Assembly (NCBI RefSeq): GCF_900105155.1
Contig: NZ_LT629762.1
Span: forward strand, 744,001-808,000
DNA length: 64,000 bases
Source of the DNA: Pseudomonas prosekii
GTDB lineage: Bacteria; Pseudomonadota; Gammaproteobacteria; Pseudomonadales; Pseudomonadaceae
Reading direction: 5' to 3'
In this document: positions 1 through 64,000 of the stretch, in pieces
How positions within the stretch are numbered: the first letter of the stretch is position 1
How the letters are laid out: each line of letters opens with the position of its first letter
The notes under the pieces: generated by a model
The model's database searches: none
Told to the model about the DNA's origin: nothing
What the model saw: only the letters and a program-made list of their open reading frames with translations
Made by a program: the position numbers and the translations under genes

Positions 1-1
1 C

Positions 2-718
2 GAGCAACGTCTGCGCATCGGCCAGCCGGGTTTTGTCTGTGAACTGAGTGGCGCCACGGTGCCGCTGATGCCGAATGAAGCGGGCCAATGGCTGCTGCTC
101 GGCGACAGCTTCGGGCCGCTGGCGTGGTTTGTCCTCGACGACCGTTTGCGCGCCGACGCCCCGGCGCTGCTGGCCGCGTGCAAGGCGCGTGGCTGGCGCA
201 CGTTGTTGCTGTCCGGCGACAGTTCGCCGATGGTCGCCAGCGTCGCCGCCGAATTGGGCATCGACGAAGCCCGTGGCGGCTTACGTCCCGACGACAAGTT
301 GCAGGTGCTGCAGCAACTGCATAAAGAAGGTCGCAAGGTGTTGATGCTCGGCGACGGCGTCAATGACGTGCCGGTGCTGGCCGCCGCCGACATCAGCGTG
401 GCGATGGGGTCGGCCACCGATCTGGCGAAAACCAGCGCCGACGCGGTGCTGCTGTCCAATCGTCTTGATGCCTTGGTGCAAGCCTTCAGCCTCGCGCGGC
501 GCACACGTCGGGTAATCATCGAGAACCTGCTGTGGGCCGGGTTGTACAATGGCCTCATGTTGCCGTTCGCCGCCCTCGGCTGGATCACTCCTGTGTGGGC
601 CGCAGTCGGCATGTCGATCAGTTCGTTGACCGTGGTGCTCAATGCCCTGCGCCTGACTCGGATGCCGAGCGCGCCCGGCGCCGGCGCCACGCCTGAAACC
701 CGTCCGCTGCCGGCCTGA
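2..718 (+). CDS. ccoI: Copper-translocating P-type ATPase, C-terminal part (cut by window start)
   Basis: Only the last 238 codons are present; the frame is open to the window edge. The visible part has the P-type ATPase hinge motif GDGVND (MLGDGVNDVPVLAAADISVA), which lies in the P domain, followed by two hydrophobic helices (around NLLWAGLYNGLMLPFAALGW and VGMSISSLTVVLNALRL) typical of the C-terminal membrane pair of P1B ATPases. The next gene is ccoS, so this is most likely CcoI/FixI, the ATPase that exports copper to the periplasm for assembly of the binuclear centre of cbb3 cytochrome oxidase. The metal-binding N-terminus and the CPC motif lie outside the window, so the metal cannot be checked here. 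The symbol rests on context plus family. Confidence 0.9.
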   Translation, partial: EQRLRIGQPGFVCELSGATVPLMPNEAGQWLLLGDSFGPLAWFVLDDRLRADAPALLAACKARGWRTLLLSGDSSPMVASVAAELGIDEARGGLRPDDKLQVLQQLHKEGRKVLMLGDGVNDVPVLAAADISVAMGSATDLAKTSADAVLLSNRLDALVQAFSLARRTRRVIIENLLWAGLYNGLMLPFAALGWITPVWAAVGMSISSLTVVLNALRLTRMPSAPGAGATPETRPLPA

Positions 719-742
719 GCCGCGCGGGCATGGAGTCTACCG

Positions 743-961
743 ATGCCAGCTCTTTACGTGATGATCCCGGCCGCGCTGCTGATCGTGGCCATCGCCGTGT
801 ACATTTTCTTCTGGGCGGTCGACAGCGGCCAGTACGACGACCTCGACGGTCCGGCCCATAGCATCCTGTTCGACGACCAGGACCCGAACCACACCGCCGC
901 CGTCGACGAGGCCAGCGGCCACCCGACAAAACCCGACGACAAGGCGCCACCCCATGCTTGA
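743..961 (+). CDS. ccoS: cbb3-type cytochrome oxidase assembly protein CcoS
   Basis: A 72-residue protein with one N-terminal transmembrane segment (about residues 5-27, MIPAALLIVAIAVYIFFWAV) followed by a short acidic motif of the type DSGQYDDLDGPAHSILFDD, the signature of CcoS/FixS. It is needed for maturation of cbb3 oxidase, probably cofactor insertion. It starts 25 bases after ccoI, and its stop overlaps the start of the next gene by 8 bases, so the three are probably translated as a coupled operon. Confidence 0.93.
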   Translation: MPALYVMIPAALLIVAIAVYIFFWAVDSGQYDDLDGPAHSILFDDQDPNHTAAVDEASGHPTKPDDKAPPHA

Positions 962-1637
962 ACTGGCGCCATTGCTGGTGTCTGCGGTGATCCTCGGCCT
1001 GCTCGGCGGCGGCCATTGCCTGGGCATGTGCGGCGGTTTGATGGGCGCGTTGACCCTGGCGATTCCCAAGGAACAACGCAGCCGCCGTTTCCGTTTGCTG
1101 CTGGCCTACAACCTCGGACGGATTCTCAGCTACGCCACCGCCGGCCTGCTTATCGGTCTGGCCGGTTGGGCGGTGGCCAACAGCCCGGCGGCGATGTTCA
1201 TGCGCGTGCTTGCCGGGCTGCTGCTGATCGCCATGGGTTTGTACCTGGCCGGCTGGTGGAGCGGCCTGACCCGCATCGAAAGCCTCGGTCGCGGCTTGTG
1301 GCGGCATATTCAGCCGGTTGCGAACAAACTGCTGCCGGTGTCGAGCCTGCCCCGCGCCTTGCTGCTGGGCGCGCTCTGGGGCTGGTTGCCGTGCGGGCTG
1401 GTTTACAGCACGTTGCTGTGGGCGGCGAGCCAGGGTAATGCGCTCGACAGTGCGTTGCTGATGTTGGCGTTCGGGCTCGGTACATGGCCGGTGTTACTGG
1501 CCACCGGGCTGGCGGCAGAACGGGTGACGGCGCTGCTGCGCAAACGCAGCGTGCGCATGGCGGGCGGGTTGCTGGTGATTATCTTCGGCATCTGGACACT
1601 GCCCGGCCCGCATCAGCATTGGTTGATGGGTCACTAA
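954..1637 (+). CDS. TauE/SafE-like (cytochrome biogenesis-type) membrane protein
   Basis: A 227-residue polytopic membrane protein with about six hydrophobic segments. The N-terminal glycine-rich motif GGGHCLGMCGGLMGAL carries a CxxxC pair, seen in the DsbD/UreH-like branch that databases name sulfite exporter TauE/SafE family. A second motif, GALWGWLPCGLVYSTL, is its internal counterpart. The start overlaps ccoS by 8 bases, so it belongs to the ccoI-ccoS operon. From that position a role in metal or cofactor handling for cbb3 oxidase is more likely than sulfite export, but that is inference. It is followed by a long inverted repeat. Confidence 0.8.
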   Translation: MLELAPLLVSAVILGLLGGGHCLGMCGGLMGALTLAIPKEQRSRRFRLLLAYNLGRILSYATAGLLIGLAGWAVANSPAAMFMRVLAGLLLIAMGLYLAGWWSGLTRIESLGRGLWRHIQPVANKLLPVSSLPRALLLGALWGWLPCGLVYSTLLWAASQGNALDSALLMLAFGLGTWPVLLATGLAAERVTALLRKRSVRMAGGLLVIIFGIWTLPGPHQHWLMGH

Positions 1638-1644
1638 CTCCCAG

Positions 1645-1797
1645 CCCTGTAGCAGCTGCCGAGCCTGCGAGGCTGCGTTCGGCGGCGCAGCCGTCGTGAA
1701 ATCAGGCAGTGCGGTGTGTCAGGACGATGTGGGCTCAGTGTTTACGACGGCTTCGCCGCCGAACGCAGCCTCGCAGGCTCGGCAGCTGCTACAAGGG
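1645..1797. repeat. Long inverted repeat (REPIN-like, family B)
   Basis: Two arms of about 45 bases (beginning CCCTGTAGCAGCTGCCGAGC and ending GGCAGCTGCTACAAGGG) are inverted around a short, less conserved middle. Close relatives occur near 27739, 37445 and 63758. Lies between the cco operon and hemN. Confidence 0.85.
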
Positions 1798-1826
1798 ATA
1801 GTTGGCGATGGTTGGCAATGACAGCG

Positions 1827-1840
1827 TTGATGCAAATCAA
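1827..1840 (+). promoter_or_regulatory. ANR/FNR box upstream of hemN
   Basis: TTGATGCAAATCAA is an exact match to the FNR/ANR consensus TTGAT-N4-ATCAA. Its centre lies about 71 bases before the hemN start codon. The anr gene itself is 1.7 kb downstream, which supports anaerobic activation of hemN by ANR. Confidence 0.85.
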
Positions 1841-1904
1841 GATGCCGCAACGTCGCACCCCATAGACTCGCTGCCACTGCAAGCCTATCCGGGGGAATGC
1901 CCGC

Positions 1905-3287
1905 ATGCTCGACGCCATTCGTTGGGACACTGATCTGATCCGCCGTTACGACCTGTCGGGACCGCGCTATACCTCCTACCCGACCGCCGTTCAATTCACC
2001 AGCCAGGTTGGCACATTCGACCTGTTTCATGCCCTGCGCGACAGCCGTAAAGCATTGCGGCCACTGTCGCTGTACGTGCACGTGCCGTTCTGCGCGAACA
2101 TTTGCTATTACTGCGCCTGCAACAAAGTCATCACCAAGGATCGCGGTCGCGCACTCCCCTACTTGCAGCGGCTGGAGCAGGAAATCCAACTGATCGCCTG
2201 CCACCTCGACCCCGCGCAAAAAGTCGAGCAACTGCATTTCGGCGGCGGCACCCCGACCTTCCTCAGCCACGACGAATTGCGTCAGTTGATGGCGCACCTG
2301 CGCAAGCATTTCAATTTGCTCGATGACGATTCCGGCGACTACGGCATCGAAATCGACCCGCGCGAGGCAGACTGGTCGACCATGGGCCTGCTGCGTGAAC
2401 TGGGTTTCAACCGGGTCAGCATCGGCCTGCAAGACCTCGACCCGGCAGTACAGCGCGCGGTCAATCGCCTGCAAAGCCTGGAAGAAACCCGCGCCGTGAT
2501 CGACGCCGCGCGGACCTTGCAGTTTCGCTCGATCAACATCGACCTGATCTACGGTTTGCCGCGCCAGACCCCGGAAAACTTCGCCCGCACCGTTGAAGAA
2601 GTCATTAACCTGCAGCCGGACCGGCTCTCGGTGTTCAACTATGCGCACCTGCCGGAACGCTTCATGCCGCAACGGCGGATCAACAGCGCCGACCTGCCGA
2701 GCCCGGCGCAGAAACTCGAAATGCTCCAGAACACCATCGAGCAACTGACCCAGGCCGGCTATCGCTATATCGGCATGGACCACTTCGCCCTGCCCGACGA
2801 TGAACTGGCGATTGCCCAGGAAGAATCAACCCTGCAACGCAACTTTCAGGGTTACACCACCCACGGCCATTGCGATTTGATCGGCCTCGGCGTTTCGGCG
2901 ATCAGCCAGATCGGCGACCTCTACTGCCAGAACACCAGCGACCTCAACCTCTACCAGAACACCCTCGCCTCGGCACAACTGGCGACCAATCGCGGCTTGC
3001 TGTGCAACGCCGATGACCGTTTGCGCCGGGCGGTGATTCAGCAATTGATCTGCGGCTTCAACCTTGAATTCGCCAGCATCGAACAAGCCTTCAACATCGA
3101 CTTTCGTGGCTATTTCAGTGAACTCTGGCCGCAATTGCAGGAGATGGCCAACGACGGTTTGATCGAACTCGACAGCGAACGCATCAGCGTGCTGCCCGCC
3201 GGGCGCTTGCTGGTGCGCTCGGTGTGCATGGTGTTCGACGCGTACCTGGAACAGCAAAACCGCCAGCGCTTTTCGCGGGTGATTTAG
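1905..3287 (+). CDS. hemN: Oxygen-independent coproporphyrinogen III oxidase
   Basis: A 460-residue radical SAM enzyme that decarboxylates coproporphyrinogen III to protoporphyrinogen IX without oxygen, in the cytoplasm. The cluster motif is FCANICYYCAC, with C63, C67 and C70 for the 4Fe-4S cluster and C72 completing the CxxxCxxCxC pattern of true HemN, as opposed to HemW. Also visible are the HFGGGTP glycine motif for SAM and the N-terminal YDLSGPRYTSYPTA stretch typical of HemN. The length matches the family (about 457-460). A perfect ANR box sits upstream and anr lies downstream, so expression at low oxygen is expected. Confidence 0.96.
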   Translation: MLDAIRWDTDLIRRYDLSGPRYTSYPTAVQFTSQVGTFDLFHALRDSRKALRPLSLYVHVPFCANICYYCACNKVITKDRGRALPYLQRLEQEIQLIACHLDPAQKVEQLHFGGGTPTFLSHDELRQLMAHLRKHFNLLDDDSGDYGIEIDPREADWSTMGLLRELGFNRVSIGLQDLDPAVQRAVNRLQSLEETRAVIDAARTLQFRSINIDLIYGLPRQTPENFARTVEEVINLQPDRLSVFNYAHLPERFMPQRRINSADLPSPAQKLEMLQNTIEQLTQAGYRYIGMDHFALPDDELAIAQEESTLQRNFQGYTTHGHCDLIGLGVSAISQIGDLYCQNTSDLNLYQNTLASAQLATNRGLLCNADDRLRRAVIQQLICGFNLEFASIEQAFNIDFRGYFSELWPQLQEMANDGLIELDSERISVLPAGRLLVRSVCMVFDAYLEQQNRQRFSRVI

Positions 3288-3296
3288 GCGGTCATC

Positions 3297-3476
3297 TCAG
3301 CAGGCGTGCTGTCTGGACTGCATGGCCGGCGACGCCGCTTTGAGCACGCCAAGTTTGGCTTTGATTTGTTCCGGGCTCAGCCGTTTATCTCCCATCACTG
3401 CCTGCATTTCGGGTAACGGCCGCCGCACTGCATGCTCTATCGTCCTACGACAGAATCGCCGTGCGCTGGCCTGAAT
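3297..3476 (-). CDS. Candidate small protein between hemN and anr (start uncertain)
   Basis: The minus strand carries an open frame ending in MGDKRLSPEQIKAKLGVLKA and a short tail. The hydrophilic, helical C-terminus looks like a real small protein, and P. aeruginosa has a hypothetical gene at this hemN-anr position (PA1545, from memory). There is no ATG, GTG or TTG behind a good ribosome site. A strong GGGAGGA sits just before an ATT codon at 3476, which would give 59 residues. Other starts are a GTG or internal ATGs near residues 20-30. The upstream extension of the frame only shadows anr. Translation is not established. Confidence 0.35.
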   Translation of the reverse strand: MQASARRFCRRTIEHAVRRPLPEMQAVMGDKRLSPEQIKAKLGVLKAASPAMQSRQHAC

Positions 3477-3533
3477 GTCCTCCCGTGAGTTACCCTTACG
3501 GCTTATGTGTGTTTTCCCACAAGGATTGAAGAA

Positions 3534-4265
3534 ATGTCCGAGCCAGTCAAACTGCGCGCTCACAGCCAGGCCCATTGCAAGGATTGCAGCCTGGCCCCTC
3601 TCTGCCTGCCACTTTCTTTGAATCTGGAAGACATGGAAGCGCTGGACGAGATCGTTAAACGCGGTCGCCCGTTGAAAAAAGGCGAATTCCTGTTTCGCCA
3701 GGGCGACACGTTCGATTCCGTTTATGCAGTTCGCTCCGGCGCCCTGAAGACTTTCAGCCTCAGCGATGGCGGCGAAGAACAACTCACCGGTTTCCACCTG
3801 CCGAGCGAGCTGGTCGGCTTGTCGGGTATGGACACGGAAAAGCATCCCGTATCAGCGCAGGCACTGGAAACCACCTCGGTTTGCGAAATCCCGTTTGAAC
3901 GCCTCGACGAACTGGCGCTGCAATTGCCGCAACTGCGCCGCCAGTTGATGCGCGTGATGAGCCGCGAGATTCGTGACGATCAGCAAATGATGTTGCTGCT
4001 GTCAAAGAAAACCGCCGACGAGCGCATCGCCACGTTCCTCGTCAACCTGTCTGCACGCTTTCGCGCGCGCGGGTTCTCGGCCAACCAGTTCCGCTTGAGC
4101 ATGTCGCGCAACGAAATCGGCAATTACCTGGGCCTGGCAGTGGAAACCGTGTCGCGGGTGTTCACCCGTTTCCAGCAAAACCAGCTGATCGCCGCCGAGG
4201 GCAAGGAAATTCATATCCTCGACCCGATCCAGCTGTGCGCCCTGGCCGGCGGCTCTCTGGACTGA
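3534..4265 (+). CDS. anr: Anaerobic transcriptional regulator ANR (FNR family)
   Basis: A 243-residue CRP/FNR regulator. Four cysteines that can hold the oxygen-sensing 4Fe-4S cluster are in place: C15, C18 and C24 ([11 protein letters not shown]) and C117 (TTSVCEIP). A cyclic-nucleotide-like beta roll (about 30-140), a dimerisation helix (about 135-165) and a helix-turn-helix (about 186-212, [20 protein letters not shown]) follow; the E..S..R recognition pattern is that of FNR, which reads TTGAT half sites. The ATG at 3534 is chosen over an in-frame one 27 bases upstream because it gives the usual Anr N-terminus and has AAGGA in front. It should activate hemN and the cbb3 and denitrification genes. 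Confidence 0.96.
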
Positions 4266-4356
4266 CTGCGCGCCGAGTAGTGCAATTGCGGCTGAGCGAA
4301 ACGGTTCAGCCGCCGTTATACTGCGACGTTTGCAGCCCTGCCAGGACAACTCGACG

Positions 4357-4905
4357 ATGGTCTTCGACTCCTTCGACATCAAATCCCTGATCCGCCCCGT
4401 GATCGATTTCCCCAAGCCGGGCGTAATCTTTCGTGACATCACCCCACTGTTTCAATCGCCAACGGCCCTGCGCCTGGTGATGGACAGCTTCGCCCACCGC
4501 TACGTCGAGGCCGACTTCACGCACATTGGTGCGATGGACGCGCGTGGCTTCTTGATCGGTTCGGTGCTGGCGTATCAGTTGAACAAGCCGCTGGTGCTGT
4601 TCCGCAAGCAGGGCAAACTGCCGGCGGACGTGTTGGCCGAGGGCTACGCCACCGAGTACGGCGAGGCTTTTCTGGAAGTGCACGCCGACAGCTTGTGCGA
4701 AGGCGATTCGGTGGTGATGTTTGATGATTTGATCGCCACCGGCGGCACGCTGATCGCAGCGGCCAACCTGATTCGGCGCATGGGCGCGCGGATTCACGAA
4801 GCGGCGGCAATTATCGATTTGCCGGAGCTGGGTGGGTCGCAGCGACTGGAAGACATGGGCATTCCGACGTTCTGCCTGACGCAGTTTGCGTTGAGCGAGC
4901 AATAA
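4357..4905 (+). CDS. apt: Adenine phosphoribosyltransferase
   Basis: A 182-residue cytosolic salvage enzyme making AMP from adenine and PRPP. The PRPP loop is visible as [14 protein letters not shown], the hood and N-terminal region as [20 protein letters not shown], and the DARGF motif is present; all are standard for Apt, and length is normal. The ATG at 4357 has CCAGGA upstream; a TTG 27 bases earlier is the only longer alternative. It follows anr in the same direction with a 91-base gap, so it may have its own promoter. Confidence 0.95.
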
Positions 4906-4920
4906 AGCGGCGCCTGCGAG

Positions 4921-5006
4921 GACGCCATCGCGGGCAAGCCGTGCTCCCACAAAAAGCACATGCGGCACATTACCTGTGGGAGCGAGCTTGCTCGCGATGG
5001 CGTCAG
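4921..5006. repeat. REPIN (inverted REP pair, family A)
   Basis: Inverted REP units (CGCGGGCAAGCCGTGCTCCCAC against GTGGGAGCGAGCTTGCTCGCG) flank a loop AAAAAGCACATGCGGCACAT. The same loop with a single base change is found at 6258-6344, on the other side of the acyl-CoA dehydrogenase gene. Confidence 0.85.
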
Positions 5007-5022
5007 CCGCTGCACCGCCGAA

Positions 5023-6171
5023 TCAAAGCCCCATCTGCTTGCTGATGATTTCGTTCATCACTTCCCGCGTCCCGCCGCCAATCGACAGAATCCGGTTATC
5101 CCGATACAGCCGCTCCACCAGGCTTTCGCGCATGTAACCCATGCCACCCAGAATTTGCACCGCATCGTTAGTGATGCGATCCGCGGTGTCGGTGGCAAAA
5201 TTCTTCGCCATGGAAATCTCTTTGATCACGCTCTGCCCCGCCGCCATTTTCGCAGCCTGGCGATAGGTGAACTCGCGTGACACTTCCAGCGCCGTGGCCA
5301 TTTCCGCCAAGCGGTGTTTGAGCACCTGAAACTTGCCGATCGGTTTGCCAAACGCTTCACGCTCGCGCGCCCATTTCAGGCTCTGTTCCAACGCCAGTTG
5401 CGCGGTCATGTTGGCCATCAGCGCCAGCGCCAGGCGTTCGCTCTGGAAGTTGCCCATGATGCAGGCGAAGCCCATGTTCTCGGCGCCGATCAGGTTGCCT
5501 GCCGGCACCGGACAGTTATCGAAGAACAATTCGGCGGTGTCCGACGCCCACCAACCCATTTTCTTCAATTGCCGCCCGACCGTGAAACCGGGGGTGCCCT
5601 TCTCGATCATCAGCAAACTGATGCCGCCGAAACCCGGCGCGCCAGTGCGCACCGCGACTGTGTAGAAGTCCGCGCGGATACCGCTGGTGATAAAGGTTTT
5701 GCTGCCATTGACCCGATAGACGTCGCCATCGCGCACGGCGCGGGTTTGCAGATTGGCCACGTCGGAGCCGCCGCTGGGCTCGGTAATCGCCAGCGCGCTG
5801 ATCTTCTCGCCGGACAGCACTTGCGGCACCACCCGGTCGCGCACCTCGGGCCGCGCCCATTTGAGAATCGGCGGCAGACCGATGTCCAGCGAACCGAGCC
5901 CGGCGACCAGACCACCGGACCCGCAGCGCATCAGTTCTTCGCTGGCCGCGACTTTGGCGAACACGTCACCTTCATGGCTGCCGCCCAGCGCTTCGGGATA
6001 ACCGATGCCGAGAATCCCCGCTGCACCTGCCTTGAGGTAGAGCTCGCGGGGAAAGCTTTCGGCCTCTTCCCACTGATCAATGTCCGGCAAAATCTCGCGC
6101 TCGACGAAACGCCTGACGCTGTCGCGAACCAATTGGTGGCTGGGATCGAAGTATTCCTGAAAGGCAGGCAT
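5023..6171 (-). CDS. Acyl-CoA dehydrogenase
   Basis: A 382-residue FAD enzyme forming the trans-2 double bond in an acyl-CoA, with the full three-domain ACAD fold: signature ALAITEPSGGSDVA (residues 126-139), FAD and electron-transfer segment, and C-terminal REAFGKPIGKFQ and QILGGMGYMRES motifs. The usual catalytic glutamate before GT near the C-terminus (EGT in medium-chain enzymes) is glycine here (IGGGTREVM, G366). E245 in NFQSERLALA aligns with the alternative base used by long-chain and isovaleryl-CoA dehydrogenases, so a branched or long acyl substrate is likely. It stands alone between two nearly identical REPINs. Confidence 0.88.
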   Translation of the reverse strand: MPAFQEYFDPSHQLVRDSVRRFVEREILPDIDQWEEAESFPRELYLKAGAAGILGIGYPEALGGSHEGDVFAKVAASEELMRCGSGGLVAGLGSLDIGLPPILKWARPEVRDRVVPQVLSGEKISALAITEPSGGSDVANLQTRAVRDGDVYRVNGSKTFITSGIRADFYTVAVRTGAPGFGGISLLMIEKGTPGFTVGRQLKKMGWWASDTAELFFDNCPVPAGNLIGAENMGFACIMGNFQSERLALALMANMTAQLALEQSLKWAREREAFGKPIGKFQVLKHRLAEMATALEVSREFTYRQAAKMAAGQSVIKEISMAKNFATDTADRITNDAVQILGGMGYMRESLVERLYRDNRILSIGGGTREVMNEIISKQMGL

Positions 6172-6257
6172 CGGCGAACTCCACTGAAGGGTTCAGCGAC
6201 GTTAACCGAGCGCTTGCTTGGTTTTCAATAGCGCTTTGTGAATCAAGGAGACTGAAG

Positions 6258-6344
6258 CGCCTGCATCGCGGGCAAGCCGTGCTCCCACAAAAAGCACATG
6301 CGGCGCATTACCTGTGGGAGCAAGGCTTGCCCGCGATGGCGTCA
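6258..6344. repeat. REPIN (family A), near-copy of the one at 4921
   Basis: Inverted REP pair with the same AAAAAGCACATGCGGC loop as at 4921-5006. It lies between recR and the acyl-CoA dehydrogenase gene. Confidence 0.85.
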
Positions 6345-6353
6345 GTCAAGAAG

Positions 6354-6956
6354 CTACAAAGCGATCGGCTTACGCCCGGCAAACGAATGCGCCAACGTCC
6401 CGCCGTCGACCAACTCCAGCTCCCCGCCCAACGGCACGCCATGGGCGATACGCGAGGCGATCAAGCCTTTGTTATTCAACAACTGGGCGATGTAATGCGC
6501 GGTCGCTTCACCTTCGACTGTCGGGTTGGTCGCGAGAATGACCTCGGTAAACGTCCCCGCCTCGGCGATTCGCGCGAGCAATTGCGGAATGCCGATGGCT
6601 TCCGGGCCGAGCCCGTCGAGTGGCGACAAATGGCCCTTGAGCACAAAGTAACGACCGCGGAAACCGGTCTGCTCGACGGCGTAGACATCCATCGGCCCTT
6701 CAACCACGCACAGCAAGGTGTCGTCGCGACGGTTGTCGGCGCATTGCGGGCAGAGGTCGTCTTCGGTCAGCGTGCGGCACAAACGGCAGTGGCCGACCCC
6801 TTCCATCGCTTGGCTCAATGCCTGGGCCAGTCGCGAACCGCCGCTGCGATCGCGCTCGAGCAGTTGCAACGCCATGCGCTGGGCGGTTTTCTGGCCGACG
6901 CCCGGCAGCGTTCGCAGGGCATCGATCAGTTGGCGAATCAGAGGGCTGAAGCTCAT
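6354..6956 (-). CDS. recR: Recombination mediator RecR
   Basis: A 200-residue RecFOR-pathway protein that helps load RecA on gapped DNA. In order it shows the N-terminal helix-hairpin-helix ([20 protein letters not shown]), a Cys4 zinc finger (CRLCRTL...CPQC), and a Toprim domain with [15 protein letters not shown]. Length is exactly typical. In most gammaproteobacteria it follows dnaX-ybaB directly; here a reductase gene and a terminator lie between ybaB and recR, so it must be transcribed separately or from the reductase promoter. Confidence 0.97.
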
Positions 6957-7021
6957 GGGGAAAAGTCCGACAAAACAACGAGACGCGGTTTATACCCGCG
7001 CCTCTGGCCAGCGTCAAATGC

Positions 7022-8056
7022 TCAGTCCTGGGCGACCCGCACCACCAGTTTGCCGAAGTTGCGTCCTTCCAGCAGACCGATGAATGCTTCGGGCGCCTGC
7101 TCCAGGCCATCGACGATGTCTTCGCGGAACTTGACCTTGCCGTCGCGCACCCACGGCGCCATGGCGCTGACGAATTCCGGCTGACGATCGCCATAGTCGT
7201 CGAACACGATAAAGCCCTGAATGCGTGCGCGTTTGGTCAGCAAGGTGCGCTGCAGTTGCGGCAGACGATCCGGGCCGCTCGGCGTTTCGTGCGCGTTGTA
7301 ACCGGCGATCAGGCCACACAGCGGCACCCGCGCCTTGGCATTCAGCAACGGCACGATGGCATCGAAGACCTTGCCGCCGACATTTTCGAAATAGATGTCG
7401 ACGCCTTGCGGGCAGGCCGCTGCCAGTTCACTGGCGAAGTTGTCGCTCTTGTGGTCGATGCAGGCGTCGAAGCCCAATTCCTCGACCACATAACGGCACT
7501 TTTCGGCGCCGCCAGCCACGCCAACCACGCGCAGGCCTTTGATCTTCGCCACTTGGCCGACCACCGAACCGACTGCTCCGGAAGCAGCGGCGACCACCAG
7601 CGTTTCGCCGGATTGCGGTTGACCGATGTCCATCAGGCCCATGTACGCGGTCATGCCCGGCATGCCTAACACGCCCAATGCCATCGACGGGCTCGGCAGC
7701 CCGGACGGGATTGGAATGATGTTGCGGCCGTCACTGATGCTGTGGCTCTGCCAACCGGTGGCGCCGACCACGAGATCACCTTCGTGAAACTTCGGATTGC
7801 GCGAATGCTCGACACGGCTGACGGCGCCGCCGGTCATCACTTCGTCGATTTCCACCGGCGCGGCGTAGGACGGCGCGTCACTCATGCGCCCGCGCATGTA
7901 GGGGTCGAGCGACAGGTAAAGGGTCTTGAGCAACACCTCGCCTTCCGCCAGATCCGGCAGCGCGACGCGCTCCAGGCGAAAATTCTCCGGAGTCGGCGCG
8001 CCCACCGGGCGGGACACCAGGACGATACGTTGGTTGAGGGTCAATGCTTGCGGCAT
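7022..8056 (-). CDS. NADP-dependent oxidoreductase, CurA/leukotriene-dehydrogenase type
   Basis: A 344-residue zinc-independent medium-chain reductase. The N-terminal GroES-like domain has SLDPYMRGRMSD, typical of the CurA/PTGR family, and the Rossmann domain has VVAAASGAVGSVVGQVAKIKG, the AxxGxxG nucleotide loop. No zinc-binding cysteines are present. Relatives reduce the double bond of enones such as curcumin or 15-oxo-prostaglandins with NADPH; the natural substrate here is unknown. The start has GGAGACG before ATG. It sits between ybaB and recR, probably cotranscribed with recR (65-base gap), which does not suggest a functional link. Confidence 0.88.
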   Translation of the reverse strand: MPQALTLNQRIVLVSRPVGAPTPENFRLERVALPDLAEGEVLLKTLYLSLDPYMRGRMSDAPSYAAPVEIDEVMTGGAVSRVEHSRNPKFHEGDLVVGATGWQSHSISDGRNIIPIPSGLPSPSMALGVLGMPGMTAYMGLMDIGQPQSGETLVVAAASGAVGSVVGQVAKIKGLRVVGVAGGAEKCRYVVEELGFDACIDHKSDNFASELAAACPQGVDIYFENVGGKVFDAIVPLLNAKARVPLCGLIAGYNAHETPSGPDRLPQLQRTLLTKRARIQGFIVFDDYGDRQPEFVSAMAPWVRDGKVKFREDIVDGLEQAPEAFIGLLEGRNFGKLVVRVAQD

Positions 8057-8142
8057 GTGAGCGTCTCCTTGATCGATGAATTTGGCAGCTATAGGGAGCA
8101 GACCCTTGTCGCGGTGCGGCGTTCGATGTTTCTGCCTGCCAT

Positions 8143-8255
8143 TGTGGCGAAGGGGCTTGCCGCCGTTCGGCTGCGTAGCAGGCGCTAGACCATAAAGCCC
8201 GTTGGCAGGTTATGGAGCGCTTCGCACGCCAACGGGGGCAAGCCCCCTCGCCACA
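8143..8255. repeat. Inverted repeat, family C (GTGGCGA...GGGGCTTGCC type)
   Basis: Arms of the type TTGTGGCGAAGGGGCTTGCC and GGCAAGCCCCCTCGCCACAA bracket a degenerate centre. A second copy is at 14669-14805. Confidence 0.75.
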
Positions 8256-8284
8256 AAAACAGGGCGCTCGCGTGCGGCAGAAAT

Positions 8285-8318
8285 AAAAACGCCAGGCGCG
8301 ATGCCTGGCATTTTTTTG
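8285..8318. terminator. Bidirectional rho-independent terminator after ybaB
   Basis: GCCAGGC/GCCTGGC stem with loop GCGAT, seven T on the plus side and a TTTTTATTT tract on the minus side. It ends the dnaX-ybaB transcript and insulates the downstream reductase gene. Confidence 0.85.
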
Positions 8319-8344
8319 TAGCCCATCCAATGCGCGTTGGCGAA

Positions 8345-8683
8345 TCAGAATGGCATTTTCATTCCCGGCGGCAGTTGCATGCCAGCGGTCACGCCGGACA
8401 TTTTGTCCTGGCTGTTGGCTTCGATCTTGCGCACGGCGTCGTTGACGGCGGCGGCGAATACCGCTTCGAGCATCTCGCGGTCGTCTTCGCTCAGGCCTTC
8501 GACCATGCTTGGGTCGATGGTCACGCGCTTGACGTCGTGACGACCGGTCATCAGCACGGTGACCATATCGCCACCAGCCTTACCGGTGACTTCGGCGTTG
8601 GCCAGTTCTTCCTGCATCTTGGCCATTTTTTCCTGCATCTGCTGCGCCTGCTTCATCAGGCCGGCCATGCCACCTTTCATCAT
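8345..8683 (-). CDS. YbaB/EbfC family nucleoid-associated protein
   Basis: A 112-residue DNA-binding dimer of the YbaB/EbfC family, rich in methionine and glutamine at the N-terminus ([20 protein letters not shown]) and ending in the usual [17 protein letters not shown] six bases before the ATG at 8683 favours this start over an ATG nine bases earlier. It lies directly downstream of dnaX with a 66-base gap, the conserved arrangement. Confidence 0.95.
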
Positions 8684-8749
8684 GGTAATCACCTCAAAGT
8701 ACTTGGATAAAAACAGCGCCCGGCGTCTAAAGCCAAACGCCTTCAGTTA

Positions 8750-10852
8750 TTAGCCCTGACTGACCAGGGCTTCGACAGGTTCAATAGTATCGTTACGGAT
8801 CACCGCACCGAACTGCTGCATCATTTGCTGGATGAACGGATCACCGTGGATCGACTCTTCGGCCTCGCGCTGGCGGTTGACCCGGCGCCGCGATGCAGCC
8901 TGGGCCGGGGTTTCCTGCTCAGGTTTGATCAGCTCCATGCTCAGGGTCAGCGTGCGCCCGTGAAACTGGTTCAACGCGTCGTTCAAGCGCCGTTGCTGGG
9001 TCGCGTTGAACAACGCACTGTGCGCCGGATCGAGGTGCAGCAACCAGTGATCGCCTTCAACCGAGATCAGCGTGCAGTTGGCGGCGATGCTGCCAGTCAT
9101 GCCGGAGATCGGCAATTTCGGAAACAATTCCAGCCATTGCAGCGCCAGACCGGTCGCCGGCATCGCAGCCGGTTCCGGCTCGGGTTCCGGCGCCGGTTCG
9201 GCGGTGTGTTCGCTGGCCAGTTCATCAAGGTAGCTGTAAGCCGAGTCGATGTCCGGCTCGATGTAATCCTCGTCCAGCGGCGGCTCGTCATCCAGGTCAA
9301 CGCCGGGGGTGGCGGCATCAACGTCGGCCACCGACGGCTCGGGGATCGGCGCAGCGGCCCATTCCGGCGCGTCCGGTACCACGCTGTCCGGCGTCGGCAG
9401 CGGCATTGGCGGCAATTCGGGTTGTTCGCTGGCCGTTTCCAGCATCGGCTCGGCGGCCGGCTGCTGGACGATTTCAGCTTCGACCGGATCATTCCACGGC
9501 AAATCAACCAAGGCTTCGGGGGCGACCGCTTCTGCCACGGGCTCGGGCGCAACCACTGGCGCAACTGGCTGCGGCTCAGGCTCACGTCTGCTTTCAGGCT
9601 CAGGCTTGGTTTGCGCCTCAGGCTGGGTTTCAGGCGCAGGCGCTGGTGCAACTGCCGTAGCGGCTACCGGCGCAACAACCGGCGCGGCAGCCACTGAGTT
9701 TGCGGAATCAACTGTGGCCTGGCTGATCCCCACTGGCTTTAGCGGTTGCCTCGGCGCATCCGCCGTGTCCGCCGGCCGGAACGCCAACATGCGCAACAGG
9801 ACCATTTCAAAGCCACCACGCGGGTCCGGCGCCAGCGGCAAGTCGCGGCGGCCTATCAGGCCCATCTGGTAATAAAACTGCACGTCTTCGGCCGGCAAGG
9901 CCTGCGCCAGTGCGAGCACGCGATCTCGGTCGCCATGACCGTTGTCGACGCCTTCAGGCAACGCCTGAGCAATCGCAACGCGGTGCAACACATTGAGAAT
10001 CTCGGACAGCACACCGTTCCAGTCCGGGCCTTGTTCAGCCAGGTGACGGACGGCTTCGAGCAACGCCTTGGCGTCGCCCTCGATCAATGAATGCAGGACA
10101 TCAAACACCTGGCCATGATCGAGCGTGCCGAGCATCGCCCGCACGTCGGCGGCCATGACTTTGCCTTCACCGAAGGCAATCGCCTGATCGGTCAGGCTCA
10201 TCGCATCGCGCATCGAACCGTCAGCGGCGCGGCCGAGCAGCCACAGCGCGTCGTCCTCGAACGGCACCTGCTCAACGCCCAGCACGTGGGTCAAATGCTC
10301 GACGACTCGCTCGGGAGTCATGTTCTTCAACGAGAACTGCAGGCACCGCGAGAGAATAGTTGCCGGAAGTTTCTGCGGATCAGTAGTCGCGAGGATGAAC
10401 TTGACGTAGGGCGGCGGCTCTTCGAGGGTTTTCAGCAGCGCATTGAAGGAATGGCTGGAAAGCATGTGCACTTCGTCGATCAGGTAGACCTTGAAGCGAC
10501 CACGGCTTGGCGCGTATTGCACGTTGTCGAGCAGCTCACGCGTGTCCTCGACCTTGGTCCGGCTCGCGGCGTCGATCTCGATCAGGTCGACGAAGCGCCC
10601 TTCATCGATTTCGCGGCACACCGAGCACTCGCCACACGGCGTCGAAGTGATGCCTGTTTCACAGTTTAAACATTTGGCAATGATTCGTGCGATGGTGGTC
10701 TTGCCGACCCCGCGCGTACCGGTAAACAGGTAAGCGTGGTGCAGCCGCTGGCTGTCCAAGGCATTGATCAGAGCCTTGAGCACATGGGTCTGGCCGACCA
10801 TTTCGCGGAACGAGCGCGGACGCCATTTACGTGCAAGAACCTGATAACTCAT
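8750..10852 (-). CDS. dnaX: DNA polymerase III subunits gamma/tau
   Basis: The clamp-loader ATPase, 700 residues. Visible are Walker A GTRGVGKTT (45-53), a Cys4 zinc site (C64, C73, C76, C79), Walker B-like LIDEVHMLS, and the sensor motif ILSRCLQF with the SRC arginine finger. Domain III is followed by a long proline-, glutamate- and alanine-rich linker (about 400-570) and the C-terminal domain that in tau binds the polymerase core. The start MSYQVLARKWRP is canonical; the frame stays open 67 codons upstream without a ribosome site. I saw no A-rich slippery heptamer like the E. coli one, so a frameshifted gamma form is not supported. Confidence 0.97.
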   Translation of the reverse strand: MSYQVLARKWRPRSFREMVGQTHVLKALINALDSQRLHHAYLFTGTRGVGKTTIARIIAKCLNCETGITSTPCGECSVCREIDEGRFVDLIEIDAASRTKVEDTRELLDNVQYAPSRGRFKVYLIDEVHMLSSHSFNALLKTLEEPPPYVKFILATTDPQKLPATILSRCLQFSLKNMTPERVVEHLTHVLGVEQVPFEDDALWLLGRAADGSMRDAMSLTDQAIAFGEGKVMAADVRAMLGTLDHGQVFDVLHSLIEGDAKALLEAVRHLAEQGPDWNGVLSEILNVLHRVAIAQALPEGVDNGHGDRDRVLALAQALPAEDVQFYYQMGLIGRRDLPLAPDPRGGFEMVLLRMLAFRPADTADAPRQPLKPVGISQATVDSANSVAAAPVVAPVAATAVAPAPAPETQPEAQTKPEPESRREPEPQPVAPVVAPEPVAEAVAPEALVDLPWNDPVEAEIVQQPAAEPMLETASEQPELPPMPLPTPDSVVPDAPEWAAAPIPEPSVADVDAATPGVDLDDEPPLDEDYIEPDIDSAYSYLDELASEHTAEPAPEPEPEPAAMPATGLALQWLELFPKLPISGMTGSIAANCTLISVEGDHWLLHLDPAHSALFNATQQRRLNDALNQFHGRTLTLSMELIKPEQETPAQAASRRRVNRQREAEESIHGDPFIQQMMQQFGAVIRNDTIEPVEALVSQG

Positions 10853-10994
10853 CGAAAACCGTCGCCACTGGGAAGCAGAAGCGGCTAATGCTAGCGGAGC
10901 AGGCCCAAAATTGCATCCGGCGCGCTCGTCTAATCTGGCTAAGCTGCACTTTGGGGGCCATTTGCGGCTCGGGTTTATCAGTTCCGGAGCGTTT

Positions 10995-11744
10995 ATGCGG
11001 TTGGCCCTGGGGGCATTGTTGTGGATCTGCCTGAATGTCGCCGCCGCCGACACGCCGGTGCGTTACGTGCTGGCCGACGGTTGGGCAATGCCGCTGGTGC
11101 AACTGGAACGCGGCCGCCCGACCCAGGGCATTTTGTATGACGTGATGCTCAGCCTGTCGACTCAGGTCGGCGCGCCGGCGGAGTTTCACGTGGTGCCGCG
11201 CGCGCGGGTGCAAAGCGTCATGGAGCACGGCGAGGTCGATGTGCGCTGCTATGCCGCGCAATCGTGGCAGCCGAACCAGTCCGGCGATTACATCTGGAGC
11301 ATTCCGCTGTTTGTGCAGCGCGACTTGCTGATCAGCCGCCAAGGCCCGCCGATTGCGGTGGTGCCGGCGAACCTGCAAAAAGAATCGGTCGGCACGGTGC
11401 TCGGTTACATCTACCCGACGCTGCAACCGCTGTTCGACAGCGGCCAGTTGCAACGCGAAGACGCGCGCAGCCAGGAGCAAGTGCTGGAAAAACTCCTGGC
11501 TGGCCGCTATCGCTACGCGGTCAGCAATCAATGGACGCTCGACTGGTTCAACCAGCGCCTGTTGCCGGAGCGGCAGCTGCAAGCGGTGGCGCTGTTGCAG
11601 GAGCAGAATGTCGGCTGCTACGTGCGCAACGACCCGAAAGTGCCGGTGCAGCGGATTTTGCGCACCTTGCTGCGGATGAAAATGTCGGGGGAAATTGACG
11701 ACATCATCGGGCTCTACATTGGCGCCGAGCCCCGCGAGCCTTAA
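10995..11744 (+). CDS. Periplasmic substrate-binding protein (amino-acid-type, solute-binding family 3)
   Basis: A 249-residue secreted protein: signal peptide MRLALGALLWICLNVAAADT (probable cleavage after AAA), then a type II periplasmic binding fold as in SBP_bac_3 proteins. No permease or ATPase gene is adjacent, so it is an orphan whose ligand is unknown; many such Pseudomonas orphans work with distant ABC systems or sensors. The ATG at 10995 is chosen because GGAG lies seven bases before it and it begins a signal peptide; the frame is open 28 codons earlier. It is divergent from dnaX. Confidence 0.8.
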   Translation: MRLALGALLWICLNVAAADTPVRYVLADGWAMPLVQLERGRPTQGILYDVMLSLSTQVGAPAEFHVVPRARVQSVMEHGEVDVRCYAAQSWQPNQSGDYIWSIPLFVQRDLLISRQGPPIAVVPANLQKESVGTVLGYIYPTLQPLFDSGQLQREDARSQEQVLEKLLAGRYRYAVSNQWTLDWFNQRLLPERQLQAVALLQEQNVGCYVRNDPKVPVQRILRTLLRMKMSGEIDDIIGLYIGAEPREP

Positions 11745-11755
11745 CGCAATCCTCA

Positions 11756-11847
11756 TGTAGGAGTGAGCCTGCTCGCGATAGCGCAATAACATTCAACATT
11801 GACGTCGGCTGACACACCGCCATCGCGAGCAGGCTCACTCCTGCAGG
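11756..11847. repeat. REPIN (family A)
   Basis: Inverted units GTAGGAGTGAGCCTGCTCGC and GCGAGCAGGCTCACTCCTGC around a roughly 40-base centre. Downstream of the binding-protein gene. Confidence 0.85.
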
Positions 11848-11956
11848 GAAAAACGCGCACACGAAAAAACACCGCCCTGGAGTTGATCCATGGCAGAGCA
11901 GCAAAAATATTTTGGGTTGATAAGCACGATAGAGAAACCGTGCGGCGTTATGGAGG

Positions 11957-12063
11957 CAACCCCATCAGCCACACCCCGGCACACAATGTTCCCGCTGTGG
12001 CTGCTTCCTTCCGGATCTGACCAGGTTCACGGGTAATCGTTGCGGGGGGACCGATGGGGTCAC
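11957..12063 (-). ncRNA. ffs: Signal recognition particle RNA (4.5S RNA)
   Basis: The minus strand contains CCTGGTCAGATCCGGAAGG followed by AAGCAGCC, the conserved SRP RNA domain IV with its GGAA tetraloop and asymmetric internal loop that binds Ffh. The ends pair: ACCCCATCGG near the 5' end with CTGATGGGGT near the 3' end. Total length about 100-107 nt fits the small bacterial type. Exact ends are estimated from the pairing. A promoter is visible about 35 bases upstream of the mature 5' end, so a short leader is probably removed, as in other bacteria. Confidence 0.93.
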
Positions 12064-12096
12064 CATAACGACGTTCACCTGACGGCGAACGGCGCC

Positions 12097-12124
12097 ATTG
12101 TACCTATCTGAGACGAACTTACAA
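12097..12124 (-). promoter_or_regulatory. Sigma-70 promoter of ffs
   Basis: On the minus strand TTGTAA and TACAAT are 16 bases apart, a good sigma-70 match placed upstream of the SRP RNA. Confidence 0.65.
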
Positions 12125-12140
12125 CCGTTCGATCCAGATT

Positions 12141-12200
12141 AAAAAAATGAATCAGGTCAAGGACATGCGCAGGCCTTTAAAAACGCCGGGCGACTTGACC
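12141..12200 (-). terminator. Possible terminator after ligA
   Basis: On the minus strand GGTCAAG and CTTGACC are inverted around about 32 bases, followed within six bases by a run of seven T. The loop is long, so the fold is less sure than the T tract. Confidence 0.45.
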
Positions 12201-12234
12201 GGGAGCATGGGAACGATCATAGCCGGGTTTCGGG

Positions 12235-14640
<2,406 letters not shown>

Positions 14641-14668
14641 TAATCACGATAGCCTAAAGGCTTGCACC

Positions 14669-14805
14669 ATGTGGCGAGAGGGCTTGCCCCCGTTCGACTG
14701 CGAAGCAGTCGCAAATATTGTGATCGTGTTTTATCTGGCACAACGGGCGGCATGGTTTTTGGGGCCGCTTCGCAACTCAACGGGGGCAAGCCCCCTCGCC
14801 ACAAC
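14669..14805. repeat. Inverted repeat, family C
   Basis: Arms GTGGCGAGAGGGCTTGCCCC and GGGGCAAGCCCCCTCGCCAC around about 90 bases. Related to 8143-8255. Lies between zipA and ligA. Confidence 0.8.
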
Positions 14806-14818
14806 AGCCCTTTTGCCT

Positions 14819-15673
14819 TTAGCGTTTCTGAGTCAGGGCGCGACGTTCGAACTCGACGATACGCTGACGGTAATGCTCGATCGTCTGGGCGGTCAGCACA
14901 CTGCGCTGGTCGTCTTTCAGTTCGCCGTTCAGTTCCTGCGACAGCTTGCGCGCTGCGGCCACCATCACGTCGAAGGCTTGCTTCGGATGACGCGGGCCCG
15001 GCAGACCGAGGAAGAAGCTCACGGCCGGCGTGCTGAAGTGGTCGATGTCGTCCAGATCAAAGATGCCCGGCTTGACCGCGTTGGCCATGGAGAACAGCAC
15101 TTCGCCGTTACCCGCCATGCTTTCGTGGCGGTGGAAAATATCCATCTCGCCGAAACGCAGGCCGCTTTCGAGAATGTTCTGCAACAGCGCCGGGCCCTTG
15201 AAGCCGGCAGCGTCGCGGCAGATCACGCTGATCACCAGCACTTCTTCGGCTTGCGGCTGTTCTTTGTCGCTGACCGCCGGCGACGACTTGGTGTCATCCG
15301 GGAAATCGTCGTCACGGCTGCTGAAGCTCGGGCCGCCGTCCAGATCCAGGCTCAGGTTCATGTCGCCCTGCGAAGGTTCGCCATGGCCACGCTTGCCGCG
15401 CTTGGAACCGGATTCACGAGGTTCGCGCGCCGGCATGCTCACCGACGGCAAATCGTGCTCGTCCAGTTGCGGCTCTTTATGCGTGTCCAGCACGCGGGGC
15501 GGGCCCAACAGCTCGGCGCTGGTGTCCTCGTCCGGCAGGTTGGACAGACTTCGATCAAGACGGAATTTTAGTTTTCCCTTGCCGCCGCGCATACGGCGCC
15601 AGCCATCGAAAAGAATACCGGCAATGACAATAATGCCGATGACGATCAGCCACTCGCGCAGACCGATTTCCAT
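14819..15673 (-). CDS. zipA: Cell division protein ZipA
   Basis: A 284-residue inner-membrane division protein that tethers FtsZ. An N-terminal transmembrane helix (about 8-25, [19 protein letters not shown]) follows a short periplasmic end, then a charged, low-complexity linker (about 28-140), and a C-terminal FtsZ-binding domain (about 143-280) starting [19 protein letters not shown]. This order and length are those of ZipA. It lies between smc and ligA on the same strand, the conserved Pseudomonas arrangement. The 258-base gap to smc leaves room for its own promoter. Confidence 0.95.
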
Positions 15674-15931
15674 GTAATCCCGTGCCTCTATAAAAAATGC
15701 TGAAAAATAAGGGGTTTACAACGTGCAAACCGCTTTAAAACGTGGCGCCAACTCTATGTTCTGACAGGCGTTTTGCCCACGTATACGAAAAATTGACATT
15801 AAACTAGCACGACCAAAGGCAACTTTACACCGTCTGTCACAATGGCTTGAGCGAATATGTCGATTGGCCAGCAACGAAAGGCAAGAAGAACCGTCCTACA
15901 ACCGCGTATCACCGGCCCTACAGCCCGAGAC

Positions 15932-18900
15932 TCAGGCATCCACCATTGCCATTGCTTCTTCGACATCTACCGCTACCAAACGTGAACAACCCGGTTCATG
16001 CATCGTCACCCCCATCAGTTGATCGGCCATTTCCATGGCGATCTTGTTGTGGGTGATGTAGATGAACTGCACCGTCTGCGACATTTCCTTGACCAGCCGT
16101 GCGTAGCGTCCAACGTTAGCGTCATCCAGTGGCGCGTCAACTTCATCAAGCATGCAGAACGGCGCCGGGTTCAACTTGAAGATGGCAAATACCAGGGCCA
16201 ATGCGGTCAGGGCTTTTTCGCCGCCGGAGAGCAAATGGATGGTGCTGTTCTTCTTCCCTGGCGGCCGCGCCATGATTGTCACCCCTGTATCGAGTAGATC
16301 TTCGCCCGTCAGTTCCAAGTAGGCGCTGCCGCCACCGAAAACTTTTGGGAAAAGTGCCTGAATTCCGGCATTGATCTGATCAAAGGTATCTTTGAAGCGG
16401 TTTCGGGTTTCCTTGTCGATCTTGCGAATCACGTTTTCCAGCGTGTCCAGCGCTTCGACCAGATCGTCGTTCTGCGCGTCCAGATAACGTTTGCGTTCGG
16501 ATTGCTGGGTGTATTCGTCGATGGCCGCGAGGTTGATCGCACCGAGCCGCGCAATACGTGCGGCGATGCGCTCCAGCTCTTCCTCGGCGTCCTTCTCGTT
16601 GGCCTCGGCCACCAGCGTGGCGATCACGCCATGCAAGTCGTAGCCATCCTCCAGCAATTGATCTTCGAGGGTTTTGCGGCGCACGGTCAGGGCTTGCCAT
16701 TCCATGCGCTGGGTTTCCATCTGCCCGCGAATCAACTGCGACTGCTGCTCGGCCTGATTTCGGCGCTTCTCGGCATCACGCAATTCGCGGTCGGCGTCTT
16801 CCATGGCGGCTTGCGCGGTTTTCAGTTCTTCGTCGACGGTCATGCGCTTGTCGAGCAGCTCTTCGAGTTTGAGGCGCAGCTCTTCCAGCGGTGCCTCGCC
16901 CTCCTCCAGATTCAAACTGAGCTGTTCGCGCTTCTCGGTCAGGCGCTCGGATTGCATCTCCAGACGTTCCAGCGCCTGGCGCGTCGAGTCGTGCTGGGCC
17001 TTCAGCGAGCCCAGACGCACGGCCAATTGGTGCGCATGGTCCTTGTGCTGCCGCGCTTCCTGGCGCACCCGATCAAGACGTTCGCGCAAACTGTCGCGCT
17101 GAGCCATCAGTAATTCGCGCTGTTCGGTGTCGAGCTCCATCGCGTCGAGAGCTTCCTGCAATTGCAGGCGCGCCTCGCCAATGTTTTCGTGTTCCAGCGC
17201 GCGTTGCTCGGCCAGTTCGCTGAGCTCTTCGTCGAGACGCGTGCGGCGCAACGTCAGTTGTTCAGCCTTGGCTTTGCCGGCGGACAGCTGGGCTTTCAAT
17301 TCACCTTGCTGACGCGCTTCGTCCTGCAGCAAACGGCGCAAATGTTCGCGGCCGTTTTCCTGCTGACGCTGTTGCGCGCGCAGGTTCTGCAATTGTGTTT
17401 CGAGGGTTTCGACCGTGGCTTCGCGCTCTTCACGTTCGATGCCCAGATTGTGAATTTCCTGACCACGGGCGATCACGCCGCTTTCAGCTTCACTGGCGCG
17501 GCGCACCCGCAGAAAGTGCCGGCTGACCCAATAACCGTCGCGGCTGATCAGGCTTTCGCCGTCGGCCAATTGCCCGCGCAGGGCCAAGGCCTGATCGAGA
17601 CTCTCAACCGGTTTGACCTGCCCCAGCCATGGCGACAGATCAACCGGCGCCTCGACCTTGTCGAGCAGACTGCCGGCCACGCGCACGCCATCGGTGGCGG
17701 TGCTGAGCAAACGCAAATCGCCTTGGGCAAACCCGGCCAGATCAAAATCGCCGAAGTCGTCGACCAGCACCGCTTGCAAGTCGGCGCCGAGCACGGTTTC
17801 CACCGCCAGCTCCCAACCCGCCTCAACGCTCAAGCCGTCGGCCAGGCGCGGACGCTCGGCCAGGTTCTGTTCGCGCAGCCATTCAGCAGTGCCAGTGCCC
17901 GGATCGAGCGCGGCTTGCTGCAAGGCTTCCAGCGAGGCCAATCGCCCGTTGAGACGCTGCAAGTCACCTTGCGCGGTTTGTTGGGCGGTCAGAGCTTGCT
18001 GCAATTCCTGACGCAGCTGTTCGAGTTTTTCGACTTGCGCCTGTTCACTGGTCTGCAAATCCTCAAGCGTCGCCTCGGACTCCGCGAGCTGCTCGTTGAG
18101 CGCCATGATCGCCGCGTCTTCAGGGTCGGCCGAGAGCAGTGCGCGCTCCTCGCCGAGACGCTTTTGCCGTTCGGCCAGGCGTTCCATGCTGGTTTCCAGC
18201 TGCTGGATGCGCGACTGCTGCACTTCGGACTGGCGGCGCGGTTCAGCGGCGGTGAGGTTGAACGTGTCCCACTGCTCTTGCCAGGCGTGCATGGTGGTTT
18301 CGGATTCTTCCAGCGCGGCGGCGGCCTCTTCGGCGGCGGCGCTGGTGACTTCCTGTTCCGGGGTCAGCAGGTCGAGCTCTTCGCCGAGGGTCAGCAGCAA
18401 CGTGCGGTCGTGGCCCAGGTGCGATTCGGTTTCCAGGCGAGCGCGCTCGGCTTCTTTCAAATCATCCTGCAATTGGCGCAAACGCTGCTGGCCGTGCTGG
18501 ATGCTTTGCTCGACCCGGGCGATGTCGCCGCCGACCGAATAAAAGCGCCCTTGCACCAGATTGAAGCGCTCGGACAGGTCATGGTGACCGTCACGCAGGC
18601 GTTCAATTGCGGCGTCGGCGTTGCGTTGCTCAGCGACCAACGCTTCGAAGGTGATTTCCTGATTGCCGATCACCGCTTCACGCTGCCCGACCTGCTCGTT
18701 CAGCGCCTGCCAGCGCAGCGCCGACAATTGCGCCTTGAGCTGACGTTCCTCACCTTTATATTCCTGATACTTTTTGGCCGACTCGGCCTGGCGGTGCAGG
18801 CGTTCGAGTTGGCGTTCCAGCTCGTCGCGCAAGTCGGTCAGGCGCGCGAGGTTTTCATGGGTGCGGCGGATTCGGTTTTCAGTCTCGCGGCGGCGCTCCT

Positions 18901-19420
18901 TGTACTTGGAGATGCCGGCCGCTTCTTCAATAAAGTTGCGCAGGTCTTCAGGCTTGGCTTCGATCAGCTTGGAGATCATCCCCTGCTCGATGATCGAGTA
19001 GCTGCGCGGGCCGAGGCCGGTGCCGAGGAAGATGTCGGTGATGTCGCGCCGCCGGCATTTGGTGCCGTTGAGGAAGTAACTGTTCTGGCTGTCGCGGGTC
19101 ACTTTGCGGCGAATCGAGATTTCCGCATAAGCCGCGTATTCGCCGACCAGCGTGCCGTCGGAGTTGTCGAACACCAGTTCGATGCTCGCCTGGCTGACCG
19201 GTTTGCGGCTGGTCGAGCCATTGAAGATGACGTCGGTCATCGACTCGCCGCGCAGGTTCTTTGCCGAGCTCTCGCCCATCACCCAACGCACGGCGTCGAT
19301 GATGTTCGACTTGCCGCAACCATTGGGCCCGACCACTGCCGCCATGTTACTGGGGAAGTTCACCGTGGTCGGGTCGACGAAGGATTTGAACCCCGCCAGT
19401 TTGATGCACTTGAGCCGCAC
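15932..19420 (-). CDS. smc: Chromosome partition/condensin ATPase SMC
   Basis: A 1162-residue structural maintenance of chromosomes protein. Walker A is VVGPNGCGKSN (about 30-40); two long coiled coils surround a hinge (about 510-650, region around GWELAVETVLGADLQAVLVD); the ABC signature is LLSGGEKALTALALVFAIF and Walker B FCMLDEVDAPLDD near the C-terminus. A true SMC rather than MukB or RecN by length and motif sequence. No scpA or scpB is nearby. Only two bases separate it from the upstream FadR-type regulator gene, so the two may be cotranscribed, which is unusual for the regulator's apparent job. Confidence 0.97.
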   Translation of the reverse strand: MRLKCIKLAGFKSFVDPTTVNFPSNMAAVVGPNGCGKSNIIDAVRWVMGESSAKNLRGESMTDVIFNGSTSRKPVSQASIELVFDNSDGTLVGEYAAYAEISIRRKVTRDSQNSYFLNGTKCRRRDITDIFLGTGLGPRSYSIIEQGMISKLIEAKPEDLRNFIEEAAGISKYKERRRETENRIRRTHENLARLTDLRDELERQLERLHRQAESAKKYQEYKGEERQLKAQLSALRWQALNEQVGQREAVIGNQEITFEALVAEQRNADAAIERLRDGHHDLSERFNLVQGRFYSVGGDIARVEQSIQHGQQRLRQLQDDLKEAERARLETESHLGHDRTLLLTLGEELDLLTPEQEVTSAAAEEAAAALEESETTMHAWQEQWDTFNLTAAEPRRQSEVQQSRIQQLETSMERLAERQKRLGEERALLSADPEDAAIMALNEQLAESEATLEDLQTSEQAQVEKLEQLRQELQQALTAQQTAQGDLQRLNGRLASLEALQQAALDPGTGTAEWLREQNLAERPRLADGLSVEAGWELAVETVLGADLQAVLVDDFGDFDLAGFAQGDLRLLSTATDGVRVAGSLLDKVEAPVDLSPWLGQVKPVESLDQALALRGQLADGESLISRDGYWVSRHFLRVRRASEAESGVIARGQEIHNLGIEREEREATVETLETQLQNLRAQQRQQENGREHLRRLLQDEARQQGELKAQLSAGKAKAEQLTLRRTRLDEELSELAEQRALEHENIGEARLQLQEALDAMELDTEQRELLMAQRDSLRERLDRVRQEARQHKDHAHQLAVRLGSLKAQHDSTRQALERLEMQSERLTEKREQLSLNLEEGEAPLEELRLKLEELLDKRMTVDEELKTAQAAMEDADRELRDAEKRRNQAEQQSQLIRGQMETQRMEWQALTVRRKTLEDQLLEDGYDLHGVIATLVAEANEKDAEEELERIAARIARLGAINLAAIDEYTQQSERKRYLDAQNDDLVEALDTLENVIRKIDKETRNRFKDTFDQINAGIQALFPKVFGGGSAYLELTGEDLLDTGVTIMARPPGKKNSTIHLLSGGEKALTALALVFAIFKLNPAPFCMLDEVDAPLDDANVGRYARLVKEMSQTVQFIYITHNKIAMEMADQLMGVTMHEPGCSRLVAVDVEEAMAMVDA

Positions 19421-19422
19421 GC

Positions 19423-20082
19423 TTAAGCAACCGTCAGGGCGGAGATCACCAGATCGCAGCTGCGCTGGGCATAGGCCGTCAGCACCACACGAATCTGCGG
19501 GAAGTCACGGGCGATCACTGCCGCCAGCAAGCGCTCGAACAATTCGAGGAACTCGCTCATCTCGGCTTTGCGCTGTTCCAGTGCAAGAAAATACGCGCGG
19601 CTCATGGCCGGCTGCAGATTTTCCACGGTTTCCTGCAAATACGGGTTGTTGGCAAACGGGTATGCAGCGCGCATCACGCTGAAACTGTCGTCAACGAATG
19701 TGCGGATGTCCTGGCGCTCGTAACTAGCGCTCAGGCGTTGCTGGATCTGCACGAACGCCGCCAGGTCAGCCTGGACTCGCCAGCCGCTGGCCACGGCGTT
19801 GCCGAGCAAGATGTACAACTCGCTCATCAGCGTGCACAGGCTCTGGACCTTGTGCGCGGTGAGTTCGGTGACATGGGCGCCACGTCGCGGGAGGATCGCG
19901 ATCAAGTGGCGGCGCTCCAGGATCAGCAAGGCTTCGCGGACCGAACCGCGGCTGACATTAAGTGCCAGCGTGACCTTCTGTTCCTGGATGCGCTCTCCCG
20001 GCTTCATTTCGCCGCGAATGATACGTTCGGCGAGGTGGTGAGCAATTTGCTCGGCGAGGCTGTCCGGCGCCTTGAACGTCAT
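19423..20082 (-). CDS. GntR-family regulator, FadR/FCD subfamily
   Basis: A 219-residue repressor-type protein with an N-terminal winged helix (about 8-72; SLAEQIAHHLAERIIRGEMKPGERI, then NVSRGSVREALLILERR) and a C-terminal all-helical FCD ligand domain (about 85-210). The ligand is unknown. It is divergent from xdhA across 266 bases that hold several dyads, so control of the purine genes is plausible; it is also two bases from smc. In the P. aeruginosa chromosome a regulator occupies the same place next to smc, so the position alone does not prove purine control. Confidence 0.88.
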   Translation of the reverse strand: MTFKAPDSLAEQIAHHLAERIIRGEMKPGERIQEQKVTLALNVSRGSVREALLILERRHLIAILPRRGAHVTELTAHKVQSLCTLMSELYILLGNAVASGWRVQADLAAFVQIQQRLSASYERQDIRTFVDDSFSVMRAAYPFANNPYLQETVENLQPAMSRAYFLALEQRKAEMSEFLELFERLLAAVIARDFPQIRVVLTAYAQRSCDLVISALTVA

Positions 20083-20123
20083 GGTTGTCCTTCAAACTCT
20101 TCGATCTGCACAAGCGGCGCAGT

Positions 20124-20139
20124 GTAGCGCAATTGCTAC
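20124..20139. promoter_or_regulatory. Palindrome upstream of the FadR-type gene
   Basis: GTAGCGCAATTGCTAC: arms GTAGC and GCTAC with centre GCAATT, lying 42 bases before the regulator start codon. A candidate autoregulatory operator. Confidence 0.4.
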
Positions 20140-20169
20140 GTCATGGCGGAGTGCCCACCCGGCGGTTTT

Positions 20170-20185
20170 TGGCACGAAATAAGCA
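20170..20185 (+). promoter_or_regulatory. Possible sigma-54 promoter for xdhA
   Basis: TGGCACGAAATAAGCA has a perfect -24 element (TTGGCACG with the preceding T) and the required GC at -12 with exact spacing, but AA instead of TT before GC. It would start transcription about 150 bases before xdhA. Confidence 0.45.
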
Positions 20186-20252
20186 AAAAGCAAGCTGACA
20201 CGTGAGGGTCAATACTAATGAAACGCGCTGTTGATCGAGAAAAGCTGATTTC

Positions 20253-20303
20253 CTGACCTTTAAGTCAGAAAACCATTGACCGAAAAGTCAGACCTGATAA
20301 ATT
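20253..20303 (+). promoter_or_regulatory. Tandem operator-like repeats overlapping a sigma-70-like promoter of xdhA
   Basis: CTGACCTTTAAGTCAG (20253-20268) and TTGACCGAAAAGTCAG (20276-20291) share 12 of 16 positions and are 23 bases apart. Each is an imperfect dyad (TGAC...GTCA). The second includes TTGACC, which with TAAATT 16 bases later (20298-20303) makes a plausible promoter, so a protein bound here would compete with RNA polymerase. Confidence 0.5.
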
Positions 20304-20348
20304 CGGCTCACATCGGTTAACAACAATAATGAGTCTGCGAGGCCATCC

Positions 20349-21803
20349 GTGATCCAGTTTTTACTCAACCAGGAACTCCGTAGCGAGCACGCCCTGGACC
20401 CGAACCTGACCGTGCTCAATTACCTGCGCGACCACGTCGGCAAACCCGGCACCAAAGAAGGCTGCGCCAGCGGCGACTGCGGCGCGTGCACCGTGGTAGT
20501 CGGCGAGCTGCAAACGGATGACGATGGCCGCGAACACATTCGCTATCGCAGCCTCAACTCGTGCCTGACGTTCGTTTCGTCACTGCACGGCAAACAACTG
20601 ATCAGCGTCGAAGACCTCAAGCACCAAGGCCAGTTGCACAGCGTGCAACAAGCCATGGTCGAGTGCCACGGCTCGCAATGCGGCTTCTGCACGCCGGGCT
20701 TCGTGATGTCGTTGTTCGCGCTACAGAAGAACAGCGACGCGCCGGACTCGCACAAGGCCCACGAAGCGCTGGCCGGCAACCTCTGCCGCTGCACCGGCTA
20801 TCGGCCGATTCTCGAAGCCGCGCAGCAATCGTGCTGCGGCAAGCAACCCGACCAGTTCGATGCGCGCGAGGCCGACACCATCGCCCGCCTCAAAGCCATC
20901 GCCCCAACCGACATCGGCGAGCTCAACAGTGGCGACAAACGTTGCCTGGTGCCGCTGACCGTGGCCGATCTGGCCGACCTCTACGACGCTTATCCGCAAG
21001 CCCGCCTGCTGGCCGGCGGCACCGACCTGGCGCTGGAAGTCACGCAATTCCATCGCACCTTGCCGGTGATGATCTACGTCGGCAACGTGGCCGAAATGAA
21101 GCGCATCGAGCGTTTCGACGATCGCCTGGAAATCGGCGCCGCCACCGCCCTCTCCGATTGCTACGAAGCACTGAAAGCGGAATACCCGGACTTCGGCGAA
21201 CTGCTGCAACGCTTCGCTTCGTTGCAGATTCGCAACCAAGGCACCTTGGGCGGCAACATCGGCAACGCCTCGCCCATCGGCGACTCGCCGCCGCTGCTGA
21301 TCGCCTTGGGCGCGCAGATTGTGCTGTGCAAGGGCGAAACCCGCCGCACCCTGGCGCTGGAAGATTACTTCATCGATTACCGGGTTACCGCGCGTCAGGA
21401 AAGCGAGTTCATCGAAAAGATCATCGTGCCCCGCGCCAGCGCCGAACAACTGTTCCGCGCCTATAAAGTGTCGAAGCGTCTGGACGACGACATTTCCGCA
21501 GTCTGCGCCGCGTTCAATCTGCGCTTTGAAAACGGTGTGATCGCCGACGCCCGCGTGGCATTCGGCGGCATGGCGGCGATCCCGAAACGCGCGAAAAACT
21601 GCGAAACCGCGCTGCTCGGTGCGCCGTTCAACCACGCCACCATCGAACGTGCCTGCGCCGCGCTGGCGGAAGATTTCACCCCGCTCTCGGATTTCCGCGC
21701 GAGCAAGGAATATCGCCTGCTCAGCGCGCAAAACCTGCTGCGCAAATACTTCATCGAACTGCAAACACCGCACATCGAGACTCGGGTGACCGCTTATGTC
21801 TAA
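20349..21803 (+). CDS. xdhA: Xanthine dehydrogenase, small (Fe-S/FAD) subunit
   Basis: A 484-residue subunit that carries electrons from the molybdenum site to NAD+. A plant-type 2Fe-2S domain (C39, C44, C47, C72), a second 2Fe-2S domain (C111, C114, C146, C148; CGFCTPGF and CRCTGYRP) and an FAD domain (about 190-475, ARLLAGGTDLALEV, GGNIGNASPIGDSPP) occur in that order, the layout of bacterial XdhA. The start is GTG, giving the canonical IQFLLN beginning. It overlaps xdhB by 8 bases, so the subunits are translationally coupled. Confidence 0.96.
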   Translation: MIQFLLNQELRSEHALDPNLTVLNYLRDHVGKPGTKEGCASGDCGACTVVVGELQTDDDGREHIRYRSLNSCLTFVSSLHGKQLISVEDLKHQGQLHSVQQAMVECHGSQCGFCTPGFVMSLFALQKNSDAPDSHKAHEALAGNLCRCTGYRPILEAAQQSCCGKQPDQFDAREADTIARLKAIAPTDIGELNSGDKRCLVPLTVADLADLYDAYPQARLLAGGTDLALEVTQFHRTLPVMIYVGNVAEMKRIERFDDRLEIGAATALSDCYEALKAEYPDFGELLQRFASLQIRNQGTLGGNIGNASPIGDSPPLLIALGAQIVLCKGETRRTLALEDYFIDYRVTARQESEFIEKIIVPRASAEQLFRAYKVSKRLDDDISAVCAAFNLRFENGVIADARVAFGGMAAIPKRAKNCETALLGAPFNHATIERACAALAEDFTPLSDFRASKEYRLLSAQNLLRKYFIELQTPHIETRVTAYV

Positions 21804-24195
21804 TCATCACGCTGTAGAGAAGACCCAAGCCGAACTGGCTGAACTGTTCGCCCAGGACCTGACCACCGGCGTCGGCCGCAGCGTCAAGCACGACAGCGCC
21901 GCCAAGCACGTGTCCGGTGAAGCGCAGTACATCGACGACCGCCTGGAATTTCCGAACCAGTTGCACGTTTATGCGCGCCTGTCGGACCGCGCCCACGCGA
22001 AAATCATCAGCATCGACACCGCGCCGTGCTACGCATTCGAAGGCGTGCGCATCGCCATCACTCACGAAGACGTGCCGGGCCTGAAAGACATCGGCCCGCT
22101 GCTGCCGGGCGACCCATTGCTGGCCATCGACACCGTGGAATTCGTCGGCCAACCGGTAGTTGCGGTGGCGGCGAAGGACCTGGAAACCGCGCGCAAAGCG
22201 GCGATGGCCGCGATCATCGAATACGAAGATCTCGAGCCCGTTCTGGACGTGGTTGAAGCCTTGCGAAAACGCCACTTCGTGCTCGACAGCCACACTCACC
22301 AGCGCGGCGATTCCGCCGGTGCCTTGGCGACTGCAGAGCATCGCATCCAGGGCACGCTGCACATCGGCGGCCAGGAACACTTTTATCTGGAGACGCAAAT
22401 CTCCTCGGTGATGCCGACCGAAGATGGCGGGATGATCGTTTACTGCTCGACGCAAAACCCCACCGAAGTGCAGAAACTGGTCGCCGAAGTGCTGGACGTG
22501 TCGATGAACAAAATCGTCGTCGACATGCGGCGCATGGGCGGTGGTTTCGGCGGCAAGGAAACTCAAGCAGCCAGCCCGGCGTGCCTGTGCGCAGTGATCG
22601 CGCACCTCACCGGTCAGCCGACCAAGATGCGCCTGCCGCGCGTCGAAGACATGCTGATGACCGGCAAGCGTCACCCGTTTTACGTCGAATATGACGTTGG
22701 CTTCGACAGCACCGGTCGCCTGCACGGCATCGCGCTGGAACTGGCCGGCAACTGCGGTTGTTCGCCGGATTTGTCGGCGTCGATTGTCGACCGGGCGATG
22801 TTCCACGCCGACAACTCGTACTACCTCGGCGACGCGACCATCAACGGCCACCGCTGCAAAACCAACACTGCGTCGAACACCGCTTACCGTGGTTTCGGCG
22901 GCCCGCAAGGGATGGTGGCGATTGAAGAAGTGATGGACGCGATTGCCCGTCATCTGGCCCTCGATCCGCTGGCGGTGCGCAAGGCCAACTACTACGGCAA
23001 AACCGAGCGCAACGTCACGCATTACTACCAGACCGTCGAGCACAACATGCTCGAAGAAATGACCGCCGAACTCGAAGAAAGCAGCCAGTACGCCGAGCGT
23101 CGCGAAGCGATTCGCCGCTACAACGCCAACAGCCCGATTCTGAAAAAAGGCCTGGCGCTGACCCCGGTCAAATTCGGCATTTCGTTCACCGCGAGTTTCC
23201 TCAATCAGGCCGGCGCGCTGATCCACGTTTACACCGACGGCAGCATTCACTTGAACCACGGCGGCACCGAAATGGGCCAGGGTTTGAACACCAAAGTCGC
23301 GCAAGTCGTGGCCGAAGTGTTCCAGGTGGAAATGGACCGCGTGCAGATCACCGCGACCAACACCGACAAAGTGCCGAACACCTCGCCAACCGCTGCTTCC
23401 AGCGGCGCCGACCTGAACGGTAAAGCCGCGCAGAACGCTGCGGAAATCATCAAGAGACGCCTGGTGGAATTCGCCGCGCGGCAATACAAGGTCAGCGAAG
23501 AAGACGTCGAATTCCACAACGGTCACGTGCGGGTTCGCGATCACATTCTGACGTTTGAAGCGCTGATCCAGCAGGCGTATTTCGCGCAGGTTTCGTTGTC
23601 GAGCACCGGGTTCTACAAGACCCCGAAAATCTTTTACGACCGCAGTCAGGCGCGGGGTCGGCCGTTCTATTACTACGCGTTCGGCGCGGCGTGCTGTGAA
23701 GTGATCGTCGACACCTTGACCGGCGAATACAAAATGCTGCGCACCGACATTCTTCACGACGTCGGCGCTTCGCTGAATCCGTCGATCGATATCGGTCAGG
23801 TTGAAGGTGGTTTCATCCAGGGCATGGGGTGGCTGACCATGGAAGAACTGGTGTGGAACAACAAGGGCAAACTGATGACCAACGGCCCGGCGAGCTACAA
23901 GATCCCGGCCGTCGCTGACATGCCGCTGGACCTGCGAGTGAAGCTGGTGGAAAACCGCAAGAACCCGGAAGACACGGTGTTCCATTCCAAGGCTGTGGGT
24001 GAGCCGCCGTTCATGCTCGGGATTGCTTCGTGGTGCGCGATCAAGGATGCCGTGGCGAGTTTGGGTGACTACAAACATCAGCCGAATATCGATGCGCCGG
24101 CGACGCCGGAGCGGGTGTTGTGGGGCTGCGAGCAGATGCGCCAGTTGAAAGCGGCGAAGGCTGTCGAAACCGACGTTGAGTTGGCTTCGCTCTGA
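21796..24195 (+). CDS. xdhB: Xanthine dehydrogenase, molybdopterin-binding subunit
   Basis: A 799-residue catalytic subunit that oxidises hypoxanthine and xanthine to urate at a molybdenum cofactor. Seen are the N-terminal Ald_Xan domain (GVGRSVKHDSAAKHVSGEAQ), the Moco motifs GGGFGGKE and YRGFGGPQG, and the C-terminal catalytic glutamate in KAVGEPPFMLG. Length is normal for the bacterial two-subunit type. The ATG lies inside the end of xdhA. An XdhC for cofactor loading follows. Confidence 0.96.
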   Translation: MSNHHAVEKTQAELAELFAQDLTTGVGRSVKHDSAAKHVSGEAQYIDDRLEFPNQLHVYARLSDRAHAKIISIDTAPCYAFEGVRIAITHEDVPGLKDIGPLLPGDPLLAIDTVEFVGQPVVAVAAKDLETARKAAMAAIIEYEDLEPVLDVVEALRKRHFVLDSHTHQRGDSAGALATAEHRIQGTLHIGGQEHFYLETQISSVMPTEDGGMIVYCSTQNPTEVQKLVAEVLDVSMNKIVVDMRRMGGGFGGKETQAASPACLCAVIAHLTGQPTKMRLPRVEDMLMTGKRHPFYVEYDVGFDSTGRLHGIALELAGNCGCSPDLSASIVDRAMFHADNSYYLGDATINGHRCKTNTASNTAYRGFGGPQGMVAIEEVMDAIARHLALDPLAVRKANYYGKTERNVTHYYQTVEHNMLEEMTAELEESSQYAERREAIRRYNANSPILKKGLALTPVKFGISFTASFLNQAGALIHVYTDGSIHLNHGGTEMGQGLNTKVAQVVAEVFQVEMDRVQITATNTDKVPNTSPTAASSGADLNGKAAQNAAEIIKRRLVEFAARQYKVSEEDVEFHNGHVRVRDHILTFEALIQQAYFAQVSLSSTGFYKTPKIFYDRSQARGRPFYYYAFGAACCEVIVDTLTGEYKMLRTDILHDVGASLNPSIDIGQVEGGFIQGMGWLTMEELVWNNKGKLMTNGPASYKIPAVADMPLDLRVKLVENRKNPEDTVFHSKAVGEPPFMLGIASWCAIKDAVASLGDYKHQPNIDAPATPERVLWGCEQMRQLKAAKAVETDVELASL

Positions 24196-24206
24196 TACCG
24201 AGGCGC

Positions 24207-24280
24207 GGCCATCGCGAGCAGGCTCACTCCCACAGGGGAATGCATTCCAAATGTGGGAGTGAGCCCTGCTCGCGATGACG
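24207..24280. repeat. REPIN (family A) between xdhB and xdhC
   Basis: GGCCATCGCGAGCAGGCTCA and GTGAGCCCTGCTCGCGATG are inverted around TCCCACAGGGGAATGCATTC and a short remainder. Located inside the operon, so it may set a 3' end for the xdhAB message. Confidence 0.8.
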
Positions 24281-24313
24281 GACTGACAGACACCACAGAT
24301 GTCGAGGTGAAAC

Positions 24314-25159
24314 ATGTACAACTGGATCGACGCCCTCGCCGACTTGCAATCCCAAGGCGAACCCTGCGTGTTGGTGACCATCATCGAAGAGCTCGGCTCG
24401 ACGCCGCGCAATGCCGGTTCGAAAATGGTCATCAGCGCCAAACAGAGTTTCGACACCATCGGTGGCGGGCATCTGGAATACAAAGCCATGCAGATCAGCC
24501 GCGAAATACTCGCCAGCGGCAAACAGGATACGCATCTGGAGCGCTTCAGCCTGGGCGCCAGTCTGGGCCAGTGCTGCGGCGGCGTAACCGTGTTGCTGTT
24601 CGAACCGATGGGCCAGGTCCAGGCGCAAATCGCCGTGTTCGGCGCCGGGCATGTCGGCCGCGCGCTGGTGCCGTTGCTCGCCAGCCTGCCCTGCCGCGTG
24701 CGCTGGATCGACTCGCGCGACGCCGAGTTCCCCGACCAGATCCCCCACGGCGTGCGTAAAATCGTCGCCGAAGAACCGCTCGATGAAATCGACGATTTGC
24801 CCGTGGGCAGCTATTGCATCGTCATGACCCACAATCACCAGCTCGACCTCGAACTCACCGCCGCGATCCTCAAGCGCAACGACTTCGCCTACTTCGGCCT
24901 GATCGGCTCGAAGACCAAACGCGTCAAGTTTGAACATCGTTTGCGCGACCGCGGTTTCGACAGCGCCGTGCTGCAACGCATGCGCTGCCCGATGGGCATT
25001 GGCGAAGTCAAAGGCAAGTTGCCTGTGGAAATCGCCGTCTCCATCGCCGGCGAAATCATCGCCACCTATAACGCGAACTTCGGCCAGCAAACTGCCAGCG
25101 CCGGATCATCGATTGCCAAACTGCTGCCTGCTTCACGCCGCAGCCAAGCTTCTAATTGA
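24314..25159 (+). CDS. xdhC: Xanthine dehydrogenase accessory protein XdhC
   Basis: A 281-residue chaperone that binds sulfurated molybdenum cofactor and hands it to XdhB. It has the XdhC/CoxI N-terminal domain (LVTIIEELGSTPRNAGSKMV, GGGHLEYKAMQI, GQCCGGVTVLLFEP with its conserved cysteine pair) and a C-terminal Rossmann domain beginning VAVFGAGHVGRALVPLLASL-like (IAVFGAGHVGRALV). RBS GAGGTG precedes the ATG. It sits 118 bases after xdhB, separated by a REPIN, and 24 bases before guaD. Confidence 0.95.
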   Translation: MYNWIDALADLQSQGEPCVLVTIIEELGSTPRNAGSKMVISAKQSFDTIGGGHLEYKAMQISREILASGKQDTHLERFSLGASLGQCCGGVTVLLFEPMGQVQAQIAVFGAGHVGRALVPLLASLPCRVRWIDSRDAEFPDQIPHGVRKIVAEEPLDEIDDLPVGSYCIVMTHNHQLDLELTAAILKRNDFAYFGLIGSKTKRVKFEHRLRDRGFDSAVLQRMRCPMGIGEVKGKLPVEIAVSIAGEIIATYNANFGQQTASAGSSIAKLLPASRRSQASN

Positions 25160-25183
25160 TAAGCCCAGACACTGAGAACCGAC

Positions 25184-26488
25184 ATGCCTCTGACTCGCAA
25201 AGCCTACCGTGCCGCCATCCTGCACAGCATCGCCGACCCCGCCGAAGTGGGGATCGAAGCCTCGTATGAGTATTTCGAAGACGGCCTGCTGGTGGTCGAT
25301 AACGGCCAGATCAGCGCCCTCGGCCACGCCTGCGATTTACTGCCGACGCTGCCGGCCGATATCGAGATCACTCATTATCAGGATGCGCTGATCACGCCAG
25401 GCTTCATCGACACGCACATTCACTTCCCGCAAACCGGCATGGTCGGCGCCTACGGCGAGCAGTTGCTCGACTGGCTCAACACTTACACCTTCCCGTGCGA
25501 AAGCCAGTTCGGCGACAAGGCCCACGCCGATGAAGTCGCGGATATTTTCGTCAAGGAACTGCTGCGCAACGGCAACACCACCGCGCTGGTATTCGGCAGC
25601 GTGCACCCGCAATCGGTGAACTCTTTTTTTGAAGTCGCCGAGCAACTTGACCTGCGGATGATCGCCGGCAAGGTGATGATGGACCGCAACGCGCCGGACT
25701 ACCTGACCGACACCGCTGAATCGAGCTATGTCGAGAGCAAAGCGCTGATTGAGCGCTGGCACGGCAAGGGCCGTTTGCACTACGCGGTGACCCCACGTTT
25801 CGCCCCGACCAGCACCCCGGAACAACTGACCCTCGCCGGTCAATTGCTCGGCGAATACCCTGATCTGTACATGCAGACGCACATCAGCGAAAACCTGCAG
25901 GAAGTCGAGTGGGTCAAGGAGCTGTTCCCCCAGCGTAAGGGTTACCTCGACGTCTACGACCATTACCAACTGCTCGGCGAGCGCTCGGTGTTCGCCCACG
26001 GCGTGCATTTGTGTGATGACGAGTGTGCGCGACTGGCGGAGACCGGCTCGGCGATCGCTTTTTGCCCGACGTCGAACCTGTTTCTCGGCAGCGGTTTGTT
26101 CAACTTGCCGATGGCCGAGAAGCACAAGGTCAATGTCGGCCTGGGCACGGACGTTGGCGGCGGCACCAGTTTCTCGCTGCTGCAAACCCTGAACGAAGCG
26201 TACAAAGTCATGCAACTGCAAGGCGCGCGGTTGAGCCCGTTCAAATCGCTGTACCTGGCGACCCTCGGCGGCGCGCGTGCGCTGCGTCTGGAAGAGAAAA
26301 TCGGCACGTTGCAGCCGGGCACTGACGCGGACTTCCTGGTCTTGGATTACAACGCCACACCGCTGCTGAGCTATCGCTTGAAGCAGTCGAAAGACATCGC
26401 CGAAACGTTGTTTGTGTTGATGACGCTGGGCGATGACCGGACGGTGCTGCAGACCTATGCGGCGGGGAATCAAGTGCACCAGCGCTGA
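25184..26488 (+). CDS. guaD: Guanine deaminase
   Basis: A 434-residue amidohydrolase converting guanine to xanthine, the substrate of XdhAB. Metal and active-site motifs are DTHIHFPQTG (first two histidines), FAHGVHL and HISEN (further histidines), and GLGTDVGGGTSFS (catalytic aspartate). Length and motifs are those of the GuaD branch of the TRZ/ATZ amidohydrolases. It begins 24 bases after xdhC and closes the purine operon with a terminator behind it. Confidence 0.95.
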   Translation: MPLTRKAYRAAILHSIADPAEVGIEASYEYFEDGLLVVDNGQISALGHACDLLPTLPADIEITHYQDALITPGFIDTHIHFPQTGMVGAYGEQLLDWLNTYTFPCESQFGDKAHADEVADIFVKELLRNGNTTALVFGSVHPQSVNSFFEVAEQLDLRMIAGKVMMDRNAPDYLTDTAESSYVESKALIERWHGKGRLHYAVTPRFAPTSTPEQLTLAGQLLGEYPDLYMQTHISENLQEVEWVKELFPQRKGYLDVYDHYQLLGERSVFAHGVHLCDDECARLAETGSAIAFCPTSNLFLGSGLFNLPMAEKHKVNVGLGTDVGGGTSFSLLQTLNEAYKVMQLQGARLSPFKSLYLATLGGARALRLEEKIGTLQPGTDADFLVLDYNATPLLSYRLKQSKDIAETLFVLMTLGDDRTVLQTYAAGNQVHQR

Positions 26489-26539
26489 GTTATTCCCCGA
26501 CCTGGAGCGTGGGAACGATCTGAAGGTTTTTCCGGGCAT

Positions 26540-26581
26540 AAAAAAATCCCCCGTCGCTCTTAGAGCCTGGGGGATTTTTAT
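26540..26581 (+). terminator. Terminator after guaD
   Basis: AAAAATCCCCC and GGGGGATTTTT are inverted around about 20 bases, with a T run after the stem. Closes the xdhABC-guaD transcript. Confidence 0.85.
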
Positions 26582-26589
26582 TGCCTGTC

Positions 26590-26750
26590 AGATCGCTATC
26601 GCGAGCAAGCTCGCTCCCACATTTGATCGGTGTCGTACACAAATCCCCTGTAGCAGTGAGCCTGCTCGCGATCAGCGGGATCGCGCCTGCAAATGAACTG
26701 TGTCGCTCACAAATCCCTGTGGGAGCCGAGCTTGCTCGCGATGGCCGCGA
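26590..26750. repeat. Cluster of three REP units (family A)
   Basis: Three separate REP elements lie in 160 bases: CGCGAGCAAGCTCGCTCCCA near 26600, GTGAGCCTGCTCGCGAT near 26656 and GTGGGAGCCGAGCTTGCTCG near 26719. Each copy except the first is preceded by the linker CACAAATCCC. Confidence 0.8.
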
Positions 26751-26761
26751 CTCGGTCTGCG

Positions 26762-27526
26762 TTAGAGCTTGGCAGCCGAACGCCCAGGCTTTTTGGTCTG
26801 CAACAAATGCGAGAACACTGCGTGCAAATCATCCGACGCGCTTTCTTCGTCGAGGTTGAGTTTGCTGTCGATGTGGTCCATGTGATGCATCATCAAATCC
26901 ACCGCCAGACCACCGTTGCGCGCTTCAATCGCGTCGATCAACTGCGTGTGCTCGTCATACGAACAATGCGAGCGGTTGCCGCTTTCGTATTGGGCGATGA
27001 TCAGCGAGGTCTGCGACACCAGGCTGCGCTGGAAGCTGATCAGCGGCGCGTTCTTCGCAGCTTCGGCGAGTTTCAAATGGAACTCACCCGATAGCCGGAT
27101 ACCGGCGCCGCGATCGCCACGCGAGAAGCTGTCGCGCTCGTCGTTGACCATCTGCCGCAGCTCGGCAATCTGCTCGGCGGTGGCGTGCTGTACGGCCAGT
27201 TCGGTGATCGCGCGCTCGACCAGACGCCGGGCGAGGAACACCTGACGCGCCTCTTCGACGCTCGGGCTGGCGACCACGGCGCCACGGTTCGGCCGCAGCA
27301 ATACCACGCCTTCATGCGCCAGTCGCGATAACGCGCGGCGAATGATGGTGCGGCTGACCCCGAAAATTTCCCCCAGCGCTTCTTCGCTCAACTTGGTGCC
27401 GGGCGCCAGACGCTGTTCGAGGATGGCCTCGAAGATATGCGCGTAGACAATATCGTCCTGGGTACCGCTGCGGCCGGCTTTGCCTGCTCGCGGTTGTTTC
27501 TTGAGGGGCTGCAACTGTTCGTTCAT
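26762..27526 (-). CDS. GntR-family regulator, FadR/FCD subfamily (next to BenE-type transporter)
   Basis: A 254-residue regulator: a basic N-terminal extension (KKQPRAGKAGRSG), a winged helix (about 25-95; IFGVSRTIIRRALSRLAHEG) and an FCD domain (about 105-230) with histidines that in this family bind a metal. The ATG at 27526 begins MNEQLQPLKK; the frame runs 52 codons further upstream without a start signal. It is divergent from a BenE-type transporter and the gap has a TTGTACACAA site fitting the FadR-family consensus TNGTNNACNA. Its position after guaD suggests purine or nucleobase control, but the ligand is unknown. Confidence 0.87.
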   Translation of the reverse strand: MNEQLQPLKKQPRAGKAGRSGTQDDIVYAHIFEAILEQRLAPGTKLSEEALGEIFGVSRTIIRRALSRLAHEGVVLLRPNRGAVVASPSVEEARQVFLARRLVERAITELAVQHATAEQIAELRQMVNDERDSFSRGDRGAGIRLSGEFHLKLAEAAKNAPLISFQRSLVSQTSLIIAQYESGNRSHCSYDEHTQLIDAIEARNGGLAVDLMMHHMDHIDSKLNLDEESASDDLHAVFSHLLQTKKPGRSAAKL

Positions 27527-27619
27527 GGGCACTCGAGTCGGGAGAACTGCGGCGAATAGACCGTGACTGTAATACGGCACAGTGGGTCGCTGGCAAGTAT
27601 CGCGTAAAAAACACCGCGA

Positions 27620-27629
27620 TTGTACACAA
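27620..27629. promoter_or_regulatory. Candidate FadR-type operator
   Basis: TTGTACACAA, with inverted arms TTGT/ACAA, exactly matches TNGTNNACNA. It lies 93 bases before the regulator start and 288 bases before the transporter. Confidence 0.5.
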
Positions 27630-27738
27630 TGGATGGTGGCAACACGACTGTATGGCTGATTGCGGCCACGGCTGTATTGCAACGGTCCGTTACATTTGAG
27701 TTTAGGCTTGAACGCAGAATCCGCGCGTCTACCCCGAT

Positions 27739-27877
27739 CCCTGTAGCAGCTGGCGAAGCCTGCGTTCGGCTGCGAAGCAGTCGTAAACCCTGTGCTCGCG
27801 GTTTACCTGATACACCGCGCTGCCTGATTTCACGACTGCTGCGCAGCCGAACGCAGGCTTCGCCAGCTGCTACAAAG
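27739..27877. repeat. Long inverted repeat, family B
   Basis: Arms CTGTAGCAGCTGGCGAAGCC and GGCTTCGCCAGCTGCTACA, continuing inward through TGCGTTCGGCTGCG. It fills most of the space between the operator and the transporter gene, in which no gene was seen. Confidence 0.85.
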
Positions 27878-27916
27878 GGCGCGGGCATCTCCACTAGAAC
27901 AAGGAACACCGCTGTC

Positions 27917-29110
27917 ATGAACGACGTCACGCACACTCGCCTGCGCCCATTTGCCGACACTTCGCCGTCGGCCATTGTCGCCGGGTTCATCGCGATGATG
28001 ACTGGCTACACCAGTTCGCTGGTGCTGATGTTCCAGGCCGGGCAAGCGGCGGGCCTGAGCAGTGGGCAGATTTCTTCGTGGATCTGGGCGATCTCGATTG
28101 GCATGGCGGTGTGCTCGATCGGCTTGTCGTTGCGTTATCGCACGCCCATCACCATTGCCTGGTCGACGCCCGGCGCCGCGTTGCTGATCACCAGCCTCGG
28201 GGGCGTGAGTTATGGCGAAGCCATCGGCGCCTACATTACCTGCGCGGTGCTGGTGACGATTTGTGGTTTGACCGGCAGCTTTGAGCGCCTGATGAAAAAG
28301 ATCCCGGCATCACTGGCGGCCGCCCTGCTCGCCGGGATTCTGTTCAAGATCGGCAGCGAGATTTTTGTCGCGGCGCAGCATCGCACGACGTTGGTACTGG
28401 CGATGTTCTTCACTTATCTGCTGGTCAAACGCCTGTCGCCGCGTTATGCGGTGCTCGCCGCACTGTTGATCGGCACGGCGTTGTCGGGGTTTATGGGGTT
28501 GCTGGATTTAAGCGCTTTTCATCTGGAAGTGGCGACGCCGGTGTGGACCACGCCGCACTTTTCCTTCGCCGCGACCATCAGCATCGGCATCCCGCTGTTT
28601 GTGGTGGCGATGACCTCGCAAAACATGCCCGGCATCGCTGTGTTGCGCGCCGACGGCTATAACGTGCCCGCCTCGCCGCTGATCACCACGACCGGGATTG
28701 CCTCGCTGCTGCTGGCGCCGTTCGGCTCGCACGGCATCAACCTGGCGGCGATCAGCGCGGCGATCTGCACTGGGCCGCACGCCCATGAGGATCGCAACAA
28801 GCGTTACACCGCGGCGGTCTGGTGCGGAATTTTCTACGGCATCGCCGGGGTGTTCGGCGCGACGTTGGCGGCGCTGTTCGCAGCGTTGCCAAAGGAATTG
28901 GTGCTGTCGATTGCCGCGCTGGCGCTGTTTGCCTCGATCATGAATGGTTTGAGCATTGCCATGAATGAGGCGAAGGAACGTGAAGCGGCGCTGATTACGT
29001 TTATGGTCACCGCGTCGGGGCTGACGCTGTTTTCCATCGGCTCGGCGTTTTGGGGGATTGTCGCGGGGGTTTTGACGTTGCTGATTTTGAATTGGCGCAC
29101 GGCCCCGTAG
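27917..29110 (+). CDS. BenE-family (benzoate/H+ symporter type) transporter
   Basis: A 397-residue membrane protein with about 11-12 helices and the BenE hallmarks: N-terminal PSAIVAGFIAMMTGYTSSLV, the half-helix motif SWIWAISIGMAVCSIGLSL, and VVAMTSQNMPGIAVLRADGY. The BenE family belongs to the same fold as nucleobase-ascorbate (NCS2) transporters. Neighbours are guanine deaminase and xanthine dehydrogenase, not benzoate genes, so a purine or related substrate is a reasonable guess but unproven. The ATG at 27917 follows AAGGAA; the open frame extends into the repeat upstream and is not coding there. Confidence 0.85.
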   Translation: MNDVTHTRLRPFADTSPSAIVAGFIAMMTGYTSSLVLMFQAGQAAGLSSGQISSWIWAISIGMAVCSIGLSLRYRTPITIAWSTPGAALLITSLGGVSYGEAIGAYITCAVLVTICGLTGSFERLMKKIPASLAAALLAGILFKIGSEIFVAAQHRTTLVLAMFFTYLLVKRLSPRYAVLAALLIGTALSGFMGLLDLSAFHLEVATPVWTTPHFSFAATISIGIPLFVVAMTSQNMPGIAVLRADGYNVPASPLITTTGIASLLLAPFGSHGINLAAISAAICTGPHAHEDRNKRYTAAVWCGIFYGIAGVFGATLAALFAALPKELVLSIAALALFASIMNGLSIAMNEAKEREAALITFMVTASGLTLFSIGSAFWGIVAGVLTLLILNWRTAP

Positions 29111-29174
29111 GAGCAAGGCTTGCCCGCGATGGCGATCTCAGGTGCGCCATCGCGGGCAAGCCTTGCTCCCACAG
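29107..29174. repeat. REPIN (family A)
   Basis: GTAGGAGCAAGGCTTGCCCG and CGGGCAAGCCTTGCTCCCAC inverted around CGATGGCGATCTCAGGTGCG and a short remainder. The transporter stop codon touches the repeat. Confidence 0.85.
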
Positions 29175-29204
29175 CAATCCGGCGCCCCCTAATCGCAGGC
29201 AAAA

Positions 29205-29237
29205 AAAAACGGCGACCCGTGGGTCGCCGTTTCTTTT
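29205..29237. terminator. Bidirectional terminator
   Basis: ACGGCGACCC-GT-GGGTCGCCGT, a perfect 10-bp stem with T runs on both strands (nine A before, TTCTTTT after). It serves the convergent transporter and yggL genes. Confidence 0.9.
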
Positions 29238-29243
29238 ATGACA

Positions 29244-29588
29244 TCAAGCTACCGGATTGATCGGCTTTTCCGGGTACCAGACGTCGAGCAGCGGGCTGAC
29301 AGTGACTTCAGTCAGTTCGCTGCGGCCCTTGAGCCAGGCTTCAACAGCAGCGCGCTGCTCTTCGGACACCGAGCCACGCTTCTGCAGGCAAACCAGACCG
29401 AAGTCATCGCCGCCAACATAACCCAGACCGTTGGCTTCCATAGCTTCTTTCAGGAAAGCGTTGAGGAAAGCATCAATGGCTTCATCAGCCAAATCTTCTT
29501 TGAAATCCAGGTTCAGTTCGAAACCCAGCTCTTGAAATTCATCGACGCACAGTTTTTTGCGCAGACGCTGGGAACGGTTAGTCGCCAT
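29244..29588 (-). CDS. yggL: YggL-family ribosome-associated protein (DUF469)
   Basis: A 114-residue protein of the YggL family, reported to bind the 50S subunit. It has the characteristic start TNRSQRLRKKLCVDEFQELG, a central EAIDAFLNAFLKEAMEANGL and the acidic GGDDFGL stretch. The ATG at 29588 has GAGGA nine bases upstream; a nearer-upstream ATG overlaps that ribosome site and is less likely. Single gene ending at a bidirectional terminator. Confidence 0.9.
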   Translation of the reverse strand: MATNRSQRLRKKLCVDEFQELGFELNLDFKEDLADEAIDAFLNAFLKEAMEANGLGYVGGDDFGLVCLQKRGSVSEEQRAAVEAWLKGRSELTEVTVSPLLDVWYPEKPINPVA

Positions 29589-29822
29589 TGGAACAATCCT
29601 CATAAGTAATAACGGGCGGCACTTTAGCAGTTTAAGGCGCCAATTACCCGCTCCACGGTAGTGGCCAGGCTACCGTCGGTAAAAAAATAGCCAATCAGGG
29701 GGGTTGCGCACGGCACAAGGTGCGTCACCTTGGGGCATAATGCCGACACTTTCATGACCACTGAGGGATTTTATCTTCATGCCCTCGCCTTTTTTCCCCT
29801 CGCCTGCAGGGTTTTACTTCAT

Positions 29823-31283
29823 ATGATCAAATCTTTGCGTCCACTGTTTTTTGCCAGTCTTCTTCTGCCCCTGGCGCTCCCGGTTTCTGCCGCCCCGATC
29901 AATACCGCACTGTCTCCCAATGTTGAAAAAGCCCTCAAGGCCAGCAAATTGCAGGACAACGCCCTGTCGCTGGTGATGATTCCGCTCAACGGCCCGGGCA
30001 CGCCGACGATTTTCAACGCGGACGTTTCGGTCAACCCGGCATCGACCATGAAACTGGTCACCACTTACGCCGCGCTGGAAATGCTTGGCCCCAACCATCA
30101 GTGGAAAACCGAGTTTTACACCGACGGCACGCTCAGCGGCGGCATTCTCAACGGCAACCTCTACCTCAAGGGTGGCGGCGATCCGAAGCTGAACATGGAA
30201 AAACTCTGGCTGCTGATGCGCGACCTGCGCGCCAACGGCGTAACGCAGATTACTGGCGATCTGGTGCTGGATCGCGGCTTCTTCATGCAACCGCAATTGC
30301 CGCAATTCAATGACGACGGTAATGACGAGAACAAGCCGTTCCTGGTCAAACCCGATTCGCTGATGGTCAACCTCAAAGCCCTGCGTTTTGTTGCGCGCAA
30401 CGACAACGGCAAAGTGCTGGTGTCGGTGGAGCCGCCGATTGCCAGCGTGCGCATCGACAATCAGGTCAAGGCGATCACCTCCAAACAATGCACCGGCGGC
30501 GTGCGCTACAACCCGGTGACCCAACCGGATGGCAGCGTCAACGTGACGGTGGGCGGGCAGTTGGGAGAAGGCTGCAGTTCGCAGACTTACCTGTCGCTGC
30601 TCGATCACGCGACTTACACCGCGGGCGCCGTGCGGGCGATCTGGAAAGAACTGGGCGGCAGCATTCAGGGCCGCGACCGTTTGGCGCCGACGCCGAAAGA
30701 CGCAAAAGTGTTGGCGCGGGCGTTTTCGCCGGATCTGGCGGAAATCATTCGTGACATCAACAAGTACAGCAACAACACCATGGCGCAGCAGCTGTTTTTG
30801 AGCCTCGGCCAGCGCTTCCGCAATGACGCCGACGGTGACGATGCCAAGGCTGCTCAGCGTGTGGTCCGTCAATGGCTGGCGCAGAAAGGCATCACCGCGC
30901 CGCACCTGGTGATGGAGAACGGCTCCGGCCTGTCCCGCGCCGAACGCGTCAGCGCACGTGAAATGGCCGGCATGCTGCAAGCCGCGTGGCGCAGCCCATA
31001 TGCCGCCGAGTTCATCAGCTCGATGCCGATCGCCGGCACCGACGGCACCATGCGCAAACGCCTGAAAACCACGGCAATGCGCGGCGAAGCGCACATCAAG
31101 ACCGGCACCCTGAACACCGTCCGCGCGATCTCCGGCTACAGCCGCGATGTCAACGGCAACACCTGGGCGGTGGTGGCTATCCTCAACGACAAAGCCCCGT
31201 TTGGCGCGTCGTCGGTACTGGACCAAGTGCTGCTTGATCTGTATCGCCAGCCAAAAGTACCAGCCACGGCTTCGGTGCTGTAA
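29823..31283 (+). CDS. dacB: D-alanyl-D-alanine carboxypeptidase/endopeptidase (PBP4)
   Basis: A 486-residue periplasmic peptidoglycan enzyme with a signal peptide (MIKSLRPLFFASLLLPLALP, cleavage near VSAAP). The class C penicillin-binding motifs are in order: SxxK as STMK (NPASTMKLVT), SxN as SNN (YSNNTMAQQ) and KTG (HIKTGTLNTV). A large insert between the first two motifs is typical of PBP4. It trims pentapeptides and cross-links during wall growth. The ATG at 29823 is taken because it begins the signal peptide; the frame is open 31 codons earlier. Confidence 0.95.
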   Translation: MIKSLRPLFFASLLLPLALPVSAAPINTALSPNVEKALKASKLQDNALSLVMIPLNGPGTPTIFNADVSVNPASTMKLVTTYAALEMLGPNHQWKTEFYTDGTLSGGILNGNLYLKGGGDPKLNMEKLWLLMRDLRANGVTQITGDLVLDRGFFMQPQLPQFNDDGNDENKPFLVKPDSLMVNLKALRFVARNDNGKVLVSVEPPIASVRIDNQVKAITSKQCTGGVRYNPVTQPDGSVNVTVGGQLGEGCSSQTYLSLLDHATYTAGAVRAIWKELGGSIQGRDRLAPTPKDAKVLARAFSPDLAEIIRDINKYSNNTMAQQLFLSLGQRFRNDADGDDAKAAQRVVRQWLAQKGITAPHLVMENGSGLSRAERVSAREMAGMLQAAWRSPYAAEFISSMPIAGTDGTMRKRLKTTAMRGEAHIKTGTLNTVRAISGYSRDVNGNTWAVVAILNDKAPFGASSVLDQVLLDLYRQPKVPATASVL

Positions 31284-31290
31284 AGCACAC

Positions 31291-31392
31291 AAATCCTGTT
31301 GGGGCTGAGCTTGCTCGCGATGGCGGTGTGGCAGTCGACTTAAATGTTGGCTGATACACCGCTATCGCGAGCAAGCTCGGCTCCCACAGGGA
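31291..31392. repeat. REPIN 1 of a three-copy array
   Basis: Inverted REP units (GGGGCTGAGCTTGCTCGCGA / TCGCGAGCAAGCTCGGCTCC) around a centre containing GACTTAAATGTTGGCTGATA. First of three similar elements downstream of dacB. Confidence 0.85.
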
Positions 31393-31467
31393 TGTGGGTT
31401 GAGCACAAATTCTCTGCCCCACCACAAATCCCTGCACCTGCGGTGAACACAAATTCCCCGACCAACC

Positions 31468-31571
31468 ACAAATCCCTGTAGGAGTTGAGCTTGCTCGCGA
31501 TGGCGGTGGGTCAGTTGATTAATTTGTTGGCTGACTTACCGCTTTCGCGAGCAAGCTCAGCTCCTACAGGG
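31468..31571. repeat. REPIN 2 of a three-copy array
   Basis: Same layout (GTAGGAGTTGAGCTTGCTCG / CGAGCAAGCTCAGCTCCTAC); centre GTTGATTAATTTGTTGGCTG. Preceded by CGACCAACCACAAATCCC, which recurs in front of copy 3 as TGACCAACCACAAATCCC. Confidence 0.85.
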
Positions 31572-31603
31572 TTGTGGGTTGAACACGATTTCCCTGACCA
31601 ACC

Positions 31604-31709
31604 ACAAATCCCTGTGGGAGCCGAGCTTGCTCGCGATGGCGGTGGGTCAGTCGACTTGAATGGTGGCTGACACACCGCTTTCGCGAGCAAGCTCGGCTCC
31701 CACAGGGGA
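31604..31709. repeat. REPIN 3 of a three-copy array
   Basis: GTGGGAGCCGAGCTTGCTCG / CGAGCAAGCTCGGCTCCCAC around GTCGACTTGAATGGTGGCTG. The whole 469-base gap between dacB and the cyclase gene holds only this array and its linkers. Confidence 0.85.
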
Positions 31710-31752
31710 TTTGGGTTGGGGCATAAAATCTGGGGAGTTACCGAGGCTTGGG

Positions 31753-34149
31753 TCAGCCTGGCTGTGCTTCTACCCGGTCGCGGCCCGCTTGTTTTGCGGC
31801 GTATACCCCGGAATCGGCGCGCAGCAGCAATGAATCGGCGCCTTCGCCGGCGCGCCAACTGGCGATGCCGAAACTCGCGGTGACGGTGCCGACGCCGTCA
31901 ATCGGCGAGCTGCGCAACGCCTGCCACAGCTGCAATGCCAGCACATGCGCGTGTTCGCCGTCGATGTCCGGGCACAGCACCATGAACTCTTCGCCGCCCA
32001 AACGGCAGAACACATCAGTGCGGCGCAGGCGATGGCCGATGCGTTCGCAGACCGCTTGCAACACTCGGTCGCCGACGGCGTGGCCATGCTGGTCGTTGAT
32101 GCGTTTGAAATGGTCAATATCGAGCATGATCACCGACAACTCGCCGCCGCCGCGCTCGACCCGGGCCATTTCGGTGGTCAGGCGTTCCTGGAAATAGCGC
32201 CGATTGTGAATGCCGGTCAGCGAATCGGTGACCGACAGCGCGCGCAATTCTTCTTCCACCCGCTTCAGATCGGAAATGTCGGAAATATAGCCATGCCACA
32301 GCACGCCGCCGCCGGGCAATTCTTCCGGGGTGGCCTCGCCGCGCACCCAGCGCAAACCACGCTGCGGCAGTTGCACGCGATATTCCTCGCGCCACGGACT
32401 GACGGTTTGCGCCGAGGCGCGGATCGACGCGCGCACGCGGCTTGAGTCCTGCGGATGAATCCGCGAGAAAATCGCCTCGGCATTCAACAGCAACACATCC
32501 GGATCGAGCTCATAGATCTCGCGGATGCCATCACTCGCATAAATCACGCTGAAGCGCCCGTCGAACTCCATTTTGAATTGATAGATGCCGCCCGGCACAT
32601 GCGCGCTGAGTTTCTTCAGCAGCAGATCTCGCGCCGCCAAGGCTTCGTAGACACGCTTGCGCTCGGTGATGTCGATGCAGATCGCCAAGTGCCCGACCCA
32701 CAGCCCCTGCTCGTCCAGCACCGGCGTCGCCAGCATGTTTACCGCCAGATGACTGCCATCCTTGCGCACCAGCGTCCATTCGCGCGCCTGATGACCGCCC
32801 TCCTCGCCGCCCTCGACCAGCATCGCCTGGCAGGTCGGAATCAGCTTGCCGTAACGCGCGCTCAATTCCGCCGAACGCGCGACCAGCTCACGGGGAAAGT
32901 GCAGGCTCTCCAGGGTCATGTGCCCGACCACTTCGGCCGCTGCATAACCGAGCATCTGCTCGGCGCCGGCATTGAAGGTGCTGATGACGCCGCGCAGATC
33001 GGTAGCGATGATCGCCACTTGCGTCGCCGCGTTGAGCACCCCGCGCAACTGGCCATGCGTGCCGCGCAATTCCTCCTCACGGGCGCGAAGTTCCTCGGTG
33101 CGCTGCTCGACCAGGGTCAGCGCGCGTTGCCGCTGACTGACCAACACGTACAGCAGCGCACTGAGCAACACACTGAGCAAACCGCCAAGCACCACCAGGC
33201 TGGTGACCGACGAATGATTCGCCTGCAAAAATGCCTCGCTGGGCTGAATATCCACTTGGTAATCGTGATCGGCCATGCGCAGCAGACGACTGGCGAACAA
33301 ACTGCTTTCGGCCGGGGTGTTCGAAGATTCGTACAACACCTCGTGCTGATCGTCGGTCGACAAGTCGAGAATGCGCACCGTCAGATAGTCATAACCGGCG
33401 TCCGGCAGCCCCTCGGCGAGCAACTGGCGCATGCTGATCACCGCCATCACATAGCCGAATGGCTGAGTCGAACCGACCGGGTTTTGCTCACGCTGCACCG
33501 GCGCCACCAGCAGCACGCCGCGCGCATAGGCCGGTTCAACGCTGACCAGATGCATCGGTTGCGACACCGCCATGCGCCCCGACTGGGCTGCGCGTTCGAG
33601 GGTCGCGCGGCGCAAGGGTTGCGCGAGCAAATCGTAGCCGAGCGGCGAACCGAGCCGACTCAGCGTCTGGCTGTACAGCACCGCCACGTATTCATCGCGG
33701 TCGCCGGCCAGTTGCAGTTCGCCCGATGCCTTCAATTCACGAATGGAAAAGTCGGCAAAACCCTGGCCACGCACTTCGCGCTCAAACGCTGGGCGCTCTT
33801 CGCGGCTGACGCGCTCGGCAAACGAGTACGCTTGGGTGCGATGCAACAAGGGTTCGGTGTAGCCGTCGAATTCGGCGCGGGACACCGATCCGGAATTGGC
33901 AAAGAACCGGCGCAGCCCGTCGAGGCGCTGCTCCTGATCTTCGAAACGTTCTTCGATACGGCTGTAACGCTCACTGGCCAGCAGTTGGAAGCGTTGCCGC
34001 AATTGATGGTGAAACAGATTCAGCGTGCCCCACGCCAGCAATCCCGTGAGAATCCCGCCAGCGAGCAATACCAGCGACGCGACCAGCCAGGCCGAGACAT
34101 CTTCGCTGATAAAACCCAGGATCTTGGGGCGCACGGCGTGCAACGACAT
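31753..34149 (-). CDS. Membrane diguanylate cyclase with CHASE, two PAS and GGDEF domains
   Basis: A 798-residue inner-membrane enzyme making cyclic di-GMP. A first helix (about 22-46, VASLVLLAGGILTGLLAWGT), a periplasmic CHASE-type sensor (about 60-290), a second helix (about 308-335), a PAS domain (about 360-485), a second PAS (about 500-615, the PAS fold with WREEYRVQLP) and a GGDEF domain (about 625-790) follow in order. The active site reads GGEEF and is intact; an RxxD inhibitory site lies five residues before it (RRTDVFCRLGGEEF), so product feedback is expected. No EAL domain. The start is uncertain: an in-frame ATG 39 bases upstream is possible. Ligand unknown. Confidence 0.9.
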   Translation of the reverse strand: MSLHAVRPKILGFISEDVSAWLVASLVLLAGGILTGLLAWGTLNLFHHQLRQRFQLLASERYSRIEERFEDQEQRLDGLRRFFANSGSVSRAEFDGYTEPLLHRTQAYSFAERVSREERPAFEREVRGQGFADFSIRELKASGELQLAGDRDEYVAVLYSQTLSRLGSPLGYDLLAQPLRRATLERAAQSGRMAVSQPMHLVSVEPAYARGVLLVAPVQREQNPVGSTQPFGYVMAVISMRQLLAEGLPDAGYDYLTVRILDLSTDDQHEVLYESSNTPAESSLFASRLLRMADHDYQVDIQPSEAFLQANHSSVTSLVVLGGLLSVLLSALLYVLVSQRQRALTLVEQRTEELRAREEELRGTHGQLRGVLNAATQVAIIATDLRGVISTFNAGAEQMLGYAAAEVVGHMTLESLHFPRELVARSAELSARYGKLIPTCQAMLVEGGEEGGHQAREWTLVRKDGSHLAVNMLATPVLDEQGLWVGHLAICIDITERKRVYEALAARDLLLKKLSAHVPGGIYQFKMEFDGRFSVIYASDGIREIYELDPDVLLLNAEAIFSRIHPQDSSRVRASIRASAQTVSPWREEYRVQLPQRGLRWVRGEATPEELPGGGVLWHGYISDISDLKRVEEELRALSVTDSLTGIHNRRYFQERLTTEMARVERGGGELSVIMLDIDHFKRINDQHGHAVGDRVLQAVCERIGHRLRRTDVFCRLGGEEFMVLCPDIDGEHAHVLALQLWQALRSSPIDGVGTVTASFGIASWRAGEGADSLLLRADSGVYAAKQAGRDRVEAQPG

Positions 34150-34293
34150 AGAACACAACTCAAAACGCCTGGTGCCGGAAAAGCCCATTGGCCGTGGTTG
34201 AGTTATAGCTATTAGCCACTAATTTGGCTAGCTCGGCGAGGAGCCAAGAGCCTTTGAAAATCAAGGCTCTGTGGATCCAAATGCCCTGAGGTG

Positions 34294-36564
34294 TCAGCGG
34301 GCCGTGATTTTCCAGGCGCGGTGGATCTTGCCGTTACGGGCAAAGTCCGGATCGACGGTCTGCGGGGTGATTTCCTCGACCGCGTAACGCTGGGTCAGAT
34401 TCTCCTCCAGCACGAACTTGCGGAAGTTGTTGGAGAAGTACAACACGCCGCCCGGCGCCAGACGCGCCATGGCCAGGTCGATCAGTTGCACCTGATCGCG
34501 CTGCACGTCGAAGATGCCTTCCATGCGCTTGGAATTGGAGAAGGTCGGCGGATCGATGAAGATCAGGTCGAACTCCTCACGGCAGGCGTCCAGCCAGACC
34601 ATCACGTCGCTCTGCTCCAGACGGTTCTTGTCGGAGAAACCGTTCAACGACAGGTTGCGCCGTGCCCAATCGAGGTAGGTTTTCGACAGATCGACGCTGG
34701 TGGTGCTGCGCGCGCCGCCCTTGGCTGCGTGCACGCTGGCGGTCGCCGTGTAGCAATACAGATTGAGGAAGCGCTTGCCAGCCGCCTCTTTCTGGATGCG
34801 CATGCGCATTGGCCGGTGGTCGAGGAACAGCCCGGTGTCGAGGTAGTCGGTGAGGTTGACCAGCAGCTTCACGCCACCTTCGTTGACCTCGACGAACTTG
34901 CCCTGCGCAGCCTGACGTTCGTATTGCTTGGTGCCGCTCTGACGCTCGCGACGCTTGACCACCACGCGGCTCTTGTCGATGTTCAAGGCCTGCGGAATCG
35001 CCGCCAGGGCATCGAACATGCGCGCCGAGGCTTTTTCCGGGTCGATGGACTTCGGCGCGGCGTATTCCTGGACGTGGACCCAATCCTGATACAGGTCGAT
35101 GGCCATCGAATACTCCGGCATGTCGGCATCGTAGACGCGGTAGCAATCGATGCCTTCGCGCTTGACCCACTTGCCCAAGGCCTTGAGATTTTTCTGCAAG
35201 CGGTTGGCAAACATCTGCCCGCCTTCGCTCAAGCGCGGTTGCTCGATCACCACCGGAGCCGGTTTGATCGGGTTGCCGTTCTTGTTGTACTTCTCGTACT
35301 TGCCCGGCGCCACATCGTTGTCGGCGACTTCGACTTCAGCCTGCTCGCGCTCGACCTGACGTTGCTCCGGGGTGCGGCGCTCGCCGGTGACGAACTGGTC
35401 CGGCGTGACCTTGATCAGGAGCAATTTGCACGGCAACGCGCCGTTCCAGAACGAATACTGTTTGTGGCTGCGAATGCCCATGCGCTTGCCGAGGTCCGGA
35501 GCACCGGTGAACACCGCGGCTTCCCAGTTCAGGCAAGCCTGACGCAGACGTTCGCCGAGGTTCTGGTAGAGATAGAGCAAGCTCGCCTCGTCACCCAGAC
35601 GTTCGCCGTACGGCGGGTTGCAGATCACCAGGCCTTTCTGGTTCTGGTCCGGGCGCGGCTCGAAAGTGCCGACTTCGCCCTGATAAATCTTGATCCATTC
35701 GCTGAGGCCGGCGCGCTCGACGTTGTTGCGGCCCGGTTGAATCAGGCGCGGATCCGCTTCATAACCGCGAATCCACAGCGGTGGCTTGGCCAGACCTGCT
35801 GCGCAACGCTCGGTGGCTTCTTCGTGAAGCTTCTTCCACAGCGCCGGGACATGACCCAGCCAAGCGGTGAAACCCCATTGCTCGCGGCGCAGGTTCGGCG
35901 CCATATCGGCGGCGATCATTGCGGCTTCGACGAGGAACGTACCGACACCGCACATCGGGTCAGCAAGCGCGCCACCCTCGGCGGCAATGCGTGGCCAGCC
36001 GGAGCGGATCAAAATCGCTGCGGCGAGGTTTTCTTTCAACGGTGCCGCGCCCTGCTGCAAGCGATAGCCGCGCTGGTGCAGGCTGTGGCCGGAGAGGTCG
36101 AGCGAGAGAATCGCTTCGCCACGGTCCAGACGCAGGTGAATGCGCAGGTCCGGGTTGAGCTTGTCGATGGACGGACGGTCGCCTTGCGGGGTGCGCAGTT
36201 TGTCGACGATGGCGTCTTTGACTTTCAGCGCGCCGAAGTGCGTGTTGTCGATGCCCGAACCGTGGCCGCTGAATTCAACGGCCAGGGTGCCGTCGTTGAG
36301 CATGTGGTCTTGCCACTCGATGTCGAGCACGCCGTGGTAGAGGTCTTCGGCGTCCTTCATCTGGAAACGCTTGAGCACCAGCAGCACCCGGTTCGCCAGA
36401 CGCGACCACAGGCACAGACGATATGCGGTTTCCATGGTGGCCAAGCCGCGCACGGCCGAGGTGTGTTCGCGCGCTTCTTCAAGGCCAAGCCCGACGGCTT
36501 CCTCGATGAGCAGGCCTTCGAGGCCTTTAGGGCAAGTGAGGAAGATTTCGAATTGATCGGACAT
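34294..36564 (-). CDS. rlmKL: Bifunctional 23S rRNA methyltransferase RlmKL (G2069-N7 / G2445-N2)
   Basis: A 756-residue fusion. The N-terminal half has a THUMP domain (about 45-150) and the RlmL methyltransferase with the NPPY motif (VICNPPYGERLGDE) that methylates G2445; the C-terminal half is the RlmK-type enzyme for m7G2069 with SAM-binding FLNLYCYTATASVHAAKGGA and the IDPPTFSNSKRM loop. Length matches the E. coli YcbY fusion. The ATG at 36564 begins MSDQFEIFLTCPKGLE; the upstream frame lacks a ribosome site. It is divergent from rmf, another ribosome-related gene. Confidence 0.96.
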   Translation of the reverse strand: MSDQFEIFLTCPKGLEGLLIEEAVGLGLEEAREHTSAVRGLATMETAYRLCLWSRLANRVLLVLKRFQMKDAEDLYHGVLDIEWQDHMLNDGTLAVEFSGHGSGIDNTHFGALKVKDAIVDKLRTPQGDRPSIDKLNPDLRIHLRLDRGEAILSLDLSGHSLHQRGYRLQQGAAPLKENLAAAILIRSGWPRIAAEGGALADPMCGVGTFLVEAAMIAADMAPNLRREQWGFTAWLGHVPALWKKLHEEATERCAAGLAKPPLWIRGYEADPRLIQPGRNNVERAGLSEWIKIYQGEVGTFEPRPDQNQKGLVICNPPYGERLGDEASLLYLYQNLGERLRQACLNWEAAVFTGAPDLGKRMGIRSHKQYSFWNGALPCKLLLIKVTPDQFVTGERRTPEQRQVEREQAEVEVADNDVAPGKYEKYNKNGNPIKPAPVVIEQPRLSEGGQMFANRLQKNLKALGKWVKREGIDCYRVYDADMPEYSMAIDLYQDWVHVQEYAAPKSIDPEKASARMFDALAAIPQALNIDKSRVVVKRRERQSGTKQYERQAAQGKFVEVNEGGVKLLVNLTDYLDTGLFLDHRPMRMRIQKEAAGKRFLNLYCYTATASVHAAKGGARSTTSVDLSKTYLDWARRNLSLNGFSDKNRLEQSDVMVWLDACREEFDLIFIDPPTFSNSKRMEGIFDVQRDQVQLIDLAMARLAPGGVLYFSNNFRKFVLEENLTQRYAVEEITPQTVDPDFARNGKIHRAWKITAR

Positions 36565-36964
36565 TGGAATTTCAGAGCCTTTGGCTAAGTGGGCCGGCAA
36601 CGCATTGCCGGTCCGGTTTTCAATCAGGCGCTTTTCTAAAAGAGCGCCCGCGTGGCACGAAGGTGTGCCGTCCCACCCTGGCTGCTCGGGTTAAAGGAGC
36701 TTAGATGCCAGGGCAGATAAAAAAGTCGCAGCAACAAAAAGTCATAAAGCGACCCTTCGTCGAATAATACCGCAGCGTAAACGTGGGTCATTCTCACTAA
36801 GGGATTAAACCCGTCATACAGCGCGGAGCTGATCATACCGGGGTTTGGCCAATAAACACGCGTCATACATCGTGTTACTTATGGCCATAGCATCTTTCCG
36901 GTTACGTCCTTATGACAAAACGATCATTCCCTCGATGTGACGCATTGGTTAGAACTCAACACAG
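36565..36964. other. Gap upstream of rlmKL and the rmf leader, no gene seen
   Basis: I see no convincing gene here. A dyad GGCGCTTTTC...GAGCGCC lies at 36627-36648. A 76-codon minus-strand frame (36636-36866) has no ribosome site and no recognisable features. The region should contain the divergent promoters of rlmKL and rmf; I could not place them with confidence. Confidence 0.5.
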
Positions 36965-37095
36965 GTTGACGCCGCAACGACGTCAACAACTTGGCTCGCG
37001 ACGCCGGCAGCGAGCCGCCAACGGCAGAATTTTTCTGCCAGACCTCAATTGAGGTCGACGCGATGAATACAGTCAACAAGTGAGGGCAACACCCT
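36965..37095 (+). promoter_or_regulatory. Structured 5' leader of rmf with four consecutive inverted repeats
   Basis: Four perfect dyads follow one another: GTTGACG/CGTCAAC (36965-36987), GGCTCGC/GCGAGCC (36993-37016), GGCAGAA/TTCTGCC (37023-37039) and the 16-base palindrome GACCTCAATTGAGGTC (37041-37056). The last holds GAGGT, the ribosome site of a six-codon ORF (37063-37083). The rmf ribosome site GAGGG starts inside that ORF's stop and can pair with CCCT just before the rmf ATG. Confidence 0.6.
37063..37083 (+). CDS. Putative six-codon upstream ORF in the rmf leader
   Basis: ATG AAT ACA GTC AAC AAG TGA (MNTVNK) with GAGGT seven bases before the ATG, a better ribosome site than many genes here. 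It ends 12 bases before the rmf ATG, and its stop codon overlaps the rmf Shine-Dalgarno region, so translation of the two could be coupled. Real translation is unproven. Confidence 0.4.
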   Translation: MNTVNK

Positions 37096-37311
37096 ATGAG
37101 AAGACTTAAGCGTGATCCGTTGGAAAGAGCATTTTTGCGCGGATATCAATATGGCGTTGGTGGCAAATCCCGTGAGCTTTGCCCATTTACTCTACCGTCG
37201 GTACGCCAAGCCTGGATTAACGGCTGGCGAGAAGGACGCGGCGACAACTGGGACGGTATGACCGGCACTGCGGGAATCCACAGACTCAACGAACTTCACG
37301 CCGTTGGCTAA
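37096..37311 (+). CDS. rmf: Ribosome modulation factor
   Basis: A 71-residue basic protein that dimerises 70S ribosomes into inactive 100S particles in stationary phase. The sequence MRRLKRDPLERAFLRGYQYG, GKSRELCPF and RQAWINGWREGRGDNWDG are the RMF hallmarks, and length is normal for Pseudomonas (E. coli has 55). Preceded by an unusually structured leader and followed by a strong terminator. Expected to be induced in slow growth; the sequence shows no clear RpoS promoter. Confidence 0.96.
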   Translation: MRRLKRDPLERAFLRGYQYGVGGKSRELCPFTLPSVRQAWINGWREGRGDNWDGMTGTAGIHRLNELHAVG

Positions 37312-37396
37312 CAAAGGGCCTGACACTGCAACACAACAATCCGATTACGTAACACATTAACCACGCACGTCCCATCCGGACGGCGGGCTCCGGCCC

Positions 37397-37424
37397 AAGG
37401 GCACCTTCGAGGTGCCCTTTTTAT
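37397..37424 (+). terminator. Terminator after rmf
   Basis: AAGGGCACCT-TCG-AGGTGCCCTT followed by TTTATT: a perfect 10-bp stem. Confidence 0.9.
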
Positions 37425-37444
37425 TCCAAAAACATCGCCATCCT

Positions 37445-37594
37445 TTGTAGCAGCTGCCGAGCCCGCGAGGCTGCGTTCGGCTGCGAAGCAGTCGTGAAAT
37501 CAGACACCCCGGTCTTGCAGACACACCCGCACACGCAGGGTTTACGACGGCTTCGCCGCCGAACGCAGCCTCGCAGGCTCGGCAGCTGCTACAT
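37445..37594. repeat. Long inverted repeat, family B
   Basis: Arms TGTAGCAGCTGCCGAGCCCG and GCAGGCTCGGCAGCTGCTACA, extending inward about 45 bases. It fills the space between the rmf terminator and the end of pyrD. Confidence 0.85.
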
Positions 37595-37612
37595 GTACAT
37601 GGACGAGGGATA

Positions 37613-38632
37613 TCAGCGAATAGCAGCGATGGCATCGACCGATTCGCGAATCAGCGCCGGACCTTTGTAGATGAAGCCGGAGTAGATCTGCACCAGACTC
37701 GCGCCCGCAGCGATTTTCTCAGCCGCGTGCTTGCCCTCGGTAATCCCGCCCACCGCAATAATCGGCAAACGCCCGGCCAGTTCACCGGCCAAGACCTTGA
37801 CCGTATTGGTGCTTTTCTCGCGAACCGGCGCACCGGACAAGCCGCCCGCCTCTTCGCCATGCTCCAGCCCTTCGACGCCAACCCGGCTCAGCGTGGTGTT
37901 GGTGGCGATCACCGCGTCCATGCCGGTTTCGATCAACGCCTGGGCCACTTGCGCGGTCTCTTCATCGGTCATGTCCGGAGCAATCTTGATCGCCAGCGGC
38001 ACATGTTTGCCGTGGCGCAACGCCAGTTCGGCACGACGTTGCGCGAGGTCGGCGAGCAATTGCTTGAGCGAATCACCGAACTGCAGGCTGCGCAGGCCCG
38101 GGGTGTTCGGCGAACTGACGTTGACCGTCACGTAACTCGCATGCGCGTAGACCTTGTCGAGGCAGATCAGGTAATCCTCGACCGCACGCTCGACCGGCGT
38201 GTCGAAGTTTTTGCCGATATTGATCCCGAGCACGCCTTTGTACTTGGCTGCCGCAACGCGGGCTAGCAAGTGATCGACGCCGAGGTTGTTGAAGCCCATG
38301 CGGTTGATGATCGCCTCGGCTTGCGGCAAACGGAAAATCCGTGGTTTCGGATTGCCCGGCTGCGGACGCGGGGTGATCGTGCCGATTTCGACGAAACCAA
38401 AACCCAACTGGGCAAAACCATCGATGGCCGCGCCGTTCTTGTCCAGACCGGCCGCCAGACCCACCGGGTTGGGGAAATCAAGGCCCATGACCTTCACCGG
38501 CACGTTTGCCGGGGCCTTGCACAGCAAGCCGTTGAGGCCCAAACGCCCGCCCGCGCCGATCAGGTCCAGAGACAGATCGTGGGAGGTTTCCGGGGAAAGT
38601 TTGAACAACAGCTGACGGGCCAGGGTGTACAT
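37613..38632 (-). CDS. pyrD: Dihydroorotate dehydrogenase (quinone), class 2
   Basis: A 339-residue membrane-associated flavoenzyme of pyrimidine synthesis, dihydroorotate to orotate with electrons passed to quinone. The N-terminal quinone-tunnel helices ([20 protein letters not shown]), FMN motifs ([20 protein letters not shown]), the catalytic serine in [12 protein letters not shown], and the phosphate-binding [17 protein letters not shown] are present. The ATG at 38632 gives the canonical start; the frame is open 29 codons upstream. It is divergent from nasS. Confidence 0.96.
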
Positions 38633-38724
38633 GGGCGGGTTTGACTCGAATGGCGGCGAAATGAGGCGGCGATTATAGCCGGGCAACGTGGTCGCAAGCG
38701 AGGCGCACAGGCAAATCAACTCAC

Positions 38725-38740
38725 TGGCATATGCCTTGCA
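38725..38740 (+). promoter_or_regulatory. Sigma-54-type promoter of nasS-nasT
   Basis: CTGGCATATGCCTTGCA matches YTGGCAC-N5-TTGCA at all but one position (T for C), with GG and GC at exact spacing. The predicted start, about 38751, is 21 bases before the ANTAR leader hairpin P1. Confidence 0.7.
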
Positions 38741-38771
38741 CTCTCATTGCTATCAGCTCATGACATCAGCG

Positions 38772-38855
38772 CTCCTGCCAATGGCGGCAGGAGTCAAAAG
38801 ACAATGGCGTCGTCACCCGGTTCTGCTCGGCAGTCATCGGGAACGGCGCTTTTTT
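38772..38855 (+). promoter_or_regulatory. ANTAR-target leader with terminator, upstream of nasS
   Basis: Hairpin P1: CTCCTGCC-AATGGC-GGCAGGAG (38772-38793). Hairpin P2: GAC-AATGGC-GTC (38800-38811). Both have six-base loops with A at position 1 and G at position 4, the ANTAR dual-hairpin signature. A terminator stem GCGTCGT (38807-38813) plus CCCG pairs with CGGG plus ACGGCGC (38843-38849), then six T. The terminator uses the 3' side of P2, so binding by NasT would favour antitermination. The T run ends right before an in-frame ATG (38856) and 19 bases before the chosen nasS ATG. Confidence 0.8.
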
Positions 38856-38873
38856 ATGCACGGTGGACACCCG

Positions 38874-40085
38874 ATGAATCAAACCACAGCGGGCCCGCTG
38901 GCCTGGGTCAATGGCAGCGATGCCCCGGAAAAGTCCGCGATCAACGTAGGATTCATGGCCCTGAGCGACTGCGCCTCGGTGGTGGTCGCCGCCACTCAGG
39001 GCTTCGCCCAACCGTATGGCTTGACCATCAACCTCAAGCGCCAATCGTCGTGGGCCAACCTGCGCGACAAACTGGTCAGCGGCGAACTCGACGCCGCGCA
39101 CAGCCTTTATGGACTGATCTACGCCGTGCATCTGGGCATCGGCGGCGTAGCGCCGACCGACATGGCGGTGCTCATGGGCCTGAACCAGAATGGCCAGAGC
39201 ATCAATCTGTCCCACGGTTTGCAGGCGCTCGGGGTGACCAGTCCTGAAGCACTCGACCGGCACGTGCACCAAACTCGCGCGAAACTGACCTTCGCTCAGA
39301 CTTTTCCGACAGGCACTCACGCGATGTGGCTGTATTACTGGCTCGCGAGCCAGGGCATTCATCCCTTGCACGATGTCGACAGCGTGGTGGTGCCGCCGCC
39401 ACAAATGGTCGCGCACTTGCAGGCTGGGCGGATCGACGGGTTTTGCGTCGGCGAACCGTGGAGCGCCAGCGCGGTGAAACAGAACCTCGGGTTCACCATG
39501 GCAACGACCCAGACCATCTGGCCCGATCACCCGGAAAAAGTCCTCGGTTGCAGCCGCGCCTTCGTCGAGCAATACCCCAACACTGCGCGGGCACTGGTAA
39601 TGGCGATTCTCGAAGCGAGCCGTTTCATCGAACAAAGCACCGAGAATCGTCGCAGCACCGCGCAGCTGTTAAGTGCCCCCGAATACCTCGACGCGCCGGT
39701 GGATTGCATCGAGCCGCGGCTGCTCGGCGATTACGCCGATGGCTTGGGCAATCGCTGGCAAGACCCGCACGCCGTGCGTTTCCATGGCGGCGGCGCGGTG
39801 AATCTGCCGTATCTGTCGGACGGCATGTGGTTCATGACCCAGTTCCGCCGCTGGGGTTTGCTGCGCGACGACCCGGATTACCTCGGCGTGGCGCGCAAGG
39901 TCCAGCAACTGGATGTGTACCGTGAGGCCGCGACGGCGCTGGGCATCGCCACGCCGGACGAGCACATGCGCAGCAGTCAGTTGAACGACGGCAAGGTCTG
40001 GGACGGTTCGGACCCGGCCGGTTACGCGCGCAGCTTCAAACTGCACGCCATGAGCGACAGCTCGCCCCTTCTCGCCAGCCGCTGA
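38874..40085 (+). CDS. nasS: Nitrate/nitrite-sensing protein NasS
   Basis: A 403-residue protein of the NrtA/CmpA/NasS solute-binding family without a signal peptide, so cytoplasmic, as expected for NasS, which holds NasT inactive until nitrate binds. Recognisable segments are INVGFMALSDCASVVVA, KLVSGELDAAHSLYGLIYAV and GRIDGFCVGEPWSA. The ATG at 38874 has GGTGGA upstream; ATG 38856 six codons earlier is possible. nasT follows after 15 bases. Its own mRNA has an ANTAR leader, so NasS-NasT probably control their own synthesis. Confidence 0.92.
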   Translation: MNQTTAGPLAWVNGSDAPEKSAINVGFMALSDCASVVVAATQGFAQPYGLTINLKRQSSWANLRDKLVSGELDAAHSLYGLIYAVHLGIGGVAPTDMAVLMGLNQNGQSINLSHGLQALGVTSPEALDRHVHQTRAKLTFAQTFPTGTHAMWLYYWLASQGIHPLHDVDSVVVPPPQMVAHLQAGRIDGFCVGEPWSASAVKQNLGFTMATTQTIWPDHPEKVLGCSRAFVEQYPNTARALVMAILEASRFIEQSTENRRSTAQLLSAPEYLDAPVDCIEPRLLGDYADGLGNRWQDPHAVRFHGGGAVNLPYLSDGMWFMTQFRRWGLLRDDPDYLGVARKVQQLDVYREAATALGIATPDEHMRSSQLNDGKVWDGSDPAGYARSFKLHAMSDSSPLLASR

Positions 40086-40100
40086 CAGGAGACTGCGAAT

Positions 40101-40676
40101 ATGTTGCGAATCCTCCTGATCAACGACACCGCAAAGAAAGTCGGGCGATTGAAAGCGGCGCTGACTGAGGCTGGTTTCGAGGTGATCGACGAATCGGGCC
40201 TGACCATCGACTTGCCCGCGCGCGTCGAAACGGTGCGCCCGGACGTGATTTTGATCGATACCGAGTCACCGAGCCGCGATGTCATGGAACAAGTGGTGCT
40301 GGTCAGCCGCGATCAGCCACGACCGATTGTGATGTTTACCGACGAGCACGACCCCGACGTGATGCGCCAGGCGATCAAATCGGGCGTCAGCGCCTATATC
40401 GTCGAAGGCATTCACGCGCAGCGTTTGCAGCCAATTCTCGATGTGGCGATGGCGCGATTTGAGAGCGATCAGGCGTTGCGCGCGCAGTTGCATGCGCGGG
40501 ATCAGCAACTGGCCGAACGCAAGCGCATCGAGCTGGCCAAGGGGCTGCTGATGAAAATGAAGGACTGCAACGAGGAAGCGGCCTACACGCTGATGCGCCG
40601 CCAAGCGATGAGCCGCCAGCAGAAGCTGATTCAAGTCGCGGAACAGATTATTGCGATGAGTGAGTTGCTCGGCTGA
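40101..40676 (+). CDS. nasT: ANTAR-domain antitermination regulator NasT
   Basis: A 191-residue RNA-binding regulator: a receiver-like domain (1-118) and a C-terminal ANTAR domain (about 125-187; LAERKRIELAKGLLMKMKD...YTLMRRQAMSRQQKLIQVA). D53 is present in the receiver domain but the usual paired acidic residues near the N-terminus are reduced to ND, in line with control by NasS binding rather than phosphorylation. It should bind the two dual-hairpin leaders found here, before nasS and before the transporter, and prevent termination. RBS AGGAG. Confidence 0.95.
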   Translation: MLRILLINDTAKKVGRLKAALTEAGFEVIDESGLTIDLPARVETVRPDVILIDTESPSRDVMEQVVLVSRDQPRPIVMFTDEHDPDVMRQAIKSGVSAYIVEGIHAQRLQPILDVAMARFESDQALRAQLHARDQQLAERKRIELAKGLLMKMKDCNEEAAYTLMRRQAMSRQQKLIQVAEQIIAMSELLG

Positions 40677-40734
40677 AGCCCGGTGGTGAGGGGGTTTGCC
40701 ACAGGGAATCTCGACAATTACAGAAACTGGCTGT

Positions 40735-40750
40735 TGGCACAGTTCTCGCT
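40735..40750 (+). promoter_or_regulatory. Sigma-54-type promoter of the nitrate transporter gene
   Basis: TTGGCACAGTTCTCGCT: full -24 element TGGCAC, five-base spacer and TCGCT at -12 (one mismatch to TTGCT), invariant GG and GC in place. The expected start near 40761 lies 4 bases before hairpin P1 of the leader. Confidence 0.75.
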
Positions 40751-40764
40751 AAGTAATCACCACA

Positions 40765-40849
40765 GGTAACCAACGGCGGTTGCCCCACCTACGACAAAGA
40801 CGTCGCTCACCTCGTTCGCCCATGGCGGATTCGGTGGCGGCGTTTTTTT
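40765..40849 (+). promoter_or_regulatory. ANTAR-target leader with terminator, upstream of the nitrate transporter
   Basis: P1: GGTAACC-AACGGC-GGTTGCC (40765-40784, one G-T pair). P2: CGAC-AAAGAC-GTCG (40792-40805). Both six-base loops have A1 and G4. The terminator pairs CGTCGC-T-CACC (from 40801) with GGTG-GCGGCG (40833-40842) and is followed by seven T; it uses the 3' side of P2. This is the same design as before nasS but with different stem sequences, so the structure is conserved while the bases are not. Confidence 0.85.
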
Positions 40850-40949
40850 GTTTTGGCCCCGAATGACGGGGCCGGTGGTGCGGCCGTGGCGGCGCCCCAC
40901 CTGCAAGCTCATGACTCCTTCTCGAGACTCCCTACAGCTGAGGTGCGCG

Positions 40950-42161
40950 ATGAATTCAAGCTTCTGGAAATCCGGCCATACCCCGACTTTGTTCGCGGCA
41001 TTCCTCTATTTCGACCTGAGTTTCATGGTCTGGTACCTGCTCGGGCCGCTGGCGGTGCAAATCGCTACCGACCTGCAATTGACTACCCAGCAACGCGGCA
41101 TGGTCGTCGCTACGCCGATCCTCGCCGGCGCCGTGCTGCGCTTCGCCATGGGCCTGCTGGCTGATCGCCTGTCGCCAAAAACCGCCGGAATCATTGGTCA
41201 GGTAATTGTCATCTGCGCACTGTTCGGCGCCTGGAAACTCGGGATCCACAGCTACGAACAGGCGCTGGTGCTGGGCCTGTTCCTCGGTATGGCCGGCGCC
41301 TCGTTCGCCGTCGCCCTGCCGTTGGCCTCGCAATGGTATCCGCCGCAGCATCAGGGCAAAGCGCTGGGCATCGCCGGCGCCGGCAACTCGGGCACCGTCC
41401 TCGCCGCGTTGATCGCGCCGGTACTGGCGGCCTCGTTCGGCTGGAGCAATGTGTTCGGCTTCGCGTTGATTCCGCTGATCCTGACCCTGTTCGTCTTCAC
41501 CTGGCTGGCGAAAAACGCCCCGCAACGGCCGAAAGCCAAGTCCATGGCCGACTACCTAAAAGCCCTCGGCGATCGTGACAGCTGGTGGTTCATGTTTTTC
41601 TACAGCGTGACCTTCGGCGGTTTCATCGGTCTGGCCAGCGCCCTGCCCGGCTACTTCAACGACCAATATGGTCTCAGCCCGGTCGCCGCCGGTTACTACA
41701 CGGCGGCGTGCGTGTTCGGCGGGAGCTTGATGCGGCCATTGGGCGGCGCGCTGGCGGATCGTTTCGGCGGCATTCGCACGTTGCTGGGGATGTACACGGT
41801 GGCGGCGATTTGCATTGCAGCGGTCGGTTTCAACCTGCCAAGTTCCTACGCCGCACTGGCACTTTTCGTCTGCACCATGCTCGGCCTGGGCGCCGGTAAT
41901 GGCGCGGTTTTCCAGTTGGTGCCGCAACGTTTCCGCCGCGAAATCGGCGTGATGACCGGGCTGATCGGCATGGCCGGCGGCATCGGCGGTTTTGCCCTCG
42001 CCGCCGGCATGGGCGCGATCAAGCAAAGCACCGGCAGCTATCAAATGGCCCTGTGGTTGTTCGCCAGCCTTGGCGTGCTCGCCTGGTTTGGTTTGCACGG
42101 GGTAAAACGGCGCTGGAGGACCACTTGGGGTTCGGCAGCAGTCACGGCGGCGCGGGTCTGA
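40950..42161 (+). CDS. nasA: Nitrate/nitrite transporter of the NarK/NasA type (MFS)
   Basis: A 403-residue major-facilitator protein with about 12 helices. Two NNP-family signatures are visible, GIAGAGNSGTVLAALI and GLGAGNGAVFQLVPQRF. It imports nitrate and probably nitrite for assimilation. The ATG at 40950 has GAGGTG upstream; the longer frame runs through the leader and is not coding. Sigma-54-type promoter and ANTAR leader upstream. The name follows common Pseudomonas use; note nasA elsewhere denotes the nitrate reductase. Confidence 0.9.
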   Translation: MNSSFWKSGHTPTLFAAFLYFDLSFMVWYLLGPLAVQIATDLQLTTQQRGMVVATPILAGAVLRFAMGLLADRLSPKTAGIIGQVIVICALFGAWKLGIHSYEQALVLGLFLGMAGASFAVALPLASQWYPPQHQGKALGIAGAGNSGTVLAALIAPVLAASFGWSNVFGFALIPLILTLFVFTWLAKNAPQRPKAKSMADYLKALGDRDSWWFMFFYSVTFGGFIGLASALPGYFNDQYGLSPVAAGYYTAACVFGGSLMRPLGGALADRFGGIRTLLGMYTVAAICIAAVGFNLPSSYAALALFVCTMLGLGAGNGAVFQLVPQRFRREIGVMTGLIGMAGGIGGFALAAGMGAIKQSTGSYQMALWLFASLGVLAWFGLHGVKRRWRTTWGSAAVTAARV

Positions 42162-42168
42162 AACCTGA

Positions 42169-43839
42169 ATGAGCCTGCAACTGAGTTTCGCCGAAGCCAG
42201 CGCCATCGGCCCGCGCGAGGAGAATCAGGACGCGCTGCGCCTGGTCACCCCGGCCCCGGCGCTGGCCGCGAGCAAGGGTTATTTGTTCGCGATTGCCGAC
42301 GGCGTCAGCCAATGCGCCGATGGCGGGCTCGCCGCGCGTTCGACCTTGCAGGCGTTGGCGCTGGACTATTACGCCACGCCGCAAACCTGGGGCGTCGCGC
42401 AGGCAATGGAGCGTTTGCTCTCGGCGCAAAATCGCTGGTTACTGGCCAATGGCGGCGGGCAACCGCTGCTGACCACGGTCAGCGCTCTGGTCATGCGCGG
42501 CAGGCGTTTTACCCTCGCGCATGTAGGCGATTGCCGAGTCTATCGCTGGCACGCCGATCAGTTGCAGCGGATCAGTGAAGATCACGTCTGGGACCAGCAA
42601 GGCATGCAGCACGTCCTCAAACGCGCGCTGGGGCTGGATCAACATCTGGTGCTGGATTTCCTTGACGGCGAGTTACGCCTCGACGAGACATTTGTGCTGC
42701 TCAGTGATGGCGTCTGGGCAGTGCTCGGCGACACCGCGATTGCGGCCATTCTGCGCGATCAACCGAACCTCGACAGCGCCGCGCAAACGCTGGTCAACGC
42801 CGCGCACCTGGCCGGCAGCCAGGACAACGCCAGCGCCCTGCTGGTGCGGATCGATGCCCTCGGCGAAACCAACATCGGCGATGCGCTGATTCATTTGCAG
42901 CAATGGCCGCTGCCACCGGCGCTGAAACCGGGCCAGACTTTTGAAGGCTGGCAAGTCGAGGGCCTCCTCGGCCAGAGCCAGCAGTCGCTGCTGTATCGAG
43001 TGCGCGACGCGCAGCACCAGCCTTGGCTGCTGAAAACCTTGCCCGCGCACTGGCACGACGATCACCTCGCCGGGCAAGCGCTGCTTTCGGAAGAATGGTT
43101 TCTAAAACGCGTTGCCGGGCAACATTTCCCGCAAGTCCATGCCGCCACTCAGCGTCAGCATTTGTACTACGTGATGCGCGAATACTCCGGGCAGAACCTC
43201 GCCGAGTTGCACCGGCAAGCCGGGCCTTTGCCGCTGGCACAGTGGCGCGAACTGGCCGAACGCCTGCTGCGTGCGGTCGGCATGCTGCATCGTCGGCAAA
43301 TCCTGCACCGCGACATCAAACCGGAAAACCTGCTGTTGGGCGATGACGGCGAGTTGCGTCTGCTGGATTTCGGCCTCGCCTATTGCCCCGGTCTCTCCGA
43401 AGACCAGCCCAGTGCTTTGCCCGGCACACCGAGTTACATCGCGCCAGAAGCCTTTCGCGGCGAAGCGCCGACTGCGCAACAGGATCTGTACGCGGTGGGC
43501 GTGACCCTGTTTTTTCTGCTGACCGGCCACTACCCCTACGGCGAAATCGAGGCGTTCCAGCGCCCGCGTTTCGGCGCGCCGGTGAGCGCCAGTCGTTATC
43601 GTCCCGATGTCCCGGAATGGCTGGTGACCAGCCTGGAGCGCGGCGTCGCGGTGGATCCGCAGCAGCGTTTCGAAACCGCTGAAGAGTGGTTGTTGCTGCT
43701 GGAACAGGGTGAGCGACGCAGTTTGAGCGTGCGGCCCAAGCCGTTGCTGGAGCGCGAACCGCTGAAGGTCTGGCGGACGTTGGCGCTGGGGTCGCTGGTG
43801 GCGAATCTGTTGCTGTTGTTCCTGTTTTTGCATGGCTGA
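42169..43839 (+). CDS. Fused PP2C phosphatase - Ser/Thr protein kinase
   Basis: A 556-residue bifunctional protein. The N-terminal PP2C domain (about 1-240) keeps the metal-binding motifs (REENQDAL, FAIADGVSQCADG, LAHVGDCRVY, VLLSDGVWAV, QDNASAL). The kinase domain (about 265-520) has HRDIKPEN (D382), DFG, and APE; the glycine loop is degenerate (GLLGQSQQS). A single C-terminal helix (about 533-553) anchors it to the membrane. It begins 7 bases after the transporter, in the same operon. A kinase of this type sits in Pseudomonas nitrate-assimilation clusters; its target is unknown. Regulation of transporter or reductase is a guess. Confidence 0.9.
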   Translation: MSLQLSFAEASAIGPREENQDALRLVTPAPALAASKGYLFAIADGVSQCADGGLAARSTLQALALDYYATPQTWGVAQAMERLLSAQNRWLLANGGGQPLLTTVSALVMRGRRFTLAHVGDCRVYRWHADQLQRISEDHVWDQQGMQHVLKRALGLDQHLVLDFLDGELRLDETFVLLSDGVWAVLGDTAIAAILRDQPNLDSAAQTLVNAAHLAGSQDNASALLVRIDALGETNIGDALIHLQQWPLPPALKPGQTFEGWQVEGLLGQSQQSLLYRVRDAQHQPWLLKTLPAHWHDDHLAGQALLSEEWFLKRVAGQHFPQVHAATQRQHLYYVMREYSGQNLAELHRQAGPLPLAQWRELAERLLRAVGMLHRRQILHRDIKPENLLLGDDGELRLLDFGLAYCPGLSEDQPSALPGTPSYIAPEAFRGEAPTAQQDLYAVGVTLFFLLTGHYPYGEIEAFQRPRFGAPVSASRYRPDVPEWLVTSLERGVAVDPQQRFETAEEWLLLLEQGERRSLSVRPKPLLEREPLKVWRTLALGSLVANLLLLFLFLHG

Positions 43840-43896
43840 GCGCTGCGTACTGATCGCAGCCCCAGTCATTCGCCGTTATCTCGTGAGGAAAACACT

Positions 43897-44661
43897 ATGA
43901 GCGCAAAAGTCTGGCTGGTGGGTGCGGGCCCCGGCGATCCGGAATTGCTGACCCTGAAAGCGGTTCGAGCCTTGAGAGAGGCCGACGTGGTGTTGATCGA
44001 CGACCTGGTCAACGAGGCTGTGCTCGAACATTGCCCGGCTGCGCGGATTATTGCGGTGGGCAAACGCGGCGGCTGTCGCTCCACGCCTCAGGCGTTTATT
44101 CATCGGCTAATGCTGCGTTATGCCCACCACGGCAAGTGCGTGGTGCGGCTCAAGGGTGGCGATCCATGCATTTTCGGGCGTGGCGGTGAAGAGGCGCAGT
44201 GGCTGCGCGAGCGCGGGGTCGACGTCGAGCTGGTCAATGGCATTACCGCTGGCCTGGCAGGCGCAACGCAGTGTGCGATTCCGCTGACCCTGCGCGGTGT
44301 GGCGCGCGGCGTAACGCTGTTGACCGCGCACACGCAGGACGACAGCAGTCTGAACTGGCAGGCCTTGGCGCAAAGTGGCACGACGTTGGTGATTTACATG
44401 GGCGTAGCGAAGTTGAGCGAGATCCGCGAACAACTATTGGCGGGTGGCATGGCCATGGACACGCCGGTGGCGATGATCGAGAACGCCTCCCTGCCGCATC
44501 AGCGCGAATGCCGGAGTGTTCTGACAAACATGGAGGACGACGCCTACAGCTTCGCGCTGAAGAGCCCGGCTATTCTGGTGATCGGTGCAGTAGCAGCCTG
44601 CAAGACTTCCTCCCCGTGGGAGCATGGCTTGCCCGCGATGAGTTCCGAGCAAACAGCCTGA
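43897..44661 (+). CDS. cobA: Uroporphyrinogen-III C-methyltransferase
   Basis: A 254-residue SAM-dependent enzyme making precorrin-2, the precursor of sirohaem needed by nitrite reductase. Present are the N-terminal VWLVGAGPGDPELLTLKA, the VVRLKGGDPCIFGRGGEEA motif and ITAGLAGATQCAIPLTLRG. The SUMT fold ends near AILVIGAV; the last about 21 residues (AACKTSSPWEHGLPAMSSEQ and two more) are a translation of a REP element and are unlike the family. The usual nirB-nirD reductase genes are missing just upstream. Confidence 0.93.
   Translation: MSAKVWLVGAGPGDPELLTLKAVRALREADVVLIDDLVNEAVLEHCPAARIIAVGKRGGCRSTPQAFIHRLMLRYAHHGKCVVRLKGGDPCIFGRGGEEAQWLRERGVDVELVNGITAGLAGATQCAIPLTLRGVARGVTLLTAHTQDDSSLNWQALAQSGTTLVIYMGVAKLSEIREQLLAGGMAMDTPVAMIENASLPHQRECRSVLTNMEDDAYSFALKSPAILVIGAVAACKTSSPWEHGLPAMSSEQTA
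44612..44642. repeat. Half REP element inside the 3' end of cobA
   Basis: CCCGTGGGAGCATGGCTTGC and CCGCGATGA form a single family A REP unit read in frame as PWEHGLPAM. It extends cobA by about 20 codons. Confidence 0.7.
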
Positions 44662-44703
44662 ATCAGTCTGATCTAGAGCAACTTTCCCAAATCGCAGACA
44701 AAG

Positions 44704-44729
44704 AAAAGCCCGGCCTGAGCCGGGCTTTT
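44704..44729. terminator. Bidirectional terminator of cobA and oprF
   Basis: AAAAGCCCGGC-CTGA-GCCGGGCTTTT, an 11-bp perfect stem with A/T tails suited to both convergent genes. Confidence 0.9.
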
Positions 44730-44745
44730 CCTGAGCGGCAGCTAA

Positions 44746-45780
44746 TTACTTAGCTTGAGCTTCAACCTGCGCTTCTACGCGACGGTTTACAGCGCGGCCA
44801 GCGTCAGTTTTGTTGTCAGCAACTGGGCGGGATTCGCCGTAGCCAACAGACTGAACGCGGGACGATTCAACACCGTACTGGTTGGTCAGAACTTGCTTAA
44901 CGGCGTTTGCACGACGCTCGGACAGTTTCTGGTTGTAAGCGTCAGGACCGACGGAGTCAGTGTGACCTTCAACAGTAGTGGTGGTGGATGGGTACTGTTT
45001 CATGAAATCAGCGAGGTTTTTGATGTCGCCGTAGCTGTTAGGCTTAACTACCGACTTGTCGAAGTCGAATTTCACGTCCAGCTCAACACGTACAACTTCA
45101 GCAACTGCTGGGCAGCCATCAGCGTCAACAGTTACGTTGGCTGGGGTGTCCGGGCACTTGTCAACGTTGTCGCAAACGCCATCGTTGTCGCTGTCGGAGC
45201 AGACTTCAGCTGGTGCTGGAACTGGAGCAGCAGCAGGCTTGGAGCCGCCACCGAAGTTCACACCGATACCGACGCTTGGAGCCCACTCGGTGTCGCCTTG
45301 GTCGATGTTGTACTGAGCTTCAACGCCTGCACGGGCGTAGAAGTTGTCAGTGAAGTACAGCTTGGCACCGCCGCCAACGTTGGCGAAGGTGGAACGGTTG
45401 CGGCCGTTGCTGCCATTCTGGTCGATGCTCTGGTCCGAGAAACCGGCAGAGACGTAAGGACGCAGCATGTCACCTGGGTTGTTGAAGTGGTACAGAGCGT
45501 CCAGAGCGGTGTTAGCGCCTTTAACGTTCTTGCCATCATCTGCACGTACGTTGTGCACTTCGTCATAGCCCAGACGCAGTTCAACGTCGTCGGTCAGGAA
45601 GTAACCGATCGAACCGCCGAAGAGGTTGCCGTTGTTCTTGAAGTTACGAGCGCTGTCGAATTGTTCTTTCTTAGCGAAGCCTTCGATTTCAACTGCGCCT
45701 TGGCCTTGTGCCAGAGCGCCGAACGAAGTGGCAGCAATAAGAGAACCAATGGCCAAGCCCAAGGTGTTTTTCAGTTTCAT
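44746..45780 (-). CDS. oprF: Major outer-membrane porin OprF (OmpA family)
   Basis: A 344-residue outer-membrane protein. Signal peptide MKLKNTLGLAIGSLIAATSF, cleaved after ALA; an N-terminal eight-strand beta barrel (about 25-180); a proline/alanine hinge (KPAAAPVPAPAEVCSDSDND) with a cysteine-rich, acidic linker; and a C-terminal OmpA peptidoglycan-binding domain (about 225-340, VEGHTDSVGPDAYNQKLSER). All are OprF features. It lies 107 bases downstream of sigX, as in P. aeruginosa, where SigX drives its transcription; the exact promoter is not called here. Confidence 0.97.
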   Translation of the reverse strand: MKLKNTLGLAIGSLIAATSFGALAQGQGAVEIEGFAKKEQFDSARNFKNNGNLFGGSIGYFLTDDVELRLGYDEVHNVRADDGKNVKGANTALDALYHFNNPGDMLRPYVSAGFSDQSIDQNGSNGRNRSTFANVGGGAKLYFTDNFYARAGVEAQYNIDQGDTEWAPSVGIGVNFGGGSKPAAAPVPAPAEVCSDSDNDGVCDNVDKCPDTPANVTVDADGCPAVAEVVRVELDVKFDFDKSVVKPNSYGDIKNLADFMKQYPSTTTTVEGHTDSVGPDAYNQKLSERRANAVKQVLTNQYGVESSRVQSVGYGESRPVADNKTDAGRAVNRRVEAQVEAQAK

Positions 45781-45839
45781 CCGTTAAATCCCCATCTGGT
45801 GATTGTGAAGCAGTCCCGCAAACCGGGGGACAACTCGGC

Positions 45840-45861
45840 GGCAAGTCTATCAGAACTTGCC
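45840..45861. other. Hairpin between sigX and oprF
   Basis: GGCAAGTCTATCAGAACTTGCC: seven-base perfect arms and an eight-base loop. There is no T tract, so it is more likely part of the oprF leader or a sigX 3' structure than a terminator. Confidence 0.4.
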
Positions 45862-45887
45862 TACACGTAAGAGATATTTGCGCTGAA

Positions 45888-46478
45888 CTAAGTTTCAGCC
45901 ACGCCCGCAAATTTCTCACGTAATTTATCTAGAGCACGTTTGTAACGCATTTTTGTCGCACTCAAGCCCATGTGCATGATGTCTGCGATCTCCTGAAACT
46001 CCAGCTCTGCGACAAATCGTAGCACCAGAATCTCGCGGTCGATCGGGTTCACATACACCAACCAGCGATCAAGTCCGGCCTTGTCCTCGGGTGCTGGCGC
46101 CTTTTCTTCAGACGCTTCCTCGAGGGGGTCCAGACTCAAAGCGTCCATCAAGCGACGCTTTCGCCGTTCTTTTCGATACTGCGTGATGCATTCGTTGTAC
46201 GTGATGCTGTAGAGCCATGTCTTGAACTTCGATTTCCCCTCGAAGTTCTTCAAGCCGTACAGCACCTTCAACATCACTTCCTGACAGACATCGTCTGCGT
46301 CGCGATCGTTCCCAAGATATCGTGCACAAACGTTAAATAATGTTCGTTGGTAACGCCGCATCAGTTCTTCATAGGCGCGCGTTACGTGAAACAGCTCGGT
46401 GTGCGAGCGCGCGACCAACTCCTCATCAGAGAGCTCGCGGGGGTCGTAGCGCGTAGAGAGCGATTGAGCTTTATTCAA
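45888..46478 (-). CDS. sigX: ECF sigma factor SigX
   Basis: A 196-residue extracytoplasmic-function sigma factor with region 2 (RARYLGNDRDADDVCQEVML-like, YLGNDRDADDVCQEVMLKVL; KTWLYSITYNECITQYRKER) and region 4 (VLRFVAELEFQEIADIMHMG, ATKMRYKRALDKLR). No anti-sigma gene is adjacent. Gene order cmpX-sigX-oprF is the Pseudomonas SigX locus; SigX supports oprF expression and membrane-stress responses in P. aeruginosa. The cmpX stop lies 87 bases upstream. Confidence 0.95.
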   Translation of the reverse strand: MNKAQSLSTRYDPRELSDEELVARSHTELFHVTRAYEELMRRYQRTLFNVCARYLGNDRDADDVCQEVMLKVLYGLKNFEGKSKFKTWLYSITYNECITQYRKERRKRRLMDALSLDPLEEASEEKAPAPEDKAGLDRWLVYVNPIDREILVLRFVAELEFQEIADIMHMGLSATKMRYKRALDKLREKFAGVAET

Positions 46479-46565
46479 AACAAGTCGGGCCGACAGTCAG
46501 GTCAATGTCCGCCGCAGCCCTGTGAGGGCATTCAGCGGCGGCATACATTAGCAGGGTTTGCCGGA

Positions 46566-47390
46566 TTAGCGGCTACTCACATGCTGTTCCAGCAGGATCC
46601 GATTGGAGAGAGAGACTAGCTCACCCTCCTCAGTCAGCAATGTGGTTTTAACCGTGCCGATCTCTTCGATCTGGCCTTCGACCTCGCCAACACGCACTTG
46701 TTGCCCAACCGCATACAACTCACGCACATAGATTCCCGCAAGAATCTGACCGGCAATTTCCCGGCTTCCCAACCCCATGGCCAGCGCAACAGCCAGACCA
46801 ACGGTAATCAAAACAATCACAATCACGTGGTTCAACAGGTCAGTCTTGACCTCCAACTGACTGATTGCCACCGAAATACTGATGATTATGACCAGGCCCT
46901 GAGCGATTCGTCCCAGGCCGGAGGCATAATCAAGCCCTACCCCTTCAGCAGCCCCGCGCACCAGGCCATTGGCCAATTGCGCGAGCAACACACCTACCAG
47001 CAACACCAGCGCGGCGCCAAATACTTTCGGCAAATACAGCGCAAGCATGTCCAGCGTAGCTGAAACTCGCTCAAGTCCAAGCGATTCTGCGGCAGAAACC
47101 AGAAAAATCAGCAAAACAAACCAGTAAACGATCTTTCCGATCAATGTCGAGATCGGAACCTGCAGCCCGGCGCGGGACAGCAGCTTGGTCAAACCGGTGC
47201 CGCCCATCAGGCGATCAAGGCCCAGTTTGGCGAGCAATTTGGAGAGCAACGTGTCCAAAAGCTTGGCCACGACAAAACCCAACAGTAGGACAACCAGCGC
47301 GCCGAACAGGTTCGGAATAAAATTCGCGATTTTTGTCCACAACGCAGTCATTGCGGTGACGAGGCTCTGAGTCCAGAGATCAAGTTCCAT
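46566..47390 (-). CDS. cmpX: Small-conductance mechanosensitive channel homologue CmpX
   Basis: A 274-residue inner-membrane protein with about five hydrophobic segments (for example IPNLFGALVVLLLGFVVAKL, FGAALVLLVGVLLAQLANGL, VIVIVLITVGLAVALAMGL) and an MscS-like beta segment at the C-terminus (GQQVRVGEVEGQIEEIGTVK, ILLEQHVSS). Known in Pseudomonas as CmpX, upstream of sigX and linked to envelope stress. ATG 47390 is chosen; a TTG two codons upstream is the alternative. crfX overlaps or abuts its start, so they are cotranscribed. Confidence 0.9.
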   Translation of the reverse strand: MELDLWTQSLVTAMTALWTKIANFIPNLFGALVVLLLGFVVAKLLDTLLSKLLAKLGLDRLMGGTGLTKLLSRAGLQVPISTLIGKIVYWFVLLIFLVSAAESLGLERVSATLDMLALYLPKVFGAALVLLVGVLLAQLANGLVRGAAEGVGLDYASGLGRIAQGLVIIISISVAISQLEVKTDLLNHVIVIVLITVGLAVALAMGLGSREIAGQILAGIYVRELYAVGQQVRVGEVEGQIEEIGTVKTTLLTEEGELVSLSNRILLEQHVSSR

Positions 47391-47392
47391 AT

Positions 47393-47641
47393 TCAATCAG
47401 CCTTATCAGCAGCGCTAGCGGTAGATTTACGGTGGCGGGAGACCGGCGAGACATGCGCCGAGCCATTGTTCAAGGCAATCATCAGCGCGGGCAACCAGCG
47501 GCCCAGCAGGCTGAACAGATCGCCGGCGCCGACCTGGCGGTTGGCGGTTTTCAGGACACGGCCAAGGCACGCATCATCGTCCCGAGTGGACGGAGATGCC
47601 TTGAGCATGTCACGCAAAGACTGTTCAAACGGATCGTGCAT
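47393..47641 (-). CDS. crfX: CrfX family small protein
   Basis: An 82-residue hydrophilic protein (MHDPFEQSLRDMLKASPSTR, then ACLGRVLKTANRQVGAGDLF, followed by a short hydrophobic segment LLGRWLPALMIALN). It corresponds in position and sequence type to CrfX, encoded with cmpX in Pseudomonas. Function unknown. The ATG at 47641 has GAGAGG five bases upstream. Its stop lies 2 bases before the cmpX start. Confidence 0.85.
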   Translation of the reverse strand: MHDPFEQSLRDMLKASPSTRDDDACLGRVLKTANRQVGAGDLFSLLGRWLPALMIALNNGSAHVSPVSRHRKSTASAADKAD

Positions 47642-47704
47642 ACGCACCTCTCGTGATGTCTGTGAAAGACGCGATCAAATTTGGCCGGGTCACATGAGTC
47701 ATCT

Positions 47705-48700
47705 TCACACCCACCGCAAACGTCGGAATAACCACCACTGACCAAGCGCCACCGAGACCATCATCAGGCATGCAATCAGGAAGCCATAAGGGCTGTCGGA
47801 AAACGGAATGCCGCCCACGTTGATGCCGAGCAAACCAGCGAGAAAACTCATCGGCAAAAAGATCCCGGTGATGATCCCGAAGCGGTACATCGTGCGGTTC
47901 ATACGCACGCTCAAACGCCGGTCTTCAGCCTCGAGGACCAACCCCACCCGCTCCCTCGTCAATTCCAGCTCTTCGAGATAACGGGTCAGGCTGTTGTTCA
48001 GTTCGTTCCAGTAATCACCGTCATCATCGACAAACCACGGCAGTTTTATCCGCGTCAGTTGGCCGAAGATTTCCCGTTGCGGCGCGAGGAATCGTTTCAG
48101 TCCGGCAGCCCTGCGACGGATCTGCAAAATGGCGCCATGCTCGGGTGTATACCGTTCGTCGGCATCCAATTTTTCTTCTTCCTCATCGACCACTTCCGAG
48201 AGGCAAGAGACCAGATCCTGCACTTTGTTCGTCAGGTTCTGCGCCATATAAAGGATGAGTTCGGACGCGGTTTTCGGCCCTTTGCCGTCACCCAGTTGCA
48301 CCAGTAGCTCATCAGTGGCGCGCAATGGCCGCAAACGCAGGGAAATAACCCGCTGCGCCGAGCCGAAAATACGCACCGAAACCATGTCTTCGGGCTCTGC
48401 GCCGGGGTTCAGGTTCACCCCACGCAAAAATAGCAGCAGTTCGCTGTCGGAAAGCTGTAAGAGTCGCGGACGGGTATTTTCTTCGAGCAACAGATCGCAG
48501 CTGAATTCGCTGAGGCCGCTGGATTTGCGCAGCCAGGTCTGGGTTTGCGGATGACTGCGATCCCAGTGCAGCCACAGACTTTCATGCGCCTGCAGCTGCA
48601 AGTCATCGAGTTCAGTCCGGGCTATCGAACGCGCACCGCCTCTGCCATCCAGCACCAGGGCATGCACCAGCCCCCACTGCGCGTTGTCTTCCTCGAACAT
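47705..48700 (-). CDS. cmaX: CorA-family divalent-metal transporter (ZntB-like, CmaX)
   Basis: A 331-residue CorA-type transporter: a large cytoplasmic domain (1-265) and two C-terminal helices (about 272-292 and 302-322). The loop motif is GINVGG, a GxN variant as in ZntB rather than the GMN of CorA, so zinc or another divalent metal, coupled to protons, is more likely than magnesium. It lies upstream of crfX-cmpX on the same strand, matching P. aeruginosa cmaX. Substrate not established. Confidence 0.88.
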   Translation of the reverse strand: MFEEDNAQWGLVHALVLDGRGGARSIARTELDDLQLQAHESLWLHWDRSHPQTQTWLRKSSGLSEFSCDLLLEENTRPRLLQLSDSELLLFLRGVNLNPGAEPEDMVSVRIFGSAQRVISLRLRPLRATDELLVQLGDGKGPKTASELILYMAQNLTNKVQDLVSCLSEVVDEEEEKLDADERYTPEHGAILQIRRRAAGLKRFLAPQREIFGQLTRIKLPWFVDDDGDYWNELNNSLTRYLEELELTRERVGLVLEAEDRRLSVRMNRTMYRFGIITGIFLPMSFLAGLLGINVGGIPFSDSPYGFLIACLMMVSVALGQWWLFRRLRWV

Positions 48701-48750
48701 CCTTACTCCATGCTTGCCGCGAAAAGTCGCGCCGTTGCTTTTATTCAGCT

Positions 48751-49242
48751 TTATTCAGGCATTTGCAGCGGGCTTGGCGAGATGATCACGCCGTTGTTGT
48801 CCGCGTAAATGTAGTGGCCGGGATGGAACGTCACGCCGGCGAAGGTCACTGGTACGTTGAGATCGCCGAGCCCGCGTCGGTCGGACTTGCGCGGGTGGCT
48901 GGCGAGGGCCTGCACGCCCAAGTCGGTCTGCGCGAGGATATCGACATCGCGGATGCAGCCGTAAATCACCAGCCCTGCCCAACCGTTCTTCGACGCTTTC
49001 TCGGCGAGCATGTCACCGAGCAACGCATGACGCAGCGAACCGCCACCGTCGACCACCAGCACTTTGCCGTCACCTTGAAGCTCGACTTGCTCTTTGACCC
49101 GCGAGTTGTCTTCGAAACATTTGATGGTCACGATCTCGCCGCCAAAGGAATCGCGGCCGCCGAAATTGCTGAACATCGGTTCCAGCACCTGCACCAGTTC
49201 CGGATAGGCGTCGCACAGGTCAGGCGTGATGTAGTGGTTCAT
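48751..49242 (-). CDS. rraA: RraA-family protein (RNase E regulator / 4-hydroxy-4-methyl-2-oxoglutarate aldolase fold)
   Basis: A 163-residue protein with the RraA pattern: [19 protein letters not shown], the loop [19 protein letters not shown], and GCIRDVD. In E. coli RraA inhibits RNase E. The aldolase active-site residues G-x-L-R and R-D are also present, so aldolase activity is possible; family names mix the two roles. Independent gene on the minus strand with GGAG before the ATG. Confidence 0.92.
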
Positions 49243-49360
49243 CGAGAAACTCCTGTAAAAAGGACAATCGAGGATGTCGCAAAGTGACCAGAAAAGCGTA
49301 ACGCGTCATATCTTAGCCGCAAGCCGATCAGAGCGAAATGCCCTTTTCAGAGCCTCGGCC

Positions 49361-50350
49361 TCAGCTCGCCGTAGCCAGATTCGGCTTTTGCGCCAGCAAC
49401 GGAGTTTGTTGATCGCCCAACCAGCGCGCCACCAATGGCCAGACTTCGCTGTGCGCCGCTTTGCTCACGAGCATTTCGACGTGGCCGAAATTGTCGCTGA
49501 AACCCTGCTCGCGCCCCAGATTGATGAACTGCTTGTGCTCGGAGCCCAGTTGATCAAAGAGTTTGCGACAGGCCCACGCCGGGTCCTGATGATCCCCCGC
49601 CGCGCTCACCGCCAACACCGGCAATTGCACTTCGGCCAGACCGGCCCACCAATCCTTGTCAGCATCGCCGAAACGCCCGAACAACCCGTACCAGCGCATG
49701 CTTTCCAGCGCCAGGCCAATCGGCTCGTCTTCGGGGCCGCGCTTCAGGCGGGAGCCGGACAGTTGCGCGAAACGCTTGAGGATAAACCGCCCGCTCCACT
49801 CCAGCGGCGGAATCTTCAGCGGCCAATACGTGCGGCTGACCTGCGTACCGAAGAACGCTGCCGAGGCGACGATGGGCTCGCCGATGTACTGGCCACCCAA
49901 CGCGGCCGCCAACGTGATGCCGCCCAGCGAATGACCGATCCAGTGCGGGACCTGGCCACTTTGCTCGCGGACGAATTCGCCAATCGCCGGCAAGTCGTAG
50001 CGAGCGTAATCGGCGACGCGGTTTTTGCGGTAGTCGTGGTTGCGCTGGGACAAGCCGTGGCCGCGCATTTCCGGGATCCACACATCGAAGCCGAGGCGCG
50101 TCAGGTAGGCGCCCAGACCGAGGCCTTTGGGCGAAAACCAGAATCGGCGGTTGGAAAAACTGCCGTGCAGCAAGATCACCGGCACGCCGCGTGCCTCGCT
50201 GCTGTCCGCCAGGCCCAGGCGAGTGACGGCAATCTCGACGGTGCCGTCGGGGCTGTTGGCGGGTTTCAATCGATACACGTCTTCGCTCAGATCGCCGCGC
50301 CGCTCGGCGCTGATCAGGGCGACAGGAAATAGGTTGCTGCTGCTTTGCAT
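49361..50350 (-). CDS. Alpha/beta-fold hydrolase (esterase-like)
   Basis: A 329-residue cytoplasmic alpha/beta hydrolase. The oxyanion-region motif is ILLHGSFSNRRFWFSP, the nucleophile elbow GHSLGG, and the acid/histidine end VLAVSAAGDHQDPAWACR with DNFGHVEMLVSKAAH. Substrate unknown. The ATG at 50350 is chosen; a TTG 15 bases upstream is possible. The order rraA - hydrolase - ppsA matches P. aeruginosa. Confidence 0.87.
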   Translation of the reverse strand: MQSSSNLFPVALISAERRGDLSEDVYRLKPANSPDGTVEIAVTRLGLADSSEARGVPVILLHGSFSNRRFWFSPKGLGLGAYLTRLGFDVWIPEMRGHGLSQRNHDYRKNRVADYARYDLPAIGEFVREQSGQVPHWIGHSLGGITLAAALGGQYIGEPIVASAAFFGTQVSRTYWPLKIPPLEWSGRFILKRFAQLSGSRLKRGPEDEPIGLALESMRWYGLFGRFGDADKDWWAGLAEVQLPVLAVSAAGDHQDPAWACRKLFDQLGSEHKQFINLGREQGFSDNFGHVEMLVSKAAHSEVWPLVARWLGDQQTPLLAQKPNLATAS

Positions 50351-50420
50351 AATGCTCTTGCACAAAAAAGGGCGGCTTCCAGAGGAGCCCGCCCTACTTC
50401 AATCTCAGAAAACGACTACA

Positions 50421-50492
50421 GCCTGTGGGAGCACAGCTTGCTGGCGATAGCGATTTTGAATTCGCCATCGCGGGCAAGCCTTGCTCCCACAG
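50421..50492. repeat. REPIN (family A) downstream of ppsA
   Basis: CTGTGGGAGCACAGCTTGCT and GGGCAAGCCTTGCTCCCACA inverted around a centre GATTTTGAATTCGCC. Lies between the hydrolase start and the ppsA end. Confidence 0.8.
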
Positions 50493-50504
50493 CGCGCAGC
50501 CCTC

Positions 50505-52892
50505 TCACATACCCATCAGGCCGACGCTTGGCCCTTCAGCCAGGAAGAACCAGGTTTCCAGAACGGAATCGGGGTTCAACGAAACGCTTTCGATGCCCTG
50601 CTCCATCAGCCATTTGGCCAGGTCCGGGTGGTCCGAAGGGCCCTGACCGCAGATGCCGATGTACTTGCCGGCCTTGTTGCACGCCTGAATCGCGTTGGCC
50701 AACAGCTTCTTCACCGCCGGATTACGCTCGTCGAACAAGTGCGCGATGATCCCGGAGTCGCGGTCCAGACCGAGCGTCAGCTGAGTCAGGTCGTTGGAGC
50801 CGATGGAGAAACCGTCGAAGAATTCGAGGAATTCTTCAGCCAGGATCGCGTTGGACGGCAGTTCGCACATCATGATGATGCGCAGACCGTTTTCGCCCCG
50901 CGCCAAGCCGTTTTCGGCGAGCAGATCGATCACCTGGCTGGCTTCGCCCAGAGTACGGACGAACGGCACCATGATTTCGACGTTGGTCAGGCCCATCTCG
51001 TTGCGCACACGCTTGAGCGCACGGCATTCGAGTTCGAAGCAGTCGCGGAACGATTCGCTGATGTAACGCGAAGCGCCACGGAAGCCCAGCATCGGGTTTT
51101 CTTCTTCCGGCTCGTAGAGCTTGCCGCCGATCAGGTTCGCGTATTCGTTGGACTTGAAGTCCGACAGACGCACGATGACTTTTTTCGGGGTAAACGCGGC
51201 GGCCAGGGTGCTGATGCCTTCGACCAGTTTGTCCACATAGAAGCCGACCGGATCGTCGTAACCGGCGATGCGCTTGTCGACGCTGTCCTTGATGTCCTGC
51301 GGCAGACCGTCGTAATTCAGCAGCGCTTTCGGGTGCACGCCGATCATGCGGTTGATGATGAACTCGAGGCGAGCCAGGCCCACGCCGGCGTTCGGCAGTT
51401 GCGCGAAGTCGAAAGCGCGGTCCGGGTTGCCGACGTTCATCATGATCTTGAACGGCAGATCAGGCATGGCGTCCACGGAGTTTTTCTTGATGTCGAAGCC
51501 CAGCTCGCCTTCGAAGATGTAACCGGTGTCGCCTTCAGCGCAGGAAACGGTGACGCCCTGGCCGTCTTTCAACAGTTGGGTAGCGTTGCCGCAACCGACC
51601 ACGGCCGGGATGCCCAGCTCGCGAGCGATGATCGCCGCGTGGCAGGTACGCCCGCCACGGTTGGTGACGATGGCGCTGGCGCGCTTCATGACCGGTTCCC
51701 AATCCGGGTCGGTCATGTCGGAAACCAGTACGTCGCCCGGCTGGACTTTGTCCATTTCGGACACGTCCTTGATGATGCGGACCTTGCCGGCGCCAATGCG
51801 CTGGCCGATGGCGCGACCTTCAACCAGCACGGTGCCGGTTTCTTTCAACAGGTAACGTTCCATGACGTTGGCCTGGGTGCGGCTTTTCACGGTTTCAGGA
51901 CGCGCCTGCACGATGTAGAGCTTGCCGTCGTCGCCGTCCTTCGCCCATTCGATGTCCATCGGGCACTTGTAGTGCTTTTCGATGATCATCGCTTGTTTGG
52001 CCAGTTCGCTGACTTCGGCGTCGGTCAGGCAGAAACGGGCGCGATCCGCCTTGTCGACGTCGATGGTCTTCACCGACTTGCCGGCCGTGGCGACTTCGCC
52101 GTAGATCATCTTGATTGCCTTGCTGCCGAGGTTGCGGCGCAGGATCGCTGGGCGACCGGCTTCAAGGGTTTGCTTGTGAACGTAGAATTCGTCCGGGTTG
52201 ACCGCGCCTTGAACCACGGTTTCGCCCAGGCCGTAGGCGCCGGTGATGAACACCACGTCACGGAAACCGGATTCGGTATCGAGGGTAAACATTACGCCAG
52301 CAGTGCCGGTTTCGGAGCGAACCATGCGCTGCACGCCAGCCGACAGGGCGACCAGCTTGTGGTCGAAGCCCTGGTGGACGCGGTAGGAAATCGCGCGATC
52401 GTTGAAGAGGGACGCGAACACCTCTTTGGCGGCGCGAATGACGTTTTCGACGCCACGGATATTAAGGAAGGTTTCTTGCTGACCGGCGAAAGAGGCGTCC
52501 GGCAAGTCTTCGGCAGTCGCCGAAGAACGCACGGCCACGGCCATGTCAGGGTTGCCGGCCGACAGCGTGGCGAACGCGGTGCGGATCTCGGCGTTGAGCT
52601 TCTCGGGAAATTCGGCTTCCATGATCCATTGGCGGATTTGCGCGCCAGTTTTGGCCAGGGCATTGACGTCGTCGACGTCCAGGGCGTCGAGCGCGGCGTG
52701 GATCTGATCGTTGAGGCCGCTCAGTTCGAGAAAATCACGATAAGCCTGAGCTGTCGTGGCGAAGCCACCCGGCACCGATACACCGGCACCTGCGAGGTTA
52801 CTGATCATCTCGCCCAGGGATGCGTTCTTGCCCCCTACGTGCTCTACATCATGGACGCCGAGCTTATCGAGGGAAACTACGTACTCTACCAA
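50505..52892 (-). CDS. ppsA: Phosphoenolpyruvate synthase
   Basis: A 795-residue gluconeogenic enzyme (pyruvate + ATP to PEP + AMP + Pi). The N-terminal ATP-grasp domain ([30 protein letters not shown]), the swivelling phosphohistidine domain ([20 protein letters not shown], with the catalytic histidine followed by an adjacent T/C site targeted by PpsR) and a C-terminal TIM barrel with the catalytic cysteine ([13 protein letters not shown]) are all seen. The start is TTG at 52892 with GGAGAG upstream; this matches the canonical [11 protein letters not shown]. Divergent from ppsR. Confidence 0.97.
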
Positions 52893-53066
52893 GGTGATCT
52901 CTCCACTAACTGTGTTGGAAAAGCTCAGAAGCCGGCGGCTCGGGGGAGCGTTGACCGGCTATATGGCCTGGACCTGGAAAATAAGTGAGAATGCGAGCCA
53001 CTGGCGGCCAGCAAATCGCGCCTATCATATCCAAGATTCGTCACTAGCTTAAGGCCCAAGGTGCAA

Positions 53067-53885
53067 ATGAAACGATCTGCTTTCTTCATCTCCGATGGCA
53101 CGGGTATTACCGCCGAGACCCTCGGGCAAAGCCTGTTGGCGCAGTTCGAAAACATTACCTTCAGCAAATTCACGCGACCCTACATCGACAACGTCGATAA
53201 AGCGCGGGCCATGGTACAACAAATCAACAAGGCCGCTGAAACCGACGGCTTTCGGCCGATCATCTTCGACACCATCGTCAATCAAGACATCCGTGAGATC
53301 CTCGCGACCTCCAATGGTTTCATGATCGACATTTTCTCGACGTTCCTGGCGCCGCTTGAACAGGAACTGACCGAGCATTCTTCCTACACGGTCGGCAAAT
53401 CCCATTCCATTGGTGGCAACTCCAATTACATGGAGCGGATCGAAGCGGTGAACTTCGCCCTCGACAACGACGACGGCGCCCGCACGCATTATTACGACAA
53501 GGCTGACCTGATCCTGGTGGGCGTGTCGCGTTGCGGCAAGACGCCGACGTGTTTGTACATGGCCATGCAGTTCGGCATTCGCGCGGCCAACTATCCGCTG
53601 ACCGAAGATGACATGGAGCGCCTGACCCTGCCCGCCGCCCTGCGCGCGCACCAGCACAAGCTGTTCGGCCTGACCATCGACCCCGACCGCCTGACCGCGA
53701 TCCGCAACGAACGCAAACCCAACAGCCGTTATTCGAGTTACGCGCAATGCGAATTTGAAGTGCGCGAAGTGGAGAATCTGTTCCGCCGCGAGAACATCGC
53801 GCACATCAATTCGACGCATTTTTCGGTGGAAGAGATTTCGGCGAAAATTCTGGTCGAGAAAGGCGTGGAGCGGCGGTTCAAGTAG
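53067..53885 (+). CDS. ppsR: PEP synthetase regulatory kinase/phosphorylase PpsR
   Basis: A 272-residue DUF299 bifunctional enzyme that phosphorylates a threonine of PpsA with ADP and removes the phosphate with Pi. The nucleotide loop is [10 protein letters not shown]; the N-terminal [20 protein letters not shown] and [20 protein letters not shown] are family marks. The ATG at 53067 follows AAGGTG; a GTG two codons earlier is possible. It is divergent from ppsA, with the two start codons 174 bases apart, the usual Pseudomonas pairing of enzyme and regulator. Confidence 0.95.
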
Positions 53886-53900
53886 GTTTTCATTGCCTGT

Positions 53901-54003
53901 GAGGACGCCTTCGCGGGCAAGCCTTGCTCCTACCGGTTTCGTGTCGATCCCGCATGCCGCGAACGACACAAACCTGTAGGAGCGAGGCTTGCCCGCGAAG
54001 AAC
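53901..54003. repeat. REPIN (family A) after ppsR
   Basis: GAGGACGCCTTCGCGGGCAA and TTGCCCGCGAAGAACG-type ends are inverted around about 60 bases (GTCGATCCCGCATGCCGC in the middle). Confidence 0.75.
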
Positions 54004-54005
54004 GA

Positions 54006-55415
54006 TTACTCGGTCCCCCTCAACGCCCCCGCCAACGCCGCAAACCCGTCGATCAACAACTGATCATCCACCGTCGAATGACACACACTCGCCCGAATGA
54101 ATTGCGGCACCGCCGCATGCCCCACCGCGAACGCCTCGGCTGTCGCCACCAGATAATTATTGTGCTTGAGCTCAGCGGCAATCTGCGACGCCCGCCACGG
54201 TTCAGGCACTTCAATCCAGAAGTGCGGGCTGTGCGCATGCGTCTTGTACGCCAGGCCTTGCAGCAATCCACTGACCAACGCCTTGCGCCGCGTTATCTCG
54301 GCAATCTGCTGCGCCAGCAAATGTTGCGCGCTGGCGTTTTCGATCCACTGCGTCGCCAATTCCATCGCCAGCGGATTGGCCATCCAGCACGTGCCACGCA
54401 CCGCCGCGTTCAAGCGTCCGATCAACGCTAGCGGCGCGTGCAAATAACCGACGCGCAACCCGGCCGATACCGCTTTGCTCAGGCTGCCGATCAACACCGC
54501 GCGCTCCGGGGCGAAGTGACTTAATGGTAATGGCCGCTGCTGCGCAAGCACGGCGTGCGCCTCGTCCTCGATAATCAGCAAATTGTGTTGGCGGCAGACA
54601 TCGACAATCGCCTGCCGACGTGGGACCGACATCACCGCCGCCGTAGGATTCTGGATCGTCGGCGTGCAATAAAGCGCGGCTACCCGATGTTGCTGGCAAA
54701 CGTCCGACAGCGCTTGCGGCAACAGTCCTTCGTCATCCATGCCAACGCCGATCAGTTTTATTCCCAGCATGCGTGCGACGCTGATCAAACCGGGGTAGGT
54801 CAAATGCTCGGTGACCAGCGTATCGCCGGGTTTGAGCAGCGCCATCAGCACGCAGAGCAAACCGTGCTGACCGCCATTCACACAAATCACCTGCTCGGCG
54901 CCGGGCACAAATGCCTGATGTCGCAGCCACTGCGCGCCTGCCGCTCGGTGGCGCGGCAACCCGCTGTCGGCGGTATAGCCGCTGATCATCTGCAAGGTCT
55001 GCGCATCGTTGGCCAAGGTTTGCAGGCTCTGACCGAGCAGCGCTGACTCGCGCCCCGGAATGGGCTGGTTGCGACTCATGTCGAAGAACGGCTGCGGTTC
55101 TTCGCTGACATTGCGAAAACCCGAATCGCGCAGCCGTTCCATCCCGCGCTGACGCACATAAGTGCCATCTCCTACGCGCGCGACCACCAGCCCTACCCGC
55201 TCCAATTCGCCATACGCACGACTGATGGTGCCGATGGTCACGCCAAGGCTATCGGCCAGCAGCCGGTGCGGCGGCAGTTTGCTGCCGGGCTCGATCAGAC
55301 CTTCGCCGATGCTTTTTTCCAGCGCGTCAGCCAGCCGTTTGTATTTGACCCCGCGCCCGTGCGCCAGGCCTTCGCGGAGGATTGACACCGTGGCAATACT
55401 TACTTTGACAGTCAT
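54006..55415 (-). CDS. MocR-type regulator (GntR HTH fused to PLP aminotransferase fold)
   Basis: A 469-residue protein with an N-terminal winged helix (about 15-85; VKYKRLADALEKSIGEGLIE, SLGVTIGTISRAYGELERVG) joined by a linker to a type I aminotransferase fold (about 110-465). The PLP lysine is in IGSLSKAVSAGLRVGYL. Such regulators sense amino-acid or vitamin B6 compounds. It is divergent from an EamA exporter, and their shared region has a nine-base direct repeat (GCAATCAGG) 23 bases apart, fitting MocR binding. Start is uncertain by two codons (ATG at 55421 or 55415). Confidence 0.9.
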   Translation of the reverse strand: MTVKVSIATVSILREGLAHGRGVKYKRLADALEKSIGEGLIEPGSKLPPHRLLADSLGVTIGTISRAYGELERVGLVVARVGDGTYVRQRGMERLRDSGFRNVSEEPQPFFDMSRNQPIPGRESALLGQSLQTLANDAQTLQMISGYTADSGLPRHRAAGAQWLRHQAFVPGAEQVICVNGGQHGLLCVLMALLKPGDTLVTEHLTYPGLISVARMLGIKLIGVGMDDEGLLPQALSDVCQQHRVAALYCTPTIQNPTAAVMSVPRRQAIVDVCRQHNLLIIEDEAHAVLAQQRPLPLSHFAPERAVLIGSLSKAVSAGLRVGYLHAPLALIGRLNAAVRGTCWMANPLAMELATQWIENASAQHLLAQQIAEITRRKALVSGLLQGLAYKTHAHSPHFWIEVPEPWRASQIAAELKHNNYLVATAEAFAVGHAAVPQFIRASVCHSTVDDQLLIDGFAALAGALRGTE

Positions 55416-55446
55416 TTCCATCCCGAATAGCGTGCTGAAAACAGGT

Positions 55447-55478
55447 GCAATCAGGGATAGACCTATTCGGCAATCAGG
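55447..55478. promoter_or_regulatory. Direct repeats between the MocR and EamA genes
   Basis: GCAATCAGG occurs at 55447-55455 and 55470-55478, 23 bases apart, with GACCT...AGGTC as an overlapping dyad. MocR proteins commonly bind such direct repeats. Confidence 0.55.
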
Positions 55479-55509
55479 TCAATTCCCGCGAGCAAAAGGA
55501 GTTCGAGCA

Positions 55510-56442
55510 ATGTCCATGGCCCTCAGCGCCGCGTCCCCGATCCGTAAACCGTGGCTGGCCGGGTTGATTACCAGCGTGTTGTTTCTGATTGTGTGCCTGA
55601 GTTGGGGCACGACGTGGCTGGGGATCAAGATTGCTGTGGAAAGCGTGCCACCACTGACCGCCGCCGGCCTGCGGTTCCTGATCGCGTTTCCGCTGTTTTT
55701 GAGTTTCGCCAAGTTGCGCCGCGAGCCGCTGCTGTTTCCGCGGCAAAGTCGCTGGTTTTTCGTGTTCGTCACGCTGTCGTATTTCAGCCTGCCGTATTAC
55801 TTGCTCAACTACGGCGAGCTGCACGTTTCGTCGGGCCTGACCGCTTTGCTGTTCAGCTGCATGCCGGTGTTCATTCTGATTTTTTCCGCGCTGTTCCTGC
55901 GCGAGAAAATCTATCCCTCGCAGGTGCTCGGCATCGCCATCGGTTTTGCCAGTCTGTTCATGATCATCCGCAGCCAGGGCTTGCATCTCGACCACGCCGA
56001 ATTGTTTGGCGTGGTGGCGATTCTGGCGGCGGCAGTGATGCATGCGCTGTGTTACGTGATCACCAAAAAACACGGCGCGGCGATCAGCGTGATTACCTAC
56101 AACACCTTGCCGATTGGCCTCGCCGGTTTGATGTTGTTTGTCGCGGGGCTGAGCGTTGAAGCGCCTGTGTTTGGCGCGATTACGGCGCGCTCGTGGGGCG
56201 CCCTGCTCTACTTGGGACTGGTCGCGTCGGTGGGCGGGTTTATCGTTTACTTTTTGCTGCTGAAACGGCTCAGCCCGATCATCTTGTCGTTTGTCTTCAT
56301 CATTTTCCCGGTGTTCGCGGTGATGATTGGCGCCTGGTATGAAGGGCAAAGTCTGTCGCGGGAATTGATGGGGTATTCGGCGGTGCTGCTGGCGGGGTTT
56401 GCCATTACCAAATTGCCGGTCGAGAAATGGCTTCGGACCTGA
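55510..56442 (+). CDS. EamA/DMT-family transporter
   Basis: A 310-residue drug/metabolite transporter with ten predicted helices in two EamA repeats (about 18-150 and 160-300); typical motifs are LSWGTTWLGIKIAVESVPPL and YLGLVASVGGFIVYFLLLKR. Substrate unknown; many relatives export amino acids. The ATG at 55510 has AAGGAG eight bases upstream. The divergent MocR gene probably controls it. Confidence 0.88.
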   Translation: MSMALSAASPIRKPWLAGLITSVLFLIVCLSWGTTWLGIKIAVESVPPLTAAGLRFLIAFPLFLSFAKLRREPLLFPRQSRWFFVFVTLSYFSLPYYLLNYGELHVSSGLTALLFSCMPVFILIFSALFLREKIYPSQVLGIAIGFASLFMIIRSQGLHLDHAELFGVVAILAAAVMHALCYVITKKHGAAISVITYNTLPIGLAGLMLFVAGLSVEAPVFGAITARSWGALLYLGLVASVGGFIVYFLLLKRLSPIILSFVFIIFPVFAVMIGAWYEGQSLSRELMGYSAVLLAGFAITKLPVEKWLRT

Positions 56443-56455
56443 CACGTCTCGCCCT

Positions 56456-56525
56456 CGTAGGAGCCAGGCTTGCCGGCGAAGGCGTCCTTGAATACGCCTT
56501 CGCCGGCAAGCCTGGCTCCTACAGG
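56456..56525. repeat. Near-perfect REPIN hairpin after the EamA gene
   Basis: GTAGGAGCCAGGCTTGCCGG and CCGGCAAGCCTGGCTCCTAC are ends of an inverted repeat with about 29-base arms and loop CCTTGAAT. The long perfect stem could stop transcription between two convergent genes. Confidence 0.85.
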
Positions 56526-56541
56526 TTTTGCGTTTATCCGG

Positions 56542-58026
56542 TTAGATCACGAACAAATCGACAAAGCGGTTCACCGGGGTCGCTTCAAGCTTTGCCTGAT
56601 CCTTGCACAAGGCAAAAATCTCGGCGCTCCGCTGCCCGGTAAATCGGCTCGCCAGATTCGCCTTGAACTTGTCTTCCAACAACGGAATCCCCTCGGCGCG
56701 GCGACGGCGGTGGCCAATCGGGTACTCGACCACAACGTTGTCGGTGCTCGAACCGTCCTTGAAAAACACCTGAATCGCATTGGCAATCGAGCGCTTGTCC
56801 GGTTCCAGGTATTCGCGGGTGAACCGCGGCTCTTCGACAATGTGCATTTTCTCGCGCAGCACATCGATGATCGGATGCGCAGCGTGGAACGCGTCTTCAT
56901 ATTGCTCGGCGACCAGATTGCCGAAAGCCAATGGCACGGCGGTCATGTATTGCAGGCAGTGGTCGCGGTCAGCGGCGTTGGCCAGCGGGCCGACCTTGGA
57001 AATGATGCGGATCGCCGATTCATGCGTGGTAATGACGATGCGGTCGATTTCGTGCAGGCGATTACGCACGTGCGGGTGCAGCGTGACGGCCGCTTCGCAA
57101 GCGGTTTGCGCGTGGAATTCGGCAGGAAAGCTGATTTTGAACAGGACGTTTTCCATCACGTAGCTGCCGTACGGGCGGCTGAAACTGAAGGCGCGTTTGT
57201 CCTCGGGTTTCAGCGCCAAATCGTTGTTGCTGTGGCTGAACAATACGTCGTAGAAACCCCACTGTTTGGCGGTCAGCACGCCGGGAATGCCCATTTCGCC
57301 GCGCATGGCGATGTCCGCCAGGCGCACGCCTCGGCTCGACGCATCGCCCGCCGCCCAGGATTTGCGCGATCCGGCATTCGGCGCGTGGCGGTAGGTGCGC
57401 AACGCCTGGCCATCGGCAAACGCGTGGGACAGCGCCGAGAGCAATTGCTCGCGATTGGCGCCCATCAGTTTGGCGGTAACGGCGGTCGAGGCGACTTTCA
57501 CCAGAATGACGTGATCGAGTCCTACACGGTTGAAGGAGTTTTCCAGGGCGATCACGCCTTGAATCTCGTGAGCCATGATCATCGCTTCGAGCACGGCGCG
57601 CACGGTCAGCGGCGCGTCACCGTTGGCCAGGCGTTTCTGCGACAGGTGATCGGCGACCGCGAGAACGGCGCCGAGGTTGTCCGACGGATGCCCCCATTCA
57701 GCGGCGAGCCAGGTGTCGTTGTAGTCGAGCCAACGGACGATGCAGCCGATGTCCCACGCGGCTTTGACCGGGTCGAGGCGGAAAGAGGTGCCGGGCACGC
57801 GCGCGCCGAACGGCACGACGGTGCCTTCGACGATCGGCCCGAGGTGCTTGGTGCATTCCGGGAAACGCAGTGCCAGCAGGCCACAGCCAAGGGTGTCGAT
57901 CAGGCAGTTGCGCGCGGTGTCGAGTGCTTCGGTGGACTCGATCTTGAAGTCGAGGACGTAGTCAGCGATGTCCTGCAGGACCGTGTCGTAATCGGGGCGG
58001 TTGTTCAGGTCGACGTTGGCGCTCAT
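56542..58026 (-). CDS. prpD: 2-methylcitrate dehydratase PrpD
   Basis: A 494-residue cofactor-free dehydratase of the methylcitrate cycle (MmgE/PrpD family). Family segments are [60 protein letters not shown] and [11 protein letters not shown]. In cells with AcnD, PrpD usually acts together with it to turn 2-methylcitrate into 2-methylisocitrate. It is the last gene of the prp cluster, separated from prpF by a 505-base gap with a tandem repeat array. Confidence 0.96.
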
Positions 58027-58146
58027 TCGGGGTTACTCCAGTGAAGGAATGATTGGGTTGTGGTGTTTCCTCAGCGGCAGGTTTAGTTGGTTTTTTTTTG
58101 CAGGTCTGGGGTGCCTGCTTGATGTGCATTTTTTCAGGTGGATCGC

Positions 58147-58522
58147 CCCCTCACCCCAGCCCTCTCCCCAAAGGGGAGAGGGGGCCGACCGAGTTGTCTT
58201 TCGAACGACATCGACCTGACATATCGAGTCGAACTCAGGCCTTGAAAAACATGAAGATCGGCTCCCTTTCCCCTATTCCTCTGGGGAGAGGGGGCCGACC
58301 GAGTCGTCTTTCGGACTACATCGACCTGACATATCGAGTCGAACTCAGGCCTTGAAAAGCATGAAGATCGGCTCCCTTTCCCCTATTCCTCTGGGGAGAG
58401 AGGGCCGACCGAGTGTCTTTCGAACTACATCAACATATCGAGTCGAACTCAGGCCTTGAATAACATGAAGATCGGCTCCCTTTCCCCTCTCCCCTCTGGG
58501 GAGAGGGTTGGGGTGAGGGGTG
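58147..58522. repeat. Tandem array: three 110-bp units ending in a palindromic motif
   Basis: The marker GGCCGACCGAG begins units at 58183, 58293 and 58403, exactly 110 bases apart. Units also share CATATCGAGTCGAACTCAGG and GAAGATCGGCTCCCTTTCCC. The array is bounded by CCCTCACCCCAGCCCTCTCC at the left and GGAGAGGGTTGGGGTGAGGG at the right, an inverted pair. No gene was seen in 58027-58531. Confidence 0.9.
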
Positions 58523-58531
58523 GCTTTCGGA

Positions 58532-59734
58532 TCAGAACGAATCACCCGGCACCCGGACGAACCCTTCCATCAATACCCGCGCGCTGCGGCTCATGATGGC
58601 TTTGTTCACGGTCCATTCGCTGTTGACCAGACTGGCCTCGGCGCCGACGCGCAAGGTGCCGGAGGGATGGCCGAAACGCACGGCGTTGCGCTCGATTCCG
58701 CCCGCCGCCAGATTCACCAGCGTCCCGGAAATCGCTGCCGCCGTGCCAATCGCAACCGCCGCCGTGCCCATCATCGCGTGGTGCAATTTGCCCATCGACA
58801 AGGCGCGCACCAGCAAGTCGACATCGCTCGCCGCAATCGCTTTGCCGCTGGACGCGAGGTAATCCGCCGGTTTCGCCACAAACGCGACTTTCGGCGTGTG
58901 CTGGCGCAGGGCGGCTTCGTCGAGGTTTTTGATCAAACCCATGCGCAGCGCGCCGTAAGCGCGGATGGTTTCGAACATCAGCAGCGCTTTCGGATCGCTG
59001 TTGATCGCGCCTTGCAACTCGGTGCCGGTGTAACCGATGTCTGCCGCGTTGACGAAAATCGTCGGGATGCCCGCGTTGATCATGGTGGCTTTGAAGGTGC
59101 CGAAGCCGGGCACTTCGAGGTCATCGACGAGGTTGCCGGTGGGGAACATCGAACCCCCGCCGCCCTCTTCTTCCGCCGCCGGGTCCATGAATTCGACCTG
59201 CACTTCGGCGGCGGGAAAGGTCACGCCGTCGAGTTCGAAATCGCCGGTTTCCTGCACTTCACCGTTGGTGATCGGCACGTGGGCAATGATGGTTTTGCCG
59301 ATATTGGCCTGCCAGACCCGGACCACCGCCACACCGTTGTGCGGGATGCGGCTGGCCTCGACCAGACCGTTGCTGATCGCGAACGAACCGACCGCCGCCG
59401 AGAGGTTCCCGCAGTTGCCGCTCCAATCGACAAAAGGCTTGTCGATCGAGACTTGGCCGAACAGGTAATCGACGTCGTGATCAGCCTTGATGCTTTTCGA
59501 CAGGATCACGGTTTTGCTGGTGCTCGACGTCGCGCCGCCCATGCCGTCGATTTGCTTGTCGTACGGGTCGGGGCTGCCGATCACCCGCAGCAACAAGGCA
59601 TCGCGCGCCGGACCGGGAACCTGCGCCGCTTCGGGCAAATCCTTGAGGCTGAAAAACACGCCTTTGCTGGTGCCGCCGCGCATGTAGGTGGCGGGGATTC
59701 TGATTTGGGGAGCGATTTGCGGTGCGTGAGCCAT
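58532..59734 (-). CDS. prpF: 2-methylaconitate cis-trans isomerase PrpF
   Basis: A 400-residue isomerase of the diaminopimelate-epimerase-like fold, acting with AcnD in the AcnD/PrpF version of the methylcitrate pathway. Marks are IPATYMRGGTSKGVFFSLKD, DKQIDGMGGATSSTSKTVIL and DWSGNCGNLSAAVG. The ATG at 59734 has AAGGAGA before it; the open frame extends 32 codons into the intergenic region without a signal. Follows acnD after 55 bases. Confidence 0.95.
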   Translation of the reverse strand: MAHAPQIAPQIRIPATYMRGGTSKGVFFSLKDLPEAAQVPGPARDALLLRVIGSPDPYDKQIDGMGGATSSTSKTVILSKSIKADHDVDYLFGQVSIDKPFVDWSGNCGNLSAAVGSFAISNGLVEASRIPHNGVAVVRVWQANIGKTIIAHVPITNGEVQETGDFELDGVTFPAAEVQVEFMDPAAEEEGGGGSMFPTGNLVDDLEVPGFGTFKATMINAGIPTIFVNAADIGYTGTELQGAINSDPKALLMFETIRAYGALRMGLIKNLDEAALRQHTPKVAFVAKPADYLASSGKAIAASDVDLLVRALSMGKLHHAMMGTAAVAIGTAAAISGTLVNLAAGGIERNAVRFGHPSGTLRVGAEASLVNSEWTVNKAIMSRSARVLMEGFVRVPGDSF

Positions 59735-59789
59735 GGTTCTCCTTATAAGCGGGCACGGGATCCGTAATCCCGTGCCCGCACATCGTGTA

Positions 59790-62387
59790 TTAAACGGCGA
59801 CTGCCGACTCTTCAAGGAAGTCCTGGGCAAAACGCTGCAACACGCCGCCCGCCTCGTAGATCGACACTTCTTCAGCCGTGTCGAGACGGCAAGTCACCGG
59901 CACTTCCACACGTTCGCCATTCAGACGATTGATCACCAACGTCAGTTGCGCACGCGGTGTGCGGTCACCGATGACGTCGTAGGTTTCGCTGCCATCGATG
60001 GCCAACGTATGGCGATCAGTGCCCGGCAGAAACTCCAGCGGCAACACGCCCATGCCGACGAGGTTGGTGCGGTGAATGCGCTCGAAACCTTCGGCGGCAA
60101 TCGCCTCGACGCCGGCCAGCCGCACGCCTTTCGCCGCCCAGTCGCGGGACGAGCCCTGACCGTAATCGGCGCCGGCAATGATGATCAGCGGTTGCTTGCG
60201 TTCCATGTAGGTTTCGATGGCTTCCCACATGCGCATGACCTGGCCTTCCGGCTCGACGCGGGCCAGCGAACCCTGCTTGACCTTGCCGTTTTCCTTGACC
60301 ATTTCATTGAACAGTTTCGGGTTGGCGAACGTCGCGCGCTGCGCGGTCAAGTGGTCGCCACGGTGGGTGGCGTAAGAGTTGAAATCCTCTTCCGGCAAGC
60401 CCATTTTCGCCAGGTATTCGCCGGCGGCGCTGTCGAGCATGATTGCGTTCGACGGCGACAAGTGATCGGTGGTGATGTTGTCCGGCAGCACCGCCAACGG
60501 GCGCATGCCTTTCAGCGGACGGGCGCCGGCCAGCGCGCCTTCCCAGTACGGCGGACGGCGGATGTAAGTGCTCATTTCGCGCCAGTCGTACAGCGGCGTG
60601 ACTTTCGGGCCGGTGTCTTCATGGATGGCAAACATCGGAATGTAGACCTGGCGGAACTGCTCCGGTTTGACCGAGGCTTTGACCACTGCGTCGATTTCTT
60701 CGTCGCTCGGCCAGATGTCTTTCAGGCGGATTTCCTTGCCGTCGGCGTCGAGGCCAAGCACGTCTTTTTCGATGTCGAAACGAATCGTCCCGGCGATCGC
60801 GTAAGCGACTACCAATGGCGGCGAAGCAAGAAACGCATTCTTCGCGTACGGGTGAATCCGCCCGTCGAAGTTGCGGTTGCCGGACAGCACGGCAGTGGCG
60901 TACAGGTCGCGGTCGATGATCTCTTGCTGGATCGCCGGATCGAGCGCGCCGGACATGCCGTTGCAGGTGGTGCAGGCGAACGCGACGATGCCAAAACCGA
61001 GCTGTTCCAGCTCATTGGTCAGGCCGGCTTCATCGAGGTACAGCGCGACGGTTTTCGAGCCCGGCGCCAGCGACGACTTGACCCACGGCTTGCGGGTCAA
61101 ACCGAGCTTGTTGGCATTGCGCGCCAGCAGGCCGGCGGCGATGACGTTGCGCGGGTTGCTGGTGTTGGTGCAACTGGTGATGGCGGCGATGATCACCGCG
61201 CCATCGGGCATTTGGCCCGGCACTTCGGTCCACTGCCCGGAGATGCCTTGCGCAGCCAAATCGGTGGTTGCGACCCGTGCGTGCGGGTTGCTCGGGCCGG
61301 CCATGTTGCGCACCACCGAGGACAAATCGAAGCTCAAGCCACGCTCGTATTGCGCGCCTTTGAGGCTGTCGGCCCACAGGCCGGTGGTCTTGGCGTAGGT
61401 CTCGACCAACTGCACTTGCTCGTCTTCGCGACCGGTGAGTTTCAGGTAATCAATGGTTTGCTGGTCGATGTAGAACATCGCGGCGGTGGCGCCGTATTCC
61501 GGGGCCATGTTGGAGATGGTCGCGCGGTCGCCGAGGGTCAGCGCTGAAGCACCTTCGCCGAAGAATTCCAGCCAGGCGCCAACGACTTTCTGTTTGCGCA
61601 GGAACTCGGTCAGCGCCAGCACCATGTCGGTGGCGGTGATGCCCGGTTGCAGCTTGCCCGTCAGCTCGACGCCGACGCTTTCCGGCAGACGCATCCACGA
61701 CGCGCGGCCGAGCATCACGCTCTCGGCTTCGAGGCCACCGACGCCAATGGCGATCACGCCCAGCGCATCGACGTGCGGCGTGTGGCTGTCGGTGCCGACG
61801 CAGGTATCGGGGAACGCCACGCCGTCGCGCACCTGGATCACCGGAGACATTTTCTCCAGGTTGATCTGGTGCATGATGCCGTTGCCCGGCGGGATCACAT
61901 CAACGTTCTTGAAGGCTTTTTTGGTCCAGTTGATGAAGTGAAAACGGTCTTCGTTGCGGCGATCTTCGATGGCGCGATTTTTCTCGAACGCCTCTGGATC
62001 AAAACCACCGCGCTCGACGGCCAGCGAGTGGTCGACGATCAATTGTGTCGGCACCACCGGGTTGACTTGCGCCGGGTCGCCGCCCTGCAACGCAATGGCG
62101 TCGCGCAGGCCGGCGAGGTCGACCAGCGCGGTCTGGCCGAGGATGTCGTGGCAGACCACGCGCGCCGGGAACCATGGGAAATCGAGGTCGCGTTTGCGCT
62201 CGATGAATTGCTTCAGGGAGTCGGTGAGCGTGGCCGGGTCACAGCGACGCACCAGGTTTTCCGCGAGCACGCGGGAGGTGTACGGCAGGCTGTCATAGGC
62301 GCCGGGCTGGATCGCTTCCACCGCCGCGCGGACGTCGAAGTAATCCAGAGCGGTGCCGGGCAGCGGTTTGCGGAATTCAGTGTTCAT
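59790..62387 (-). CDS. acnD: Fe/S-dependent 2-methylisocitrate dehydratase AcnD
   Basis: An 865-residue aconitase-family enzyme. The three cluster cysteines fit SCTNTSNP and CTTCNGMSG; active-site segments TDSHTPHVDALGV, GSSRDWAAKG and the C-terminal swivel domain are present. It dehydrates 2-methylcitrate to 2-methylaconitate for PrpF. The length and the close position to prpF distinguish it from housekeeping AcnA. It starts 182 bases after prpC, with a REPIN in the gap. Confidence 0.96.
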   Translation of the reverse strand: MNTEFRKPLPGTALDYFDVRAAVEAIQPGAYDSLPYTSRVLAENLVRRCDPATLTDSLKQFIERKRDLDFPWFPARVVCHDILGQTALVDLAGLRDAIALQGGDPAQVNPVVPTQLIVDHSLAVERGGFDPEAFEKNRAIEDRRNEDRFHFINWTKKAFKNVDVIPPGNGIMHQINLEKMSPVIQVRDGVAFPDTCVGTDSHTPHVDALGVIAIGVGGLEAESVMLGRASWMRLPESVGVELTGKLQPGITATDMVLALTEFLRKQKVVGAWLEFFGEGASALTLGDRATISNMAPEYGATAAMFYIDQQTIDYLKLTGREDEQVQLVETYAKTTGLWADSLKGAQYERGLSFDLSSVVRNMAGPSNPHARVATTDLAAQGISGQWTEVPGQMPDGAVIIAAITSCTNTSNPRNVIAAGLLARNANKLGLTRKPWVKSSLAPGSKTVALYLDEAGLTNELEQLGFGIVAFACTTCNGMSGALDPAIQQEIIDRDLYATAVLSGNRNFDGRIHPYAKNAFLASPPLVVAYAIAGTIRFDIEKDVLGLDADGKEIRLKDIWPSDEEIDAVVKASVKPEQFRQVYIPMFAIHEDTGPKVTPLYDWREMSTYIRRPPYWEGALAGARPLKGMRPLAVLPDNITTDHLSPSNAIMLDSAAGEYLAKMGLPEEDFNSYATHRGDHLTAQRATFANPKLFNEMVKENGKVKQGSLARVEPEGQVMRMWEAIETYMERKQPLIIIAGADYGQGSSRDWAAKGVRLAGVEAIAAEGFERIHRTNLVGMGVLPLEFLPGTDRHTLAIDGSETYDVIGDRTPRAQLTLVINRLNGERVEVPVTCRLDTAEEVSIYEAGGVLQRFAQDFLEESAVAV

Positions 62388-62443
62388 CAGGTCAGGACTC
62401 GGTCACGGTAAGTGCAAAAGGTGGGGCCGATCTGAATCCGATC

Positions 62444-62541
62444 CTGTAGGAGCGAAGCTTGCTCGCGAAAGCGGTCTATCTGTCGACATCAATGTTGAAT
62501 GTCGGTCCGTCTTCGCGAGCAAGCTTCGCTCCTACAGGGGT
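62444..62541. repeat. REPIN (family A) between prpC and acnD
   Basis: CTGTAGGAGCGAAGCTTGCT and AGCAAGCTTCGCTCCTACAG inverted around a centre GTCGACATCAATGTTGAATG. Lies inside the prp operon. Confidence 0.85.
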
Positions 62542-62569
62542 ATCGGCGTTCGCGTCGGCCCTCCCCCGA

Positions 62570-63697
62570 TCAGCGTTGTTCGATTGGCACGAACTTGCGC
62601 TGTTCGACGCCGATGTATTCGGCGCTCGGGCGGATGATGCGGTTGTTGGCGCGTTGTTCGAACACGTGCGCGGCCCAGCCGGTCAGGCGCGAGCAGACGA
62701 AAATCGGCGTGAACAACTTGGTCGGAATGCCCATGAAGTGATACGTCGACGCGTGGTAGAAGTCGGCGTTCGGGAACAGTTTCTTCTGCTCCCACATGGT
62801 TTTGTCGATGGCTTCCGAGACCGGGAACAGCACGGTATCGCCCACTTCGTCCGCGAGTTTTTTCGACCAGCCCTTGATCACCTCGTTGCGCGGATCGTTG
62901 TCCTTATAGATCGCGTGGCCGAAACCCATGATCTTGTCTTTGCGCTCAAGCATGCCAAGCGTGCCTTTGATCGCCTCTTCCGGCGACTTGAAGCGCTCGA
63001 TCATTTCCATCGCCGCTTCGTTGGCGCCGCCGTGCAGCGGGCCGCGCAACGAACCGATGGCAGCGGTGACGCAGGAATACATGTCGGACAGGGTCGACGC
63101 GCAGACACGCGCGGTGAACGTCGAGGCGTTGAATTCGTGTTCGGCGTAAAGGATCAGCGACACGTTCATCACTTTGACGTGCAGGTCGCTCGGCTTCTTG
63201 TCGTGCAGCAGTTGCAGGAAATGCCCGCCGATGGTCGCTTCGTCGGTCACGCAATTGATGCGTTTGCCGTCGTGGCTGAAGCGATACCAGTAACACATGA
63301 TCGCCGGGAACGCGGCCAGCAGACGGTCGGTGACGTCGTGTTGGGCGCCGAAGTCTTTCTCCGGTTCGATGTTGCCGAGGAACGAGCAACCGGTGCGCAT
63401 CACGTCCATCGGGTGGGCGTCGGCGGGGATCCGTTCCAGCACTTCTTTCAGCGCTTGCGGCAGGTCGCGCAGCTTGCTCAGTTTGCTGATGTAGCCGTCC
63501 AGTTGCGACTTGTTCGGCAGTTCGCCGTACAGCAGCAGGTAGGCGACTTCTTCAAATTGCGCGTCCGCCGCCAGTTCGCGAACGTCGTAGCCGCGATAGG
63601 TCAGGCCGGCACCGGATTGGCCCACGGTGGACAGTGCGGTTTGCCCGGCAACCTGGCCACGGAGCCCGGCGCCACTGAGTACTTTTGCTTCGGCCAT
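62570..63697 (-). CDS. prpC: 2-methylcitrate synthase PrpC
   Basis: A 375-residue citrate-synthase family enzyme joining propionyl-CoA and oxaloacetate. Catalytic motifs are GSLRGPLHGGANEAAMEMIE (histidine in LHGG), MGFGHAIYKDNDPRNEVIKG, and FYHASTYHFMGIPTKLFTPI (aspartate region). Length is that of the short PrpC/CS-like type. The ATG at 63697 has GGAG upstream; the frame is open 41 codons into the repeat before it and is not used. Confidence 0.96.
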   Translation of the reverse strand: MAEAKVLSGAGLRGQVAGQTALSTVGQSGAGLTYRGYDVRELAADAQFEEVAYLLLYGELPNKSQLDGYISKLSKLRDLPQALKEVLERIPADAHPMDVMRTGCSFLGNIEPEKDFGAQHDVTDRLLAAFPAIMCYWYRFSHDGKRINCVTDEATIGGHFLQLLHDKKPSDLHVKVMNVSLILYAEHEFNASTFTARVCASTLSDMYSCVTAAIGSLRGPLHGGANEAAMEMIERFKSPEEAIKGTLGMLERKDKIMGFGHAIYKDNDPRNEVIKGWSKKLADEVGDTVLFPVSEAIDKTMWEQKKLFPNADFYHASTYHFMGIPTKLFTPIFVCSRLTGWAAHVFEQRANNRIIRPSAEYIGVEQRKFVPIEQR

Positions 63698-63757
63698 TGC
63701 TGTCTCCAATCTTGAAATTTTTAGGGAATCTGCAATTTCTGTACGGTTATCGTGATT

Positions 63758-63908
63758 TTGTAGCAGCTGCCGAGCAGCGCGAGGCTGCGTCCGGCGGCGC
63801 AGCCGACGTAAACCCGGCATACGCGCTACGAGCAGAAAAACTCAAGCGCCTGGTCTGGCGAGTCCTTCGGCCTCGGACGCAGCCTCGCAGGCTCGGCAGC
63901 TGCTACAT
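63758..63908. repeat. Long inverted repeat, family B
   Basis: TTGTAGCAGCTGCCGAGCAG and CTCGGCAGCTGCTACATAA ends, with longer inner arms (GGCTGCGTCCGG / GGACGCAGCC). It separates prpB from prpC. Confidence 0.85.
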
Positions 63909-63914
63909 AAACCT

Positions 63915-64000
63915 CTACTTCTTGGCGGCAAACAGCGCATCGAGCTTCTGCTCGAACGTGTGGTAGTCGATGCGATCGTAGAGCTCCATGCGCGTTTGCA
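63915..64000 (-). CDS. prpB: Methylisocitrate lyase PrpB, C-terminal end (cut by window end)
   Basis: Only the last 28 residues are in the window: QTRMELYDRIDYHTFEQKLD followed by ALFAAKK and a TAG stop. This tail and the place in front of prpC identify PrpB, which splits 2-methylisocitrate into pyruvate and succinate. The rest, and any prpR regulator, lies beyond the window. Confidence 0.85.
   Translation of the reverse strand, partial: QTRMELYDRIDYHTFEQKLDALFAAKK

What the first reader, a model, noticed from the sequence alone, without database searches (positions are those of the whole stretch)
38725..38873. nasS-nasT mRNA carries its own ANTAR antitermination leader behind a sigma-54-type promoter
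Seen: CTGGCATATGCCTTGCA (38725-38740 core), two hairpins with identical AATGGC loops, and a terminator that shares bases with the second hairpin and ends in six T just before the coding region. Known: ANTAR proteins bind paired six-base-loop hairpins (A1, G4) and stop termination; NasT is such a protein and is released from NasS by nitrate. Inferred: the sensor pair controls its own synthesis, giving positive feedback when nitrate is present and nitrogen is short. Autoregulation by leader is less commonly described than control of the structural genes.
Basis: partly seen in the sequence, partly recalled or inferred. Interest (0 to 1): 0.75.

Follow-up and report, generated by a model that had tools for sequence, protein, structure and literature searches.

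The report
NasT-type leader on NasT's own mRNA
In most of the Pseudomonas genomes examined that have them, the genes for the nitrate-sensing pair NasS and NasT are preceded by a conserved two-hairpin-and-terminator leader that NasT itself is predicted to bind, so nitrate would likely raise the production of its own sensor when nitrogen is short.

Summary
Upstream of nasS-nasT lie a sigma-54-type box (38725-38739), two hairpins with AATGGC loops (P1 38771-38794, P2 38800-38811) and a terminator (38806-38850, T run to 38855) that reuses P2's 3' half and ends 18 nt before the nasS ATG. It is not chance: 61 of 80 named Pseudomonas/Stutzerimonas nasS loci carry the P2 element there, and P1 shows strong compensatory change (106 cells against 41.9 in shuffles). 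An independent Rfam model (narK RNA) finds the site as its third-best match in the whole genome, below Rfam's cut-off. The genome search found one ANTAR protein, NasT. Best explanation: NasT antiterminates its own operon, a nitrate-dependent positive loop gated by nitrogen shortage through sigma-54. Binding, start site and read-through are inferred. All 8 P. putida-group loci lack the leader but keep the promoter box and the nasA leader, a natural comparison. The RNA element is of a known kind; its place on the regulator's own mRNA was not described in the passages I could search, but key papers were not held. In passing: two Rfam families (narK RNA, P11) look like sigma-54/NasT leaders of nasA and nirB.

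The parts
38725..38739 (+). sigma-54-type promoter box TGGC-N7-TTGC; predicted start about 38751
   Evidence: sequence; the box type is present in 76 of 81 upstream stretches against 0 of 243 controls
38751..38873 (+). predicted untranslated leader of nasS-nasT (start inferred from the box)
   Evidence: inference from box spacing; fold
38771..38794 (+). hairpin P1, 9-pair stem, loop AATGGC 38780-38785
   Evidence: fold; covariation: 8 of 9 pairs with changes on both sides; loop A1 in 58 of 60 and G4 in 57 of 60 rows
38800..38811 (+). hairpin P2, GAC-AATGGC-GTC, loop 38803-38808
   Evidence: fold; stem invariant in 60 rows, but rows were chosen by a P2 pattern
38806..38855 (+). intrinsic terminator overlapping P2: stem 38806-38813 with 38843-38850, T run 38850-38855
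   Evidence: fold -25.0 kcal/mol; base of stem 98.1% paired in 60 rows, 3 of 7 pairs with changes on both sides
38874..40085 (+). nasS, nitrate-sensor protein of the NMT1_2 family
   Evidence: PF13379 E 1.3e-95
40101..40676 (+). nasT, receiver-like domain plus ANTAR RNA-binding domain; 15 nt after nasS
   Evidence: PF03861 E 1.1e-15; only ANTAR match found in the genome
40735..40850 (+). sister leader before the NarK-type transporter gene nasA: box TGGCACAGTTCTCGC, hairpins with loops AACGGC (40772) and AAAGAC (40796), terminator
   Evidence: RF03032 82.4 bits; R1 50.5 bits; hexaloops
40950..42161 (+). nasA, NarK-family nitrate/nitrite MFS transporter, predicted NasT target
   Evidence: PF07690; TIGR00886 311.4 bits, just under its cut-off of 311.7

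Best explanation
The nasS-nasT genes are preceded by a conserved sigma-54 box and a leader with two ANTAR-type hairpins and an overlapping terminator, and NasT likely binds these hairpins to let transcription of its own operon read through when nitrate has freed it from NasS. Steps: nitrogen shortage is predicted to activate the sigma-54 promoter (NtrC-type control, inferred); RNA polymerase makes P1 and P2 (shown as conserved sequence and predicted fold); without free NasT the terminator, much more stable than P2, would form and stop transcription about 18 nt before nasS (inferred); with nitrate, NasS would release NasT (shown by others in Paracoccus), which would hold P2 closed and prevent the terminator (inferred). 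The result would be a positive loop that makes NasT together with its own inhibitor NasS, so that induction is quick with nitrate and shut-off quick without it (inferred).
For: Anatomy. Covariation: P1 has 8 of 9 pairs with changes on both sides; for the structure P1+P2 106 such cells against 41.9 +- 6.3 in shuffles and at most 22 in slid controls. The terminator base is 98.1% paired, 3 of 7 pairs compensated. P1 loop A1 in 58 of 60 and G4 in 57 of 60 rows, not used for selection, while loop position 3 varies freely and position 5 partly. Independent model: RF03032 gives the site 28.1 bits, third best in the genome at E 0.006, finds the nasS leader in 8 of 8 leader-bearing loci and 0 of 3 leaderless ones at E<=0.5, and in 6 of 8 more deeply branching loci at E<=0.1, two of them the same as. 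Breadth: a leader model (R1) match lies just upstream of nasS in at least 87 of 127 nasS-bearing genus genomes (searches compared by eye; listing capped). R1 matches occur in 126 of 127 genomes with nasS and 3 of 22 without. One ANTAR protein in the genome. NasT of Paracoccus binds a nasA leader and is freed from NasS by nitrate (PMC3795266, passages). nasS and nasT fell about 83- to 121-fold in P. aeruginosa ntrB/ntrC mutants (PMC7214821, passages).
Against: No binding, start-site or read-through data for this leader. The RF03032 score is below its gathering score (28.1 against 43.2). The window's box-to-P2 distance (75 nt) is unusual. A strict scan found no P1 in 8 of 62 rows, and the third P1 pair is unpaired in 31 of 58 rows. 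19 of 80 named loci lack the P2 pattern, so the loop is dispensable in some lineages. With the predicted 5' end included, the best fold of 38751-38811 does not form P2. No NtrC site could be shown. In Paracoccus nasTS transcripts were similar with nitrate and glutamate (PMC5424462, passages); in P. putida the rise of nasT in an rpoN mutant was 4.0-fold, not significant, against 7.25-fold in wild type (PMC7801951, passages).
Confidence: 0.85

Rival explanations
1. The leader is a NasT target, but has no physiological feedback role: NtrC/sigma-54 sets nasST levels and the terminator only trims expression in all conditions.
For: P. putida-group loci (8 of 8) keep the box and lack the leader; nasS/nasT depend strongly on NtrBC in P. 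aeruginosa.
Against: Loop letters A1 and G4 and P1 pairing are kept across at least 8 genus codes of the family, which a mere attenuator would not need.
Confidence: 0.2
2. The stretch is a plain terminator or chance hairpin, with no ANTAR recognition.
For: RF03032 below cut-off in the window; TGGC-N7-TTGC is common in the window.
Against: Covariation and position controls; RF03032 passes its cut-off on the nasS leaders of L079, L081 and L073 (46.9, 46.7, 44.0 bits).
Confidence: 0.03
3. The terminated leader also acts in trans, as a small RNA or a NasT sponge, like EutX for EutV.
For: NalA, a nitrate-assimilation leader with sigma-54 boxes and a terminator, was described as a small RNA (PMC3973561, passages); EutX sequesters EutV (PMC5821096, passages).
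Confidence: 0.08

Closest known systems
ANTAR dual-hairpin antitermination leaders (eut, nasF, amiE; PMC3369931, passages seen)
   Same: two hairpins with six-base loops, A at 1 and G at 4, short linker, terminator overlapping P2
   Different: sits on the mRNA of the ANTAR regulator and its sensor rather than on structural genes alone
NalA, leader of nirBD in P. aeruginosa (recalled, Romeo 2012 not held; P. protegens homologue in PMC3973561, passages)
   Same: sigma-54 box, leader, terminator, NasT-dependent operon
   Different: precedes the nitrite reductase operon, not nasS-nasT
Rfam RF03032 narK RNA
   Same: box, P1 with AACGGC loop, AAAGAC element; it matches the nasA leader 2 kb downstream at 82.4 bits
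   Different: the window's nasS leader scores below its cut-off
NtrC-controlled nasT promoter of Paracoccus (PMC5424462, passages)
   Same: nitrogen-limitation control of the nasT/nasS genes
   Different: no NasT-binding leader before nasT was mentioned in the passages seen

Membership tests
ANTAR-target dual-hairpin leader | two hairpins, at least three pairs each, with six-base loops | tested here: met
   P1 9 pairs, P2 3 pairs
ANTAR-target dual-hairpin leader | A at loop position 1 and G at position 4 in both loops | tested here: met
   both loops AATGGC in the window; P1 A1 58 of 60, G4 57 of 60 rows; P2 fixed by the selection pattern
ANTAR-target dual-hairpin leader | intrinsic terminator overlapping P2 | tested here: met
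   stem 38806-38813/38843-38850 shares 38806-38811 with P2
ANTAR-target dual-hairpin leader | an ANTAR protein in the same genome | tested here: met
   one match, NasT
ANTAR-target dual-hairpin leader | protein binding and antitermination | not testable with these tools
   needs bench work
Rfam RF03032 narK RNA | gathering score 43.2 bits | tested here: not met
   28.1 bits in the window; met by nasS leaders of L079, L081, L073
Rfam RF00625 P11 | gathering score 70 bits | tested here: not met
   no match at E<=0.1 in the window's genome
sigma-54 promoter | TGGC-N7-TTGC, conserved in place | tested here: met
sigma-54 promoter | upstream activator (NtrC) site | tested here: inconclusive
   weak palindromes inside pyrD coding DNA; enrichment for some consensus forms (11 of 76 against 1.1 for the longest) cannot be told from coding conservation
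NasS-NasT regulatory pair | adjacent NMT1_2-type sensor and receiver-ANTAR protein | tested here: met
NasS-NasT regulatory pair | nitrate-dependent dissociation | not testable with these tools
   shown in Paracoccus (PMC3795266, passages)

The most novel reading that the evidence does not exclude
NasS-NasT is an RNA-level latch: sigma-54 arms it when nitrogen is short, nitrate trips it, and NasT then amplifies its own operon by antitermination while making NasS for rapid reset, giving switch-like or hysteretic nitrate commitment in leader-bearing Pseudomonas and a graded response in the P. putida group that lost the leader. The Rfam families narK RNA and P11 and the nasS leader are one class of sigma-54/NasT leaders.
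Probability: 0.35. Interest if true: 0.65.

Novelty: new member of a known kind. Interest (0 to 1): 0.52.

Why it matters
If true, the nitrate sensor of many pseudomonads is wired as a self-amplifying switch by an RNA element that can be removed without touching the proteins, and closely related lineages with and without it already exist, so the value of the feedback can be tested directly. It also gives a likely identity to two Rfam families named only by position or by number.

Tried and rejected
A plain attenuator or chance hairpin was rejected on covariation and position controls.

A leader before nasS outside the family was considered: RF03032 hits upstream of '56% NasS' in G169 and G021 turned out to lie before a transporter binding protein with a twin-arginine-type signal, followed by a transport permease and ATPase, so they are target operons, not nasS. 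The G026 stretch gave no clear gene order.

An NtrC site search was inconclusive. Whole-genome search with the leader model R1 found nasS and nasA and one marginal place (C1:1084531, E 0.158, not followed up), but not nasC or nirB; those two were seen by eye and scored 29.2 bits (E 2.9e-4) and 19.3 bits (E 0.088).

Searches for prior description (listings) and passages of 12 papers (PMC3369931, PMC3795266, PMC12316311, PMC5424462, PMC7261876, PMC8443478, PMC7801951, PMC6759348, PMC7214821, PMC5821096, PMC3973561, PMC8164766) showed no account of a nasS-nasT leader. Passages only; no paper was read whole. Wang 2012, Romeo 2012 and Weinberg 2017 are not held, Gutierrez 1995 was seen only as a reference, and the supplementary tables of PMC3369931, which list ANTAR targets in Pseudomonas, could not be opened. 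So priority is not settled.

Full report
What is there. Between the divergent pyrD (Pfam/NCBIfam dihydroorotate dehydrogenase) and nasS lies a sigma-54-type box TGGCATATGCCTTGC (38725-38739). It predicts a start near 38751. Then come hairpin P1 (38771-38794) and hairpin P2 (38800-38811), both with the loop AATGGC, and a terminator whose 5' arm (38806-38813) takes over P2's loop end and 3' arm. The T run ends at 38855, 18 nt before the nasS ATG at 38874. nasT follows nasS after 15 nt. NasT has a receiver-like and an ANTAR domain and is the only ANTAR match found in the 6.09-Mb genome.

Is it more than chance. I fetched 80 named relatives of nasS (the best 80 of 596 confirmed places). 61 of 80 hold the P2 pattern upstream of nasS; all of these but L084 have a T run of five or more within that stretch. 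After dropping two identical rows, 60 rows including the window were aligned. P1 was not used for selection. It has changes on both sides in 8 of 9 pairs; over P1 and P2 there are 106 such cells against 41.9 +- 6.3 in shuffles and at most 22 in slid controls. Related rows count many times, so these are not independent events. P2's stem is invariant and so says nothing by covariation. The base of the terminator is 98.1% paired with 3 of 7 pairs compensated. In the P1 loop A1 stands in 58 of 60 and G4 in 57 of 60 rows, while position 3 varies. L044 (P. libanensis), outside the 60, has P2 as CAC-ATAGGC-GTG, a swapped outer pair, but a broken T run.

An independent test. Rfam's narK RNA model matches the nasA leader at 82.4 bits and the nasS leader at 28.1 bits, below its cut-off of 43.2, E 0.001 locally and 0.006 genome-wide, the third-best place in the genome. 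In a picked set it found the nasS leader in 8 of 8 leader-bearing loci and 0 of 3 leaderless ones (E<=0.5). In 8 more deeply branching loci it found 6 (E<=0.1), three over the cut-off (L079 and L081 are in both sets).

Spread. A covariance model of the leader (R1) was run on 149 genus genomes. Setting the nasS listing beside the R1 listing by eye, at least 87 of 127 nasS-bearing genomes have a match on the same strand just upstream of nasS; the R1 listing is capped, so this is a lower bound. R1 matches of any place occur in 126 of 127 genomes with nasS and in 3 of 22 without (p 6e-20; relatedness not corrected). In 119 family genomes at least 51 of 82 with a NasS match have it, in eight genus codes; in genus code g2 0 of 11 show one in the capped listing. 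Some NasS matches there, at 58-64% identity, may be transporter paralogues.

Loss. On a NasS+NasT tree of 82 rows the label needs 8 changes against 18.0 in shuffles. The eight P. putida-group rows, one supported clade, all lack the leader, yet keep a sigma-54 box close to nasS and keep a leader match between nasT and nasA (8 of 8). The three rows named or grouping as Stutzerimonas, and P. lopnurensis, also lack it. So the trans-acting system persists without this cis element.

The rest of the regulon. The nasA leader (40735-40850) has loops AACGGC and AAAGAC. At 5.51 Mb divergent nasC and nirB have leaders of this kind by eye: nirB with perfect stems and loops ATAGAT and AAAGAC; nasC with a P1 loop AACGCT but a mismatched P2. 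Model support is fair for nasC (29.2 bits; RF03032 57.3) and weak for nirB (19.3 bits).

Mechanism. Predicted energies fit a protein-dependent switch: P2 adds about 1 kcal/mol to P1, while the terminator is worth -25. With the predicted 5' end included, the best fold of the upstream part does not even form P2, so NasT would have to hold it. Nitrate-driven release of NasT from NasS and its binding to a nasA leader are published for Paracoccus (PMC3795266, passages). Dependence of nasS and nasT on NtrBC or NtrC is published for P. aeruginosa (PMC7214821) and P. stutzeri (PMC8443478), and sigma-54 promoters before genes of NasT's orthologous group have been predicted (PMC12316311). No sigma-70-type match was found around the leader. 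An NtrC site was not demonstrated.

What is known and what is new. The RNA element meets the sequence criteria of ANTAR targets (PMC3369931, passages). What I did not find described, in the searches listed under Tried and rejected, is its place on the nasS-nasT mRNA; but the most relevant papers (Wang 2012, Romeo 2012) and the supplementary target lists could not be opened. I therefore call it a new member of a known kind, with the feedback wiring as its interest.

Noticed in passing
window 40735-40806; L002, L003: Rfam RF03032 'narK RNA' begins with a sigma-54-like box (GGCaCAgcucUUGC) and holds two A1/G4 hexaloop elements: it looks like a sigma-54 promoter plus NasT target. Of 274 class genomes 13 have a match and 12 of these 13 also have an ANTAR protein, against 87 of 274 overall; the exception is G101.
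   Followed up: partly
L197-L216: Rfam RF00625 'Pseudomonas sRNA P11' has the same make-up (UUGGCACAagcaCUGC box, CAACGau loop, GGAC-AAAGGC-GUCC, overlapping terminator). 82 of 149 genus genomes are over its cut-off; in 20 of 20 fetched loci a NirB-like frame follows. Probably the nirB leader (NalA); whether this is already in print is not settled.
   Followed up: partly
window 40950-44661; L003: In this genome nirB and nasC are not between the kinase gene and cobA, where P11/nirB follows nasA in many relatives; a NirB only 37-39% identical to the relatives' lies at 5.51 Mb, divergent from nasC, with its own leaders.
   Followed up: partly
L044:2377-2473: P. libanensis P2 has a swapped outer pair (CAC-ATAGGC-GTG), with a weakened T run: perhaps a decaying leader.
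   Followed up: no
alignment A1, columns 23/35: The third P1 pair from the loop is unpaired in 31 of 58 rows, often G opposite A or G: a possible conserved bulge in P1 of many Pseudomonas.
   Followed up: no
G000:C1:1084531-1084613: A third, marginal match of the leader model in the genome (22.3 bits, E 0.158), unexamined.
   Followed up: no
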